Under the pieces are notes generated by a model. The model ran no database searches and was not told the DNA's origin. It worked only from the letters and a program-made list of their open reading frames with translations. From NCBI GenBank assembly GCA_001950395.1, contig BDLO01000001.1:248001-312000 (forward strand): a stretch of DNA of 64,000 bases. The letters run 5' to 3'. Positions within the stretch are counted from its first letter, which is position 1. Each line of letters opens with the position of its first letter. The stretch is from Coriobacteriaceae bacterium EMTCatB1. Its GTDB lineage: Bacteria > Actinomycetota > Coriobacteriia > Anaerosomatales > Anaerosomataceae. The position numbers were made by a program, and so were the translations under genes. Shown here in pieces: positions 1 through 64,000 of the stretch.

Positions 1-186
1 GAGCGCGAGCCGAGCATCGTGAAGCGGAAGGTCATCGAGGTCAAGCCGATGGCACCCGAAGAGGCGGCGCTTCAGATGGAGTTGCTCGGGCACGACTTCT
101 TCGTGTTCGCCTCGGCGGAAAGCGAGACCATCAACGTGCTGTACCGCAGGAGCGACGGGGACTACGGCCTGATCATCCCGCGGTAG
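1..186 (+). CDS. hpf: Ribosome hibernation-promoting factor, long form, C-terminal part (partial)
   Basis: The window opens inside this gene; the last 61 codons are visible and end in TAG. The residues read [20 protein letters not shown] and close with [14 protein letters not shown], the typical C-terminal dimerisation domain of long HPF/RaiA, which pairs two 70S ribosomes into inactive 100S particles. The N-terminal ribosome-binding domain lies outside the window. A strong terminator follows 19 bases later. In many bacteria hpf lies directly upstream of secA and prfB; here about 7.9 kb separates it from secA, which suggests an insertion (inference). Confidence 0.9.
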
Positions 187-204
187 GGCAACAGGCATCG
201 AAGG

Positions 205-236
205 CGAAGGGCGGCGCAAGCCGTCCTTCGTTTGTT
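205..236 (+). terminator. Intrinsic terminator of hpf
   Basis: An 11-bp stem (205-215 with 220-230, one G-U pair) closed by a GCAA tetraloop is followed by TTTGTT. It lies just after the hpf stop codon and before the TTGACA promoter of the next gene, so the two genes are transcribed separately. Confidence 0.85.
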
Positions 237-265
237 GCTGTGAGTTACATTCAGTGTTGTGATTG

Positions 266-295
266 TTGACACAGTAAGGTTGCTGGGATTACATA
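266..295 (+). promoter_or_regulatory. Sigma-A type promoter of the 219-aa hypothetical gene
   Basis: A perfect -35 TTGACA (266-271) is followed after 17-18 bp by TTACAT/TACATA (289-295) as a weak -10. The expected transcript start near 302 leaves a leader of about 65 bases before the SD at 354-360. Confidence 0.55.
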
Positions 296-366
296 GTCAC
301 CAGCGGGCCGACGCACACATGTTCGCAGATCTGCACGTGCAGCACAGCAGCAGTAGGAGGTCCGGC

Positions 367-1026
367 GTGGAGCGCAGCATCTCTGCAACCACGATCGCCG
401 AGATCGAAGAGGCGCTGTCACAGGTCTCCGAGATAAAGGCGGCTCGCGTCGTGGCCTCGTCTGATGGCCGCATCGAGGAGATTCACGTCCTCGCGCTTCC
501 AACGAAGTCGCCCAAGCAGCTCGTGCGCGACATCGAGTCGACGATCATGGCGACTTTCGGCATCCCAGTCGACCACAAGAAGATCTCGATCGCTCAGCTG
601 GGCCAGGACGCCGTCCCGAGGACGTCTCCGTACGATCATCCGCGCGCACTCATCCGCTCAGTCAGCGCCGAAACCGCTGGCTTGGAGGTCAGGGTCTCCG
701 TGGCGCTGGAGATCGGGGGGGAGCTCTACATCGGCAACGCCTCCGGTCCGGGGAGCCAGACGACCAGGCAACGGCTCGTGGCGCAGGCGGCTCTGAACGC
801 GGTGGAGGAGTACCTTCAGGGCTCCATGGCCTTCGCGCTGGAGGACGTGCAAGTCGTGAGGCTTGGCCAGCAGACGGTCGCGGTGGCGTGCATCGCACTC
901 GTGACCTCTCTCGGAGAACAACCGCTGACTGGCGCAGCACTCGTGCGCCAGAGCGAGAAGGATTCGATCGTCAAGGCGACGCTGGATGCCATCAACAGAC
1001 GTCTGGGATTCTTGACAACGACATAG
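367..1026 (+). CDS. Conserved hypothetical protein, possible two-domain small-molecule-binding protein
   Basis: 219 aa from GTG 367, chosen because TAGGAGG (354-360) sits 6 bases upstream; earlier in-frame codons overlap the promoter. No signal peptide or membrane segment. The N-terminal 80 residues alternate predicted strands and helices (IEEALSQVSEIKAARVVASS, then a VRDIES helix). The C-terminal half has a strand-glycine-rich pattern (GGELYIGNASGPGS) followed by a helix rich in Ala and then a second similar repeat, faintly recalling the regulatory domain of isopropylmalate synthase. I do not recognise a named family, so function is unknown. It has its own promoter and stands alone. Confidence 0.7.
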   Translation: MERSISATTIAEIEEALSQVSEIKAARVVASSDGRIEEIHVLALPTKSPKQLVRDIESTIMATFGIPVDHKKISIAQLGQDAVPRTSPYDHPRALIRSVSAETAGLEVRVSVALEIGGELYIGNASGPGSQTTRQRLVAQAALNAVEEYLQGSMAFALEDVQVVRLGQQTVAVACIALVTSLGEQPLTGAALVRQSEKDSIVKATLDAINRRLGFLTTT

Positions 1027-1123
1027 ACGACAGATTTGGGCCAACGCCGTGCCGATGTGCGTGAACACTGTCAGCATTCGATCGAGCGGAGCGGACAGGG
1101 TTCTTCCATTGCTAGCGGGATGG

Positions 1124-1155
1124 GAGAAGACACCACTGGAAAAGGGGGTCTTCTC
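1124..1155 (+). promoter_or_regulatory. Hairpin masking the SD of the 24-codon peptide
   Basis: GAGAAGAC (1124-1131) pairs perfectly with GTCTTCTC (1148-1155), with two further C-G pairs (1133/1146, 1134/1145) inside one mismatch. The G-run 1144-1148, the only SD-like sequence for the ATG at 1158, lies in the loop-proximal 3' arm. Folding would therefore hide the ribosome site. There is no U-tract, so it is not a classical terminator. Whether it controls translation is inference. Confidence 0.45.
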
Positions 1156-1157
1156 AA

Positions 1158-1232
1158 ATGAAGCGGATTGCTTTCCTTCTCGCGTCTCTCGCCGCTCTCG
1201 TCCTTGGTGGCGGGGCTTTCACGAAGATGTAA
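1158..1232 (+). CDS. Small hydrophobic peptide, 24 aa
   Basis: ATG 1158 to TAA 1232. The product starts MKRIAFLLASLAALVL and ends GGGAFTKM: a positively charged start, a hydrophobic core and a short tail, like a bare signal peptide or a short hydrophobic pheromone precursor of the SHP type. An A/G-rich SD (1141-1148) is present but overlapped by a hairpin. It lies in the same frame as, and upstream of, the HD-GYP gene. It could be a signalling peptide, a leader peptide controlling translation of the next gene, or a decayed secreted protein. No family match is claimed. Confidence 0.35.
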   Translation: MKRIAFLLASLAALVLGGGAFTKM

Positions 1233-1277
1233 TGGTCTCGCGGCGTTGGCCCAGACTGCTTGGGAACGGGCAAGAAG

Positions 1278-2546
1278 GTGACTAGGCGCTACAAAGTGTA
1301 TGTGCTGGCCATGCTCTGCTGTGCCGGCGCCTCAATTTCTTGGCTTTGGTCGATGCATCGACCTTGGCTTCCCGCCGGGACTCTGATCTCTCTCATTGCT
1401 GTGACGATTCTCTCGGAAAGCCTCGCGGTCCGTCTACCAAAGGGGGGCTCAACTTCGCTGGCATTCGCCTCTGACTTCGCTGCTGTAGTCCTCACCGGTG
1501 GCGTTCCGGCTGCATTAGTGGCGGTCGCTGGGGCGGTCACATGGGAGGAGATTCGAGAACATAAGTCCCCGTGGATAATGATGTTCAATGTCTCTCAAGC
1601 AGTTGTGTGCTCTGCCGCCGCCGTTGCCGTTCTGCAGATACTCGGAGTCGAGCCGATTGCCATATCATGGCCAAACCTCGTTGTGACTCCTCATATTGCG
1701 GCATCTTGGGCGTTGTCGGCCCTTGCCTTTGAAGCGACTAACCTACTAGCGGTCACCGTTGGTATCTCATTGGCTTATGACATGCCAGTTGGCCAGGTTG
1801 TACGCGTACAGAGGCTACCCATCGTGCTGTTCAACATCCTGGTATTAGCTCCACTTGGTGTCCTTCTCGCCTTAGTGGCATTGAAGGGCAGATGGTTGAC
1901 CGGCTTAGTCCTTGCGGTGCCGTTCATGCTGGAGCGAAGGGTTCTGCACGCATATGTCCGCTTGTATGAGTCCTTCACCGAAACGTTGCGTCTTCTTGTG
2001 TCGGCTCTGGAAAGCAAAGACACATACACGAAAGGTCACTCCGAGAGAGTGGCCAAGCTTGCTCGAGCTGTGTCTGTTCAGATTGGATTGAACTCAGAAC
2101 AGGTTGAACTTGCCGAGCGTGCTGCACTTCTGCACGACCTCGGGAAGATCACTGTGAGTTCCTCGGTGCTAAAGTCGAGCGCGCGACTTGGGCCTGTCGA
2201 ACTGGCAGAGATTCGTCAGCATCCGGCAATTGGCGCACGGCTCGTTTCGCAAATTGAGTTCTTACGTGATGCAGCTCCAGTAATCGCTGCGCATCACGAG
2301 AAGATGGATGGTTCTGGCTATCCCGAAGGACTAGCAGGAGACAAGATACCTCTCCTCGCACGCATTCTGGCTTGCGTGGATGCATACGACGCGATGACGT
2401 CGACGCGTCCTTATCGAGAAGCGCTAAGCCCTCAGGTGGCTTTGGAAGAGATCCAAAGAAGCGCAGGGACGCATCTCGATCCGAGAGTAGTAGAGGCATT
2501 TTGCCAAGTCATTCAGTCATTCGGAGATGAAGGCACTGACGGCTGA
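1278..2546 (+). CDS. Membrane-bound HD-GYP cyclic-di-GMP phosphodiesterase
   Basis: About 422 aa. Residues 1-215 form six or seven membrane segments of a MASE-like sensor region. A linker leads to a complete HD-GYP domain (about 235-410): GHSERVA, HD at 286-287 in AALLHDLGKI, HH at 339-340 and DGSGYP ending at 349. All metal-ligand motifs are intact, so hydrolysis of c-di-GMP is likely. The start is uncertain: TTG 1260, GTG 1278 and GTG 1296 all lack a good SD. Codon use is more A/T-rich than in secA and beyond, suggesting transfer. It overlaps the next gene by 20 bases and may be translationally coupled to it. Confidence 0.85.
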   Translation: MTRRYKVYVLAMLCCAGASISWLWSMHRPWLPAGTLISLIAVTILSESLAVRLPKGGSTSLAFASDFAAVVLTGGVPAALVAVAGAVTWEEIREHKSPWIMMFNVSQAVVCSAAAVAVLQILGVEPIAISWPNLVVTPHIAASWALSALAFEATNLLAVTVGISLAYDMPVGQVVRVQRLPIVLFNILVLAPLGVLLALVALKGRWLTGLVLAVPFMLERRVLHAYVRLYESFTETLRLLVSALESKDTYTKGHSERVAKLARAVSVQIGLNSEQVELAERAALLHDLGKITVSSSVLKSSARLGPVELAEIRQHPAIGARLVSQIEFLRDAAPVIAAHHEKMDGSGYPEGLAGDKIPLLARILACVDAYDAMTSTRPYREALSPQVALEEIQRSAGTHLDPRVVEAFCQVIQSFGDEGTDG

Positions 2547-3738
2547 CATGACACGCAGACTCTGGTGGATACAGCTGGCCCGGTACTCCACTATCGTGCT
2601 TGGCGTACTTGGTCTGGCTTCGGCCTCGAGCTGGTTCTTTGGTCCGGGCTCCAAGAGGCTTGACGGTGCCACTATCTGCATTTTGGCAGCGATGATGCTC
2701 ATGCTTCGATTGGCGCGAGTTCGCCTACCGCGTGGAGAATCGATTTCCATCGACGTGTTCGTTGTGGTTGTAGGCGTGCTGCTAACCTCGTGGTTCTCCC
2801 TCTTAGCCGCGCACACCCTGGCGACAATCATTGAGCTTGGATGCCGCCACGTCCTAGGCCAAGCAAGAGGGACGCGGAGAGTCTTCTACTCAACGGCTCT
2901 TGTACGATGCGGCACGATGTACTTCGCTTACGCCTGCACGCATGCCCTCGGGTTGTCGAGGGGCGTGGGTTCTGCCACTGTGGCAGGTCTCCTATTCGCG
3001 GTAGCCGACTTGTTCTTAGCTCCGTTGGTCACGCCCTCCCTTGCAGGTGGCAATCGCGGTAAGGCCACGGTCTACGAGCCGGTTCTAACGGCATACGCAG
3101 TGCATGTTGCCCTGGCGGCTGCATTTGTGGACATGTTCGACATACTGGGTTGGTGGGGTGTTGGGGCAGGACTGCTGATGGCCGTGGTGCTGCAGCAAGG
3201 GTTCAATCTGCTGATGACAATCAAGCGAGGATACTCAGAGACTATTATGGCGGTTGGGACGGCAGCAGAGATCGCTTTGCGTCTCGAAACGGGTACGACT
3301 GTGCGCCTCGCCGATCTGGGAGTCAGAGTTGGCAGACGGCTCAACCTGTCTTCGCGCATGCTCGAGAAGGTCAACCACGCCCTATTGCTCAGTAGGGTTG
3401 GCGAGCTGGGAGAGGGGGAGCTCACAGACATTCCACTAACGGAGGCTCTGGAGCGCTCCGCGTTAGCAGTCTCGGCTGTTCCTTTCTTGGACGGAGTTTC
3501 CTTCTTGCTGAATCCCCACTGCGAGATAGTGTCTGGCGCCAGCGCCAAGCGAAGACAGCCGTGGCAACTGGCCAGCAGCCTAGTTCGTGTGTGCGCTACA
3601 TACATGAGAGTTCTTGAGACAAACGGTCCAAGGCAGGCGCTCCGCATCACCGAGAGTGAATGTGAATCGCTCCCGTTCTGTCCAGAGGTGGTAAGCGCAC
3701 TGACTCTTGAACTTGCTGAACCTTCCTCATCCGGGTGA
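2527..3738 (+). CDS. Membrane protein with degenerate HD-GYP-like domain
   Basis: 403 aa, with six to eight membrane segments (residues about 15-225) and a cytoplasmic tail. The tail lines up with the start of the neighbouring HD-GYP domain: GYSETIMAVGTAAE against SFTETLRLLVSALE, and ALLLSRVGELG against AALLHDLGKI. The HD pair is replaced by SR, the upstream HSERV histidine is lost, and no HHxxxDGSGYP motif exists. It therefore cannot be an active phosphodiesterase of this class. It may act as a partner or regulator of the upstream enzyme, perhaps in a heteromeric membrane complex (inference). Start ATG 2527 lies inside the previous gene; ATG 2548 is the alternative. Confidence 0.7.
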   Translation: MKALTADMTRRLWWIQLARYSTIVLGVLGLASASSWFFGPGSKRLDGATICILAAMMLMLRLARVRLPRGESISIDVFVVVVGVLLTSWFSLLAAHTLATIIELGCRHVLGQARGTRRVFYSTALVRCGTMYFAYACTHALGLSRGVGSATVAGLLFAVADLFLAPLVTPSLAGGNRGKATVYEPVLTAYAVHVALAAAFVDMFDILGWWGVGAGLLMAVVLQQGFNLLMTIKRGYSETIMAVGTAAEIALRLETGTTVRLADLGVRVGRRLNLSSRMLEKVNHALLLSRVGELGEGELTDIPLTEALERSALAVSAVPFLDGVSFLLNPHCEIVSGASAKRRQPWQLASSLVRVCATYMRVLETNGPRQALRITESECESLPFCPEVVSALTLELAEPSSSG

Positions 3739-3836
3739 CCAGCGAGGCAACTCATGATGCGAACTACGGTCTTCCCACAGGACTGTATTCGTGGTAATAG
3801 ACTTCACACCTTCAGGGGTCCGGATTGGGGGAGGGG

Positions 3837-6800
3837 ATGTTTGTCTCACGTACCCGCGCATCCTTCTATAATGCGCCCACTGATGTCCAGCGCACTGTCA
3901 TCTTGGAAATGGTGCGCCGGCGTAACCCGCTGTTGGCAGTCCTATCCGCGCCGGGAGGATATGGCAAGAGCGTAGCCGCTTCGCAAATCGCCCAGGACTT
4001 CCAGAACAGTCTGTGGGTGAATGTTGAGAGTGAGCCGGTGTCGTTGGAGAGCATTGCCGATTGGGTAGTCAGCTCGGTTTCTAACTCCGAGTACACCGGT
4101 GGTCGTAATCTCGCGGAACGGAACCAAGAGTGCAGCGTGGTGCATCGCGATGCGATTAGCACAGCGGTTCAAGAGGCCGCATTCTCTGACCTGTGTGTCG
4201 TTCTCGATGATGTTGGTCGTGAGGCCAATCTTGAGGAGTTGGTGATTGCGGCGCAGGCCATACGTGAAGCTGCTGGTCCACGCACATCGCTAGTCGTCAC
4301 AGCGCGAGATATATCTGCGTGGGGCCCGTCTAGAAGGGTCTTCGACATACTTGCCATAGGTTCAGATCGCCTTGCTCTTAGCCTCGAGGAGGCTCGTCTG
4401 ATTGCTCGCAACATGCCCGATTCCGATTTTGAAGCATCGGTCGTGCAACAGTGCTATGAGGTGTCACAAGGTCAGGCTGCACTCTTTCATCTTCTGATTC
4501 GTCATCCGCAAGTGTTGCTCCGGGATGCAAACAGACATGGTTCAGGAGAAGTGCCCGATGCTGTCCGACACTGCCTGCGCAGCGTCGTGTTCACATCTCT
4601 TGACCAGCTCGAGCAACAGGTGCTGTGGTGTGCGGCCTTGCTCTTGGCGGGCGAGTCTGAGCAGATTGCTCGATGCTTGCCGGGGGCGAACGCAGTGTTG
4701 GTCGAGGATGTACTGCGCGCAATTGCCGTCAAGCTTCCTCTTCTTAGGGTGGTCGCCGATGATCGACTTTCGTTCAGAGTCCATGACCTGGTCCCTGAGG
4801 CTCTTGATTTGCGCCGTCTGGCAGGGGACTCGAACTACCGAACTGTTGCCAAACGCGTGATTCATGAGCTCGCCTCTGTGAATAGGGTGGGGCGTGCGCT
4901 ATTCGTTGCCGAGCAATTGAAAGACATCGATAGGCTCGCAGAGCTTTTGGAGGAGTACGCAAGAGGACCCGCCGTGGAGGTCGGCGTGTCCGAGATTCGT
5001 CGGTATCTGTCTCTCGTCCCTGCGGATATCAAGATCGACAGGCCGATTCTCCTGTATCTGGAGGGTTACGTGCTGCTCCAATCTTCTGACAGTGCAGAAG
5101 CGCTGACGAAATACGAGCTAGCGGAGAAGATCGGTTCCAGCACCAATAGCGTGGAGTCGGAAGCGAGTGGCTTGCTGGGTCAGGTGATTCTCTACTGGAA
5201 CTGTGGCTTATTATCGCTGGCCGGGACTTGCGCTATGAGGCTTCGGACCCTCTTGAGTAAGCTGGAAGGCTCGTGGGGCCACAGGATCAGAGCATGGGAG
5301 CTGTATCTGAGTGCCGAGGACGCGGACGCCTTGGAGCTGCGAGCGAGAGCGGAGGGCTTGTACGAGACACTGCTGCATGATCAGCGAGACGATGAGCACT
5401 ACTATGCCGCGTGTTTCACCTTATCGCTTGTTTATGCACTTTATCTCGGTGACTTCAGGCGATGTCTGACCATACTCAGTACTGTACGTGCTGCTGAGGA
5501 CAGTGGACGAACTTCGCCGCCGTTCGCAGCGGCGAATTCCGCGATGTTGCTCTTGACGGCCGGAAGGCTGGATGTGGCGAAAGAAGTGATTACTAGAGCC
5601 ATTGAGGATAGTAGGCGTCTAGGTGCGAAGTCGGTGGAAGCTGGAGCGAAGCACACGCTGGGACTCATCGCGGCCACAAGGGGCGACTATGAAGAAGCGA
5701 TAGCGCTGATCGAGGAATGCTGCTTGTCTGCTGCTAGGATGAACCGTGCTTTCGATTCGTACGCGAACCTGGTCGATTTCAGCCTTGTGTTGCGTGCAGC
5801 AGGAGCACCGAATGCGGCGCTCCAAAAGTGCGAAATAGCGTGTGCCATCTTGGAGTCTCTCGAGTGGCGTCAGTTCCGCTTCCATGCTCACACCGAGCGT
5901 CTTGCGTCGCGGCTTGCGCTCGGCGATGAGGAGCTGGTGTATGACGAGGGCGTCGAGCTGCGAAAGGAGCTCGAAGGTACCGGCTACTCGTTCTACCTGC
6001 TTCGGCTCGACATGGTGCTTGCGGAGATCGAGCGGCGTCGTGGCGAGATCGATCGGGCTGCGTCTCGGATCGCCGAGCACGCCGATCACATCCGCGGCGA
6101 GGGCAGCAACTGGCACATGGCCATGTACACTCGCGCGTTCCCAGGGCTCCTTGGCGTGTTTGCACGGGCGCTCGGCCCGGATGGCATCCCTATTCACATG
6201 CTGCGGATGCTCCTGGAGCCGTGCGCAACGCGCTCGCTCGAGCTCGCTCGGCCTCTCCTTGACGATGCGGATTGGCGCCGCTTGGTGCTGCGCACGCTTG
6301 GCAAAGCGAAAGGCGCTGCGTTCCTGCAAGCACACGAAGGGCCGCCGGTCCTACGGGTCCGTCTGTTCGGTGGACTGCAGGTCGAAGGGCCGAACGGGGT
6401 TGTACCTGACAAGGCGTGGGGAAAGCGCAAGGCGCGGTTGCTCTTCGCGATGCTGGCGATGAACCGGGGTCGTGACGTGCCGCGGGACGTGCTCTTCGAG
6501 CGACTGTGGCCAGACATGACTGCCGATAAGGCCCAGAGCAACTTCTACGTGACCTGGAGCTACATGAAGAAAGCGCTCGCGCCGGATGGCGGGCCGTGTC
6601 CGTACCTGGAGCATCGCGGCGGCGTCTGTCGCATCGTCCCGGAAGCCGTGCACACGGATCTTGCGGAATTCCTCGAGGCGGCGGGGGCTCTGAGAAAGGC
6701 GAAGGCGCAAGGCGACGCGGACGCGGTCATCTCTGCGGCTGAGCGCATGGCCGAGCTGCACTCCGGCGAGCTTCTCGCCGGCGACCTCTACGAGGACTGG

Positions 6801-7130
6801 TGCGAGGACACGAGAGTGCACGCGCGACACGAGCTCAGCGATGCCATGCTGGCGGGAGCGGAAGCCCTGGCGGAGCGCGGTGCTCCAGAGCGGGCGGTTC
6901 GGCTCGTGCGGCACGCGCTCGCGTTCGACCCGTGGCGAGAAGACCTGTACCAGGCGGCGCTGCGCTATCAGATCATGGCTGGTCAGCGCAGCGGCGCGAT
7001 CGAAACGTACATGACGTGCCGGACCAAGCTCGCAGAAGACCTCGGCCTCGATCCGTCGCAGGAGACGCAGCGGCTCTACGAGCAGGTTCTTGCGATGGAA
7101 GACGTCGAAGAGTCGGCGGTTCCGGCATGA
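3837..7130 (+). CDS. Large STAND/TPR transcriptional regulator with C-terminal SARP (BTAD) domain
   Basis: About 1097 aa. The N-terminus is a MalT-like NTPase: Walker A APGGYGKS at about 38-45 and Walker B CVVLDDVG near 120. Residues about 300-800 are helical repeats of TPR type. The C-terminus carries an OmpR-like winged helix (about 835-930, starting RVRLFGGLQVEG) and a bacterial transcriptional activator domain (to about 1085, with FDPWREDLYQAALR). Such proteins are DNA-binding activators gated by ligand or partner binding to the repeats. ATG 3837 has a G-rich SD at short spacing; TTG 3825 is possible. Base composition shifts inside the gene near 5,850 from A/T-richer to typical GC-rich codons, so it may be a chimera. 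Confidence 0.85.
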   Translation: MFVSRTRASFYNAPTDVQRTVILEMVRRRNPLLAVLSAPGGYGKSVAASQIAQDFQNSLWVNVESEPVSLESIADWVVSSVSNSEYTGGRNLAERNQECSVVHRDAISTAVQEAAFSDLCVVLDDVGREANLEELVIAAQAIREAAGPRTSLVVTARDISAWGPSRRVFDILAIGSDRLALSLEEARLIARNMPDSDFEASVVQQCYEVSQGQAALFHLLIRHPQVLLRDANRHGSGEVPDAVRHCLRSVVFTSLDQLEQQVLWCAALLLAGESEQIARCLPGANAVLVEDVLRAIAVKLPLLRVVADDRLSFRVHDLVPEALDLRRLAGDSNYRTVAKRVIHELASVNRVGRALFVAEQLKDIDRLAELLEEYARGPAVEVGVSEIRRYLSLVPADIKIDRPILLYLEGYVLLQSSDSAEALTKYELAEKIGSSTNSVESEASGLLGQVILYWNCGLLSLAGTCAMRLRTLLSKLEGSWGHRIRAWELYLSAEDADALELRARAEGLYETLLHDQRDDEHYYAACFTLSLVYALYLGDFRRCLTILSTVRAAEDSGRTSPPFAAANSAMLLLTAGRLDVAKEVITRAIEDSRRLGAKSVEAGAKHTLGLIAATRGDYEEAIALIEECCLSAARMNRAFDSYANLVDFSLVLRAAGAPNAALQKCEIACAILESLEWRQFRFHAHTERLASRLALGDEELVYDEGVELRKELEGTGYSFYLLRLDMVLAEIERRRGEIDRAASRIAEHADHIRGEGSNWHMAMYTRAFPGLLGVFARALGPDGIPIHMLRMLLEPCATRSLELARPLLDDADWRRLVLRTLGKAKGAAFLQAHEGPPVLRVRLFGGLQVEGPNGVVPDKAWGKRKARLLFAMLAMNRGRDVPRDVLFERLWPDMTADKAQSNFYVTWSYMKKALAPDGGPCPYLEHRGGVCRIVPEAVHTDLAEFLEAAGALRKAKAQGDADAVISAAERMAELHSGELLAGDLYEDWCEDTRVHARHELSDAMLAGAEALAERGAPERAVRLVRHALAFDPWREDLYQAALRYQIMAGQRSGAIETYMTCRTKLAEDLGLDPSQETQRLYEQVLAMEDVEESAVPA

Positions 7131-7161
7131 CGCGTCCGGTCGGTTCGAGCGAGGCGCTTCC

Positions 7162-7737
7162 GTGATACTCCTGCTCATCTCTGTGGTCGTTGGTCTTGCG
7201 GCAGGGCTTCTCAGCGGCGGCTCGCTTGCTCGCTTGCAACACGTACGTCTTCGAGGCGAGTCGTGGCTGGTTCTCCTGTTGCTGCTGCAGCTCGTTCTGC
7301 CCGCCGCCACTGCCCGGATAGGGATGTCGGCCACGCTTGCGCTGGGTATCTGGCTCCTGGCTATGGCGGGGCTCGTGATCCTCGCGCTCCGAAACGTCAG
7401 CGCCCCGGGCATGGTTCTGGTTGCGCTCGGCGTCGCGCTGAACCTCATGGTGATCGGGCTCAACGCGGGAATGCCTGTGTCAGAGCGGGCGGTGAAGATC
7501 GTGGCTCGCAGCGACACGGTGGAAGTCCCACACGACCTGGTGCATCGGCCGATGACCGGCGAAACGCTTCTGCCGTGGCTTGCTGACGTCATCCCAGTGC
7601 CCGGACCCAAGGGCTTGCGCGCAGTCGTCAGCGTCGGCGATCTGCTGCTCGTGACGGGCGTCGGCCTGCTCTTGTTCGCCGCCACGCGCGAGGGCGGAGA
7701 TTCCCGAGCTCTGGCTGACGCGGGTTCAGCCTCGTGA
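7162..7737 (+). CDS. DUF5317 family membrane protein
   Basis: 191 aa from GTG 7162, with GAGG (7151-7154) 7 bases upstream; it begins 31 bases after the SARP regulator. Four to five membrane segments are visible. The family signature is seen in LARLQHVRLRGESWLVLLLL near the N-terminus and in NLMVIGLNAGMPVSERA in the middle. DUF5317 proteins are common in Actinomycetota and Clostridia and have no known function. Its codon use is typical of the GC-rich backbone, unlike the genes before it, so it may mark the end of the transferred block. Confidence 0.75.
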   Translation: MILLLISVVVGLAAGLLSGGSLARLQHVRLRGESWLVLLLLLQLVLPAATARIGMSATLALGIWLLAMAGLVILALRNVSAPGMVLVALGVALNLMVIGLNAGMPVSERAVKIVARSDTVEVPHDLVHRPMTGETLLPWLADVIPVPGPKGLRAVVSVGDLLLVTGVGLLLFAATREGGDSRALADAGSAS

Positions 7738-7767
7738 AAGCTCTCGTTTAGAGCCGTCCGATAGAGT

Positions 7768-7956
7768 GACGTCGTCCCGCGAGGGACGGGCGTCGCGGTC
7801 GATCGGCTCCCGAACGGACGGGCGGAGCGGAGCACCGTGCCATGTAGGTGAGGAGACGGGAGACTCCTGAGGGGCACTGATGTGGTGCGCGGTGGCCGGG
7901 CCGGTGGGCTGAGACGATAGCGGCGGCTCGCAGCGCGAAGGCGAGCGAGCCGCCGC
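7768..7956 (+). ncRNA. Candidate structured RNA upstream of secA (family not identified)
   Basis: The 376-base gap 7738-8113 contains no convincing gene but several stable hairpins in series. Hairpin A: GTCCC/GGGAC (7774-7778 with 7783-7787) on a GCGA tetraloop, with outer helix GACG/CGTC (7768-7771, 7791-7794). Hairpin B: a long arm of GCACC-GTGCC (7832-7841) against GGCAC (7873-7877) and GGTGC (7884-7888), with inner AGGAG/CTCCT. Hairpin C: a perfect 12-bp stem (7920-7931 with 7945-7956). I see no match to SRP, tmRNA, RNase P or T-box consensus. Either strand is possible; GC-rich sequence folds easily, so this stays a candidate. Confidence 0.35.
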
Positions 7957-8032
7957 CACCCCTGCCGTCGCGCAGTGAGCCGCCAGGCGCTCAGGCACGA
8001 CGGCACGCGCCCACGGGCGATGGCATGCCGTG

Positions 8033-8041
8033 TGCTAGAAT
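8033..8041 (+). promoter_or_regulatory. Extended -10 promoter of secA
   Basis: TGCTAGAAT, an extended -10 (TGn plus TAGAAT), lies 72 bases before the secA start. No good -35 is visible, as expected for extended -10 promoters. The same motif recurs upstream of prfB, ftsE, the trp T-box and others in this window. Confidence 0.6.
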
Positions 8042-8113
8042 CCTCGTGCTACGACGACACCGCTCTCGGCCGCTCGCTCGCCGAGACGAACCACCCTACG
8101 AGGTCTGATTCCT

Positions 8114-10873
<2,760 letters not shown>

Positions 10874-10921
10874 CGACGCTCGCCTTCCGCTCGCGTGCCC
10901 ACGTAAGCGAGCGCGTGCCGG

Positions 10922-10930
10922 TGCTACAAT
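10922..10930 (+). promoter_or_regulatory. Extended -10 promoter of prfB
   Basis: TGCTACAAT lies 57 bases before the prfB start, directly after an inverted repeat (CGCTCGC near 10889 with GCGAGCG near 10906) that may end secA transcription without a U-tract. Confidence 0.55.
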
Positions 10931-10987
10931 CCGGCTGCCAGTCCCGTCCCTGCAGTGCGCCCACGCGGCGCTGGATCCGAAGAAGCC

Positions 10988-12124
10988 ATGATCATCGAAG
11001 ACCGTTCATCAGACATCGCTGAGCTGCGCCAGCGGCTCGAACGCATCGCCGAGTACCTGCACCTCGACGCCAAGCGCGACGAGATCGCCAAGCTCGAAGC
11101 TCAGGCGGCAGAGCCGGGCTTCTGGGACGACGCGAAGGCAGCGCAGACCGTGATGGCCAAGGCCGCTGCGCTTCGGGACGAGGTCGAGGAGCACGCTGAG
11201 CTCATGCGCGAGGTCGAGGAGATTGAAGTCGCGAACGAGCTCGCGGTCAGCGAAGAGGACGAAGAGCTCGCGAAAGAGACCGAATCGCGGTTGCGGCGTC
11301 TCGTCAAGCGCGTGGACGACCTCGAGCTCTCCTCGTGGTTCACGGGCGAGTTCGACCACGGGGACGCGATCGTGACGATCATCCCGGGTGCCGGTGGCCT
11401 CGAGGCCCAGGACTGGGCAGAGATGCTGCTCCGCATGCTCACGAAGTACGCGCAGTCTCGGAAGTGGAAGGTCGACCTCCACGAAGCGCCCGAGGGCGTC
11501 GAGATCGGGATCGACCGCGCCGTGTTCACTGTGCACGGCAAGAACGCTTACGGGATGCTGCAGTCGGAGGCGGGCGTGCATCGATTGGTCCGCATCTCGC
11601 CGACGGACGAGAAGAAGCGCCGCCAGACGACCTTCGCCAAAGTCGAGGTGCTGCCGGTCCTTCCCGACGAGGTCGAAGTGGAGATCAAAGAAGAGGACCT
11701 CCGAATCGACGTGTATCGCTCGAGCGGGCCGGGCGGCCAGTCCGTGAACACCACAGACTCAGCGGTGCGCATCACGCACCTCCCCACCGGCATCGTCGTC
11801 ACCTGCCAGAACGAGAAGAGCCAGCTCAAGAACAAAGAGACCGCGATGACCATCCTGCGCTCTCGGCTCTACGAGCTCGAGCAGGAGAGGCGCAGGCAAG
11901 AGATCGAAGCGCTCAAGGGAGAGAAGAAGGAGATCTCCTTCGGCAGCCAGATCCGCAGCTACGTGCTCTATCCGTACCAGCTCGTGAAGGACCTCCGCAC
12001 CGGCATCGAGACCAGCCAGGTCGATCGCGTGCTCGACGGCGAGATCGACGACTTCGTCGTCGGCTACCACCGCTGGCGGGTCGCGGAAGGCGCTCCTGTG
12101 GCCGTTGGAGGAGGCGAGGAGTGA
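10988..12124 (+). CDS. prfB: Peptide chain release factor 2
   Basis: 378 aa. RF2 recognises UAA/UGA in the ribosomal A site and releases the peptide. The catalytic GGQ is at 249-251 (SGPGGQSVNT). The anticodon-mimic tripeptide, SPF in typical RF2 (E. coli 205-207), is read here as S-P-T at 204-206 (ISPTDEKKRR). The gene is continuous around residue 25, so the programmed frameshift that autoregulates many prfB genes is absent. RF1-type P-x-T is not present and the surrounding sequence is RF2-like. ATG 10988 is preferred; its SD is weak. The stop overlaps the next start (GTGA). Confidence 0.95.
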   Translation: MIIEDRSSDIAELRQRLERIAEYLHLDAKRDEIAKLEAQAAEPGFWDDAKAAQTVMAKAAALRDEVEEHAELMREVEEIEVANELAVSEEDEELAKETESRLRRLVKRVDDLELSSWFTGEFDHGDAIVTIIPGAGGLEAQDWAEMLLRMLTKYAQSRKWKVDLHEAPEGVEIGIDRAVFTVHGKNAYGMLQSEAGVHRLVRISPTDEKKRRQTTFAKVEVLPVLPDEVEVEIKEEDLRIDVYRSSGPGGQSVNTTDSAVRITHLPTGIVVTCQNEKSQLKNKETAMTILRSRLYELEQERRRQEIEALKGEKKEISFGSQIRSYVLYPYQLVKDLRTGIETSQVDRVLDGEIDDFVVGYHRWRVAEGAPVAVGGGEE

Positions 12125-12876
12125 GGCTGCTCGCCGACCTCCACACGCACACCGTCGCCTCGGGGCATGCGTTCTCCACTGTCGGCGAGATCGCCAGCGC
12201 CGCCGCTGCGAAGGGCTTGGAGCTCGTGGCCATCACCGACCACGGGCCGGCGGTGCCTGGCGGGGCGCACCTGTGGCACTTCTGGAACAGCAGGACCATC
12301 CCGTCGGTGATGTCCGGCGTCCGCGTCTTGAAGGGCTGCGAGGCGAATCCGGTGGTGGACTCGGACAACGGGCTCGACATACCGGACGAGGTCCTCGCGG
12401 CTCTGGAGTTCGTGGCGGTCGGGCTTCACCCGGAGTGCGGCTACGACGGCAAGGACCGTGTTCGCAACACCGAGGCGCTGGTGCGCGCGATCTCGCATCC
12501 GCTCGTCGACATGATCACGCATCCGGGCAACGAGGAGGACTTCCCGGTCCACCTGGATGCCGTCATCGCAGCAGCGGTCGAGCACGGCGTCATCGTCGAG
12601 CTCAACAACTTCTCATTCGACGAGCGCAGCGGCAGGCATGCGACGCGCGACAGGGAGCGCGAGTTCGCGCAGGCGGCCTGCGACGCAGGTGCGTGGATCG
12701 CCATCGACTCGGACGCGCACATCCACACGCTGGTGGGCGAGGTCTCTGCTGCGATGGCGGTCGCAGAGGAGATCGGCGTTCCGCCTGAGCGCATCGTGAA
12801 TCGTGACGCAGCGAGCGTGCTCGAGTTCCTGAGCGCGCGGCGTGCGCGCAGCTGGCCTGCCAGCGGATCGAGGTGA
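12121..12876 (+). CDS. PHP-domain phosphoesterase, YcdX-like
   Basis: 251 aa, starting at GTG 12121, which overlaps the prfB stop by 4 bases. The metal-site signatures of PHP hydrolases are present: DLHTHT at residues 6-11, ITDHGP near 40, HPECG, HPGNEED, and a final SDAHIH. The family includes trinuclear-metal phosphatases such as E. coli YcdX; the substrate cannot be read from sequence. The next gene starts 4 bases after its stop, so it is probably co-transcribed with prfB and the YitT gene. Confidence 0.9.
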   Translation: MRLLADLHTHTVASGHAFSTVGEIASAAAAKGLELVAITDHGPAVPGGAHLWHFWNSRTIPSVMSGVRVLKGCEANPVVDSDNGLDIPDEVLAALEFVAVGLHPECGYDGKDRVRNTEALVRAISHPLVDMITHPGNEEDFPVHLDAVIAAAVEHGVIVELNNFSFDERSGRHATRDREREFAQAACDAGAWIAIDSDAHIHTLVGEVSAAMAVAEEIGVPPERIVNRDAASVLEFLSARRARSWPASGSR

Positions 12877-12880
12877 AGCG

Positions 12881-13783
12881 ATGGTCAAGCGCGTGCTGAG
12901 GAGAGTGGCGCCGAGCGAGGTGCTCAAGAGCAGGAGGGTCCGCGACTACGTTCTTATGACGATCGGCATCGTCATCACGGCGTGGGCTCTCGACGCGTTC
13001 CTCATCCCGAACAAGCTCGCCGCGGGCGGCGTATCCGGCTTGGCGACCGTGCTCTACTACACCTTCAAGGACTACGGCGTCGTGATACCTGTCGGCGTGC
13101 AGATGCTGGCCATGAACGCAGTGCTGCTCGTCATCGCCGTTTTCGCCCGAGGTTGGCGTTACGGAGCGAAGACGATCTACGGCATGATCGCGCTTTCCGT
13201 TGCAGTCGATGCGCTTGCGCCGTTCACCCCGCACCTCGCGGCCGACGACCGGCTCCTGGCGGTTCTGTACGGCGGCGCGATCACGGGCATCGGCATGGGT
13301 CTGGTCTTCAAGGCGCGCGGCAACACCGGCGGCACGGACATCGTGGCGCAGCTGCTCGCCGATCGCACGAACTTCGGCGTCGGCCAGATGCTGCTTGCCG
13401 CCGACGCAGTCGTGACGCTCGCCGCCGCGCTGAAGTTCGGGCCCGACCTTGCGCTCTACGGCGCAGTCGCCGTCGTGGTGGGTGGTCGCGTGATCGACCT
13501 CGTGCAGGAGGGCCTGTCGGTGGACAAGGCTGCGTTCATCATCTCGGACAGCTCTGACGAGATCGCGGACGCGGTGCTGAACCAGCTCGGGCGAGGCGCG
13601 ACGGGTCTCAAAGGGCGCGGCCTGTACTCGGGGACTGAGCGCGAAGTAGTGATGACGGTGGTGTCACGGCGAGAGCTCGACTCTCTCAAAGCGCTCGTGT
13701 ACGCCGCCGACCCTGACGCATTCCTGGTGATCGCGGACGTGCACGAGACGCTCGGTGAGGGATTCAAAGAGATTGGAGCGTGA
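12881..13783 (+). CDS. YitT family membrane protein
   Basis: 300 aa, ATG 12881 with GAGGTGA just upstream. Five to six membrane segments with ALDAFLIPNKLAAGGVSGLA and GIGMGLVFKARGNTGGTDI are family hallmarks. A cytoplasmic DUF2179 domain (about residues 220-295, VSRRELDSLKALVYAADPDA) follows. YitT proteins are conserved in Gram-positive bacteria but their transport substrate is unknown. It ends 4 bases before the transketolase start. Confidence 0.9.
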   Translation: MVKRVLRRVAPSEVLKSRRVRDYVLMTIGIVITAWALDAFLIPNKLAAGGVSGLATVLYYTFKDYGVVIPVGVQMLAMNAVLLVIAVFARGWRYGAKTIYGMIALSVAVDALAPFTPHLAADDRLLAVLYGGAITGIGMGLVFKARGNTGGTDIVAQLLADRTNFGVGQMLLAADAVVTLAAALKFGPDLALYGAVAVVVGGRVIDLVQEGLSVDKAAFIISDSSDEIADAVLNQLGRGATGLKGRGLYSGTEREVVMTVVSRRELDSLKALVYAADPDAFLVIADVHETLGEGFKEIGA

Positions 13784-13787
13784 GCAG

Positions 13788-14651
13788 GTGACGAGAACCT
13801 GGCAGACGGCCGACGTCGGCGCGGTCGAAGAGCTGGCCCGGGGCATGCGGTGCGACATCGTCGAGATGCTCGCAGAGGCCGGTTCAGGGCACCCAGGAGG
13901 GTCGCTTTCTGCGGCGGACATCGTCGCGGTGCTGTACGGGGCGGTGCTCCGGCACGACCCCGCGCGTCCCGACGATCCCGATCGCGATCGGTTCGTGCTC
14001 TCGAAGGGCCACGCCGCTCCCGTGCTGTACGCTGCGCTCGCGCGGACCGGCTACTTCGGAAGAGACCACCTCAAGACTCTCCGCAAGCTCGGCTCGATGC
14101 TCCAAGGGCATCCGGACAGCACCAAGACGCCGGGGGTCGAGATCTCGACGGGTTCGCTCGGGCAGGGCCTGGCCGTCTCGAACGGCATGGCGCTCGCGCT
14201 TCGGCGCGACGGTCGGACGGGCCCCACCGTGTTCTGCCTGCTTGGTGACGGAGAGCTCCAGGAGGGCGAGGTGTGGGAAGCGGCGATGTTCGCGCCCCAT
14301 CACGGCCTGACGAACGTCGTGGCGATCGTCGACCATAATGGCCTGCAGATCGACGGCGCGTGCAGCGAGGTGATGTGCCTCGGGGACATCGCGCAGAAGT
14401 TCCGAGCGTTCGGGTGGGACGCGGTCGAGTGCGACGGGCACGACGTTCCTGGCTTGCTGGAGACCCTCGGCACGGCTCGGGAGCGCGCCGAGGCAGCCGG
14501 CCGGCCGGCCGCAGTGGTCTGCCACACCGTCAAGGGCAAGGGAGTGTCGTTCATGGAGGGCAACGCCGACTGGCACGGGAAGGCCCCGAATCGCGAGGAG
14601 GCGGCGGCGGCCCTGGCGGAGCTCAGGTGTTCCGAGGAGGTGGCAAAGTGA
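13788..14651 (+). CDS. Transketolase, N-terminal subunit
   Basis: 287 aa, GTG 13788. Carries the thiamine-diphosphate pyrophosphate-binding half: GSGHPGGSLSAADI near the start, the KGHAAP loop, and GDGELQEGEVWEA with the Mg-binding DG...N pattern. It transfers two-carbon units between sugar phosphates in the non-oxidative pentose phosphate pathway, as a heteromer with the next gene product. Split transketolases are common in archaea and in Clostridia and Actinomycetota. Its TGA overlaps the GTG of the C-terminal subunit. Confidence 0.95.
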   Translation: MTRTWQTADVGAVEELARGMRCDIVEMLAEAGSGHPGGSLSAADIVAVLYGAVLRHDPARPDDPDRDRFVLSKGHAAPVLYAALARTGYFGRDHLKTLRKLGSMLQGHPDSTKTPGVEISTGSLGQGLAVSNGMALALRRDGRTGPTVFCLLGDGELQEGEVWEAAMFAPHHGLTNVVAIVDHNGLQIDGACSEVMCLGDIAQKFRAFGWDAVECDGHDVPGLLETLGTARERAEAAGRPAAVVCHTVKGKGVSFMEGNADWHGKAPNREEAAAALAELRCSEEVAK

Positions 14652-15586
14652 GCGAGAAGCGCGCCACCCGCGAGGCATACGGCCCGACGCTCGTCGAGCT
14701 CGTCCGCGAGGGCTTCGACGTCGTGGTCGTCGAAGCGGACCTGTCGAAGTCCACGACGACGGCGAAGTTCGCGGCGGCGTACCCGGACCGCTTCTTCAAC
14801 ACCGGCGTGGCCGAGCAGAACATGATCGGCACGGCTGCCGGGCTCGCAGCGGCAGGCAAGGTGGCGTTCACCGGCTCGTTCGCGGTCTTCGCCACCGGGC
14901 GTGCGTACGACCAGATCCGCAACACGGTGTGCTACTCGAAGCTCGACGTGAAGATCGCGCCGACGCACGCGGGCATCACCGTCGGACCGGACGGCGGCAG
15001 CCACCAGATGCTCGAGGACATCGCGCTCATGCGCGTGCTTCCCGGCATGCGAGTGCTCGTGCCTGCAGACGCCAATGCGGCGGCCTCCGCGATACGGCTC
15101 GCCGCCTCGACCCCAGGGCCGTTCTACGTGCGTCTCGGCCGCGCCGCCGTCCCGGTGTTGTATCCCGACGGCGTCGAGGTCGCCGTGGGCAAGGCGACCG
15201 TCTTGCGTGAGGGCACTGACGTCACGATCGCCGCGTGCGGCGTGATGGTGGCCGAGGCGCTTGCGGCAGCGGACGCTCTCGCGCACGACGGCATCAGTGC
15301 TGAGGTCATCGACGTCTTCTCGATAAAGCCGCTCGACGAAGAGACGCTGCTCGCTTCGGCTCTGAAGACAGGCGCCGTCGTGACGGCCGAAGAGCACTCC
15401 GTGATCGGCGGGCTTGGGTCGGCGGTCGCCGAGCTGCTTTCCGAACGCGCACCGGCGCGCATGCGCCGGGTCGGCGTGCGCGACTCGTTCGGGACGTCCG
15501 GGGAGCCCGCCGAGCTCATGGCGCACTATGGGCTTACCTCCGAGCACATCGCGGATGCCGCGCGCGGACTCGTGCGCGGAGAGTGA
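14648..15586 (+). CDS. Transketolase, C-terminal subunit
   Basis: 312 aa, starting GTG 14648 inside the stop of the N-terminal gene (GTGA overlap), which points to coupled 1:1 synthesis. Contains the pyrimidine-binding domain with the catalytic Glu in NTGVAEQNMIG and FTGSFAVFATGRAYDQIRN, and the C-terminal transketolase domain (DVFSIKPLDEETLL, EEHSVIGGLGSAVAE). Together with the upstream subunit it makes the complete enzyme. Confidence 0.95.
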   Translation: MSEKRATREAYGPTLVELVREGFDVVVVEADLSKSTTTAKFAAAYPDRFFNTGVAEQNMIGTAAGLAAAGKVAFTGSFAVFATGRAYDQIRNTVCYSKLDVKIAPTHAGITVGPDGGSHQMLEDIALMRVLPGMRVLVPADANAAASAIRLAASTPGPFYVRLGRAAVPVLYPDGVEVAVGKATVLREGTDVTIAACGVMVAEALAAADALAHDGISAEVIDVFSIKPLDEETLLASALKTGAVVTAEEHSVIGGLGSAVAELLSERAPARMRRVGVRDSFGTSGEPAELMAHYGLTSEHIADAARGLVRGE

Positions 15587-15644
15587 ATCTGCCGTAGCGC
15601 CGTGGTAACAAAGGCGCTCGCCGCCGTGGGTTTGGCAAGGCGTC

Positions 15645-15653
15645 TGCTAGAAT
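15645..15653 (+). promoter_or_regulatory. Extended -10 promoter of ftsEX-ctpA
   Basis: TGCTAGAAT, 36 bases before the ftsE ATG. TTGGCA at 15632-15637 is only 10 bp away, too close to be the -35. Confidence 0.6.
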
Positions 15654-15689
15654 ATCGCGGGAATCGTCGCCGATAGATGGAGCACCCAC

Positions 15690-16376
15690 ATGATATCGAT
15701 GCGGAACGTCAGCAAGACGTACGTCGCTGACAAGCCCGCGCTGTCCGATGTGAACGTCGAGATCGGCCAGGGAGAGTTCGTGTTCCTGGTCGGTCACTCG
15801 GGATCCGGCAAGTCCACGTTCATCAAGCTGTTGCTTCGCGAGATCCTGCCCACCACCGGGCAGATCATCGTGGCTGGCCAGGACCTCGTCAGGATGAAGA
15901 GCTGGAAGGTCCCGTACCTGCGGCGCAACATCGGCTGCGTGTTCCAGGACTTCAAGCTGTTGCCGAACAAGACCGCGTACGAGAACGTGGCGTTCGCGCT
16001 CGAGGTCATCGGTCGGAGCAAGCACGTCATCAGGACGCAAGTCCCCGAGGTGCTCCGGCTCGTCGGCCTCGAAGACAAGATGCACTCGTATCCGGACGAG
16101 CTCTCCGGAGGCGAGCAGCAGCGCGTGTCCATCGCGAGGGCGTTCGTCAATCGGCCGCCGCTTCTGCTCGCGGACGAGCCGACCGGCAACCTCGACCCCG
16201 CGACCTCGCTCGGCATCATGAGCTTGCTCTCGCGCATCAACAAGACCGGCACGACCGTGCTGGTCGCCACGCACGACAGAGAGATGGTGGACTCGCTGCG
16301 CCGGCGCGTCATCGCGCTCGAGAACGGCCGCATAATCCGCGACCAGGACCGGGGGGTGTACGGCGATGGCGATTAA
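15690..16376 (+). CDS. ftsE: Cell division ATP-binding protein FtsE
   Basis: 228 aa. ABC ATPase with Walker [10 protein letters not shown], signature [14 protein letters not shown], Walker [13 protein letters not shown] and the H-loop ATHDREMV. With FtsX it forms the FtsEX complex at the division site, which drives a periplasmic or cell-wall hydrolase through ATP turnover. It overlaps ftsX by 11 bases. Confidence 0.96.
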
Positions 16377-17280
16377 CGTCGGCTACTTCGTGAAAGAGTC
16401 GCTCACGAGCTTCCGCCGCAACTGGGTCATGAGCCTCGGTGCGGTCATCACGATCTACCTCTCGCTTCTGCTCGTCGGCGTGTCTGTCGGCGGCTCGATG
16501 ATCGCCGGGCAGATTGTGAAGAGCGTCGAGCAGAAGGTCTCCATCAGGATCTTCCTGAAAGACGGCGCCGCACCCGAAGACGTGAGCAAGCTGCAGGCGG
16601 ACCTGCAGGCGGATCCAAGGGTGAAGACCGTCAAGTACACGAGCAAGGAAGAGGCGTTCGAGGAGTTCAAGAAGTCGTACTCGTCAAGCCCGGAGATGGT
16701 CGAGCAGCTGAGCGTCAACCCGTTCCCGGCGTCGCTGGACGTCGAGACGAAGAAGCCCCAAGACGTCCCAGCGCTCGCTGAGAGCATCAAGGGCAACCAG
16801 ACGTTCCTCAAGGTGTGCGATCGTCCTGACGACCCCGCGCGCTCGATCCGCTACGGCAAGGAGTGGGTGAACCGGCTGTTCTCGTTCACCCGGATCCTGC
16901 GGCTCGTCGGCGTGCTGTTCATCATCATGCTTGCCGTGATCAGCCTTATCTTCATCAACAACACGATCCGGCTCGCGATTTACGCGCGCCGCAAGGAGAT
17001 CGGCATCATGCGGCTGGTGGGAGCGTCCAACTGGTTCATCCGCATGCCGTTCTTGCTTGAGGGTCTGCTCCAGAGTCTCGTCGGCGCGCTGCTGGCGCTC
17101 GCGTCCCTCGCGACGTTCCAAATCGTGGCCATGCCGCGCATACAAGAAGCCGTGCCGTTCCTGCCGCTTTCGCTGCCGTCCGGCGCTTCGCTCCAGATCG
17201 CGCTCGTTCTCATCATCGGCGGCGCGATCATCGGTCTGACCGGCTCGGCGTTCGCTCTTCGCAGATACCTGAAGGTGTAG
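16366..17280 (+). CDS. ftsX: Cell division protein FtsX
   Basis: 304 aa. One membrane segment near residue 25-45, an extracellular domain of about 120 residues ([19 protein letters not shown] onward), and three C-terminal membrane segments with [20 protein letters not shown], the FtsX signature loop. The permease-like partner of FtsE transmits ATPase-driven movement to cell-wall hydrolases. Confidence 0.95.
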
Positions 17281-17285
17281 GTTCC

Positions 17286-18473
17286 ATGAACAAGGTCTTG
17301 AGCCGGGCGACCGTCGTCGTCCTCGCCGTATCGGGGCTCCTTCTGGCGTTCGCGGGTGGTTTGTACGTCGGCAGGAGAGCACCGGCGGTCGACGTGCCCG
17401 TGGTCGGAGAAGCGCAGCCCACGCCCGTGAATGCCGCTCGGGAAGTCCGCAACATCATCATGCGCGAAGCGCTGAAGCCATCCAGCGACGAGTCCATGGC
17501 TGCTGGCGTCGCGAAAGGGATGGTGGAGTCGCTGGACGACCCGTACGCGATGTACTTCGACAAACAGCACTACAAGTACTTCCAGGAGCAGACAGACGGC
17601 GCGTTCTACGGCATCGGCATCACGATCTCCGACCGAGACGGGCAGCCCTACGTGGTGAGCGTGCTGCCGGGGACTCCCGCCGAGAAGGCGGGGCTGAAGC
17701 CCGACGATGAGATCGTCTCGATCGACGGCGTCAAGCGCGAGAAGTGGGATCTCGACGAGGTCGTGCGGCGTATCCGCGGAGAGGAAGGCACGCAGGTCAC
17801 CATCGAGATCCGGCGTAAGGGCTCGAAGTCGCTCCTCAAGTTCACCATCACGCGTGCGCGCATCGAGGTGCCGAACACCGAGAAGGAGCTCGTCGACGGG
17901 ACCGTCGGCTACGTTCGCCTCTACACGTTCAACGAGCGTGCAGCAGAGGACATAGCTGCTGCGATCGACGATCTCACGAACAAAGGCGCCAAGGGTTTCG
18001 TCATCGACCTTCGCGACAACCCAGGCGGGCTGCTGAATGAATCGGTGGACGTGCTCTCGCTCTTCGTGAAGGACGGCGTCGCTGTGACCGTCGACGCGCG
18101 CAATCCCAAGGACGACGAAGTCTTCCGGGTAAGCGGCCGCACCATAACGGACGCACCGCTCGTGCTGCTCGTCAACGAGAACTCTGCGTCGGCGAGCGAG
18201 ATCGTGGCCGGCGCGCTCCAGGACTACGGGCGCGCCAAACTGGTGGGGGTAAAGACGTTCGGCAAGGGCAGCGTGCAGCAGATCGAGCCTTTGAGCTTCG
18301 GCGGCGCCATCAAGCTCACGATCGCGCACTACCTCACGCCGAAGGGCCGTTCGATCGACAAGGTGGGCGTCACGCCGGACGTGGTCGTCAAGATGGACCC
18401 GAAAGACGAAGCCGACAAGGCGACCGACGTCCAGCTCAAGCGGGCGATCGAGGAGCTCAAGAAGCTGCTGTAA
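17286..18473 (+). CDS. Carboxyl-terminal processing protease, S41 family
   Basis: 395 aa, ATG 17286. An N-terminal membrane anchor or signal (residues 8-28), a PDZ domain (about 90-175, with GTPAEKAGLKPDDEIVSIDG) and an S41 peptidase domain with the Ser/Lys dyad in NENSASASEI and FGKGSVQQ. It is an extracytoplasmic protease. It lies 5 bases after ftsX, where other Gram-positives place a wall hydrolase or a CtpA, so a link to division is plausible (inference). Confidence 0.93.
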   Translation: MNKVLSRATVVVLAVSGLLLAFAGGLYVGRRAPAVDVPVVGEAQPTPVNAAREVRNIIMREALKPSSDESMAAGVAKGMVESLDDPYAMYFDKQHYKYFQEQTDGAFYGIGITISDRDGQPYVVSVLPGTPAEKAGLKPDDEIVSIDGVKREKWDLDEVVRRIRGEEGTQVTIEIRRKGSKSLLKFTITRARIEVPNTEKELVDGTVGYVRLYTFNERAAEDIAAAIDDLTNKGAKGFVIDLRDNPGGLLNESVDVLSLFVKDGVAVTVDARNPKDDEVFRVSGRTITDAPLVLLVNENSASASEIVAGALQDYGRAKLVGVKTFGKGSVQQIEPLSFGGAIKLTIAHYLTPKGRSIDKVGVTPDVVVKMDPKDEADKATDVQLKRAIEELKKLL

Positions 18474-18512
18474 GCCCGCGTCACGCAGAGCGCCCCAGTG
18501 TCGTCGCCAATC

Positions 18513-19448
18513 TTATCCTTCGTCGCGGTCGCTCACGTCAGCCAGCTTGTCTTCAGCCGTGCGCTGCCCGCGCGCTGCGCGTTCTACGCGGACGATCCTC
18601 CACGGGCGTCCGGGCGCCGTGGTGAGGTGCACCGGGGTGGGCGTGGTCCAGCCGCGCTTCACGGCAAGTATGCGGACGACGAGCGTGGTGGCGGCCGCGA
18701 CAACGAGGCCGACCGGCTTGATGAAGTGCAGGTATGCGACCAAGAAGACGTAGAGCGACGAGCCGAGGAACGCGGCGGTCGCCGACAGCGTGCCTGGGCG
18801 CATGATCTGCGGTGTCTCGCCACAGAGCACGTCACGGATCATGCCTCCGCCGACGCTGGTGATGACGCCTAAGAGGATCGCCGGCAGCACGTTGAGTCCT
18901 GCGCTCAGCGCCTTGTCTGCGCCGACCACGGCGAACAGGCCCAAGGAGAGCGCGTCGAGGTAGAGGAACGGCCCTTTGAGCCGCCGATACAGGGGCGAGA
19001 AGAAGAAGCCGAACACCGCCGCCAGGAGCGCGGCCGCAAGCAGCCACCAGTGCTGGAACGCAGCGATGCCGTGCTTCTGCAACAGCACGTCGCGCACGAT
19101 GCCGCCGCCGAGCGCGTTGGCAATGGCGAGCGTGACCATTCCCGAGATGTCCATCCGGCGCTCGTCAGCGTGCACGGCCCCAGAAAGCCCGCCGATGAAC
19201 GCCGCCGTGACCTCGTAGAAGAGCGGGACCCTGACGACGGTCTCCGAGATCGGCGTCGTCGTCGTGACGCTGGACGGCAGGGCGCTCGCGACGATGCTCG
19301 GCACGACCGTGGTGATGATGGCTGCGAGGTCCGTCGGCTCGACCGAGCTCGTTGCAGCGGCGGCGCCAGTGGCCGCCACGGCTCCCGTGGCGGCGGCACT
19401 GGCGGCGACTGTCGAGACGAGCGATGCGAGCACGGCAGGATGCTCCAA
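18513..19448 (-). CDS. TRIC/UPF0126 family membrane protein with long N-terminal extension
   Basis: 311 aa if it starts at TTG 19448. The core from about residue 75 has two three-helix repeats (GGLSGAVHADERRMDISGMV, then LGLFAVVGADKALSAG), each followed by a Gly-rich kink (GGGIVRDVL, GGGMIRDVL). That is the trimeric cation-channel-like fold also found in YadS/YicG glycine-related transporters. Substrate unknown. The first 75 residues are Ala/Thr/Val-rich and unusual for the family; no SD supports this start, so the true start may differ. It converges with ctpA 40 bases away. Confidence 0.8.
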   Translation of the reverse strand: MEHPAVLASLVSTVAASAAATGAVAATGAAAATSSVEPTDLAAIITTVVPSIVASALPSSVTTTTPISETVVRVPLFYEVTAAFIGGLSGAVHADERRMDISGMVTLAIANALGGGIVRDVLLQKHGIAAFQHWWLLAAALLAAVFGFFFSPLYRRLKGPFLYLDALSLGLFAVVGADKALSAGLNVLPAILLGVITSVGGGMIRDVLCGETPQIMRPGTLSATAAFLGSSLYVFLVAYLHFIKPVGLVVAAATTLVVRILAVKRGWTTPTPVHLTTAPGRPWRIVRVERAARGQRTAEDKLADVSDRDEG

Positions 19449-19569
19449 GTCCGGAGAGGACGATCCCTCGCATCAGTATGCGCCTACAAGCGCAGATGAT
19501 GCAGATCTTGTGACCGCTCTGTTGAGAGCGCCGGCTGGACGCGCGCTGCGCGCGTGCCGTGCGAACGCG

Positions 19570-20001
19570 CTAGAAGGGCAGGTCGTCGTCCTCGTCGTCG
19601 TCGAACCGCGCTCTGAGCGCGATGTCGAAGGACTCCTCCATGATGCGGCCGGCGGCGCGCTGCTCGCGTTGCTGCGGCTCCTCGGTGACGCGCATCTCGA
19701 GCTGGACGCCCTCGTCGCCCACGAGCGTGAAGACGGTCTCGTCTTCGCTGACCTCCTCGAAGGTGAGGTACCGGAAGCTTGCGACGTTCAAGAACAAGCA
19801 GCCGTTGACCAGCATGGTCGACGACTCGGGGTCCGCCATGAGCTTCACGAGGGTGGCGCGACCCGTGTTCATGGGCTGGCCGTCGACGACGTAGGCGTAG
19901 TCGAACGTCTCGACGGTCTCAAGCGCGCGGATCATGTCACGGAGTTCGGTGACGGTGCCGGTGCCGATGAGGCAGGGAGCGAGCTCCCTTTGCTGTCGCA
20001 T
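19570..20001 (-). CDS. Hypothetical acidic protein
   Basis: 143 aa. ATG at 20001 is chosen because TTTGGAGAG lies 3-10 bases upstream on this strand; a GTG at 20019 precedes that SD. No signal peptide or membrane segment. The C-terminal tail is very acidic (DDDEDDDLPF), a pattern seen in proteins that bind basic partners. I recognise no family. Its own extended -10 promoter (20044-20052) is divergent from rnr. Confidence 0.65.
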   Translation of the reverse strand: MRQQRELAPCLIGTGTVTELRDMIRALETVETFDYAYVVDGQPMNTGRATLVKLMADPESSTMLVNGCLFLNVASFRYLTFEEVSEDETVFTLVGDEGVQLEMRVTEEPQQREQRAAGRIMEESFDIALRARFDDDEDDDLPF

Positions 20002-20043
20002 GTGCTCTCCAAAGTCCACAGGTGTAGAGTTGCACCTGCGTGG

Positions 20044-20052
20044 ATTCTACCA
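20044..20052 (-). promoter_or_regulatory. Extended -10 promoter of the acidic hypothetical gene
   Basis: Read on the minus strand, TGGTAGAAT matches the extended -10 pattern found elsewhere in the window, 43 bases upstream of the ATG at 20001. Confidence 0.5.
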
Positions 20053-20088
20053 CGCCGGGTCTGACATCGAACAGGCGAAGGGGGCAGT

Positions 20089-22176
20089 GTGAGGCCGGAG
20101 AAGGCGGTCCTCAAAGCGCTCAGAGACGCCCATCGATCGCTCACGGCGGAGGAAGCCGCAGAGCTCGTGTCGCGCTACGGGATCGAGTCGGCACGGACGG
20201 AGCGAGTGCTGCGTTCGCTCGTCTCGTCGGGCGCAGTGGCGGCGCTTCCAGACGGGCGCTACCTCGCTTTGAAGGAGCGCAACCTGCTCGTCGGGCGACT
20301 GTCGATGCACCGTCGCGGCTTCGCGTTCGTCTCGACGCCGCTCGGAGAGGTGTACGTGGCCCGGCGCGACACCGGCGGCGCCCTGCACGGCGACACCGTC
20401 GCGGTGCGGCTGCACACCCAGCGCGCGCGGGAGCGCCGTTCAGGCGAGGTCGTGCAGGTGCTCGAACGCGGCGTCACGCACGTGGTGGGGCGGCTCGAGC
20501 GGCACGGAGCGCTCGGAATCGTCGTGCCGACCGACCCGCGGATCCGGCACGAGGTCTTCGTGGACATGGCACGAAGCGAGCTTGCGGCGCGTGACAACGA
20601 CGTCGTCGTGGTGCGCGTCACGCGGTACCCGACGAGGCGCGATGCCATGCAAGGCGTCATCGAGGAGGTTCTCGGTCCGGCGGACGCGCCCGGCGTGGAC
20701 ATCGAGATCGTGATATGCGAGCACGGGTTGCGCACGGCGTTCCCGCCCGAGGTGACTGCTGCGTCAGAGAAGCTCACGATCGACGTCGAGGCCGAGCTTC
20801 AGGCCGGTAGGCACGACCTTCGCGACCTGTTCACCGTGACAATCGATCCCGTCGACGCGAAGGACTTCGACGATGCGATTTCCATCGAGCGGCGCGACGG
20901 CGGCGGCTTCCGGCTGTGGGTGCACATCGCCGACGTGAGCCACTACGTGCAGTGGGGCGACCCCGTCGACGAGGAGGCGCGCATCCGAGCGACCTCGGTG
21001 TACCTTGCGGACAGGGTGCTCCCGATGCTTCCCGAGCGCATCTCGAACGACCTGTGCTCCTTAACACCGGGGGAGGACCGGCTCGCGTTCACCGTCGAGT
21101 TCGAGTGCGACGCACGCGGAGCCGTAGGGGCGTACAAGCTCTACCCATCGGTGATCCGAAGCGACCGGCGGCTCGACTACGACAGCGTCGACGGGTGGCT
21201 CGAGAGCGGCGGCTTCCCGGATGCGGAGACGGAGCGGCTGCTGCTCGCGCTGCGCGACCTCGCCGCTCGGCTGCACGAGCGGCGCATCGAGCGCGGCGGG
21301 CTCGACTTCGAGACGGTCGAGGCGCGCGTGACGCTGGACGCGGACGGCCGCCCCACCGGCGTGACGCTCAGGCGCCGGACCGTGGCGACGAACATGATCG
21401 AGGAGGCGATGATCGCCGCCAACGAGGTCGTCGCGAGGCACATGCGCGACGCGGGCGCGCCGATGGTGTATCGCATCCACGAAGATCCGGATCCGGAGGC
21501 GCTCGACGAGCTTGCGGTCGTGCTGAAGGAGTTCGACTATCCGATCAAGGACGTCCACGGCGCGAGCCCGCAGACCTTCCAGCGCATCGTGGCGTTCGCG
21601 CACGGACGCCCGGAGGAGCTCCTCATCAACTCGCTGCTCATCCGCGCTCTTGAGCGAGCGCGCTACTCCGCGCTCCTCGAGTCGCACTTCGGGCTTGCGA
21701 GCGAGGCGTACTGTCACTTCACGAGCCCGATCCGCCGGTACCCCGACCTTCTCGTGCACCGCCTGCTCAAGGCGCAGCTCGCAAAGGCGCTGGACAAGGA
21801 GCCGGCTGCCAGCATCGCGCCCGAGCTCGACTGGCTGGCGGAGCACTGCTCGGTGATGGAGCGGGAAGCGGAGTCCGCGGAAGACGACTCCCAGCGGGTG
21901 AAGCTCGTGGAGCTCATGTCCGAGCACGTCGGCGAGGTGTTCGACGCGCTGATCACCGGCGTGGTGTCGTTCGGGATGTTCGTGCAGCTGGACAACACCG
22001 CCGAGGGGCTCGTGCACGTCAAGGCGATGGCCGACGACTACTACCACCTCGATGCCGAGCGCTTCATGCTCATCGGCGAGCGGAACGGCGCCGTCTACCG
22101 CCTCGGGCAGCGCGTGCGCGTGCGGCTGATTGACGCCGACGTCGCGGAGAAACGGCTGGACTTCGAGCTCGCGTAA
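20089..22176 (+). CDS. rnr: Ribonuclease R (RNB-family 3'-5' exoribonuclease)
   Basis: 695 aa, GTG 20089 with GAAGGGGG (20077-20084) upstream. An N-terminal winged-helix/cold-shock region (1-200), the RNB catalytic domain with DPVDAKDFDDAIS (metal-binding aspartates), FTSPIRRYPDLLVHRLL, and a C-terminal S1 domain (GEVFDALITGVVSFGMFVQL). It degrades structured RNA processively and takes part in rRNA and trans-translation quality control. Divergent from the acidic hypothetical gene. Confidence 0.96.
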   Translation: MRPEKAVLKALRDAHRSLTAEEAAELVSRYGIESARTERVLRSLVSSGAVAALPDGRYLALKERNLLVGRLSMHRRGFAFVSTPLGEVYVARRDTGGALHGDTVAVRLHTQRARERRSGEVVQVLERGVTHVVGRLERHGALGIVVPTDPRIRHEVFVDMARSELAARDNDVVVVRVTRYPTRRDAMQGVIEEVLGPADAPGVDIEIVICEHGLRTAFPPEVTAASEKLTIDVEAELQAGRHDLRDLFTVTIDPVDAKDFDDAISIERRDGGGFRLWVHIADVSHYVQWGDPVDEEARIRATSVYLADRVLPMLPERISNDLCSLTPGEDRLAFTVEFECDARGAVGAYKLYPSVIRSDRRLDYDSVDGWLESGGFPDAETERLLLALRDLAARLHERRIERGGLDFETVEARVTLDADGRPTGVTLRRRTVATNMIEEAMIAANEVVARHMRDAGAPMVYRIHEDPDPEALDELAVVLKEFDYPIKDVHGASPQTFQRIVAFAHGRPEELLINSLLIRALERARYSALLESHFGLASEAYCHFTSPIRRYPDLLVHRLLKAQLAKALDKEPAASIAPELDWLAEHCSVMEREAESAEDDSQRVKLVELMSEHVGEVFDALITGVVSFGMFVQLDNTAEGLVHVKAMADDYYHLDAERFMLIGERNGAVYRLGQRVRVRLIDADVAEKRLDFELA

Positions 22177-22264
22177 GCGCGAGAGCAGCGGACAGCGGTG
22201 CCGCGTCTCCAGGCGGGCGCGAGTCGGTTTGCCGCTCGCCGCGCTTGCGCTCCTCCGCAGACCC

Positions 22265-22273
22265 TGCTACAGT
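22265..22273 (+). promoter_or_regulatory. Extended -10 promoter of the trp T-box transcript
   Basis: TGCTACAGT directly upstream of the T-box leader; the transcript should start near 22280. Confidence 0.55.
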
Positions 22274-22284
22274 TCAGCGCAATC

Positions 22285-22570
22285 GCATACGCGCCTGTGA
22301 CGGGGAAGAGTACCCCGGGAGCGAAGCACAGAGAGTCGGGGACGGTGGAAACCCGGCCTGAGCGACCGGAGGGAATGGGCCCCTGAGGCACCGAGGCAAC
22401 GGCGGCGACGCCTACTAGTCTCGGCGGAAGCCCACCGATACAAGGGACCGGGTATGGACGGCCGCAAGGCCGGAGTACTGCAGGACGAGTGGCCGGCTTC
22501 ATCGCCGGCAACGAGGGTGGCACCGCGGGAGCTTGAGCTCTCGTCCCTTACGGGACGGGAGCTTTTTGTT
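22285..22570 (+). promoter_or_regulatory. T-box riboswitch with Trp (UGG) specifier controlling the trp operon
   Basis: The 421-base gap before trpE holds a T-box leader. The conserved T-box core AGGGTGGCACCGCGG lies at 22514-22528 and is followed by a terminator hairpin with a U-tract. An AGTA-containing stem I base is near 22308-22312, and the specifier region GGAATGGGCCCC places a UGG codon at 22376-22378, fitting tRNA-Trp. Uncharged tRNA-Trp would stabilise the antiterminator and switch on trpE and the six following genes. The specifier position is read from context, not from a fold computation. Confidence 0.9.
22536..22570 (+). terminator. T-box regulated terminator
   Basis: A 12-bp stem (22536-22547 with 22552-22563, one G-U pair) with loop TTAC, then a T-rich tract TTTTTGTTTT. 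It competes with the antiterminator formed by the GGTGG sequence just upstream. Confidence 0.9.
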
Positions 22571-22597
22571 TTGCGGTGCGTCGAGGAGGTGGCACGG

Positions 22598-24087
22598 GTG
22601 ATCATCCCGGGCAAAGAGGAGTTCGTGCGACTGGCGGCGGATCACGACGTGGTGCCGGTCGCGCGGGAGGTGTACGCGGACCTCGCGACGCCGATCTCGG
22701 CGTTCATGGCGCTTTCTGCCGGAGCCGAGAACGCGTTCCTTCTTGAAAGCGTTGAGGGCGGGGAGCGGCTCGGCCGGTACTCTTTCTTGGGCGTCGGCGA
22801 CCGAGGCGTCGTCACTGCGCGCGGGCACGAGGTCGTCATCGAGGACGGGGGCGTGGCTGGCATGCACGCCGAGGACCCGCTGCGCGTCGTGGAGCAGCGA
22901 GTCGGCGCAGGGCGCGTCGCTCGCGTGCCCGGGCTGCCGCTGTTCGTCGGAGGAGCGGTCGGCTACGTCGGGTACGAGGCCGCGTCGTGCTTCGAGAAGG
23001 TGCCGCGCCACTCGAACGACGAGCTCGGCCTGCCCGACCTCGCCTTCATGAACGCCGAGATCGTCGTGGCGTTCGACCACGCGCGCCGCGTGATGCAGGT
23101 GATAGCCGCGGTCAGGCCGGGTGGAGCGCCGGAGCGGGCGTACGACGCCGCTGTGGCGCGCATCGACGCCACGCTCGCGCGCATCGACCGCGGCCCTCTG
23201 GGCGCGGAGCTCGGGGCCGTGGGAGAGGCGGTGTCCGTACCGCTTTCGGAGCACACCTCCCGTGAGGACTTCCTTGCTGCCGTGGAAGCCGCCAAGGAGC
23301 ACATCGCTGCCGGCGACATCTTCCAGGTGGTGCTCTCGCAGCGCTTCTCGGCTCCCTACCCGGGCGACGGGCTCGACCTGTACCGCGTCCTTCGCGCCGT
23401 GAACCCGAGCCCGTACATGTTCTACCTGCGCACCCGGGAGGTGACGCTCGTGGGGTCGAGCCCGGAGCCGCTGGTGCGCGTCGAAGGCGATCGGGTGATG
23501 ACCCGCCCGCTCGCTGGGACGCGCCCCAGGGGATCGGACGCCGCCGCCGACAGCCGCCTGCGCACCGAGCTGCTCTCCGACGAGAAGGAGCGTGCTGAGC
23601 ACGTGATGCTCGTCGATCTCGGGAGAAACGACCTCGGGCGGGTGTGCGTGCCTGGCAGCGTGAGGGTCGAGCAGCTCATGGAGGTCGAGCGGTACAGCCA
23701 CGTGATGCACATCGTGAGCACCGTGGCAGGCACCATGCGTCCGGACGCCACGGCCATCGATGCGCTCGAGGCGACGTTCCCTGCTGGCACGGTCTCGGGC
23801 GCGCCGAAGATCCGCGCGATGGAGATCATCGCCGACCTGGAGCCTGCCGCACGGGGGCCGTATGCGGGTGTTGTCGGCTACCTCGGCGTCGACGGTGCGA
23901 TGGACATGTGCATCGCCATCCGCACCTTCGTCATCGCGCAGGGACGCGCCTACATCCAAAGCGGCGCCGGCATCGTCGCCGACAGCGATCCCGAGCGGGA
24001 GCACGAGGAGTGCCTGCACAAAGCCCAGGCGCTTCACAGGGCCCTTGAGCTCGCCGCGGGCATGCACGCGAAGGCGGAGGTGGCGTG

Positions 24088-24088
<1 letters not shown>
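22598..24088 (+). CDS. trpE: Anthranilate synthase component I
   Basis: 496 aa from GTG 22598, with AGGAGGT (22584-22590) 7 bases upstream; upstream in-frame codons belong to the T-box. Converts chorismate plus ammonia to anthranilate. Chorismate-binding signatures: DIFQVVLSQRF, PSPYMFYLR, LAGTRPRG, DLGRNDLGRV and GTVSGAPKIRAMEII. First gene of trpE-GD-C-B2-F-B-A; its stop touches the trpGD start. Confidence 0.97.
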
Positions 24089-25784
<1,696 letters not shown>

Positions 25785-25788
<4 letters not shown>

Positions 25789-26585
25789 ACGTGCTCGCCG
25801 ACATCGTGGCTGCGCGCAGACGGCGTGTCGCCCGTGATCTCGGCGGCGTGCCGCGCGAGGAGCTCGAGCGTCGAGCTGCGGCGGGGCGTCCGCGCCGGCC
25901 GTTCGCTGCGGCGCTTGCGGACTCGCCGAACGTCGCCGTCATCGCCGAAGTCAAGCGCAGCTCGCCGAGCGCCGGCGGGATCGCTCCCGAGTGCGACGCC
26001 GCTGCGCAGGCGCACGCGTACGAGCGCGGCGGCGCGGCGGCGATCTCGGTGCTCACGGAGCCCGAGCGGTTCGGCGGCAGTTTCGAGGACCTCGCGGCGG
26101 TGGCGGCTGCCGTGAGGCTGCCGGTGCTCTGCAAGGACTTCGTGGTCGACCCGGCGCAGCTCTACCTGGCTCGTGCAGCGGGCGCTGACGCCGTGCTGCT
26201 CATGGCGAGCGTGCTCGGTTCGGATCTTGCGCGCTTCGGAGAGATCGCCTCGAGCATCGGGCTCGAAGCGCTCGTGGAAGTCCACGACGAGGCGGAGCTC
26301 GAGCGTGCGAAACGCGCGGGCGCTCGCGTCGTGGGCGTGAACGCGCGCGACCTGCGCACGCTTGCGATCGACGCGAAGCGGGCTCGTGAGCTCGTGCGGC
26401 GTGCGCGCGAGCTCGCCGAGGTCGTGGTCGCAGAGAGCGGGATCCGCAGCCGTGCGGACGTCGAAGCGGCGGCCGCAGCTGGGGCTGATGCGGTGCTGGT
26501 GGGGACGGCGCTCATGGAGGCGTCGTCGCCTGAAGACGCAGTACGGGGACTGACGGGCGTGGGAAAGGAGAACGGTCATGCCTGA
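25785..26585 (+). CDS. trpC: Indole-3-glycerol phosphate synthase
   Basis: 266 aa, GTG 25785 overlapping the trpGD stop by 4 bases. TIM barrel with [12 protein letters not shown] (catalytic Lys loop), [22 protein letters not shown] and [11 protein letters not shown]. Closes the indole ring from carboxyphenylaminodeoxyribulose phosphate. Overlaps the next gene by 8 bases. Confidence 0.97.
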
Positions 26586-27918
26586 CAAGACGAGGTACGT
26601 GTTGGACGAGAAGGACATGCCGACCGCCTGGTACAACATCCAGGCCGACCTGGCAGAGCCGCTGCCGCCCCCGCTGGATGCCGAGGGCAACCCGATGGGG
26701 CCGGAGCAGCTGGCGGTGCTCTTCCCGATGGAGTGCATCAAGCAGGAGGTCTCGCAAGAGCGGTACATCGACATCCCGGGCGCGGTGATCGACGTCTACA
26801 AGACCTACCGCCCTTCGCCGCTCATCCGCGCGAAGGCGCTGGAGCGCGTGCTCGGGCTGCCTGAGGGCGTGAAGATCTTCTACAAGTACGAAGGCGTGTC
26901 GCCGGCAGGCTCGCACAAGCCGAACACCGCGATCCCGCAGGCGTACTACAACAAGCTCGAAGGCGTGAAGAAGATCTCGACCGAGACGGGCGCCGGCCAG
27001 TGGGGAAGCGCGCTTTCCATCGCGGGGGCTTTGTTCGGCATCGAGGTCGAGGTCTTCATGGTGAAGGTCTCCTACGAGCAGAAGCCGTATCGCCGGATCC
27101 TCATGGAGACCTACGGCGCGACCGTGCACGCGTCGCCGTCGAACCTCACGGAGGCCGGGCGGCACGTGCTTGCGATGGACCCGGATTCCACCGGCTCGCT
27201 CGGCATCGCGATCTCTGAAGCGGTGGAGGTCGCCGTCAAGGACCCGGACACGCACTACTCGCTCGGCAGCGTGCTCAACCACGTGTGCCTGCACCAGACG
27301 GTGATCGGGCTCGAGGCCATCCGTCAGATGGAGCTGGCGGAGGCGGAGCCGGACGTGGTCATCGGCTGCGTGGGCGGCGGGTCGAACTTCGCCGGCATCG
27401 CGTTCCCGTACTACAAGCGCCGGTTGGAGGGCAAGTCGAAGGCGAGGCTGGTCGCGGTCGAGCCGAAGGCGTGCCCGACGCTCACGGCCGGCGAGTACCG
27501 CTACGACTTCGGCGACGAGGCGAAGATGACGCCGCAGATGATGATGTACACGCTCGGGCACGACTTCGTGCCTGCTGGCATCCACGCAGGCGGTCTGCGC
27601 TACCACGGCGACTCGCCGCTCGTCTCGGCGCTCGTGCGGTCTGGCGACATCGAAGCGGTCGCGGTGCACCAGACCGCGTGCTTCGAGGCGGCCGTGACCT
27701 TCGCACGTGCTGAAGGCATCCTGCCAGCGCCGGAGTCCAGTCATGCCATCCGTCTGGCGATCGACGAGGCCCTTGCGGCCAAGGAGGCCGGCGAGGAGAA
27801 GACCGTGCTGTTCAACCTGTCTGGTCACGGCCACTTCGACCTCTCCGCGTACGAGGCGTACCTCGCCGGTCGGCTGAAGGACTACGACTTCGCTGCAGGC
27901 ACCGTCCTGCACGATTAG
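26578..27918 (+). CDS. TrpB2-type tryptophan synthase beta chain
   Basis: 446 aa, ATG 26578 with GGAAAGGAG upstream. Longer than TrpB1 and of the TrpB2 subgroup: N-terminal WYNIQADL, the PLP lysine in GSHKPNTAI, the phosphate-binding [11 protein letters not shown] loop and SGHGHFD at the end. TrpB2 proteins generally bind TrpA poorly and may scavenge indole or make tryptophan from free indole and serine. Here it lies in the same operon as a TrpB1 and TrpA, so both forms are co-regulated by the Trp T-box. Confidence 0.93.
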
Positions 27919-27926
27919 GAGCATCA

Positions 27927-28559
27927 GTGCGCACGCGGGTCAAGATCTGCGGCATCAGGAACGAGGCGGACGCGGCGCTCGCCGTGGCGGCGGGCGCCGA
28001 CGCCCTCGGGGTGGTGCTCGCGGAAAGCCCGCGTCAGGTGACGCTCGAGCAGGCGCGGCGAGCGCTTCGGGCGGTACCGCCGTTCGTGGCGCGCGTGGGC
28101 GTGTTCGTGGACGCCGAGCAGGATCTCGTGGCCGAGGCGGCGCGTGTGTTGGGGCTCTCGGCCGTGCAGTTCCACGGCGACGAGACGCCGGAGGAATGCG
28201 CGAGCGCGCCGCTGCCAGTCGTCAAGGCGTTCCGCATCGGCGGCGTCGAGGATCTTGCGGGCATCGACGCATACCGCGGCTCGGTCGCGGCTGTGCTGCT
28301 CGACGCACGGGTTCCGGGCGCGCGAGGCGGGACCGGCGTGCCGTTCGACTGGGAGGCCGTCCGCGGAGCGCTCCCGACGTGGGTCCCCGTGGTTGTCGCG
28401 GGCGGGCTTTGCGCGGACAATGTCCGGGCCGCCGTTCGCACGCTCCGACCGTACGCGGTTGACGTCTCCTCCGGCGTCGAAGCTGCGCCGGGCGTGAAGG
28501 ATGCGACGAAAGTGGAGCAGTTCATGGCTGCCGTGCGCGCGGCCGACGAGGAAAGGTGA
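27927..28559 (+). CDS. trpF: Phosphoribosylanthranilate isomerase
   Basis: 210 aa, GTG 27927 with TAGGAG 5 bases upstream. KICGIRNEADA at the start (catalytic Cys), QFHGDE, and the C-terminal DVSSGVEAAPGVKD phosphate-binding loop are typical. Catalyses the Amadori step between TrpD and TrpC. Confidence 0.96.
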   Translation: MRTRVKICGIRNEADAALAVAAGADALGVVLAESPRQVTLEQARRALRAVPPFVARVGVFVDAEQDLVAEAARVLGLSAVQFHGDETPEECASAPLPVVKAFRIGGVEDLAGIDAYRGSVAAVLLDARVPGARGGTGVPFDWEAVRGALPTWVPVVVAGGLCADNVRAAVRTLRPYAVDVSSGVEAAPGVKDATKVEQFMAAVRAADEER

Positions 28560-28562
28560 GAG

Positions 28563-29798
<1,236 letters not shown>

Positions 29799-29828
29799 GA
29801 GTTGGCGGGAGCGTCGCGGAGGTCGGCG

Positions 29829-30638
29829 GTGACGGCTGAGCGGCCGGGATCGCGTCTGGAGGCGGCCTTCCGGAAGGGACAGCCAGCGCTCGTCGTCTAC
29901 CTGATGGCGGGCTATCCCGACCGGGAGGCGTCGCTCCGCGCGCTTCACACCGTGGCAGACGCCGGCGCTGACGTCATCGAGCTTGGCGTCCCGTACGGCG
30001 ACCCGCTCGCCGACGGCCCGGTGATCGCCGAAGCGGCGCGCGTGGCCCGAAGCGTGCCCGGCGGTTTCGGGCTTGCGGAGACCATCGAGATGGCGAGCGA
30101 GTTCGTCGAGGCGCGCCGCGAGACGGGACCGCCTCTCGTGCTCATGACGTACCTCAATCCGCTCATGCGTCTCGGACTCTCGGAGTCGGCGTCTCGCATG
30201 CGCGGCGCCGGCGTTGCCGGCGTGATCGTCCCGGACATGCCCGTGGAGGCGGCGCGGCCGTGGCTTGGTGAGGCGCATGGGCTGGACACGGTCTTCTTGG
30301 CGGCGCCGACCTCGACGGACGACCGGATCCGCGCCGTGTGCGAGGCGTCCGCAGGGTTCGTCTACTGCGTGAGCTCGCTCGGGGTGACGGGGGAGCGCGA
30401 CCGGCTGTCAGACGCAGCGCGCGCGCTCGTCGAGCGCGTCAAGGCGCAGACGTCGCTGCCGGCAGCTGTGGGCTTCGGCATCTCGAGCGCGGAGCAGGCG
30501 GCCGAGGCGGCGGCGTTCGCCGACGGCGTGATCGTCGGGAGCGCGGTCGTCAGGCGGCAGCAGGATCCGGACGCGCTCGCGGCGCTCGTTGCCGAGCTCG
30601 CTGAGGCCGTGCACGGCGCGGAGCGCTCCGCGTCTTAG
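29829..30638 (+). CDS. trpA: Tryptophan synthase alpha chain
   Basis: 269 aa from GTG 29829, supported by GGAGG (29818-29822) 6 bases upstream; a TTG at 29802 lacks an SD. TIM barrel with YLMAGYPDRE, ELGVPYGDPLADGPVI (catalytic Glu/Asp) and VGFGISSAEQA. Cleaves indole-3-glycerol phosphate. Its stop overlaps the stop of the convergent gene by 4 bases. Confidence 0.96.
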   Translation: MTAERPGSRLEAAFRKGQPALVVYLMAGYPDREASLRALHTVADAGADVIELGVPYGDPLADGPVIAEAARVARSVPGGFGLAETIEMASEFVEARRETGPPLVLMTYLNPLMRLGLSESASRMRGAGVAGVIVPDMPVEAARPWLGEAHGLDTVFLAAPTSTDDRIRAVCEASAGFVYCVSSLGVTGERDRLSDAARALVERVKAQTSLPAAVGFGISSAEQAAEAAAFADGVIVGSAVVRRQQDPDALAALVAELAEAVHGAERSAS

Positions 30639-31300
30639 CGGCTTCGAAGCGCTCGGATCGCGAGCGCGAGGTCGTATGTGTCGCCAGGGACATCGAGCCC
30701 GAGCTCTTCGAGCACGCGCTCGGCCTTGCCGAACAGCGCGGCGAACGCGAGGTAGCGGCCCCACATGACGTGGCTCGCGACCGGGTCGTCGTCGAAGGCG
30801 CCGAAGTCCGCGATGTAGCGCCGAAGCGCCTCGACTGCTTCCGCCAGCCGGTCTCCCGCAGGCGTCCGCTTCCTGCCGCCGGGCACGAGGAGCCCGCGTG
30901 CGACGGCATCGTCCACCACCGTCGCCCGCCATGTGTCGATGCCGCGCTCGTACTCCACACGCCGGCCGCGCATCGCCGTCTTGAGCTCGGTCAGGCCGAG
31001 CACGGCGGAGCGGGCAAGCTGCGTGAACAGCAGGTTGGCGAGGAGCTGCTCTGAGCGGTCAAGCTCGTCCCACCGCGCGACGTTGAGCACGAACTCGAGC
31101 GTCGTCTCCTCGATGGGTCCGGCGATCGTCGTGACGCGCCGAGATCCCTTCCTGACCGGAGCGATCCCACGCGCCGCCCAGTCGACCAGCGTGGCGATGA
31201 CGGCGTCGTCGCTCACGCGTCCGCGGCGCACGACTGCATCCGCCGTGGCCGGTCGGAGCTCGTCGGGTATCTCGCGTAGGTACGTGAGCGCCTGGCTCAT
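30635..31300 (-). CDS. Soluble relative of the DUF2207 C-terminal cytoplasmic region
   Basis: 221 aa, ATG 31300 with GAGGCGG upstream. No membrane segment or signal. Its layout parallels the cytoplasmic half of the DUF2207 membrane protein two genes upstream: a winged-helix-like start (VSDDAVIATLVDWAARGIA against VGENELTATLMDLSNRGVI), then YERGIDTWRATVVDDA against YASGIDAWKTAVKRQA, then ALRRYIADFGAFDD against ALRRYLKDFSRLDE. It may be a duplicated soluble half that interacts with the membrane copy (inference). Function unknown. Last gene of a three-gene minus-strand unit. Confidence 0.7.
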   Translation of the reverse strand: MSQALTYLREIPDELRPATADAVVRRGRVSDDAVIATLVDWAARGIAPVRKGSRRVTTIAGPIEETTLEFVLNVARWDELDRSEQLLANLLFTQLARSAVLGLTELKTAMRGRRVEYERGIDTWRATVVDDAVARGLLVPGGRKRTPAGDRLAEAVEALRRYIADFGAFDDDPVASHVMWGRYLAFAALFGKAERVLEELGLDVPGDTYDLALAIRALRSR

Positions 31301-31311
31301 TGCTCGCCGCC

Positions 31312-31956
31312 TCAGAAGTCCAAGGTGAAGAATGCGTCGTCGTGATCGTCGTCTTCGGTGTGCTGTCGCTGCGCGACGGCGAGCATGACGTTGCGCTCGA
31401 TCACCTTCCAGTCAGGTCTCGCGTGCGTGCGCATCCAGGCGTCGTACGCCTCCGGATAGAACGCGTCGTGCAGGTACGCGAACCAATCGCTGTTCCACAC
31501 GTTGCCGTGCGCCGCGTAGCCGCCACGCGTCAGGATCCCGGCCTCCTCGAATTCGTACGCCACCGCGTCGCAGAAGTCGATGAACGGGGCCTGTGCGAGC
31601 GGCAGTATGCGCATGCACATCGTCATGAAATCGCAGTCCTGCCATCGGGTCGCCTCGAGCAGCTTGCCCGCGAACCCGGGCGCCCCGGAGTACACGGCGC
31701 GCACCATGACGAGCTGCGCCTTTCCCAAGCCGACCTTCCGCTCCTCCTGCCAGAGCTGGACGTAGTTGTTGCGCTCCAGCCAGTCCAGCGTGCATCCGAA
31801 CACGCCTTTCGCAAGCGTGCGGACGTCGACCTGCTTCCCTGCGGGCGAGGGGTAGCCGAACATCATGCCCGCCTGGGGCAGGAGCAGGTCGGAGCACAGG
31901 TACACCTTCGCTGCGATCGAGAACTCGTAGCCGTTCGGAGTCTGGATCTCGCTCAC
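31312..31956 (-). CDS. Hypothetical protein
   Basis: 214 aa from GTG 31956, because GGAGGGAGGA sits just upstream on this strand; a GTG at 31971 precedes that SD. No signal peptide or clear membrane segment. Rich in aromatic residues (NVWNSDWFAYLHDAFYPEAY) with an acidic, His-containing tail (TEDDDHDDAFF). I do not recognise the family. It lies between the DUF2207 protein and its soluble relative, 24 and 11 bases from each, so it probably works with them. Confidence 0.65.
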   Translation of the reverse strand: MSEIQTPNGYEFSIAAKVYLCSDLLLPQAGMMFGYPSPAGKQVDVRTLAKGVFGCTLDWLERNNYVQLWQEERKVGLGKAQLVMVRAVYSGAPGFAGKLLEATRWQDCDFMTMCMRILPLAQAPFIDFCDAVAYEFEEAGILTRGGYAAHGNVWNSDWFAYLHDAFYPEAYDAWMRTHARPDWKVIERNVMLAVAQRQHTEDDDHDDAFFTLDF

Positions 31957-31980
31957 GGTTCCTCCCTCCACGTCGACGCG

Positions 31981-33822
31981 CTATCCGGCGCCGCCGCCGC
32001 CACCGCCACCGCCCCCTCCGCCGCCTCCGGAGAACCCGCCGCCTCCGCCGCTCGCGCTGGACATCTGGCTCGAAGCGATCTGGGAGGCGGACGCGAACCC
32101 GCTCGATATGACTGAGGCGGGGGAGCCGAACCCTGGCTGCGGCGTGGCCCACCAGACGCTGTGGGCGATGGCCGGGTCCTCGAGGACTTGGGGCGCCTTG
32201 ACGCGCAGCGCCTCGATGACCTGCTCGGCGATGCCGAAGACGACGGCGAGGACCAAGAAGTGCTCCCACAAGACGACGTGCGTCGGCGGCGCTTCGTCGA
32301 GGCGGCTGAAGTCTTTGAGGTACCGGCGCAGCGCGCTGTACTTCGCGTGAAGCTCGGTCGCCTCAGCAGTGCGCCGCGGCATGAAGAACGCGAGCACTCC
32401 GACGCCGACGGCGCAGGGGAGGCCGATGAGCAGCAGCCAACCGAGACCCGCCGAGGCGGCGGAGACGATGGACAGCACCACGAGGGCGACGGCCCACGCG
32501 ATGAACGCTCCGAGCCAGAACGTGCCTTGCTTCTCGAAGAAGCCGTGCTTCTCCGCTTGCCGCTTGACCGCCGTCTTCCACGCGTCGATGCCGGAAGCGT
32601 ATTCCTGGGGATGCTTCTTGGCGTCGCGCTTGAGCTCCTCGATGGTGACCGACCGGCCCGGCTCCACGCCGCCGAATACAGCCTGCAAGAGCTGCCGTTC
32701 GGCCGACGAGAGCGGGCTGCTTGCAGCCACGATGCTCATGCGCCAATCGGTGCTCGTCTTCGGGCCGAAAAGGCCGGCGCTCGTCGTCTGCACGGGCTCG
32801 ACCCGGATCACCCCGCGGTTCGAGAGGTCCATGAGCGTGGCGGTGAGCTCGTTCTCGCCGACGCTTCCCCAGCGCATGAGCGCGCCGACGACCGCCGGAG
32901 GCAGCTCTGCGGGCAGCTCGCGGAAGTACTGGCCCTGGAACGAGGGCCGCCGCTCCTTGCCGTGGCGCCACCAGAGCCAGAGCGCGACGGCGAGCGACTC
33001 GAGCGGGACGACCAACCCGAATGCGATCGCGGCGGCGACGGCGAACCGGGCGCGCCGCCGCGCAGCGTTCGCCTCCTCGGCCCAGCGTGCTTCTTCTGCG
33101 AGGACTTGCTGCTCCCGCGCGAGAGGTTCGACGGGCGCCTCGCTCAGCGCATCGCGCGGGAACAGCGCGCGCGCTTCGACGAATGTCGCCGGCGGGAGGT
33201 CCTGCACCACGAGCGTCATCACGCCGCCTGTCTTCGACACCGTGCCGGTGAGCGGGCCGTGGGCCCACACGCGCAGGTCAGCTTCGGTGACGCTCGGAGG
33301 AAAGCGCACCTCGACGGCCACCGAGCCGACGCCGACGTCCCAGCGGTCGCCGATGAACTTCCAGTACAGCTCGGACGTGTCTTGCCACCGTTTCGCAGCG
33401 CTCCTGACGGCGTATCGCAACGTGAAGGTGGCCTGGGCGTCGGCGGTGTCGTGGTACGCCTGAACGCGGATCGCGCCGCCTTCGTCCGCTACGACGTACG
33501 TGCCCGGCTCGCCGACGCCGGTGTCCAGCGGTGTGAACTCACCGCCAGGCCCGGAGACCCCGAGGACCTCGATCGGGCCGAAGGTGTACACGGGGTCGGA
33601 CGGCGTGGTGTCGAGCTCCCAGTACACGTAGGAGAACGAGCCCGAGAAGTCGAACGTCCGCTCCTCGGTGACGAGCATGTCTCCGTTCGGCTGCACCTCG
33701 GCGAGGATGCGCACCGAGGGCATCGTGTACGACTTCGCGTGAGCCACGGCGGGTGCGGCTACAAGCGCCACGGCAAGCGCCGTAGATGCTGCGATCCGAC
33801 TGATACGCGCGAGCGCTCGCAT
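31981..33822 (-). CDS. DUF2207 domain membrane protein with poly-glycine tail
   Basis: 613 aa from ATG 33822 (GGGGGAG upstream). Signal peptide about 1-30 (ALAVALVAAPAVAHA), then an extracytoplasmic DUF2207 beta domain (35-230, including EERTFDFSGSFSYVYWELD). A membrane segment lies near 265-290, a cytoplasmic winged-helix-like region at about 300-440, two more membrane segments near 440-490, and a conserved C-terminal region. It ends in a Gly/Ser tract with a run of 13 glycines. DUF2207 proteins are widespread, with unknown function. The poly-Gly tail is common in the family and may be flexible and surface-exposed or cytoplasmic. Confidence 0.85.
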   Translation of the reverse strand: MRALARISRIAASTALAVALVAAPAVAHAKSYTMPSVRILAEVQPNGDMLVTEERTFDFSGSFSYVYWELDTTPSDPVYTFGPIEVLGVSGPGGEFTPLDTGVGEPGTYVVADEGGAIRVQAYHDTADAQATFTLRYAVRSAAKRWQDTSELYWKFIGDRWDVGVGSVAVEVRFPPSVTEADLRVWAHGPLTGTVSKTGGVMTLVVQDLPPATFVEARALFPRDALSEAPVEPLAREQQVLAEEARWAEEANAARRRARFAVAAAIAFGLVVPLESLAVALWLWWRHGKERRPSFQGQYFRELPAELPPAVVGALMRWGSVGENELTATLMDLSNRGVIRVEPVQTTSAGLFGPKTSTDWRMSIVAASSPLSSAERQLLQAVFGGVEPGRSVTIEELKRDAKKHPQEYASGIDAWKTAVKRQAEKHGFFEKQGTFWLGAFIAWAVALVVLSIVSAASAGLGWLLLIGLPCAVGVGVLAFFMPRRTAEATELHAKYSALRRYLKDFSRLDEAPPTHVVLWEHFLVLAVVFGIAEQVIEALRVKAPQVLEDPAIAHSVWWATPQPGFGSPASVISSGFASASQIASSQMSSASGGGGGFSGGGGGGGGGGGGGAG

Positions 33823-33857
33823 ACGCACTCCCCCGTGGACGACGATCGGCTGGAGCC

Positions 33858-33866
33858 ATCGTAGCA
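33858..33866 (-). promoter_or_regulatory. Extended -10 promoter of the DUF2207 unit
   Basis: On the minus strand TGCTACGAT lies 36 bases before the ATG at 33822. Confidence 0.5.
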
Positions 33867-33905
33867 CGCTCCACCGTGGAGGGCGCGGAAGTCGTGGACT
33901 TGCGC

Positions 33906-33911
33906 TACAGT
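33906..33911 (+). promoter_or_regulatory. Probable -10 of nadE
   Basis: TACAGT, divergent from the DUF2207 promoter and 42 bases before the nadE ATG. No clear -35. Confidence 0.35.
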
Positions 33912-33952
33912 GAGCGTCGAACGCACACGCGTGGCTCGCGGAGGGAGCTGTC

Positions 33953-35551
33953 ATGCGATTCGCGCTCGCGCAAGTCAACCCCACGGTCGGCGACATCGAC
34001 GGCAACCTCGTGCTCGCCCTCCAGGCGGCTCGTGAGGCCGCAGAGGCAGGGGCGGACCTCGTGGTGCTGCCGGAGCTCGTCATCACCGGTTATCCGCCCG
34101 AGGACCTGCTCGCCAAACCGCACTTCGTCGAGCGGGCGATGGAGGCGATCGAAACCTTCGCGAAGGAAGCCGCGTGCCCCGCGCTCGTGGGGACTCCGTG
34201 GCAGGAGCAGGCAGCGCTGTACAACGCAGCGGCGTACGTCTCCGGAGGCGTTGTCAGAGACGTGTACCGCAAGCGGCTGCTGCCGAACTACGGGGTGTTC
34301 GACGAAAAGCGGTACTTCACGCCAGGCAACGCGAACATGCTGCTCGAGATGGATGGATCGGGCGTCGGCGTCACCATCTGCGAGGACGCGTGGCAGCCTG
34401 AGCCGATCGCGCGGCTTGCGAGCATCGGCGCCAAGGCGGTCGTGAACCTCTCGGCGTCGCCGTTCTTCGCAGGCAAGGGCGTGTCTCGCGAGCGGATGCT
34501 CGTCAGACGAGCGCTCGAGTTCGGCGTGTGGGTCGTGTACTGCAACCTCGTCGGCGGCCAAGATGAGCTCGTGTTCGACGGCCGGTCGGTGGTGATCGCT
34601 CCCGACGGCACGGTGGTGGGCCGAGCGCGCTCTTTCGACGAAGACCTGCTCGTCGTCGACGTTGAGGTCGGCGAGCCGCCTCGCGTGCAGCGCGTGGAGC
34701 CGCGCATCGAGCACGAGCCGGAGATGTATGCAGCGCTCACGCTCGGTCTGCGCGACTACATCCGCAAGAACGGCTTCACCGACGTGGTGCTCGGGCTTTC
34801 CGGCGGCATCGACTCTGCGCTGGTGGCGACCCTCGCAGCGGATGCCCTCGGGCCGGAGCACGTGCACGGCGTCATGATGCCGTCCCGCTACTCGTCCGAG
34901 GGCAGTCTTGCGGATGCGAGAGCGCTCGCCAGCGCGCTCGGCATCGAGACGCTCGAGCTTGGCATCGAGCCGACCTTCTCGGCGGCGCTCGACACGCTCG
35001 CGCCAGTCTTCGAGGGGCGCGAGCCCGACGTCACCGAGGAGAACCTGCAGGCGCGCGTGCGCGGGATGCTGCTCATGGCGCTTTCCAACAAGTTCGGGTG
35101 GCTGGTGCTCGCCACCGGGAACAAGAGCGAGCTGTCGGTGGGCTACAGCACGCTGTACGGCGACATGGTCGGCGGCTTCGCGCCGATCAAAGACGTCTTC
35201 AAGACGAAGGTGTACGAGCTCGCGCGGTGGCGAAACGCGCTTGCGCCGGCGATTCCTGAGTCGACGCTCACAAAGCCGCCGAGCGCCGAGCTGCGGCCGG
35301 GCCAGACCGACCAGGACGCCCTTCCGCCGTACGAGGTCTTGGATCCGATCCTCGTGGAGTACGTCGAGCTCGACCGCTCGGTGGACGAGATCGTCGAGTC
35401 CGGCTACGACCGGGAGACGGTGGAGCGCGTGGCCGCCATGGTCGACGGCGCTGAGTACAAGCGCCGGCAGGGCCCCGTCGGCATCAAGGTCACGCCGAAG
35501 GCGTTCGGCAAGGACCGCCGGATGCCCATCACGAACCGGTACCGGGGGTAG
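33953..35551 (+). CDS. nadE: Glutamine-dependent NAD+ synthetase
   Basis: 532 aa. Residues 1-250 are a nitrilase-type glutaminase (LPELVITGYPPEDLL, Lys in YRKRLLPNYGVFDE, Cys in VYCNLVGGQDELVFDG). Residues about 265-532 are the ATP-pyrophosphatase synthetase with SGGIDSALVA and ATGNKSELSVGY. Converts nicotinate adenine dinucleotide to NAD using glutamine. GGAGGGAG lies 7-14 bases upstream of the ATG. The GNAT gene begins one base after its stop. Confidence 0.96.
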   Translation: MRFALAQVNPTVGDIDGNLVLALQAAREAAEAGADLVVLPELVITGYPPEDLLAKPHFVERAMEAIETFAKEAACPALVGTPWQEQAALYNAAAYVSGGVVRDVYRKRLLPNYGVFDEKRYFTPGNANMLLEMDGSGVGVTICEDAWQPEPIARLASIGAKAVVNLSASPFFAGKGVSRERMLVRRALEFGVWVVYCNLVGGQDELVFDGRSVVIAPDGTVVGRARSFDEDLLVVDVEVGEPPRVQRVEPRIEHEPEMYAALTLGLRDYIRKNGFTDVVLGLSGGIDSALVATLAADALGPEHVHGVMMPSRYSSEGSLADARALASALGIETLELGIEPTFSAALDTLAPVFEGREPDVTEENLQARVRGMLLMALSNKFGWLVLATGNKSELSVGYSTLYGDMVGGFAPIKDVFKTKVYELARWRNALAPAIPESTLTKPPSAELRPGQTDQDALPPYEVLDPILVEYVELDRSVDEIVESGYDRETVERVAAMVDGAEYKRRQGPVGIKVTPKAFGKDRRMPITNRYRG

Positions 35552-35552
35552 C

Positions 35553-35993
35553 GTGGTCCGGCTCGAGTGGGTGGCGTCGGACGACGCCAGGATGCGCGAC
35601 GTCTGCGACCTGCGTCACGAGGTGCTGATGGCGCCGTTCGGCGTTGCGCGTCTCGACGAGTGGGGCGACGACGACCCCGCCTCGTCGCACCTCCTCGCCC
35701 TCGACGGCGAGCGCGTCGTCGGCTACACGCGGCTCATCTTCCAGGGCAAAGAAGCGCAGCTGCGACACGTCGCCGTGGCGTTCGACAAGCAACGCGCCGG
35801 CATCGGCACCGCGCTTATCCGGGAGGCGTGCAGGACCGCGGCAGAGCGAGGCGCTCGGAGGGTGTGGCTCAATGCCCGGTTGCCGGCAGTGCCGTTCTAC
35901 GAGCGGCTCGGGTTCGTCGTGACGAGCCCCGAGCCGTTTCCTGCTGGCCGTACCGGTCAGCCGCACGTGCGCATGGAGCGGCTGCTCGGCTGA
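35553..35993 (+). CDS. GNAT family N-acetyltransferase
   Basis: 146 aa, GTG 35553 directly after nadE, with GGGGG in the end of nadE as SD. The GNAT acetyl-CoA loop is seen in VAFDKQRAGIGTALIREA and the C-terminal VPFYERLGFV motif; the N-terminal layout resembles ElaA/YitI-type members. The acceptor substrate is unknown. Confidence 0.88.
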   Translation: MVRLEWVASDDARMRDVCDLRHEVLMAPFGVARLDEWGDDDPASSHLLALDGERVVGYTRLIFQGKEAQLRHVAVAFDKQRAGIGTALIREACRTAAERGARRVWLNARLPAVPFYERLGFVVTSPEPFPAGRTGQPHVRMERLLG

Positions 35994-36101
35994 GCCGATG
36001 GTCTGCGCGCGCTCCGTTCGGGTATAAGGTGTGGCGTCGCTGCTTCCGTTCGCCTAACCTATGCAGTGGCAATCGACCGTCCATCGTTCGAGGAGGGAAC
36101 C

Positions 36102-37061
36102 ATGCCGACGCTGACGCGCGACCAGGTCCACGTGCCCGCAGACGTCCCTGCTGAGGCGCGCGAGACCTACATCGACAACTACCTCAAGGCGACGAGGGGC
36201 ACCGGGCGGCTCATGCTGTTCGCGTGCGACCAGAAGATCGAGCACCTCAACGACGACTTCTACGGCGACGGGATCGCGCCGGAAGACGCCGACCCGGAGC
36301 ACCTGTTCCGCATCGGGTCGCAGGGCGTCGTGGGCGTGCTGGCCGGCCAGCGCGGGCTGATCGCCCAGTACGCGGCGGACTACCCGGACATCAACTACCT
36401 CGTCAAGATGAACTCGAAGACGCACCTGGTGAAGTCGTCGGCGAAAGATCCGGCGAAGCACCAGGACGATCCCTACTCGCCGCAGCTGTATGACCTGCAG
36501 ACCGTTCTCGACCTGCGGGACAACGGCGTGAACGTGGTAGGCGTGGGCTACACCATCTACCTCGGCAGCGAGTACGAGTCGCAGATGATGCAGGAGGCGG
36601 GTCAGCTCATCGCAGACGCGCACTCCGTGGGCCTCATCGTGGTGCTGTGGATCTATCCGCGCGGCCGCGCGGTCCCCGATGAGAAGGACGCGCACCTGAT
36701 TGCAGGCGCCGCAGGCGTGGCGGTGTGCCTGGGCGCGGACTTCGTGAAAGTCAACCCGCCGAAGGGCGACGAGCACCAGTCGTCTGCCGAGAAGCTCGTC
36801 GAGGCCTCCAAGGCGAGCGGGCGCACCGGCCTCGTGTGCGCCGGCGGCTCGACGGTGGCCGCGGACGTGTTCTTGCGCCAGCTCTGGGAGCAGATCCACG
36901 TGGGCGGCGCGCGCGGCAACGCCACCGGCCGCAACATCCACCAGCGGTCGCTCGACGAGGCCGTGCGCCTCACGAAGGCGATCAGCGCCATCACGCTCGG
37001 CGACTGGAGCGTGGAAGACGCCCTGGCCGTGTTCAACGGCGAGAAGGACTTCTCGATCTAG
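36102..37061 (+). CDS. DhnA-type class I fructose-bisphosphate aldolase
   Basis: 319 aa, ATG 36102 with AGGAGGGAA 2-10 bases upstream. DeoC/FbaB-like TIM barrel: FACDQKIEHLNDDF near the N-terminus, the Schiff-base lysine in GADFVKVNPPKG, and GGARGNATGRNIHQRS near the end. This archaeal-type aldolase cleaves or forms fructose-1,6-bisphosphate. With the PPi-dependent phosphofructokinase downstream it fits a reversible glycolysis. A TATAAG at 36023-36028 is a possible -10. Confidence 0.9.
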   Translation: MPTLTRDQVHVPADVPAEARETYIDNYLKATRGTGRLMLFACDQKIEHLNDDFYGDGIAPEDADPEHLFRIGSQGVVGVLAGQRGLIAQYAADYPDINYLVKMNSKTHLVKSSAKDPAKHQDDPYSPQLYDLQTVLDLRDNGVNVVGVGYTIYLGSEYESQMMQEAGQLIADAHSVGLIVVLWIYPRGRAVPDEKDAHLIAGAAGVAVCLGADFVKVNPPKGDEHQSSAEKLVEASKASGRTGLVCAGGSTVAADVFLRQLWEQIHVGGARGNATGRNIHQRSLDEAVRLTKAISAITLGDWSVEDALAVFNGEKDFSI

Positions 37062-37083
37062 GATCGAGCGTCTCAACAACGGA

Positions 37084-37120
37084 GCGCGGCGTCGCACTCG
37101 TGGCGGCGCCGCGCTATCCT
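37084..37120 (+). terminator. Hairpin ending the aldolase transcript, adjoining a possible accD -10
   Basis: GCGCGGCG (37084-37091) pairs perfectly with CGCCGCGC (37107-37114). There is no U-tract, so termination is uncertain. TATCCT follows at once (37115-37120) and may be the -10 of accD. Confidence 0.4.
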
Positions 37121-37153
37121 TAAGCACCGAACCTGAAGATCACTGGATGCCTG

Positions 37154-38074
37154 ATGCCCATCTCTGATTGGTTCAAAGCCCGCGAGCAGCGGAAGTACAC
37201 CGTGGTGAGTCCAGGGGCGGCCGCTGAACTGCCCGACGGGGTCTGGCTGAAGTGCGCCGGCTGCAAGCACACGGTGTACCGCGGCGACTTCGAGAAGAAC
37301 CTGAACGTCTGCCCTCACTGCGGGCACCATGCCGAGATGCCGGCCCCTGCGCGGGTGCGTGCGCTCGCCGACGAGGGCACGTTCGAGGAGATGGATTCGG
37401 GGCTCACCTCGACCGATCCTCTCAGATTCACCGCTGCCAAGCCGTACGCTGCGACGCTGGACCTCGCGCGCGAGACGACGGGGCTTGCCGAGGCGGTCGT
37501 GACCGGTCGCGCGCTGCTCGATGGGCACCCGGTGGTGCTCGGAGCGATGGACTTCCGGTTCATCGGCGCCTCGATGGGCACGGCGGTCGGCGAGAAGGTC
37601 GCTCGCGCATTCGATCGGGCGCGCGAGGAGAGCCGGGCCGTCGTGTTCGTGACCGCTTCTGGTGGTGCGCGGATGCAGGAAGGCATGCTCTCGCTCATGC
37701 AGATGGCGAAGACCGCAGCAACAGTGCGGCGCCTGTCCGACACGGGGCTGCCGTACGTCGCAGTGCTCGCGAACCCCACGTACGGCGGCGTCACGGCAAG
37801 CTTTCCGGTGCTCGCGGACGTGATCTTCGCCGAGCCCGGTGCGATGATCGGGTTCGCTGGCCCCAAGCTCGTGGAGGAGACGACGCGGCAGTCTCTGCCG
37901 AAGGGGTTCCAAACCGCCGAGTCGCTCGTCAAGCATGGGTTCGTGGACGCCGTGGTGCCGCGCACAGAGATGAAGGCGGCTGTCGGGCGCGTGCTCGACT
38001 ACCTGTGCGCTCCAGAGGTGCATCCCGCGGCGGAAGGTGCGGCGTGCCCGGTGCCTGGCGGGGAGGGGTCGTGA
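37154..38074 (+). CDS. accD: Acetyl-CoA carboxylase carboxyltransferase subunit beta
   Basis: 306 aa. An N-terminal C4 zinc ribbon (LKCAGCKHTVY ... VCPHCGHH, residues 36-57) followed by the crotonase-fold transferase domain with ASGGARMQEGMLSLMQMAK and PTYGGVTASFP. With AccA it moves the carboxyl group from biotin to acetyl-CoA. accA follows after one base. Biotin carboxylase and carrier genes are not in the window. Confidence 0.96.
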   Translation: MPISDWFKAREQRKYTVVSPGAAAELPDGVWLKCAGCKHTVYRGDFEKNLNVCPHCGHHAEMPAPARVRALADEGTFEEMDSGLTSTDPLRFTAAKPYAATLDLARETTGLAEAVVTGRALLDGHPVVLGAMDFRFIGASMGTAVGEKVARAFDRAREESRAVVFVTASGGARMQEGMLSLMQMAKTAATVRRLSDTGLPYVAVLANPTYGGVTASFPVLADVIFAEPGAMIGFAGPKLVEETTRQSLPKGFQTAESLVKHGFVDAVVPRTEMKAAVGRVLDYLCAPEVHPAAEGAACPVPGGEGS

Positions 38075-38075
38075 C

Positions 38076-39044
38076 GTGGCTGCGGTCAGGCACGTGATGG
38101 AGTTCGAGCGCCCGATCGTCGAGCTGGAGCGCCAGCTCGAGGATCTCAAGCGTCTCGACGTGAGCGGGCAGCCGGGGCTTGCCGAGGAGATCGCGCAGCT
38201 CGAGGCCGAGATCGAGATGCTCAAAGAGGCGCTGTACTCGGCTCTCACGCCGTGGGAGCGCGTGCAGATCGCCCGCCACCCGGAGCGACCGAAGACCCAG
38301 GACTACGTCGAGGTCCTCTTCACGGACGTCGTGGAGCTCAGGGGCGACCGCGCGTACGGCGACGACGAGGCGATGTTCGCGGGGCTCGCCACGATCGACG
38401 GCGTGCGATGCGTGGTGCTCGGCCACCGCAAGGGCAAGAACACGAGCGAGAACATCCGTCGCAACTTCGGCAGCCCGCATCCGGAAGGTTTCCGCAAAGC
38501 GCGGCGCGCGATGCTCCTCGCCGAGAAGTTCCACCTGCCGGTGGTGAGCTTCTTGGACACGGCTGGCGCGTACCCCGGGATCGAGGCGGAGGAGCGCGGG
38601 CAGGCGTGGGCAATCGCCGAGTGTTTGGAGACGCTCGCAGGGCTTGCCACGCCGGTCGTCGTGGTCGGCATCGGGGAAGGCGGGAGCGGCGGGGCGCTCG
38701 CCATCGGCTTCGGCGACCGGCTCATCATGCTCGAGAACGCGTACTACTCGGTCATCTCGCCGGAGATGTGCTCGCTCATCCTCTTCAAAGACCCGCAGCA
38801 CGCGGCTGAAACGGCCTCTGCGCTTCGGCTGACGGCCGCGGACCTGCTCGATCTCGGCATCGCGGACGAGGTCGTCGAAGAGCCGCTTGGCGGAGCGCAC
38901 CGCGATCCGGCGCCGGTGTTCGCGCGCGTCGAGGACGCCATCGTGCGCGCGTTGCGCGAGCTCGCGAAAGTGCCAGCAGACGAGCTCGTCGGGAGGCGCC
39001 AGGAGCGCCTGGCGGCGATCGGACGGGCAGCGGTTCGGGAATGA
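38076..39044 (+). CDS. accA: Acetyl-CoA carboxylase carboxyltransferase subunit alpha
   Basis: 322 aa from GTG 38076, with GGGAGGGG about 8 bases upstream inside accD. MEFERPIVELERQLEDLKRL coiled start, LGHRKGKNTSENIRRNFG, LDTAGAYPGIEAEERGQ and GEGGSGGALAIGFGD are diagnostic. Forms the alpha2beta2 transferase with the adjacent AccD. Confidence 0.96.
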   Translation: MAAVRHVMEFERPIVELERQLEDLKRLDVSGQPGLAEEIAQLEAEIEMLKEALYSALTPWERVQIARHPERPKTQDYVEVLFTDVVELRGDRAYGDDEAMFAGLATIDGVRCVVLGHRKGKNTSENIRRNFGSPHPEGFRKARRAMLLAEKFHLPVVSFLDTAGAYPGIEAEERGQAWAIAECLETLAGLATPVVVVGIGEGGSGGALAIGFGDRLIMLENAYYSVISPEMCSLILFKDPQHAAETASALRLTAADLLDLGIADEVVEEPLGGAHRDPAPVFARVEDAIVRALRELAKVPADELVGRRQERLAAIGRAAVRE

Positions 39045-39085
39045 AGGGGACGGACGGCGACGCCGTTCGTGGAGGAGGGAGCGCC

Positions 39086-40318
39086 ATGGCTCGGGAGACG
39101 TCGATCAAGCGCGTAGGGATGCTCTTCAGCGGCGGCCCGGCGCCGGCGGCGAACGCCGTGATATGCGCCGCCGCCCTCTCGTTCATCAACAACGGCATCG
39201 AGGTGATCGGCTTCCTCGACGGGTACGAGCGGCTCGAGGACTTCTCGCCTGATTCGCCGCTTCGCGAGGGCGTCGACTACCTTGCGCTCACGCGCGACGA
39301 CGTGTCCGGGATCCGCAATCGCAAGGACATCATCTTGCGGACTTCGCGCGCGAATCCCGGCAAGCCCGTGACGGCGCTCAGCGATCTCGCGGATCCCGAG
39401 AAGAACGCGCGGCTTTTGGCCGTGTACCGCGCGCTCGACTCGCTTGAGATCGACGCGCTCGTGTCGATCGGCGGGGACGACACGCTCAAGACGGCGAACT
39501 ACCTCTACCGCATGCAGGAGCTCATGCCGGAGCTGCGACGTCTGCGGATCGTGCACCTGCCGAAGACGATCGACAACGACTACTACGGCATCGACTGGAC
39601 ATTCGGCTTCTACTCGGCGGCCCACTTCGCGGCGGCCGAGATCCGCAACCTCGTGGCAGACGCGAAGTCCACGCAGACGTGGTACGTGCTGGAGATCATG
39701 GGCAGGAAAGCCGGCTGGCTCACCTACGCCGCAGGCATCGCGGGCGAGGCCACGCGCATGCTGTCGGTGGAGGACTTCGACGGCGAGTTCGACGCGAACG
39801 CGGTGGGCGCCGAGCTTGCGGATCTCATGCTGGCGCGGGAGAAAGACGGTCGCAAGTACGGCATCGTGTGCATCGCCGAGGGGCTCGCAGACAAGCTGCC
39901 GGAGGATCAGAAGCCGAAGGCGACCGACGAGCACGGCAACGTGCGGCTCGGCGAGGCGCAGGTCGGCCGCATCCTTGCAGACGCGATGGAGCGCGCGTAC
40001 AAGGAGCGCACCGGCGTGAAGGTCAAGGTACGTTCGAAGCAGATCGGTTACGAGACACGGTGCTCGGAGCCGAGCGCGTTCGACGTGCTTCTGGGCACGC
40101 AGCTCGGGGTCGGCGCCTTCCGGGCGCTCGTCGAGGAGGGGCTCACGGGCGTGATGGTGAGCGTGCGCGACCAGCTCTCGCTCACGTACGTGCCGTTCGC
40201 CGAGCTCATCGACGAAGCCACGCTCAAGACGCGGGTGCGTTTCATCGACCGGTCGAGCGACTTCTACCGGCTTGCGCGCGCTCTCGAGTACCAGGGCATC
40301 TTGTCGAGGCAGGACTGA
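39086..40318 (+). CDS. PPi-type 6-phosphofructokinase
   Basis: 410 aa, ATG 39086 with GGAGGAGGGAG upstream. PFK fold with GGPAPAANAVI in place of the usual GGDAPG loop, SIGGDDTLKTA and HLPKTIDNDY. The Asp in GGDD (Gly in ATP enzymes) and the Lys in PKTIDND are the residues that favour pyrophosphate over ATP as donor in this family, so a reversible PPi-dependent enzyme is predicted. MGRKAGWLTYAAG supports the fold. Confidence 0.85.
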   Translation: MARETSIKRVGMLFSGGPAPAANAVICAAALSFINNGIEVIGFLDGYERLEDFSPDSPLREGVDYLALTRDDVSGIRNRKDIILRTSRANPGKPVTALSDLADPEKNARLLAVYRALDSLEIDALVSIGGDDTLKTANYLYRMQELMPELRRLRIVHLPKTIDNDYYGIDWTFGFYSAAHFAAAEIRNLVADAKSTQTWYVLEIMGRKAGWLTYAAGIAGEATRMLSVEDFDGEFDANAVGAELADLMLAREKDGRKYGIVCIAEGLADKLPEDQKPKATDEHGNVRLGEAQVGRILADAMERAYKERTGVKVKVRSKQIGYETRCSEPSAFDVLLGTQLGVGAFRALVEEGLTGVMVSVRDQLSLTYVPFAELIDEATLKTRVRFIDRSSDFYRLARALEYQGILSRQD

Positions 40319-40323
40319 GCGGC

Positions 40324-40878
40324 GTGATCGACGAGGCGCTCGTCCGTTCGTTCGTCCAGACGGGTCGCGACATCTTCGTCGCCGGCCTGATCTCTAGCCA
40401 CGGAGGCAACCTCTCGGTGCGGGAAGGCGACCTCATCGTCATCACCCGTCGCGGGTCGATGCTCGGGCGGCTGACCCGAGAGGACCTAGTGGTAACGGGC
40501 ATCGAGCCGTGCTCCGACGACGAGCGGTGCAGCCGAGAGCTCGTCGTGCACCGCGAGGTATACCGCCGCACGGGCGCGAGAGCGGTGGCGCACGCGCACC
40601 CCATCCACGCGATCGCGCGCTCGTTCCGGTCAGCGACGATCGTCCCCGAGGACTCGGAGGGGCGCTATGTGCTCGGCGAGGTGCCGGTCGTGCGCGCGGC
40701 TGAGACCATCGGCTCGCCGGAAGCGGCCGTCCTGGTGGCGGAGGCGCTGGAATCGCACCCCGCAGTCGTGTTGCGCACGCACGGGGCGTTCGCGCGTGGC
40801 GAGACGCTGGAGGAGGCGTTCTACCACGTCAGCGTGCTCGAGGCGAGCGCTCGGATCCTCGACCTGCTCGAGCGGTAG
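40324..40878 (+). CDS. Class II aldolase/adducin family protein (FucA-like)
   Basis: 184 aa, GTG 40324, five bases after the phosphofructokinase. SSHGGNLSVREGDLIVITRRG and the zinc-binding AHAHPIHAIA and RTHGAF patterns match FucA/RhaD/MtnB relatives. Such enzymes cleave sugar phosphates such as fuculose-1-phosphate or take part in salvage pathways; substrate not assignable. Converges with the helicase gene. Confidence 0.85.
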   Translation: MIDEALVRSFVQTGRDIFVAGLISSHGGNLSVREGDLIVITRRGSMLGRLTREDLVVTGIEPCSDDERCSRELVVHREVYRRTGARAVAHAHPIHAIARSFRSATIVPEDSEGRYVLGEVPVVRAAETIGSPEAAVLVAEALESHPAVVLRTHGAFARGETLEEAFYHVSVLEASARILDLLER

Positions 40879-40884
40879 CGCAGC

Positions 40885-42951
40885 TCACGACCACAGCCGC
40901 GTCATCCGCTCTCGGACGCACGCGGTGGAGCTCGCCGCGTCGGCCGCCAACGCGACGCCGTCCTCGCTGCCGGTGCCTGGCGAGATGCAGTCGAACAGCG
41001 GCAGCACCTCCCGATCGATGAAGCGCGTGCGCTGGGAGTAGCCGTACGCGTCAGAAGCGCCACGGCCGGCCGCGTAGTACCGAAGCGGCCAGCAGACGTA
41101 GAGGTGGTCGCGGGCGCGCGTGCACGCCACGTAGAACAAGCGGCGCTCCTCGTCGATCTCCTCGGCCGAGCCCGTCGCCATGTCGGAGGGGATGTTGCCG
41201 TCTGCGGCGTGGATGACGAACACCACGTCGAACTCGAGCCCCTTGGCCGAGTGCATCGTCGAGAGCACGAGCCAGTCGTCGTCTAGGAGCGGCGGGCCGG
41301 CGAGGTCTTCCGTCCAGCGTGGCGGGTCGAGCGCCATCTCGGCGATGAAGCGGGAGAGGCTCTCGAAGCGGGCCGCGAGCGCTTCGAGCTGCTCGAGGTC
41401 CGCGAGCCGCGGAGCAGGCGCATCGTACGCGCGCTCCACGAGCGGCGCGAGGAAGGTGCGCGCTGCGTGCACCTGGGCGCTCACGTCGAGCCCGCCGTCG
41501 GTTCGAAGCGTCGCGAGCAGGTCGGTGAGCGCCGTGAGCGTCTCGGCGCTCTGCGGCGGGACCCTGGCGTCGCGCCACGCGGCGAGATCGCCGGCGCTCG
41601 CAGAGGCCGCCTCGACCAGCCGCCGAGCCGTGGCAGGCCCGATGCCCGGGATGAGCGCGAGCACGCGCATCGCCGCGGTCGCGTCTCGCGGGTTCTCGGC
41701 CAGACGCAGGATGGCGACGAGGTCCTTGACGTGCGCCATCTCGAGGAACTTGAGACCGCCGTACTTCACGAACGGCACGTTGCGGCGCTTGAGCTCAAGC
41801 TCGAAATCCGCCGAGTGGTGCGCGGCGCGGAAGAGCACCGCTTGCTTGCGCAGGGGCACGCCTGCTTCGCGGTGCTCCAGTATGCGATCGACGACGAAGC
41901 CAGACTGCTCGCGCTCGTCCGAGCAGCACACGAGCCGCGGCGGCTCGCCGGCCCCGCGATGGCTCACGAGGTCCTTTCTGTGCCCGCGAGAGGCGCGCGA
42001 GATGATCGCGTTCGCAGCGTCGAGGATCGGTTGCGTGGAGCGGTAGTTGCGAGTCAGCGTCACGGTCACGGCCTCGGGGAACCGTACCCGGAAGTGCAAG
42101 ATGTTCTCCACGGTGGCGGCGCGGAAGCCGTAAATCGCCTGGGCGTCGTCGCCGACGACGGTCACGCCGCGGCCGTCGGGGCGAAGCAGCGCGAGAATCT
42201 CGGCTTGGATGGCGTTCGTGTCCTGGTACTCGTCGACGAGCACGGCGTCGAAGCGGCTCCGCACCGCCTCGGCTGCCGCCTCGGTCGAGAGCAGCGCGTG
42301 CCAGAACCACAGGAGGTCGTCGTAATCGAGCACCTGCTGGCGCTCCTTGCGCTCGGTGTACGCATCGAAGAGGCGCGCGAGCCCTTCTTCGGCGTCGACG
42401 CACCACGGGAAGGCGGTCTTGAGCACCTCGGTGAGCGGCTCGTGGGCGTTCACGCAGCGCGAGTAGACGTCGAGGCACGTCGATGGCTGCGGGAACCTGC
42501 GCTTCGCGCTGCCGAGATCGAGCTCGGAGCGCACGAGCCGCATCAGGTCCTCAGCGTCCGAGCGGTCCAGCACGGTGAAGGTGGGAGGGAGGCCGAGCGC
42601 TTGCCCGTAGATGCGCAGCAGGCGAGCGGCCACGGCGTGGAAGGTGCCTCCCCATACGCGCGAGGCGCCGGCCGCCACGGCCGCGTCGCCTGAGCGTGCG
42701 AGCAAGGTCTCCACCCGCCGAAGCATCTCGGCGGCTGCGCGGCGGGTGAAGGTGAGCAGGAGGATGCGCTCGGGCTGCATACCCCGGGCGATCAGCGTGG
42801 CGACGCGCGCCGCGAGCACAGCCGTCTTGCCGGTGCCTGCTCCCGCGACGACCAGCAGGGGCGCATCTCCGTGTGTCACCGCGGCACGCTGCTCGGCATT
42901 GAGGTGCTTGAGGAGCGTGCTCTCGGCGCGTGCGTCGATGTCTACCTCCAC
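40885..42951 (-). CDS. UvrD/PcrA-like superfamily 1 DNA helicase
   Basis: 688 aa from GTG 42951, chosen because TTGGAGGA lies about 5 bases upstream and because the next upstream in-frame start (TTG 42999) would put the LexA-type palindrome into coding sequence. Motif I VAGAGTGKTAVLAARV, LLLTFTRRAAAEM, motif II VDEYQDTNAIQ, VVGDDAQAIYGFR, motif IV TRNYRST, and STMHSAKGLEFDVVFV are all present. A 3'-5' helicase for repair or replication-fork maintenance. Two SOS-box-like palindromes in its promoter suggest damage induction. Confidence 0.92.
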   Translation of the reverse strand: MEVDIDARAESTLLKHLNAEQRAAVTHGDAPLLVVAGAGTGKTAVLAARVATLIARGMQPERILLLTFTRRAAAEMLRRVETLLARSGDAAVAAGASRVWGGTFHAVAARLLRIYGQALGLPPTFTVLDRSDAEDLMRLVRSELDLGSAKRRFPQPSTCLDVYSRCVNAHEPLTEVLKTAFPWCVDAEEGLARLFDAYTERKERQQVLDYDDLLWFWHALLSTEAAAEAVRSRFDAVLVDEYQDTNAIQAEILALLRPDGRGVTVVGDDAQAIYGFRAATVENILHFRVRFPEAVTVTLTRNYRSTQPILDAANAIISRASRGHRKDLVSHRGAGEPPRLVCCSDEREQSGFVVDRILEHREAGVPLRKQAVLFRAAHHSADFELELKRRNVPFVKYGGLKFLEMAHVKDLVAILRLAENPRDATAAMRVLALIPGIGPATARRLVEAASASAGDLAAWRDARVPPQSAETLTALTDLLATLRTDGGLDVSAQVHAARTFLAPLVERAYDAPAPRLADLEQLEALAARFESLSRFIAEMALDPPRWTEDLAGPPLLDDDWLVLSTMHSAKGLEFDVVFVIHAADGNIPSDMATGSAEEIDEERRLFYVACTRARDHLYVCWPLRYYAAGRGASDAYGYSQRTRFIDREVLPLFDCISPGTGSEDGVALAADAASSTACVRERMTRLWS

Positions 42952-42957
42952 GAGGTC

Positions 42958-42985
42958 CTCCAAGCGAACAGATGTTCGCTTGGAG
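42958..42985. promoter_or_regulatory. LexA-type operator 1 (extended palindrome) of the helicase gene
   Basis: A perfect inverted repeat with 12-base arms CTCCAAGCGAAC / GTTCGCTTGGAG around AGAT. The core CGAACAGATGTTCG (42965-42978) fits the Gram-positive/actinobacterial SOS box CGAAC-N4-GTTCG. It overlaps the likely SD of the helicase gene and lies just downstream of a TACACT -10 (42984-42989, minus strand). Confidence 0.75.
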
Positions 42986-43009
42986 TGTACACGACTCAAA
43001 CGGAGCTGT

Positions 43010-43023
43010 CGAACGTCTGTTCG
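43010..43023. promoter_or_regulatory. LexA-type operator 2 of the helicase gene
   Basis: CGAACGTCTGTTCG, a second CGAAC-N4-GTTCG box, 45 bp centre-to-centre from operator 1 and near the -35 position of the same promoter. It starts immediately after the stop codon of the adenine deaminase gene on this strand. Confidence 0.75.
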
Positions 43024-44046
43024 TCAGGGCAACGCGGCAGCCGCGCGCACGGCTTCGATGTGCGCCGCCTTTGCTTCGTCGCTCAGGAACGATGCCGTGA
43101 AAGAGTTCTCCACCAACGTGACGATCTCGTCACGAGTCAGCCTGAGGGCGAGCGCGGCTTCGACGTAGTTCTCGACCAGGTAGCCGCCGAAGTACGCGGG
43201 GTCGTCCGAGTTCACCGTCACGAGCAGACCCGCGTCGAGCATGCGCTTGAGCGGGTGGTCCGCAAGCGACGGCACGACGCGGAGCCGCACGTTGGAGAGC
43301 GGGCAGACGGTGAGCGGGACCCGCTCTCGCACCAGGCGATCGACGAGAGCGGGGTCCTCAAGGCAGCGCACGCCGTGGTCGATGCGCTCGGCGCCGAGGA
43401 CGTCGATCGCCTCCGCGATGTACGCTGGCGGGCCCTCCTCGCCCGCGTGCGCGACGCGGTGCATGCCGTACGCGGCTGCCTGGTCGAACACGTCCTTGAA
43501 CAGCTGCGGCGGGTAGCCGGCTTCGGCCGAGTCGAGCCCGACCCCAGCGATGCGGTCGCGGTACAAGTGCGCCGTGGCAAGCACCCTGGCGGCGTCCTCG
43601 ACGGGCTGGTCGCGCAAGAAGCACATGATGAGCCTCGAGGTCACGCCGAGATGCGTCTCCGCGTCTTCGAGTGCGAGCAGGATGCCTGCGATGAAGATGC
43701 CGAACGGGATCCCTCGGGACAGGTGGGCCTGCGGGTCGAAGAAGAGCTCGACGTGCCGGATGTTCTGAGTGGCGGCGTTCGTCAGGTACGCCCACGTGAG
43801 GTCGTAGAAGTCCTGCTCGGTCCGGAGCACGTCGGTCATCGTGTAGTACACGTCGAGGAACGACTGAAGGTTCTCGAAATGGTACGCGGCCCGTGCAGCA
43901 TCCACGCTCGGGAACGGAGCCGACAGGGCGTTGCGCTCGGCGATCCGCAGTGCAAGCTCGGGTTCGAGCGTGCCTTCCAGGTGCACGTGGAGCTCCGCCT
44001 TCGGCAATCGCCTGACGAGGGACTCAAGCGCTTCGCGGTCCTGCAT
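43024..44046 (-). CDS. Adenine deaminase (adenosine deaminase superfamily, type 2)
   Basis: 340 aa from ATG 44046, with GGGGGAGTGG upstream. Metal ligands in KAELHVHLEGTL, the HAGEEGP motif, IDHGVRC and VNSDDPAYF. The substrate loop CPLSNVRLRVV resembles yeast Aah1-type adenine deaminases rather than the CPTSN of adenosine deaminases, so adenine to hypoxanthine is the better guess. It starts 51 bases after tRNA-Leu on the same strand, without a clear promoter between. Confidence 0.85.
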   Translation of the reverse strand: MQDREALESLVRRLPKAELHVHLEGTLEPELALRIAERNALSAPFPSVDAARAAYHFENLQSFLDVYYTMTDVLRTEQDFYDLTWAYLTNAATQNIRHVELFFDPQAHLSRGIPFGIFIAGILLALEDAETHLGVTSRLIMCFLRDQPVEDAARVLATAHLYRDRIAGVGLDSAEAGYPPQLFKDVFDQAAAYGMHRVAHAGEEGPPAYIAEAIDVLGAERIDHGVRCLEDPALVDRLVRERVPLTVCPLSNVRLRVVPSLADHPLKRMLDAGLLVTVNSDDPAYFGGYLVENYVEAALALRLTRDEIVTLVENSFTASFLSDEAKAAHIEAVRAAAALP

Positions 44047-44096
44047 CGCCACTCCCCCAAGCGTATCGGTTCCGCGCCTCGTGCCTTGCGGAGCGG

Positions 44097-44183
44097 TGGT
44101 GCCCGGGGCGGGAATCGAACCCGCACGACCTTTCGGCCATCGGTTTTTGAGACCGACGCGTCTGCCAGTTCCGCCACCCGGGC
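44097..44183 (-). tRNA. tRNA-Leu (CAA)
   Basis: Class II cloverleaf on the minus strand: acceptor GCCCGGG/CCCGGGC, anticodon stem TCGGT/ACCGA with loop CTCAAAA (anticodon CAA, reads UUG), a long variable arm GGCCGAAAGGTC, T-arm GCGGG-TTCGATT-CCCGC, discriminator A, and an encoded CCA (44097-44099). Confidence 0.95.
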
Positions 44184-44205
44184 ACGGCATGCCGCACGGC
44201 GATGG

Positions 44206-44214
44206 ATTATAGCA
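44206..44214 (-). promoter_or_regulatory. Extended -10 promoter of tRNA-Leu
   Basis: On the minus strand TGCTATAAT, a perfect extended -10, ends 22 bases before the tRNA 5' end. It is the best match to the motif that recurs across this window. Confidence 0.75.
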
Positions 44215-44250
44215 GGAGACCGCGTCCTGCGAGCGAGGCCAGCGCTGACG

Positions 44251-44811
44251 CTACAGGAGGAAGTCCGTCTTCAGCAGGGTGCCGAGGTCCGCGATGATCG
44301 AGACGAGGTTCACCGCGACGTATGCCCCGACGAGCAGCACGACCACTGCGCTGGCACCGAGCCGGTTGCTGATGCGCTGCAGGTCCTGAGCGGCCCGGTC
44401 GTCCGGGCCGCACGCGACCTCGGTCTCGGCGAGCGCCGTGACTTCTCTCGTCCCGAGCACCGCCAGCACGACCGCTGCGCCGGCTGCAACGGCGTTGAGG
44501 GCGATCCACGCGAGGTTCACGACAGACGCTGGCTGGCCTTTCAGGATGAGAGAGCCGAGCCCGGCTGACACGACTACGTAGGCGATAGCGAGAAGGGCTG
44601 TTCCCTGCACCCAGTCCAAGAGCCGGAACGCGCGCGAGATCGCCCGCTCGGGCGGCTGTGGGGTCTCGGTCAAGCTTGGCTGGTGCACGCAGCGAGAGAG
44701 CCGGGTGCTGGCCCTGAAGCCAGCAATCGCGCACGCTGCGGCAGACGCGAGGTACACGACGGCGAAAGCGATGTACGCGTAGATGTACGTCGTGGATGAC
44801 ATCGGGCCCAT
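44251..44811 (-). CDS. Hypothetical four-helix membrane protein
   Basis: 186 aa, ATG 44811 with GAGGGGG 4 bases upstream. Four hydrophobic segments (about 9-30, 69-90, 95-118, 155-178) separated by short charged loops. No motif I can name. It lies between the tRNA promoter and an HD-GYP-like gene on the same strand, about 90 bases from the latter. Confidence 0.7.
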   Translation of the reverse strand: MGPMSSTTYIYAYIAFAVVYLASAAACAIAGFRASTRLSRCVHQPSLTETPQPPERAISRAFRLLDWVQGTALLAIAYVVVSAGLGSLILKGQPASVVNLAWIALNAVAAGAAVVLAVLGTREVTALAETEVACGPDDRAAQDLQRISNRLGASAVVVLLVGAYVAVNLVSIIADLGTLLKTDFLL

Positions 44812-44904
44812 CGAACCCCCTCAGTACGTGCGTTCGTCGTATCACATGATACTCCATGAATACTCGAACCGCATGGGGGTTGTGCCGGCGATTTGCGCCT
44901 CGCG

Positions 44905-46236
44905 TCAGATTGCTCTTAGCAGGCTCGCGTCTTCAGCGGGTCCCTCAGGAGCAACGCCTGCCTGCGCCATGCCGAGCACCTGCCTCAGCGCAGCGACGAC
45001 CCGCGCGTCGAACCGTGCGCCGGCCTCCGACAGCAGGGCCGACATCGCGTCGGCTGGACGCATCGCTGGTCTGTGCGGGCGAGGCGAGGTGAGCGCCACG
45101 TACGTGTCGCATGCCCCGAGGATACGCGCAAGCAGCGGTATCGCTTCGCCTCTGAGCCCGTCAGGGTAGCCTGATCCGTCCAGCCGCTCGTGGTGCGAGC
45201 GCACAGCGGCGCAGACCTCGCCGGAGAACCCGGCCTCGCGAACCAGACGTTCGCCGGCGATGGTGTGGGATTGCACGACGTCACGCTCGCTGGGGGTGAG
45301 TGCCCGTGGAGCGGCGACGATGTCCGCGGGCACCTCGAGCATGCCGACGTCGAGCAGCTGGGCCGCCGCGCGCAGCGCCGCGACCTCGTCGCGAGGGAGG
45401 CCCAGCACGAGGCCAACGTTGACGGCCAAGTCGCTGACGGACTGCGCGTGGGCACGGTACTCCGGGACCCTCTCCGCGACGAGCGTCGCCAGGGTGCTGA
45501 CGAGACCGCGGAGCCGTTCGTTGGCCTGCTCGAAAAGCGCGCGGTTCTCCAAACCGAGCTCGAGCACGCGGGAGACGAGGGCGAGCGTCCTGGCGTCCTC
45601 CTCGGAGAACGGCGCGTCGTCCTTCCACAGCGCGATGACTGATTGCAGCTTGCCTCCGATGCGCAACGGTATCGCAAGGACGTATCCGGAGGCAGCGTCT
45701 CCAGAGCTCATCGGCTCGCCGGATCGGACGGCTTCGACGGCGCTGCTCATGATCCGTGCGGTCGCGGCCTGGGGGATGCTGTCATCGTCTGGGACCATGA
45801 GCACGTCATCAGCGACGATCGCCGCGGCGTCTGCGCCGAAGCGATCGAGCGCCATCTCGAGCGTCTTTCGGGTCGCGTTCCCGGCAGTGAGGGACGCGAT
45901 GGCCTGAGCCACGTCGTACGCGAACGCCAGCCGCGCGACCGTCGCTTCGAGATCTGATTTCGCATTCGCGAGCTCTTCATGGGCCGTGTTCAACTGGGTC
46001 TGCAGACGGCGATGCTGGTCGATCATGTACAGGACGACTCCGACGAGAAGCCCAGGGAACAACACGCGGAAGTAGTAGTTGTCGATGAGCCAGATGCTGC
46101 TGCCGACACCGAGTCCCTTGAGGATGGCCGAAGCGAGCACCCCGGCCATGCCGGTGAGCGCCAGGATGACCACGTACGACAAAGCGTGCAGCTGCCGCTC
46201 ACGCCGGATGACGGAATCAACACGTGCGTCGTTCAC
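44905..46236 (-). CDS. Membrane GAF/HD-GYP protein with altered HD motif
   Basis: 443 aa from GTG 46236 (TTGGAGGGA upstream). Two membrane segments (about 20-75), a short coiled coil, a GAF-like domain (about 110-235, FGADAAAIVADDVLMVPDD) and an HD-GYP domain. HHERLDGSGYPDG and the first His (YRAHAQSVSDLA) are present. The HD pair reads LD in AAQLLDVGM, losing the key His and the following Lys. Activity is therefore doubtful; it may be a regulatory or weak phosphodiesterase. Divergent from pdtaS. Confidence 0.85.
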   Translation of the reverse strand: MNDARVDSVIRRERQLHALSYVVILALTGMAGVLASAILKGLGVGSSIWLIDNYYFRVLFPGLLVGVVLYMIDQHRRLQTQLNTAHEELANAKSDLEATVARLAFAYDVAQAIASLTAGNATRKTLEMALDRFGADAAAIVADDVLMVPDDDSIPQAATARIMSSAVEAVRSGEPMSSGDAASGYVLAIPLRIGGKLQSVIALWKDDAPFSEEDARTLALVSRVLELGLENRALFEQANERLRGLVSTLATLVAERVPEYRAHAQSVSDLAVNVGLVLGLPRDEVAALRAAAQLLDVGMLEVPADIVAAPRALTPSERDVVQSHTIAGERLVREAGFSGEVCAAVRSHHERLDGSGYPDGLRGEAIPLLARILGACDTYVALTSPRPHRPAMRPADAMSALLSEAGARFDARVVAALRQVLGMAQAGVAPEGPAEDASLLRAI

Positions 46237-46371
46237 CGTTGGTCCCTCCAAGGTTGCCGGTCGTCAATGTCCTTATCGGGCTGGCGATGGCGAACGGTTA
46301 TATATTTCTGACAAACGGCAAGCGGCGGTATCGCGTCACACGGTTCCGCCGACCTGCGGCGCGTCCCGCTC

Positions 46372-46377
46372 TATACT
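46372..46377 (+). promoter_or_regulatory. -10 of a leaderless pdtaS transcript
   Basis: TATACT ends 7 bases before the ATG at 46384, so transcription should start at or next to the start codon. No SD is visible. Confidence 0.55.
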
Positions 46378-46383
46378 GTGCGC

Positions 46384-47799
46384 ATGAGCCGGACAGCAGA
46401 TACGCGGACATCCGGGCTTCGGCCGCTTAACGGCCACTTGCAGAACGTCGCAGACAACCTGCAGCTGATCGCCGACCTCGGCTACGGAGACGTGGCGTTG
46501 GCGGTGCCCGAGGACGGGGTCTTGCGGGTCGTCGCGGACGCCCGCCCCGCGACTGCCGTCTCTGCGATCGGCGCCACCCGCGTCGGGCGGGAGTTGTCCC
46601 CGGAAGAGGAAGCGGAGGCGTACGAGGCGCTCCGCTCGGCGCTGCCGTCCTGCGGCACGCGGCGGCGCACGGCCCGAGGCATCGTGTACGCCACGGCCGC
46701 TTACCCGGTCGTCTCCGACGACGTCATCTCTGGCGTCATCGTCCGCAACCTCGCCGACCAGGTCACGGAGAGCCCAGGCGCGATGGAAGTCGCGTTCATG
46801 GGGCTTGCCGAGCGGGTGATCCGACTGTTGTGCGAAGGTCCTGTCCTCGACGTGGACACTGGCTCGCCGTTCTCCACCGTCCGTCGCGCGGGCGACGGCG
46901 TCATGGAAGTTGATGCGAAGGGCAAAGTAGCGTACGCGAGTCCGAACGCGGTGAACATCATGCGGCTGGCGGGGATGGAAGGCGCCATCGCTGACAGAGC
47001 CGCCACCGAGCTTCCTGGGGGCGCGACCGCCGTAGCGCCCGTGGTGCACGCGCGCGGTGGCCGTGCCGTCACCGTCGAGGTCGCCGGGCGCGTCCTGAGC
47101 TACCGCGCCATCGGGTTCGACCCCGGCGCGCTCGTGGTCGTGGAAGACGTCACCGACGTCAGGCGACGGGAGCAGGAGATCCGCGTCAAGGAAGCGACGA
47201 TCCGCGAGGTCCACCACCGGGTGAAGAACAACCTCCAGACCATCGCATCGCTTCTGCGCATCCAGGCGCGCAGGGCGGAAAGCGACGAGGCGAAGCGCGC
47301 CCTTGCCGAGGCGGTCGACCGCGTGGCCTCGATGGCCGTCGTGCACGAGATGCTCGCAGCGGCCACTGAAGAAGCTGTCGACTTCGCCGCAGTGGCCCAC
47401 ACGGTGGTGGACATGGTCGTGCGAGGCATGGGTGCGGAGGGCAGGGCCCGTGCGAACGTCGAAGGCAGCACCGGCCTGGTGCCAGCAGCGTCCGCCACGT
47501 CCCTTGCGCTGGTGCTCGCCGAGCTCGTCCACAACGCGATAGAGCACGGCCTCAAGGCGGGCTCAGGCGAGGTCGTGGTGACGCTCCGACGAGGCGCTGA
47601 GGTGCTGATGCTGAGCGTGCGCGACAGCGGAGCCGGCCTGCCGGATGGCTTCGACGCGCTCACCTCCGGCAACCTGGGTTTGGCGATCGTGCGCACTGTC
47701 GTGGAGGAGGATTTGCGCGGGACCCTCGCGTTCTCGAGCGGTCGTGGCACCACCGTGACGGTGCGGGTGCCCATGGGTGCGGAAGACGGGAGGCGCTGA
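46384..47799 (+). CDS. PdtaS-like sensor histidine kinase
   Basis: 471 aa (ATG 46384; GTG 46378 possible). An N-terminal GAF-like domain (about 1-150), a PAS-like domain (about 165-265) and a HisKA_2-type kinase core: REVHHRVKNNLQTIASLL carries the phospho-acceptor His near residue 277, and ELVHNAIEHGL and DSGAGLPDGFD form the ATP site. It is soluble, with no membrane segment. In Mycobacterium, PdtaS phosphorylates the ANTAR protein PdtaR; the adjacent gene is exactly that type. The input signal is unknown; the neighbourhood suggests nitrogen. Confidence 0.88.
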   Translation: MSRTADTRTSGLRPLNGHLQNVADNLQLIADLGYGDVALAVPEDGVLRVVADARPATAVSAIGATRVGRELSPEEEAEAYEALRSALPSCGTRRRTARGIVYATAAYPVVSDDVISGVIVRNLADQVTESPGAMEVAFMGLAERVIRLLCEGPVLDVDTGSPFSTVRRAGDGVMEVDAKGKVAYASPNAVNIMRLAGMEGAIADRAATELPGGATAVAPVVHARGGRAVTVEVAGRVLSYRAIGFDPGALVVVEDVTDVRRREQEIRVKEATIREVHHRVKNNLQTIASLLRIQARRAESDEAKRALAEAVDRVASMAVVHEMLAAATEEAVDFAAVAHTVVDMVVRGMGAEGRARANVEGSTGLVPAASATSLALVLAELVHNAIEHGLKAGSGEVVVTLRRGAEVLMLSVRDSGAGLPDGFDALTSGNLGLAIVRTVVEEDLRGTLAFSSGRGTTVTVRVPMGAEDGRR

Positions 47800-47800
47800 G

Positions 47801-48370
47801 GTGCGCGTGCTCATCGCAGAGGACGAGGCCATCATCCGCATGGACCTTCGCGAGATGCTGGAGGAAGAAGGCCACCAGGTGGTGGGCGAGGCGCGCGACG
47901 GCGAGGAGGCGATCCGGCTTGCTCGGGAGCTCCGCCCCGACGTGGTGTTCATGGACATCAAGATGCCCGGCGTGGATGGGATCGCAGCCGCACGGGCTCT
48001 GTGCGACGAGCGGATCGCCCCGGTGGTGATGGTGACCGCGTTCTCGCAAGCGACGTACGTGGAAGAGGCATGCGCTGCGGGCGCGATGGCGTACCTCGTC
48101 AAACCCTTCGCGAAGAAGGACATCCTGCCTGCCATGCAAGTTGCGGTCGCGAGATTCGCAGAGGCGCGCGCGCTCGAAGAGGAGGCGGCCGATCTCTCCG
48201 AGCGGCTCGAGACGCGCAAGCTGCTCGACCGGGCGAAGGGCGTCCTCATGGCGCAGGGTCTGAGCGAGCCCGAGGCGTTCCGCAGGATCCAGAAGCTCGC
48301 GATGGACAAGCGCATGCCGCTCAAGGAGGTGGCGCGCGCCATCGTGCTCGCCGAAGAGGCGAGGGGCTGA
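47801..48370 (+). CDS. PdtaR-like ANTAR response regulator (RNA antiterminator)
   Basis: 189 aa, GTG 47801, two bases after pdtaS, with GGGAGG upstream. Receiver domain 1-120 with acidic pocket EDE near residue 7 and phospho-Asp52 (FMDIKMPG). A coiled linker leads to an ANTAR domain (about 125-185: RKLLDRAKGVLMAQGLSEPE, AMDKRMPLKEVARAIV). When phosphorylated, ANTAR dimers bind paired hexaloop RNA hairpins and prevent termination. Such an element lies at 54250-54334. Confidence 0.93.
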   Translation: MRVLIAEDEAIIRMDLREMLEEEGHQVVGEARDGEEAIRLARELRPDVVFMDIKMPGVDGIAAARALCDERIAPVVMVTAFSQATYVEEACAAGAMAYLVKPFAKKDILPAMQVAVARFAEARALEEEAADLSERLETRKLLDRAKGVLMAQGLSEPEAFRRIQKLAMDKRMPLKEVARAIVLAEEARG

Positions 48371-48389
48371 GGTCGGAGGCCCGTTGAGG

Positions 48390-48418
48390 TTGTGCTGTTC
48401 AACACCCAGTGATACATT
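48390..48418 (+). promoter_or_regulatory. Promoter of the amide/branched-chain ABC transporter operon
   Basis: TTGTGC (48390-48395), 17-bp spacer, TACATT (48413-48418). It leaves a leader of about 85 bases before the binding-protein gene; that leader contains GC hairpins but no paired ANTAR hexaloops that I can see. Confidence 0.45.
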
Positions 48419-48508
48419 CAGGCGCATACCGCTGCACGGAGCAGGCGGCTCCAGGGCGGGTGCGTCAGCGGCAGAAGGCAGCGTACGGCAACGGAAGGTG
48501 GGAGGCAC

Positions 48509-49717
48509 ATGAAGCGAGGGACAGCGCTGCTCAGCCTGGCTGTAGTGGCATCTCTGCTCGTCGCCGGGTGCTCTTCGGGCACCAAGACCGGCGGCGGCAC
48601 GGGAGGTACAGGCGCAGACGACAAGATCATCATCGGTTCAGCGCTCTGCCAGACAGGCATCCAGGCTCCGCTGGATGAGCCGGCACTGCGGGGGGCGCAG
48701 CTGGCAGTCGACGAGCTGAACGCGAAGGGCGGAATCCTCGGCAAGAAGGTCGAGCTCATCGCGATGGACGGCAAGAGCGATCCGGTGACCGTGGGCAACG
48801 TGGCGAAGCAGCTCATCGAGCAGGGGGCGGACGCCATCATCGCCCCGAGCGACTTCGACTTCGGCGGACCCGCGTCTCGCGAGGCGCAGAAGGCAGGCAT
48901 CGTCGGCATCTCGCCGTGCGCGTCCTCGCCGCTGTATGGATCTGCAGCTCTGGGCGACAAGCAGTTCACGCTCTCCATGTGGAACACCACTATGGGAGCT
49001 GCGACCGCCGAGTACGCATACAACGTCAAGGGATGGCGTTCGGTCTACGTCATCACGGACGACTTCATCGACTACACGAAGAGCCTCTCTCGGTACTTCA
49101 TCGTCCGCTTCAAGGAGCTCGGCGGCAAGGTCATCTTCGAGGACACGTACACCCAGGGTCAGGCGGACGCCTCAGCTCAGCTTGCGCGAATCAAGGCGCT
49201 CAAGGAGAAGCCGGACTTCATCTACATCTCCTCGTATCAGCCGGACCTCGCGCTCATCATCCGCACCCTTCGTGAGAGCGGCGTGACGCAGCCGGTGGTC
49301 GGCGGCGACTCGTACGACGACCCGTCGCTGTTCGAGGCCCTCGGCTCCAAGTACGGCAGCGACATCATCTATGACACGCACGGCTTCCTTTCGGACGAGG
49401 CGAACCCGAAGTACTCCGAGTTCGCGGCCGCTTACAAGAAGAAGTTCGGATCGGATCCTGATGCCGTCTGGATCATGCCCGGCTACGACGTCGTCATGGT
49501 GCTCGCCCAGGCGATGGAGAAGGCGGGAACCACGGACGGGGCAGCAGTGGCGAAGGCGATGGAGGACATGACCTTCGACTGCCTGACCGGCAAGTTGGAC
49601 TGGGCGCCGGCGGACAAGGGCCACGAGCCGAACAAGGCGGCTGCACTGGTCGAGCTCGTCGCTGGCAAGCCGAAGTTCCTCGGCTGGGTGATTCCGGAGA
49701 AGATTCCTGCTCCGTAG
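48509..49717 (+). CDS. ABC transporter substrate-binding lipoprotein, branched-chain amino acid/amide type
   Basis: 402 aa. Lipoprotein signal with lipobox LVAGC (Cys21), a Gly/Thr-rich linker, then a type I periplasmic-binding fold (GAQLAVDELNAKGGILGKKV; YVITDDFIDYTKS). Related proteins bind leucine/isoleucine/valine, urea or short amides. The adjacent acetamidase and ANTAR regulator make an amide more likely (inference). Confidence 0.9.
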   Translation: MKRGTALLSLAVVASLLVAGCSSGTKTGGGTGGTGADDKIIIGSALCQTGIQAPLDEPALRGAQLAVDELNAKGGILGKKVELIAMDGKSDPVTVGNVAKQLIEQGADAIIAPSDFDFGGPASREAQKAGIVGISPCASSPLYGSAALGDKQFTLSMWNTTMGAATAEYAYNVKGWRSVYVITDDFIDYTKSLSRYFIVRFKELGGKVIFEDTYTQGQADASAQLARIKALKEKPDFIYISSYQPDLALIIRTLRESGVTQPVVGGDSYDDPSLFEALGSKYGSDIIYDTHGFLSDEANPKYSEFAAAYKKKFGSDPDAVWIMPGYDVVMVLAQAMEKAGTTDGAAVAKAMEDMTFDCLTGKLDWAPADKGHEPNKAAALVELVAGKPKFLGWVIPEKIPAP

Positions 49718-49739
49718 AACACCCCGTTAAGATCTACAA

Positions 49740-49772
49740 GCGGGCAGGGGGCGGACCACGCTTCCTGCCCGC
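49740..49772 (+). terminator. GC hairpin between binding-protein and ATPase genes
   Basis: A 9-bp perfect stem GCGGGCAGG / CCTGCCCGC (49740-49748, 49764-49772), loop 15 bases, no U-tract. In transporter operons such hairpins often protect the binding-protein message or end part of the transcripts, giving more binding protein than permease. Confidence 0.45.
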
Positions 49773-49814
49773 AAGGATTCTGGACGCTTTGCAATCGCAG
49801 CAGCGAGGAGATCC

Positions 49815-50576
49815 ATGTCAGCATCCGATGTGTCCTCAATGCCCGACAGCAGCCAGGCGAGCACCTTCGAGGTGCGCAACCTGAAGAAGCACTTCGCGGG
49901 GCTCAAGGCGGTAGACGGCGTGAGCTTCTCAGTGCGAACGGGCGAGATCCTCGGCCTCATCGGGCCGAACGGCTCGGGGAAGACCACGCTGGTCAACGTC
50001 GTGACTGGATTGCTGCCGGCGACGGAAGGCAGCATCCTGCTGGACGGCGAGGACCTCACGCGGCGCCCTGCGCATGACAGGGCGCGCAAAGGTCTGGCGC
50101 GCACGTTCCAAACGGTTCGGCTGTTCGGGCAAATGACCGTCCTCGAGAACGTCGAGGCAGCAGTGGTAAGCACGGGGCACCGCAGACGGCACGCCGCGTC
50201 GCAGGCGATGGAGGTCCTTGCCGATCTCGGGCTTGCGGATCAGGCGCACCGGCTGGCTCGCGAGATCCCGTTCGGCCACCAGCGCAAACTGGAGATCGCG
50301 CGGGCGCTTGCCATGCGGCCCAAGTTCGTGTTCCTCGATGAGCCCGCGGCAGGGTTGAACGAACAGGAGTCCGACGAGCTCGACGACCTTCTTCGTCGCA
50401 TACCGGGACAGTACTCAGTCGGTCTCGTGGTCATCGAGCACGACATGCGGCTGATGATGAACCTCTGCCCCCGTCTGCACGTATTGAACTACGGCAAGAC
50501 CATCGCCGAAGGCACGCCAGACGAGGTGAGGTCGAATCACGAGGTCGTCACCGCATACCTTGGGAGCAGAGCATGA
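49815..50576 (+). CDS. ABC transporter ATP-binding protein, LivG type
   Basis: 253 aa. Walker A GPNGSGKTT, a variant signature PFGHQRKLEIARAL, Walker B FVFLDEPAAGLN and H-loop VIEHDMRL. One of two ATPases of a LivFGHM-like importer; overlaps the LivF-type gene by 4 bases. Confidence 0.93.
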   Translation: MSASDVSSMPDSSQASTFEVRNLKKHFAGLKAVDGVSFSVRTGEILGLIGPNGSGKTTLVNVVTGLLPATEGSILLDGEDLTRRPAHDRARKGLARTFQTVRLFGQMTVLENVEAAVVSTGHRRRHAASQAMEVLADLGLADQAHRLAREIPFGHQRKLEIARALAMRPKFVFLDEPAAGLNEQESDELDDLLRRIPGQYSVGLVVIEHDMRLMMNLCPRLHVLNYGKTIAEGTPDEVRSNHEVVTAYLGSRA

Positions 50577-51322
50577 CGGACGCGTTGTTGACAGTGGACG
50601 GCCTCGAGGCCGCATATGGATCCATCCGCGCGGTTCACGGCGTGGACCTTCGGATGGCCGAAGGCGAGCTGGTGGCATTGCTCGGCTCCAACGGCGCAGG
50701 GAAGTCGACCACGCTCAAGTCGATCGTCGGAGTCCTCAAGCCCGTCTCCGGGACCATCCGCTTCAGCGGGGAGGACATCACGGGCAAGGCCCCCGAACAG
50801 ATCGTCAAGCGAGGGATCTCTTTGGTTCCCGAAGGGCGTGATGTGTTCGGCGCGCTCACGGTGGAAGAGAACCTGCGGCTTGGCGCGTATGCGGTCTACG
50901 AGCGGAAGCAGTATCAGGCCGACCTGCAAGAGGTCTTCGATCTCTTTCCTGTGCTCAAGGAGCGCTTCAGCCAGCCTGCAGGCCAGCTCTCAGGCGGTGA
51001 GCAGCAGATGCTCGCGATAGCCAGGGCTCTCATGTCGCATCCGAAGCTGCTAATGCTCGACGAGCCCTCGCTCGGACTCTCTCCTGCGATGACAGACGTC
51101 ATCTTCGACCTGATCGTGCGACTGAACGAGCGCGGCGCGACGATCCTCTTGGTCGAGCAGAACGCTGAGCGCGCTCTTGAGATCGTCGATCGCGCGTACC
51201 TGTTCGCGAACGGGCGCATCGAGTTCGAGGGCACGCCGCAGCAGATCCGCGAGCGGGTGGACGTCGCAGCGGTCTACTTCGGAGACGGCACGGACACAGA
51301 CGCGTGCGAGGTGAAGCAGTGA
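50573..51322 (+). CDS. ABC transporter ATP-binding protein, LivF type
   Basis: 249 aa. Walker A GSNGAGKSTT, signature LSGGEQQMLAIARAL, Walker B LLMLDEPSLGLSP and VEQNAERALE, the LivF hallmark. Second ATPase of the importer. Overlaps the LivH-type gene by 4 bases. Confidence 0.93.
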   Translation: MTDALLTVDGLEAAYGSIRAVHGVDLRMAEGELVALLGSNGAGKSTTLKSIVGVLKPVSGTIRFSGEDITGKAPEQIVKRGISLVPEGRDVFGALTVEENLRLGAYAVYERKQYQADLQEVFDLFPVLKERFSQPAGQLSGGEQQMLAIARALMSHPKLLMLDEPSLGLSPAMTDVIFDLIVRLNERGATILLVEQNAERALEIVDRAYLFANGRIEFEGTPQQIRERVDVAAVYFGDGTDTDACEVKQ

Positions 51323-52212
51323 TCCTACTCGAGTTCATAGTCAACACGCTCAGTCTCGGCAGCCTGTACGCTTTGCTCGCCCTCGGTCTCGTGCTGGTGT
51401 ACGGCATCCTAAAGCTCGTGAACTTCGCGTACGGCGAGTACGTGATGGTCGCGGGCTACGGGCTGTTCCTCGGCGCGACCTACCTGGGCGCTCCGTGGTA
51501 CGTCACCATCGTCGGCTCGCTCGTGTTGGCTGCCCTCGTGAGCTACCTCACCGAGATTGCAGCATTCCGCCCCGTGCGGACCAAGTCGATGGACGCGATG
51601 CTGGTGACGTCGTTCGCCGTGAGCATCTTCTTGCAGAATGCCGTGCTGCTTGCGATCTCACCGCGCGCGAAGGCAGTGACGCTTCCAGCGTTCATGACAG
51701 ACTCCGTGACGGTGGCCGGCGTCACGCTCCCCGTCCGGAACATCCTGCTCGTCGTCGTGACGGCGTTCCTGCTGGCGGGCCTGTCTCTGCTGATGAAGCG
51801 GACCGTGCTCGGCATGGCGATGCGTGCCGCGGCGGACAAGTTCACGACGACCCGTCTGATGGGCGTGCCCGCGAACCTCGTGATTTCCGCTGCGTTCGTC
51901 ATGAGCGGCTTCCTCGCGGGCGTGGCTTCGCTCTTCTGGGTGAGCCGTTCGTCGTCCGTGGACCCGATGACCGGCTCAGGGCCGCTGCTCATCGCGTTCA
52001 TCGCCACGGTGATGGGCGGCATGCATTCCACGGTAGGCGCAGTCGTGGGAGGGTTCGCGTACGGCTTGCTGTTCAACCTCTTGAGCATCGTGCTTCCTGC
52101 GAGCATGATCAACTACCGTGACGCGTTCATGTTCGTCGCAGTCATCCTGTTCTTGCTGTTCCGTCCGCAGGGCATCGTGAGCCGCGGCTACGTCGAGGAG
52201 CGTGTCGGATGA
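51319..52212 (+). CDS. ABC transporter permease, LivH type
   Basis: 297 aa from GTG 51319, overlapping the previous stop, with GAGGTGA upstream. About eight membrane segments with SLGSLYALLALGLVLVYGIL and KLVNFAYGEYVM at the start and GMAMRAAADKFTTTRLMG in the cytoplasmic coupling loop. Overlaps the LivM-type gene by 4 bases. Confidence 0.93.
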   Translation: MILLEFIVNTLSLGSLYALLALGLVLVYGILKLVNFAYGEYVMVAGYGLFLGATYLGAPWYVTIVGSLVLAALVSYLTEIAAFRPVRTKSMDAMLVTSFAVSIFLQNAVLLAISPRAKAVTLPAFMTDSVTVAGVTLPVRNILLVVVTAFLLAGLSLLMKRTVLGMAMRAAADKFTTTRLMGVPANLVISAAFVMSGFLAGVASLFWVSRSSSVDPMTGSGPLLIAFIATVMGGMHSTVGAVVGGFAYGLLFNLLSIVLPASMINYRDAFMFVAVILFLLFRPQGIVSRGYVEERVG

Positions 52213-53282
52213 GTTCCAAGAAAAGCATCCGCGAGGCGTTGCTGGACCATTCCACCCTGCTCGTCTTGATGGGCGCCGTTACAATCGTGGGCGTGGTCGT
52301 TCAGCTGGTCGGCACACCGCTCCTCAAGAACATCTACACCAGCTTCTGCATCAGCCTGATGATGGTTCTCGGTCTGCAGATGTTCATGGGCAACTCGGGC
52401 ATCTTGTCTTGGACGCACATCGGCTTTGTCGGCGTCGGCGCGTACGTGTCAGGCATCCTGTCCATGCAGCCGATGATGAAGCAGCTCGGCGTGCCGAACA
52501 TGTATCCCTTCCTGGTGTCGCTGCACGCGCCGATAGGGGTGGCGATCCTTGCGGGCGGCCTTGTCGCAGCGCTCCTCGCAGCGCTCATCAGCTACCCGCT
52601 CATGCGCCTGTCAGACGCCGCTGGCGTCATCACCCTGTTCGCCACGCTCATCGTCTTCCACGTCGTGATGACCCAATGGGACAACGTGACCAACGGCCCG
52701 AGGACGTTTTTCGGGCTCCAGGAGTACACGACGCTGTGGGTGGCGCTAATCGCGGCGTTGGCGACCATGGTGCTCGCGTGGTTCTTCCGGGACTCCGCGC
52801 TTGGTCTTCGCATACGGGCCTCGCGCGATGACCGATACGCCGCCCGGGCCGTCGGCATCGACGTCGTGCGGGTGAGGTACCTGACCTTCGTGCTGTCGGC
52901 GCTCGTCATGGGGTTGGCGGGAGGCATCTGGGCGCACTTCATTACGTCGTTCTCGCCCAAGGCCTTCTACATAGCTGAGATGTTCACGCTCATCTCCATG
53001 CTCGTGATCGGGGGCGCTGGCAGTATCACCGGCGCGGTCACCGGGGCCGTGGTGGTGACCATCGTCCGGGAGGCGCTGCGCCAGGTGGAGGCGGCCATCA
53101 ACAACGCCCACGTGCTGCCATTCGAGGTGTTCGGGCTGACTGAGCTGGTGCTTGCTGTGTTCATGGTGGCTGTGCTTATCTGGCGCCCGGTCGGGGTGAT
53201 TGGCGCACAGGAAGCACGACTGGTGCGATTGAAGGCGACAAGCGGAGGCGGCAGGCCCGCCGAGGCCGACAAGGAGGTCTGA
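52209..53282 (+). CDS. ABC transporter permease, LivM type
   Basis: 357 aa. About nine membrane segments; LGLQMFMGNSGILSWTHIGF near the N-terminus and the coupling loop RASRDDRYAARAVGIDVVRV are typical. Completes the importer. The acetamidase gene starts 1 base after its stop. Confidence 0.93.
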   Translation: MSSKKSIREALLDHSTLLVLMGAVTIVGVVVQLVGTPLLKNIYTSFCISLMMVLGLQMFMGNSGILSWTHIGFVGVGAYVSGILSMQPMMKQLGVPNMYPFLVSLHAPIGVAILAGGLVAALLAALISYPLMRLSDAAGVITLFATLIVFHVVMTQWDNVTNGPRTFFGLQEYTTLWVALIAALATMVLAWFFRDSALGLRIRASRDDRYAARAVGIDVVRVRYLTFVLSALVMGLAGGIWAHFITSFSPKAFYIAEMFTLISMLVIGGAGSITGAVTGAVVVTIVREALRQVEAAINNAHVLPFEVFGLTELVLAVFMVAVLIWRPVGVIGAQEARLVRLKATSGGGRPAEADKEV

Positions 53283-53283
53283 G

Positions 53284-54186
53284 ATGGCTGAGCTGACTCG
53301 GGACAAGGCGTTCTTCGCGTTCAGGGCGGACATCGAGCCGGCCGTGCGGGTGGCGCAGGGCGAGGAGGTGCGCCTGACGACCCACGACTGCTTCAGCGGT
53401 CAGCTGAAGACGACGGCAGACACGCTTGCGACTCTCGACTGGTCGATCACGAATCCCGCAACCGGGCCGGTGTACATCGATGGCACGAAGCCGGGCGACA
53501 TCCTGCGGGTCAATCTTCTCGAGGTGAAGGCGCACGGCCCGTCGGTGATGGTGGCAGTGCCGAACGTCGGCGCTCTCGGTGACTACATCACCAAGGAAGA
53601 GACCGTCATCTTGGAGCATCGTGACGGCCAGGTCGTCTTCAAGGACAAGGTCGTCGTAGACCAGAAGCCTATGCTGGGCGTGATCGGCGTGGCGCCCGCT
53701 GACGGCTCTGTGCCGAACAGCACTCCAGGGCCTCATGGCGGCAACATGGACTGCACCCTCATCACCACTGGCGCGCGCCTGTACCTGACCGTCGGCGTGG
53801 AGGGCGCGTTCTTCGGCTGCGGCGACATGCACGCTGTGATGGGCGATGGCGAAGTCGTGATCTGCGGCGCTGAGACGCCGGGTGAGGTGCGCGTGCGGTT
53901 CCAGACCGTCGACGTGCCCGGCTTGCCGACCCCCTTCGTCGAGAACGAAGACATCGTCGCCGTCATCGCGTCAGCGGAGACGAGCGATGAGGCGTACAAG
54001 CAGGCGCTCGGCATGATGCACGGCTTCCTCACCGACGTCGCGGGCATGCCCGTGAACGACGCCGCGCTGCTCATGAGCATCGTCGGCAACCTCAAGTTCT
54101 GCCAGGTGGTCGACCCGCTCATCACCGTGCGCTTCGAGTTCCCCAAGCGGGTTCTGGCAGACTACGGATTCTCGCTTCCGGAGTAG
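53284..54186 (+). CDS. Acetamidase/formamidase family amidohydrolase
   Basis: 300 aa, ATG 53284 directly after the LivM-type permease. THDCFSGQ, NPATGPVYIDGTKPGDIL, TPGPHGGNMD and GCGDMHAVMGDGEV are hallmarks of FmdA/AmdA, which hydrolyse formamide or acetamide to ammonia and the acid. Together with the transporter it would supply ammonia to the glutamate synthase and GlnA genes downstream. Exact amide not readable. Confidence 0.92.
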   Translation: MAELTRDKAFFAFRADIEPAVRVAQGEEVRLTTHDCFSGQLKTTADTLATLDWSITNPATGPVYIDGTKPGDILRVNLLEVKAHGPSVMVAVPNVGALGDYITKEETVILEHRDGQVVFKDKVVVDQKPMLGVIGVAPADGSVPNSTPGPHGGNMDCTLITTGARLYLTVGVEGAFFGCGDMHAVMGDGEVVICGAETPGEVRVRFQTVDVPGLPTPFVENEDIVAVIASAETSDEAYKQALGMMHGFLTDVAGMPVNDAALLMSIVGNLKFCQVVDPLITVRFEFPKRVLADYGFSLPE

Positions 54187-54199
54187 AGGGACCGACGCG

Positions 54200-54230
54200 C
54201 TGCAGCCTGCCCATTTCCTTCGGGTTGCAG
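54200..54230 (+). terminator. Hairpin ending the acetamidase operon
   Basis: CTGCAGCC (54200-54207) pairs with GGTTGCAG (54223-54230, one G-U). Only a short T-containing sequence follows, so strength is uncertain. It lies between the acetamidase stop and the next promoter. Confidence 0.45.
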
Positions 54231-54233
54231 GTG

Positions 54234-54242
54234 TGTTAGAAT
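54234..54242 (+). promoter_or_regulatory. Extended -10 promoter of the glutamate synthase operon
   Basis: TGTTAGAAT; the transcript would begin near 54249, immediately before the first ANTAR-type hairpin. Confidence 0.65.
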
Positions 54243-54249
54243 CCGCGCA

Positions 54250-54298
54250 CGGCACAACGGCGTGCCGAATCTGATACGACGCGAGCAAAGGCGCTCGC
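54250..54298 (+). promoter_or_regulatory. ANTAR-type dual hexaloop RNA element
   Basis: Hairpin 1: CGGCAC / GTGCCG (54250-54255, 54262-54267) with loop AACGGC. Hairpin 2: GCGAGC / GCTCGC (54281-54286, 54293-54298) with loop AAAGGC. Both loops have six bases with A at position 1 and G at position 4, the known recognition pattern for ANTAR-domain antiterminators (EutV, NasR, AmiR type). The 3' arm of hairpin 2 is also the 5' arm of the terminator that follows, so the two folds exclude each other. The PdtaR-like ANTAR protein is encoded about 6 kb upstream. Confidence 0.8.
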
Positions 54299-54334
54299 CT
54301 CGGCCAAGCGGCCGACGGCGGGCGCTTTGTTTTT
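54288..54334 (+). terminator. Regulated intrinsic terminator of the glutamate synthase leader
   Basis: Long stem: 54288-54299 with 54317-54328 (one bulged C at 54316), continuing TCGGCC/GGCCGA to an AAGC loop, followed by GTTTTT. It precedes the first gene by 25 bases. Formation requires hairpin 2 of the ANTAR element to open. Confidence 0.85.
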
Positions 54335-54358
54335 CCGACGAAGGACCGGTGAGGCAGC

Positions 54359-55693
54359 GTGAAGGAGTTCGCAGTCTTCTGGGGGTGCACGATCCCCGCG
54401 CGGTTCCCGTTCATCGAGAAGGCCACGCGGCTGGTCTTCGACGACCTCGGCGCGGTCGTGCACGAGCTCGACGGGCACACCTGCTGTCCTGAGGGGGTGC
54501 TCGTCAAGTCGAACGACGAGGACGCCTTCTACCTCGTCGCCGCGCGCAACCTCGCGATCGTCGAGCGCGCGGGCCTGGACGTCGTGACGCCGTGCAACGG
54601 ATGCTACTCGACCTTCAAGGAGGCGGAGAGCCACCTGACGGCGGACTGGCGAGCGCGCGAGGCAATCAACGCACGGCTCGAGGCCGAGGATCTGCGCTTC
54701 GACGGCACGACGACCGTCGTGCACCTCGCAGAGTGGCTGGCGGACTCGCTCGGCGCGGGACCGGTGGCGGCGAAGGCGGTAAAGCCGCCGTGGGGGCTTC
54801 GGATCGCCGTCCACTACGGCTGTCACCTGCTGCGGCCAAGCCCGGCAGTGCGCTGGGACGACCCGATGTCGCCATCGAAAGTCGAAGCGCTCGTGGTCGC
54901 GCTCGGCGCGACTGTCGTCGACTATCCGACGAAGATGCAGTGCTGTGGCGGCGCGCTCGATCGCGTGGGAGAGCGCGACGCCTCGCTCGCGTTCGCGCGC
55001 AGGAAGCTCATGGACCTGCAGGCGCACGGCGTGGACGCGCTCGTCGTGGTGTGCCCAAGCTGCTTCCAGCAGTTCGACCTCAACCAGGCCGCGCTCCAGC
55101 GGGCGAAGGAAGACGTGCACGTGCCCGTGCTCTACCTCTCGGAGCTCGTCGCGCTCGCGTACGGGCACTCGCCCGACGAGCTCGGGCTGGACATGCACCG
55201 CGTGGGCGTGCAGCCGTTCTTGGAGAAGTGGGAGGCGCGGCAGGCGGACAAGGCGCGGCTGGCTGCGCTCTTCGACGTGTCGTTGCTCGCCAAGTGCGTG
55301 AACTGCCAGGCGTGCAAGGACGACTGCCCGGTGTGCAAAATCGACCCCGCCTTCCAGCCCACCGAGATCATGGAGCGGCTGCTCGCTGGCGAAATCGACG
55401 AGGTGCTCGCAGAGCGGCAGCTGTGGAAGTGTCTCGAGTGCTACACCTGCCAGGAGTTGTGCCCGAGCCGCATCGGCATGGCGGACACGTTCTGCCGTCT
55501 GAAGGAGCTGGCGATCGAGGCCGGGCTTGGCCCGGAGCAGGTGGTCTCCGCGTACGAGACCTTCGTCAAGACGGGTCTGCTCGGGTCGGCGCGCGAATCG
55601 GCGCGCAAGAAACTCGGGCTCGAGCCGCTGCCGGCACGCGGGGGAGATCTGTCGGACCTGCTTGGCACTGACGAGGGAGAGGAGTCGCGATGA
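54359..55693 (+). CDS. HdrBC-like fused iron-sulfur protein
   Basis: 444 aa, GTG 54359 with GGTGAGG upstream. Residues 1-270 resemble HdrB: two CCG modules, with WGC...TCC...CNGC and YGC...QCCGG...CPSC, expected to hold non-cubane [4Fe-4S] clusters. Residues about 305-370 resemble HdrC: two C-x2-C-x2-C-x3-C-P motifs (CVNCQACKDDCP, CLECYTCQELCP). No membrane segment. In heterodisulfide reductases HdrBC accepts electrons from HdrA; here the next genes are glutamate synthase, so it may carry electrons to it (inference). Its stop overlaps the next ATG (ATGA). Confidence 0.85.
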   Translation: MKEFAVFWGCTIPARFPFIEKATRLVFDDLGAVVHELDGHTCCPEGVLVKSNDEDAFYLVAARNLAIVERAGLDVVTPCNGCYSTFKEAESHLTADWRAREAINARLEAEDLRFDGTTTVVHLAEWLADSLGAGPVAAKAVKPPWGLRIAVHYGCHLLRPSPAVRWDDPMSPSKVEALVVALGATVVDYPTKMQCCGGALDRVGERDASLAFARRKLMDLQAHGVDALVVVCPSCFQQFDLNQAALQRAKEDVHVPVLYLSELVALAYGHSPDELGLDMHRVGVQPFLEKWEARQADKARLAALFDVSLLAKCVNCQACKDDCPVCKIDPAFQPTEIMERLLAGEIDEVLAERQLWKCLECYTCQELCPSRIGMADTFCRLKELAIEAGLGPEQVVSAYETFVKTGLLGSARESARKKLGLEPLPARGGDLSDLLGTDEGEESR

Positions 55694-56898
55694 GCGTCAC
55701 ACGTCCCCGGTACGCCGAAGAGGCGCCGTTCAAGATCCACGGCGGGTGCGGGCTCGCCGGCATCTGCGACGAGAGCGGCGCGACGATGAGCGGCGAGGAC
55801 ATCATCCTTGCGATGGCCGTCCAGCGCGACCGCGGCAACGGCCTCGGCGGCGGCTTCGCCGGCTACGGGATCTACCCGGAGTTCCCGGACCACTTCGCGT
55901 TCCACATGATGTACCACGACGAACAAGCACGCGAAGAGGCCGAGGTACTGCTGAACGAGCACTGCGTGGTGGACCTCGCCGAGCCGATGCCGACGCGGCC
56001 GGTGAAGGGGATCTCCGACGCGCCGCTCCTGTGGCGGTACTTCCTGAAGCCGCTGCCGGGCGAGCTCGAGCGGCTGGAGCTCTCGGAGGAGGACCTCGTC
56101 GTCCGGCTCGTGATGACCATCAACGCCGCAGTCGACGGCGCGTTCGTCGCGTCGAGCGGCAAGAACATGGGTGTCTGCAAAGGCGTCGGGTTCCCTGAGG
56201 AGATCGGGCACTTCTATCGGCTCGAGGAGTACGAGGGCCACACCTGGACGGGTCACAACCGCTTCCCGACGAACACGCCCGGCTGGTGGGGCGGCGCGCA
56301 CCCGTTCGCGCTGCTCGACTGGACGATCGTGCACAACGGCGAGATCTCCTCGTACGGCATCAACTCGCGCTACCTCGAGCAGTTCGGCTACAAGTGCACG
56401 CTCGGGACAGACACCGAGGTCGCGGCGTACCTGTTCGACCTGATGCTGCGCCGTCACGGGCTGCCGCTCGAGCTCGCGTGCAAGGCGCTCGCCGCTCCGC
56501 TGTGGTCTGAGATCGACCGGATGCCAGAGGGCGAGCGCGAGCTCATGCGCTCGCTGCGCGCCGTGTACGGCCCTGCGATGCTGAACGGCCCGTTCGCCAT
56601 CATCTTGGGCTTCAACGGCGGCATGGTGGCGCTCAATGACCGCATCAAGCTGCGGCCGCTCGTGGCTGCGCGGTCTGGGAGCAAGGTGATCGTCGCGTCT
56701 GAGGAAGCGGCTATCCGAGCGGTGGCGCCAGAGCCCGACGTGGTGTGGATGCCGAAGGCGGGCGAGCCGACGGTGGCGCGGGTCGCCGGCATGCCCTGGC
56801 CGATCCACGGCGATCTGCATCTGACGCCTGCAGAAATCTCGTGCGCGGTCGTGGGCGTCGAAGACGTGTGCGACGAAGCGGTGGAGGTGACCGCGTAA
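55690..56898 (+). CDS. Glutamate synthase glutaminase-domain subunit (archaeal-type GltB1)
   Basis: 402 aa. Class II amidotransferase domain: the candidate nucleophile is Cys20 in HGGCGLAGICDESG, so a 19-residue propeptide would have to be removed. GHNRFPTNTPGWWGGAHPF and VHNGEISSYGINSRYLE are further signatures. It hydrolyses glutamine and passes ammonia to the FMN subunit. In standard bacterial GltB this domain is fused to the rest; here it is a separate gene, as in archaea and some anaerobes. Confidence 0.9.
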   Translation: MSVTRPRYAEEAPFKIHGGCGLAGICDESGATMSGEDIILAMAVQRDRGNGLGGGFAGYGIYPEFPDHFAFHMMYHDEQAREEAEVLLNEHCVVDLAEPMPTRPVKGISDAPLLWRYFLKPLPGELERLELSEEDLVVRLVMTINAAVDGAFVASSGKNMGVCKGVGFPEEIGHFYRLEEYEGHTWTGHNRFPTNTPGWWGGAHPFALLDWTIVHNGEISSYGINSRYLEQFGYKCTLGTDTEVAAYLFDLMLRRHGLPLELACKALAAPLWSEIDRMPEGERELMRSLRAVYGPAMLNGPFAIILGFNGGMVALNDRIKLRPLVAARSGSKVIVASEEAAIRAVAPEPDVVWMPKAGEPTVARVAGMPWPIHGDLHLTPAEISCAVVGVEDVCDEAVEVTA

Positions 56899-56899
56899 G

Positions 56900-58411
56900 A
56901 TGCCTGCGACGTTCATCCAGCCCGAGTTCCGGGTCAAGATCGACTACGACAAGTGCCACAAGTGCGGGCGCTGCGTGCAGCAGTGCGGGTGGGGCGTGTA
57001 CGACTTCAACGAGCGCCCGATCCCGCACGACGAGAAGTGCCGGGCGTGCCATCGCTGCGTGACCTTCTGCCCGGCGCACTGCATCACCATCGAACGCAAC
57101 CCGCTCGCGTACCGCGACAACGACAACTGGTCGGCGTCACTGCGCAAGGCGGTGTGGAAGCAGGCCGAGACGGGGGGCGTGCTGCTCACCTCGATGGGCA
57201 ACCCGCAGCCGTACCCCCGCATCTTCGACCACCTGCTGCTGGATGCCTGCCAGGTCACGAACCCGTCGATCGACCCGCTGCGCGAGCCGATGGAGCTCCG
57301 CACCTACCTCGGCCGCAAGCCGGACGCGGTGAAGGTCGAGCCCGACGGGGCTGGCGGCTTTCGGTTGGCCGAAGGCGGCGGGATGAGCCGCAACGTCGAG
57401 CTCGCCACCCCGATCATCTTCTCGCCGATGAGCTACGGGTCGGTCTCGCTCAACGTGCACAAGTCGCTCGCGATGGCCGCTGAGCGATGCGGCATTCTCA
57501 TGAACACGGGCGAGGGCGGTCTGCACGAGGACCTGTACCCGTACCAGGACCACGTGATCGTGCAGGTGGCCTCCGGGCGCTTCGGCGTCGGACCGGACTA
57601 CCTGAAGCGCGGCGCGGCGATCGAGATCAAGATCGGCCAGGGCGCGAAGCCGGGCATCGGCGGGCACCTGCCGGGCGAGAAGATCAACAAGGAGGTCTCC
57701 TCCACCCGGATGATCCCGCAGGGCACGGACGCCATCTCGCCTGCTCCGCACCACGACATCTACTCGATCGAGGACCTGCGGCAGCTCATCTACGCGCTCA
57801 AGGAGGCGAGCGGCTACAAGCCGGTCGGCGTGAAGATCGCGGCCGTCCACAACGTCGCTGCCATCGCGAGCGGCATCGTGCGGGCCGGCGCCGACTACGT
57901 CTACCTCGACGGCTTCCGCGGCGGCACGGGCGCGGCCCCGGCGGTGATCCGCGACCACGTGGGCATCCCCGTGGAGATCGCGATCGCCGTCGTCGACCAG
58001 CGCCTGCGGGAGGAGGGCATCCGCAACCAGGCGTCGATCGTCGCCGCCGGCTCGATTCGCTCGTCGGCCGACGTCGCGAAGGCGATCGCGCTCGGCGCGG
58101 ACGTGGTGGCGATCGGGACGGCGGCGCTCATCGCGCTGGGCTGTCACGTGTGCCAGAGCTGCCACACCGGCAACTGCTCGTGGGGCATCACGACGCAGAA
58201 GCCCGAGCTCACGCGGCGCATCGACCCGGAGTGGGGAGCGGAGCGCGTCAGCAACCTCATCAACGCCTGGAGCCACGAGCTGCAGGAGATCTTGGGCGCG
58301 CTCGGCGTGAACGCCATCGAGAGCCTGCGCGGCAGCCGCGAGCGGCTGCGCTCGATTGGGCTGGATGAGCAGACGAGCCGCATCTTGGGCGTGAAGCCCG
58401 CGGGGATGTGA
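56900..58411 (+). CDS. Glutamate synthase FMN/iron-sulfur subunit (archaeal-type GltB2)
   Basis: 503 aa. Two ferredoxin-type clusters at the N-terminus (CHKCGRCVQQCG and CRACHRCVTFCP), then the FMN-binding TIM barrel (FSPMSYGSVSLNVHKSLAMA, GVGPDYLKRGAAIEIKIGQG, DGFRGGTGAAP). A cysteine group CHVCQSCHTGNC lies near residue 415-426 for the [3Fe-4S] cluster. Reduces 2-oxoglutarate plus ammonia to glutamate. The extra ferredoxin domain can accept electrons from another Fe-S protein instead of a GltD flavoprotein. Confidence 0.93.
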   Translation: MPATFIQPEFRVKIDYDKCHKCGRCVQQCGWGVYDFNERPIPHDEKCRACHRCVTFCPAHCITIERNPLAYRDNDNWSASLRKAVWKQAETGGVLLTSMGNPQPYPRIFDHLLLDACQVTNPSIDPLREPMELRTYLGRKPDAVKVEPDGAGGFRLAEGGGMSRNVELATPIIFSPMSYGSVSLNVHKSLAMAAERCGILMNTGEGGLHEDLYPYQDHVIVQVASGRFGVGPDYLKRGAAIEIKIGQGAKPGIGGHLPGEKINKEVSSTRMIPQGTDAISPAPHHDIYSIEDLRQLIYALKEASGYKPVGVKIAAVHNVAAIASGIVRAGADYVYLDGFRGGTGAAPAVIRDHVGIPVEIAIAVVDQRLREEGIRNQASIVAAGSIRSSADVAKAIALGADVVAIGTAALIALGCHVCQSCHTGNCSWGITTQKPELTRRIDPEWGAERVSNLINAWSHELQEILGALGVNAIESLRGSRERLRSIGLDEQTSRILGVKPAGM

Positions 58412-58420
58412 GGAGGAGCG

Positions 58421-59230
58421 ATGCCGATCCAGGTCATCGAGGGTTACCGCCAGGTTGAGCCGGCGCGGCGCACCGAAGGCGACGCGGTCGTCTTTGACGC
58501 GAACGGCGTGTACTACCAGCAGCTGAACGACGCCATCCGCGCCGCGGTCGAGGCAGGCGCGAAGCGCATCGTCGTTGAGAATGCCAACGGGCAGCGCTAC
58601 ATCGGGGCGGGGCTTCAGGCGAAGGACCTCACGATCGAGGTGCGCGGGACCGCGGGCAACGACCTCGCGGCGTTCATGGACGGCCCGAAAGTCGAGGTGT
58701 TCGGCAACGCCCAGGACGGCGTCGGCAACACCATGGCGTCGGGAACGGTCGTCGTGCACGGCGATGCGGGCGACGTGCTCGGGTACGGCATGCGCGGCGG
58801 TCGCGTGTTCGTGCGCGGCGACGTGGGCTACCGCGTCGGAATCCACATGAAGGCGTACGAGGGCCTGGTGCCGATCGTCGTGTGCGGCGGCAAGGCGCGC
58901 GACTTCTTCGGCGAGTACATGGCGGGCGGCATGCTCGTGCTGCTCGGGATGAACACGCAGTTCCCGGACGACCCGGTGGCAGGCGGCTTCCTTGGCACCG
59001 GAATGCACGGCGGGGTCATCTACGTGCGCGGCGCCGTCGAGCCGTGGCAGTGCGGCAAAGAGGTCGGCGTCAGCGAAGCAGAGGAGGCCGACATGGCAGC
59101 GCTCACGCCGGTCCTCGACGAGTACTGCGCGTCGCTGGGGCTGGACCTGGCGGAGGTGTTGAGCGAGCCCTTCACGCGGATCGCGCCGGTGAGCCACCGG
59201 CCGTACGGCAAGCTCTACGCCTACCTCTAA
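58421..59230 (+). CDS. Glutamate synthase GXGXG-domain subunit (archaeal-type GltB3)
   Basis: 269 aa, with AGGAGGAG before the ATG. A right-handed beta-helix with repeated Gly patterns (YIGAGLQAKDLTIEVRGTAG, VHGDAGDVLGYGMRGGRVFV, GGVIYVRGAV), the C-terminal domain of GltB also found in FwdC/FmdC. It links the glutaminase and synthase sites. Third separate piece of the enzyme. Confidence 0.9.
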   Translation: MPIQVIEGYRQVEPARRTEGDAVVFDANGVYYQQLNDAIRAAVEAGAKRIVVENANGQRYIGAGLQAKDLTIEVRGTAGNDLAAFMDGPKVEVFGNAQDGVGNTMASGTVVVHGDAGDVLGYGMRGGRVFVRGDVGYRVGIHMKAYEGLVPIVVCGGKARDFFGEYMAGGMLVLLGMNTQFPDDPVAGGFLGTGMHGGVIYVRGAVEPWQCGKEVGVSEAEEADMAALTPVLDEYCASLGLDLAEVLSEPFTRIAPVSHRPYGKLYAYL

Positions 59231-59351
59231 GGCGCTGTTCGCGAGGAGTTCTTCTGCTCGAAACACGTTGGAAACACGCGTGCGCGAGCATGGCGGTGGA
59301 CGCGTAGGAGGCCGGCGAGGAGCCGGCGTAGCGAAGGCGAAGGAGGATCCA

Positions 59352-60683
59352 GTGATCACGAGGTTCGACAAGGACTACGTGCTCAAGACGGTCGAAGAGC
59401 GCGGAATCAGGTTCATCCGCTTCTGGTTCACCGACGTGCTCGGCGTGCTCAAGTCGTTCGCGATCACCGACAGCGAGCTCGAAGGCGCGTTCGAGGAGGG
59501 TATGGGCTTCGACGGCTCCTCGATCGACGGCTACACCCGCATCCAGGAGTCCGACATGGTGGCGTTCCCGGACGCCAGCACCTTCCAGTTGCTGCCGTGG
59601 CGCTCCGGCGAGGTCGGCGTCGCGCGCATGTTCTGCGACGTGCGCAAGCCGGACGGCTCTCCGTTCGAGGGCGACCCGCGCTACGCGCTCAAGCGCATGC
59701 TCGACAAGGCCGCGGCGATGGGCTACACGATGTACGTCGGCCCTGAGCTCGAGTTCTTCTACTTCAAGAACGACAAGGGTACCGAGGTGCTCGACTTGGG
59801 CGGCTACTTCGACCTGACGCCGCTCGACGTGGCGAGCGACCTGCGCCGCGAGACGGTGCTCACGCTCGAGAAGCTCGGCATCCCGGTGGAGTACTCGCAC
59901 CACGAGGTCGCGCCGTCGCAGCACGAGATCGACCTGCGGTACGCCGATGCGCTCACGATGGCGGACAACGTCATGACCTACCGCCTCGTCGTCAAGGAGA
60001 TCGCGTATCAGAACGGCGTGTACGCCACGTTCATGCCCAAGCCCATCGAGGGCCAGAACGGGTCGGGCATGCACACGCACCAGTCGCTGTTCACGAAGGA
60101 CGGCAACGCGTTCTACGACCCGAACGACCCGCAGCACCTTTCGAAGATCGCGCGGCACTACATCGCCGGTCTGCTCAAGTACGCGCCGGAGTTCTGCGCC
60201 GTCACCAACCCGCTCGTGAACTCCTACAAGCGGCTCGTCCCGGGCTACGAGGCGCCGGTGTACATCTCGTGGGCGCAGCGCAACCGCTCCGCGATGGTGC
60301 GCGTGCCGATGTACAAGCCGGGCAAGGAGGCCGCGACGCGCATCGAGCTTCGCTCGCCCGACCCCTCGTGCAACCCGTACCTCGCGTTCGCGGTCATGCT
60401 GGGCGCAGGTCTCAAGGGCATCGAGGAGGAGCTCGAACTCATGCCGGAGGCCACCAACGACATCTTCGAGATGACCGAGGACGAGCTCGCGGAGGCGGGC
60501 ATCGGGACGCTGCCGAAGAACCTCGGCGAGGCGATCGAGCGCTTCGAGCACTCCGAGCTCATGCGCGAGGTGCTGGGCGAGCACATCCACGCGTTCTACG
60601 TGGAGAACAAGAAGGCCGAGTGGGCCGACTACATCAAGAACGTCTCCAAGTGGGAGCTCGACCGCTACCTGTCGGTGGTCTAA
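59352..60683 (+). CDS. glnA: Glutamine synthetase, type I
   Basis: 443 aa from GTG 59352, with AGGAGGA (59341-59347) upstream. MGFDGSSIDGYTRIQESDM, GPELEFFYF, QNGSGMHTHQS and the ATP-site region KPGKEAATRIELRSPDPSCN are diagnostic. The length and the lack of the NLY adenylylation loop place it in the GSI-alpha group, regulated by feedback and protein partners rather than adenylylation. The 121-base gap before it contains a GCCGGC-GAGGA-GCCGGC hairpin but no clear promoter, so read-through from the glutamate synthase operon is likely. Confidence 0.97.
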   Translation: MITRFDKDYVLKTVEERGIRFIRFWFTDVLGVLKSFAITDSELEGAFEEGMGFDGSSIDGYTRIQESDMVAFPDASTFQLLPWRSGEVGVARMFCDVRKPDGSPFEGDPRYALKRMLDKAAAMGYTMYVGPELEFFYFKNDKGTEVLDLGGYFDLTPLDVASDLRRETVLTLEKLGIPVEYSHHEVAPSQHEIDLRYADALTMADNVMTYRLVVKEIAYQNGVYATFMPKPIEGQNGSGMHTHQSLFTKDGNAFYDPNDPQHLSKIARHYIAGLLKYAPEFCAVTNPLVNSYKRLVPGYEAPVYISWAQRNRSAMVRVPMYKPGKEAATRIELRSPDPSCNPYLAFAVMLGAGLKGIEEELELMPEATNDIFEMTEDELAEAGIGTLPKNLGEAIERFEHSELMREVLGEHIHAFYVENKKAEWADYIKNVSKWELDRYLSVV

Positions 60684-60764
60684 GCGGTCGTCGGAGTTCG
60701 GCAACGGCGCCGGGCGGGTCTCCCGTCCGGCGCCCGCGCTATCGGGAGGGAGGCGAGCAGCGGG

Positions 60765-60770
60765 TATGAT
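60765..60770 (+). promoter_or_regulatory. -10 of the glnR-like gene
   Basis: TATGAT ends 7 bases before GTG 60778, consistent with a leaderless transcript. It overlaps two ATG codons that would otherwise be alternative starts. Confidence 0.45.
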
Positions 60771-60777
60771 GGCGCAC

Positions 60778-61443
60778 GTGAAGACTATCGCGATAGCGAG
60801 CGACGACCAGCACCTCGCTGCCCGGCTTTGCGAGGCGCTTGAGCGGCTCGACGCCTCCGTGACCGTGCTCCCGCGCGAGGCCGCGCTGCGTCCGGAGCGC
60901 CTGTCGGACGCGGCGCTGCTCATCGCGGACGCCGGTCACGACAGCCGCGAGATCGTCGCGGCGTCTGAGCGCCGCGCAGCGAGCGACGAGCCGCTGCCGC
61001 TGCTCCTCGTGGTCGAGCACGACGCCGTGCCGGGGCTGCGGCTGCCCGTGGGGGTGCCCGCCGACTTCGTGGTGCGGGACGCCGCCGCAAGCGAGGTCGC
61101 CGCACGCGCTCGGCTTCTGCTCTGGCCAGGCGAGGAGGCGGCCGGCTCGGAGATCGTGCGGATCGGAGACCTCACGCTCAACCTCGCCACCTACCAAGCG
61201 CACATCGCCGGCCAGCCGGTGGAGTTCACCTACCTCGAGTACGCGCTCTTCGCGTTCCTCGTGACGCACCCGAACCGCGTCTACAGCCGCGACGCGCTCC
61301 TCAAGCGCGTGTGGGGGCACGACTACTTCGGCGGCGCGCGCACGGTGGACGTCCACGTGCGGCGCGTCCGCTCCAAGCTCGGGCCAGAGCTCGCCGCGCG
61401 CCTGGAGACGGTCCGCAACGTCGGCTACCTGTGGCGGAGCTGA
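60778..61443 (+). CDS. GlnR-like OmpR-family transcriptional regulator
   Basis: 221 aa from GTG 60778; ATG 60766, with a G-rich SD 12 bases upstream, is the alternative. The N-terminal receiver-like domain (1-115) lacks the normal acidic pocket and phosphorylation pattern. The C-terminal winged helix (about 130-220) is strongly OmpR-like: EFTYLEYALFAFLVTHPNRV, WGHDYFGGARTVDVHVRRV and VRNVGYLW. This layout matches actinobacterial GlnR, an orphan regulator of nitrogen genes. Its position next to glnA supports that role. No partner kinase is adjacent. Confidence 0.85.
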   Translation: MKTIAIASDDQHLAARLCEALERLDASVTVLPREAALRPERLSDAALLIADAGHDSREIVAASERRAASDEPLPLLLVVEHDAVPGLRLPVGVPADFVVRDAAASEVAARARLLLWPGEEAAGSEIVRIGDLTLNLATYQAHIAGQPVEFTYLEYALFAFLVTHPNRVYSRDALLKRVWGHDYFGGARTVDVHVRRVRSKLGPELAARLETVRNVGYLWRS

Positions 61444-61585
61444 GCCGCCGACCTCACGCGGCCGGCTCGCTCTTGGCCACGGCACCGAGAAAGCGATAGC
61501 TGCCGCGCGTGAGCGCTTCGCAATCGCCGTAGCGGCGCACGAGCGGTGCCGCCCAATTGAAGAAGCCCACGTCGGTCCTTCCGGG

Positions 61586-61591
61586 TAGAAT
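61586..61591 (+). promoter_or_regulatory. Probable -10 of polA
   Basis: TAGAAT, 46 bases before the polA ATG; preceded by GGG rather than TGn. The 194-base gap 61444-61637 holds nothing else that I can identify. Confidence 0.4.
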
Positions 61592-61637
61592 CGGTCACGC
61601 GGTCCGTTTGCTCGTTCGTACCCGAAAGGCGCACGAG

Positions 61638-64000
61638 ATGCCCCAGCGCACGATCGCCGTCGTCGACGGCAATAGTCTGCTCCATCGCGCGTTTCACGCG
61701 CTGCCGCCCACCATGACGGCTCCCGACGGACGGCCGACGAACGCCGTGTTCGGCTTCCTCACGATGCTGCTGAAGATGGCGGCCGACCTCAAGCCGGATG
61801 CGGTCGTGGTGGCGTTCGACAAGGGCAAGCCGGCGTTTCGCACCGAGGCGCTCGCCGCGTACAAGATCCAACGCCCGCCGACGGCCCCGGAGCTCAAAGA
61901 GCAGTTCCCGATGGTCAAGGAGCTCTTGGCCGCGCTCGGCGTGCCGGTGGTGGAGGTCGACGGCTGGGAGGGCGACGACGTCCTCGGCACGCTCGCGCGC
62001 ATGGCGCGGGAGCAGGGCGACTCGGCGCTGCTCGTGACCGGCGACAAGGACGCGCTGCAGCTCATCGAGGACGGCGTGCGCGTGGTCCGCACGCGCAAGG
62101 GGCTGACGGACATCGAGGTGTACGGGCCCGACGAGGTCGTCGCTCGCTTCGGTGTGCCGCCTGAGCGCGTGCCCGACCTGCTCGGGCTGATGGGCGATGC
62201 CTCCGACAACATCCCCGGCGTTCCCGGCATCGGCGAGAAGACGGCGGCGAAGCTGCTGGGCGAGCACGGCGACTTGGAATCGGTGCTCGCAGCGGCAGAA
62301 TCGATCCCCGGCAAGCTCGGCGAGAACCTGCGCGCGCACGCAGACGCCGCACGGGCGAGCAAGCTCGTGGCGACCATCCGCCGCGACGTGCCGCTCGATT
62401 CGACGCCGCTCGCGTCGAGCTGGGGCGACTTCGACCCCGACCGCGCGGTGGCGGCGCTGTCTGCGCTCGCGTTCACCTCGCTCGTCGACCGCGTGCTCGC
62501 GATCGCGCGGCGCGAGGGCGGGGAGCGGCCCCCGGCTGCGGCCCCAGCCAGCATCGAGGCCGCGTGGCGGACGCTGGAGGGTGCCGAGGCGCTCAGGGCG
62601 GTGGAGGCGCTTGCAGCCGACCCGCCGGAGGAGTGGGCGGGAGTCGCGCTCGGCGGGAGCGCGGGCCAGCTCTTCTCCGACGCTGCTGAGGTGGCGGTAG
62701 CGGCGCGCGGCGTCGTGGCGGTGCTGCCGCCGGAGCGCGGAAGCGCGTGGCGCGGGCTGCTCGCGAAGGCGCGCGTCGCGGCGGTCGACCTCAAGGCGCT
62801 TCTCGAGGCTGACTGCCCGCCCGGGAGCGTGGCGTCGCGCGACAGAAGCGGCGCGGACGGTGTGGATCCCGCGCGCTGCTTCGACTGCGGGGTCGCCGCG
62901 TACGTGCTGGAGTCGAACCGCTCCTCGTACGACGCCGGCTCGCTTGCGGCCGCGTACCTCGGGCGCGCGCTGCCGGATTCCGCGTCGGCCGCAGAGGTGG
63001 CGCGCGCGACGGCCGATCTCGCGCCGGTGCTCGCCGCGAAGCTCGCCGAGACGGGCTCCGAGGAGGTCTTCTGGCGGATCGAGATGCCGCTCGTACCGGT
63101 GCTGGTGCGCATGGAGGAGGCGGGCGTCGGCGTCGACACGAGCGTGCTCGCGGCGCTCGCGGAGGAGACTGCGGCTGAGGTCGAGCGGCTCAAGCGCGAG
63201 ATCTACGACCTCGCGGGCGTGGAGTTCACGATCGACTCGCCCAAGCAGCTGGGCGAGGTGCTGTTCGAGAAGCTCCAGCTGCCGGCCGGCAAGCGCACGA
63301 AGACTGGCTTTTCCACCGACGCCTCCGTGCTGCAGGCGCTCGCGCCGTCCTATCCCATCGCCGCGAAGATCATGGAGTACCGCGAGGTCACGAAGCTCAA
63401 GAGCACCTACATCGACGCGCTGCCGCGGCTCGTGGGGGCAGACGGTCGGCTCCACACGACCTTCAACCAGACGGTGGCTGCCACCGGCCGGCTCTCGAGC
63501 AGCAACCCCAACCTGCAGAACATCCCGGTGCGCTCGCCGCTCGGGCAGCGGATCCGCGCGGCGTTCGTGCCGGCTCGCCCCGGCGACCTCATGGTGTCGG
63601 CCGACTACTCGCAGATCGAGCTTCGCGTGCTCGCGCACCTGTCTGGCGACGAGGGGCTCATCGAGGCGTTCGCCTCCGGGCGCGACTTCCACGCAGCGAC
63701 GGCCTCGCGCGTCTTCGGCGTCGAGCCGGACGCCGTGACGCCGGAGATGCGTCGCCGCGCGAAGGCCGTCAACTTCGGGATCGTGTACGGCCAAAGCGCG
63801 CACGGGCTCGCCGAGTCGCTCGGCATCTCGCGGACCGAGGCGCAGGAGATGATCGATCGCTACTTCGCGGCGTACCCCGGCGTGCGCGCGTTCCTCGACC
63901 GGCTCGTGGCAGACGCGCACGCCACCGGCTACGCCGTCACGATGTTCGGGCGCAGGCGGCCGATCCCCGAGCTGAAGTCGTCGAACTTCAACCTGCGCTC
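61638..64000 (+). CDS. polA: DNA polymerase I (partial, runs off the right edge)
   Basis: The first 787 codons are visible; ATG 61638 has AAAGG upstream. Residues 1-290 form the 5'-3' exonuclease (VDGNSLLHRAFHALPP, EGDDVLGTLA, GDASDNIPGVPGIGEKTA). The middle region (about 300-480) lacks the DxE and other acidic residues of proofreading exonucleases, so that activity is probably lost, as in many Gram-positive Pol I. The polymerase domain shows ATGRLSSSNPNLQNIP, motif A SADYSQIELRVLAHLSG and motif B RRRAKAVNFGIVYGQS. Motif C lies beyond the window. Role: Okazaki processing and gap repair. Confidence 0.97.
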   Translation, partial: MPQRTIAVVDGNSLLHRAFHALPPTMTAPDGRPTNAVFGFLTMLLKMAADLKPDAVVVAFDKGKPAFRTEALAAYKIQRPPTAPELKEQFPMVKELLAALGVPVVEVDGWEGDDVLGTLARMAREQGDSALLVTGDKDALQLIEDGVRVVRTRKGLTDIEVYGPDEVVARFGVPPERVPDLLGLMGDASDNIPGVPGIGEKTAAKLLGEHGDLESVLAAAESIPGKLGENLRAHADAARASKLVATIRRDVPLDSTPLASSWGDFDPDRAVAALSALAFTSLVDRVLAIARREGGERPPAAAPASIEAAWRTLEGAEALRAVEALAADPPEEWAGVALGGSAGQLFSDAAEVAVAARGVVAVLPPERGSAWRGLLAKARVAAVDLKALLEADCPPGSVASRDRSGADGVDPARCFDCGVAAYVLESNRSSYDAGSLAAAYLGRALPDSASAAEVARATADLAPVLAAKLAETGSEEVFWRIEMPLVPVLVRMEEAGVGVDTSVLAALAEETAAEVERLKREIYDLAGVEFTIDSPKQLGEVLFEKLQLPAGKRTKTGFSTDASVLQALAPSYPIAAKIMEYREVTKLKSTYIDALPRLVGADGRLHTTFNQTVAATGRLSSSNPNLQNIPVRSPLGQRIRAAFVPARPGDLMVSADYSQIELRVLAHLSGDEGLIEAFASGRDFHAATASRVFGVEPDAVTPEMRRRAKAVNFGIVYGQSAHGLAESLGISRTEAQEMIDRYFAAYPGVRAFLDRLVADAHATGYAVTMFGRRRPIPELKSSNFNLR

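Follow-up and report, generated by a model that had tools for sequence, protein, structure and literature searches.

Comparison with known ANTAR-controlled leaders

The dual-hairpin model of ANTAR-controlled RNAs is established, and such RNAs have been found before glutamate synthase genes in Desulfotomaculum reducens (PMC3369931). The glutamate and nitrogen operons of D. reducens and D. acetoxidans carry, like the operon described here, a pair of hexaloop hairpins ahead of the glutamate synthase genes. In Desulfotomaculum one regulon comprises multiple RNAs, of which D. acetoxidans has at least 13, whereas here one RNA and one target are found per genome; the host here belongs to the Coriobacteriia, and the first gene of the operon is HdrBC-like. 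The EutV/EutW-eutP leader of Enterococcus faecalis (PMC3369931, PMC8934654) shares with the present locus a kinase, a REC-ANTAR regulator, the hairpins P1 and P2, and a terminator overlapping P2. It differs in its ethanolamine signal, its eut target and its linker of 5-12 nt, against 13 nt here, and a 14-nt linker impaired induction by EutV (PMC3369931).

A survey of actinobacterial ANTAR RNAs covers the same RNA family in the same phylum; it found few terminator overlaps, a strict one-to-one relation is not reported, and Coriobacteriia and glutamate synthase are not named in its main text (PMC8164766). For mycobacterial ANTAR RNAs, the reported mode is a translational block at the ribosome site (PMC8164766), whereas here a terminator is involved. 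A literature search pairing ANTAR domain with the truncated term Coriobacteri gave no match.

In the window, the 64-kb stretch of DNA analysed here, we read positions 54234-54358 as a transcription attenuator under ANTAR control that serves a single operon, with a probability of about 0.93. While an ANTAR RNA before glutamate synthase is already known from Desulfotomaculum, the present one stands out by the strength of its comparative support and by a clean one-to-one-to-one arrangement of regulator, RNA and target. ANTAR control via terminator overlap has rarely been seen in Actinomycetota; in this case it is retained throughout an order.

Architecture of the leader

The leader consists of the following elements.

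54234-54242, + strand: extended -10 promoter, TGTTAGAAT, assigned from sequence
54250-54267, + strand: P1 hairpin, CGGCAC-AACGGC-GTGCCG, 6 bp, loop AACGGC at 54256-54261
54268-54280, + strand: linker between P1 and P2, 13 nt
54281-54298, + strand: P2 hairpin (antiterminator), GCGAGC-AAAGGC-GCTCGC, 6 bp, loop AAAGGC at 54287-54292
54291-54325, + strand: intrinsic terminator stem, GCGCTCGCCTCGGCC-AAGC-GGCCGA-C-GGCGGGCGC, mutually exclusive with P2
54326-54334, + strand: T-tract of the terminator, TTTGTTTTT

The preliminary description had named an extended -10 promoter and two hexaloop hairpins spaced by 13 bases, and each of these elements was recovered to the base. The overlap that it had placed between the second hairpin and the terminator is also exact, bases 54291-54298 being common to both. 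Both loops in the window have A at position 1 and G at position 4. With both strands counted, the 64 kb contain one pair of hexaloops of the form A..G.. in which both stems have at least 6 bp; dinucleotide shuffles gave a mean of 0.1 such pairs, with 3 of 30 shuffles containing any, an estimate made before an overlapping terminator was required.

The leader folds with a z-score of -3.5. The full free RNA folds as P1 and the terminator, at -42.5 kcal/mol against -21.5 kcal/mol for P1 and P2, and transcripts cut short at 54300-54310 form P1 and P2. The sequence itself thus encodes the succession of steps that one expects from an attenuator. The leader was not called by generic scans for promoters and terminators; the simple terminator scan probably missed the terminator because the T-tract is interrupted and the long stem carries a bulge. 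The -10 element lies 7 bp before P1 in the window, and 44 of 47 leaders have TGNTANNNT 7-10 bp ahead of P1, so transcription probably starts at the first base of P1 or right beside it.

Among predicted actinobacterial ANTAR RNAs, an overlap with the ribosome site or start codon is seen in about 37%, and overlaps with terminators are few (PMC8164766), which would favour repression by PdtaR binding through a translational block, as in mycobacterial ANTAR RNAs. Here, however, P2 ends 60 nt before the GTG start codon at 54359, and its overlap is with the terminator and not with the ribosome site, which is placed downstream of the terminator. A translational mode is therefore not suggested, and we consider repression of this kind very improbable.

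Regulator genes

The genes of a two-component system are present upstream of the leader.

46384-47799, + strand: PdtaS-like histidine kinase with GAF_PdtaS, HisKA_2 and HATPase_c domains, H-box EVHHRVKNNLQ
47777-48370, + strand: PdtaR-like response regulator carrying an ANTAR domain; no other ANTAR protein is encoded in the genome

This pair had been placed 6-8 kb upstream in the preliminary description, and the genes are located 5.9-7.9 kb upstream. The regulator possesses Response_reg (102.9 bits) and ANTAR (75.2 bits) domains, above the curated Pfam cut-off, and its phospho-acceptor is conserved in the motif FMDIKMPG. Its closest solved relative is Mycobacterium PdtaR (Rv1626, PDB 1s8n), whose system likewise has a kinase with a GAF_PdtaS domain. 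Comparison with the contact residues of EutV, taken from PMC8934654, found R142, K143, K149, E160, M172 and R175 kept in the window protein. Y164 is replaced by F and K147 by R; R168, N173 and R177 are replaced by Q, D and P, respectively.

Conservation of the leader in related genomes

Homologues were sought with the first gene of the operon, which gave 67 loci and covered 55 of 61 related genomes. Those relatives that bear a name are Coriobacteriia MAGs, several of them called Anaerosomatales. P1, P2 and the terminator were present in 47 of 50 homologous leaders under the same dual-hairpin test, and the paired hexaloops are thus conserved in relatives, as the preliminary description would have it. 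The three failing leaders all fail on P1, by one mismatch (L017), a weaker stem (L029) or loss of the hairpin (L026, genome G051).

The preliminary description had also proposed to align homologous leaders for compensatory changes, and these are strong in P1 and in the terminator stem. Changes on both sides of the pair were found at five of the six P1 pairs, and 97% of P1 cells pair among 44 distinct sequences; because the scan required G4 and most P1 pairs, the percentage paired and the invariance of G4 are partly a product of construction, which does not hold for the both-sided changes. At the base of the terminator, both-sided changes occur at two of six pairs, in 24 cells, and 100% of cells are paired. 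Shuffled and slid controls remained far below the observed covariation of terminator and P1, and no shuffle reached the terminator figure. The top four pairs of P2 hardly vary and are therefore neutral, speaking neither for nor against.

The terminator, located 3′ of the acetamidase gene, would halt readthrough from that gene as well, so it could be read as the gene's ordinary intrinsic terminator, with P1 and P2 as chance resemblances. Against this stand the promoter between the acetamidase gene and the terminator, the retention of P1, P2 and terminator in 47 of 50 leaders with differing upstream neighbours, the covariation, and the co-occurrence with an ANTAR gene described below. We regard a plain acetamidase terminator as very improbable.

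Position 1 of the loop is A in 35 of 44 distinct P1 loops and in 42 of 44 distinct P2 loops, the remainder being G (nine and two, respectively). The rule of A1 and G4 given in the preliminary description therefore holds for both window loops, but A1 is not strict in the relatives. None of the leaders failed for want of G4, which the scan itself required. The linker ranges from 3 to 19 nt in relatives.

Several variants deserve mention. L002 and L003, from the genus of the window, have GATGAC as first loop, with G at position 1; the main ANTAR contacts are the same as in the window, so this natural A-to-G change comes without obvious change in the protein. The long linkers of L012, L014 and L040 hold the self-complementary ATCCGNATAGGAT, which could fold and shorten the distance between P1 and P2. 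In L026, upstream of HdrBC in the Coriobacteriia MAG G051, P1 is gone, the -10 element lies just before P2 and the terminator is kept, giving a single-hexaloop variant. The position-1 G within the genus, the linkers of 3-19 nt and the loss of P1 in G051 amount to a ready-made mutant series. The system is a clean one for studying sensing by PdtaS-type kinases, strictness at loop position 1 and tolerance of linker length.

Co-occurrence of the RNA and the ANTAR protein

A covariance model was built from the aligned leaders and then run on genomes. The preliminary description had suggested scoring with such a model, and the model made from these leaders gives the window leader 60.2 bits. This is the one strong match in the complete 1.84-Mb genome, which encodes exactly one ANTAR protein; the genome-wide search for further ANTAR RNAs found no second credible copy, the next match scoring 20.8 bits. 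A single strong match was found in 54 of 61 related genomes, and in each it precedes the same HdrBC-GltS operon by 59-121 nt. In every one of the 45 genomes where RNA and ANTAR gene share a contig, the gene lies upstream on the same strand, often at a distance of 77-150 nt and within 200 nt in 18 of the 45. Leaders outside the model training were recovered at 54-59 bits (G055, G015, G049, G035 and G011) and at 37-39 bits (G124 and G061), and all of them precede the HdrBC gene.

Among 298 genomes of the class, 60 were RNA-positive and 73 had an ANTAR protein over the cut-off; the protein was present in 59 of the 60 RNA-positive genomes, the exception being 64% complete. The scanned genomes are related to each other, so these counts are not independent events. 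In genomes of the order that bear the ANTAR protein and gave no RNA match, mostly the HdrBC gene is absent or its start is cut by a contig end (L016). In the phylum-wide search of 396 genomes, five matches were obtained: G000-G002, of the genus of the window, G577, whose leader is identical to the training leader L045, and G632, a weak match in which no HdrBC context was seen. As a natural control, homologues of the operon from other lineages, at 45-60% identity (L044, L047, L050-L055, L057-L062 and L066), share the order of the glutamate synthase genes and lack both the leader and a nearby PdtaSR pair. Genome G057 (98% complete) keeps PdtaSR, and the HdrBC operon and leader were not found in it, owing to an assembly gap or another target.

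Regulator, switch and target are inherited together in these little-studied anaerobic bacteria. The pairing that had been postulated between leader and regulator is supported, since the leader tracks the ANTAR gene both in presence (59 of 60) and in position (45 of 45). In Rfam, the leader had no family match at the gathering score, and matches at chance level alone at E up to 10. A two-hairpin leader controlled by a metabolite or another RNA-binding protein would agree with the lack of a matching Rfam family, but the loops fit the A1/G4 hexaloop rule, and the leader follows a single ANTAR gene, its usual neighbour, across the class. Such non-ANTAR control has a very slight chance of being correct. 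The ANTAR antitermination architecture proposed earlier is thus supported by covariance model, covariation, hexaloops and regulator pairing. Points against it are the 13-nt linker, G at position 1 in a fifth of distinct P1 loops, the changes at N173, R168 and R177 of EutV, and the loss of P1 in G051.

Controlled operon and proposed mechanism

Downstream of the leader, the window harbours genes for glutamate and glutamine synthesis.

54359-55693, + strand: HdrB/HdrC-like fused iron-sulphur protein, first gene of the operon
55690-56898, + strand: glutamine amidotransferase class II protein (amidotransferase part of GltS)
56900-58411, + strand: FMN core of glutamate synthase, with a ferredoxin domain at the N-terminus
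58421-59230, + strand: GXGXG domain protein (C-terminal part of GltS)
59353-60683, + strand: type I glutamine synthetase GlnA, open frame from 59268

The glutamate synthase operon of the preliminary description is present as three separate GltS parts; the first gene, however, is HdrBC-like. The probable start of GlnA is the GTG at 59353, after AAGGAGG. Since the target combines an electron carrier of HdrBC type with glutamate synthase parts that bear ferredoxin, the signal may combine nitrogen and redox state.

By analogy with EutV, NasR and AmiR, the control would involve phosphorylation and binding of PdtaR, with activation as its sign. Transcription would start at about the first base of P1, and P1 and then P2 would fold as the RNA emerges. 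When the regulator is absent, the growing terminator would displace P2, and RNA polymerase would stop before the HdrBC-GltS genes. A signal would trigger the cytosolic kinase PdtaS, leading to phosphorylation of PdtaR, whose ANTAR domains would bind the hexaloops of P1 and P2 and hold P2. With P2 held, the terminator could not form and the operon would be transcribed.

Possible GlnR-like regulation

GlnR boxes with 11-bp spaced GAAAC/GTTTC half-sites are known in actinobacteria. The window holds related elements and a candidate regulator.

54213-54228, + strand: degenerate 11-bp direct repeat ATTTC-n6-GTTGC, candidate GlnR-like operator (GTTTC-n6-GTTTC in relatives)
59260-59275, - strand: exact copy of the GTTTC-n6-GTTTC repeat, upstream of glnA; the genome has two exact copies in all
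60766-61443, + strand: GlnR-like response regulator of the OmpR family, which may bind the repeat

Of 47 leaders, 29 have the exact repeat upstream of the -10 element, where 0.02 would be expected; its distance to the -10 hexamer is phased, at about 8, 20 or 31 bp. The degenerate copy taken alone is not above chance in the window, the case resting on its position and on the relatives. The regulator is weakly GlnR-like, with 26.4 bits for GlnR_1st, just below the cut-off of 27. Its gene directly follows glnA, a position kept in many relatives, and its best solved relatives are 8hig and 8hih, which we take to be GlnR structures. This suggests, as a lead and not as proof, that a GlnR-like regulator acts in series with the leader through the 11-bp repeat upstream of the promoter. 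There is an even chance that a two-layer nitrogen gate operates across the order, with the GlnR-like protein governing initiation and PdtaS/PdtaR governing elongation, and with a purine tolerated at position 1 of the P1 loop.

Putative amide transporter and acetamidase genes

Between PdtaR and the leader, the window encodes an ABC transporter of the branched-chain-amino-acid/urea/amide type and an FmdA/AmdA-family protein. The amide genes are absent from sister species; in G002 and G003, which have none, a gap of 77-78 nt separates the ANTAR domain and the RNA. What remains between regulator and RNA in G001 is the binding protein and an FmdA stub of 23 residues. Genes in this gap differ elsewhere, and include MgtE, a Na/H exchanger, radical SAM, cell-wall-binding and GH65 proteins. 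A search before the amide transporter, where 48370-48509 was also read directly, found no ANTAR dual hairpin with stems of at least 5 bp.

The amide system was considered as a member of the circuit and rejected, as the intervening genes vary, G002 and G003 have none and G001 has a partial deletion. Given the absence in G002 and G003, the remnant in G001 and the other genes found elsewhere, the amide genes are a lineage-specific accessory insertion. They may share a nitrogen theme with the switch, and nothing found ties them to it. The nitrogen circuit within one stretch of DNA, as outlined previously, therefore stands for PdtaS, PdtaR, the leader and HdrBC/GltS (with GlnA), and not for the transporter and acetamidase. 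In G001 (locus L172, 2624-3924), the binding protein is 94.5% identical to that of the window, a remnant of a livGFHM deletion.
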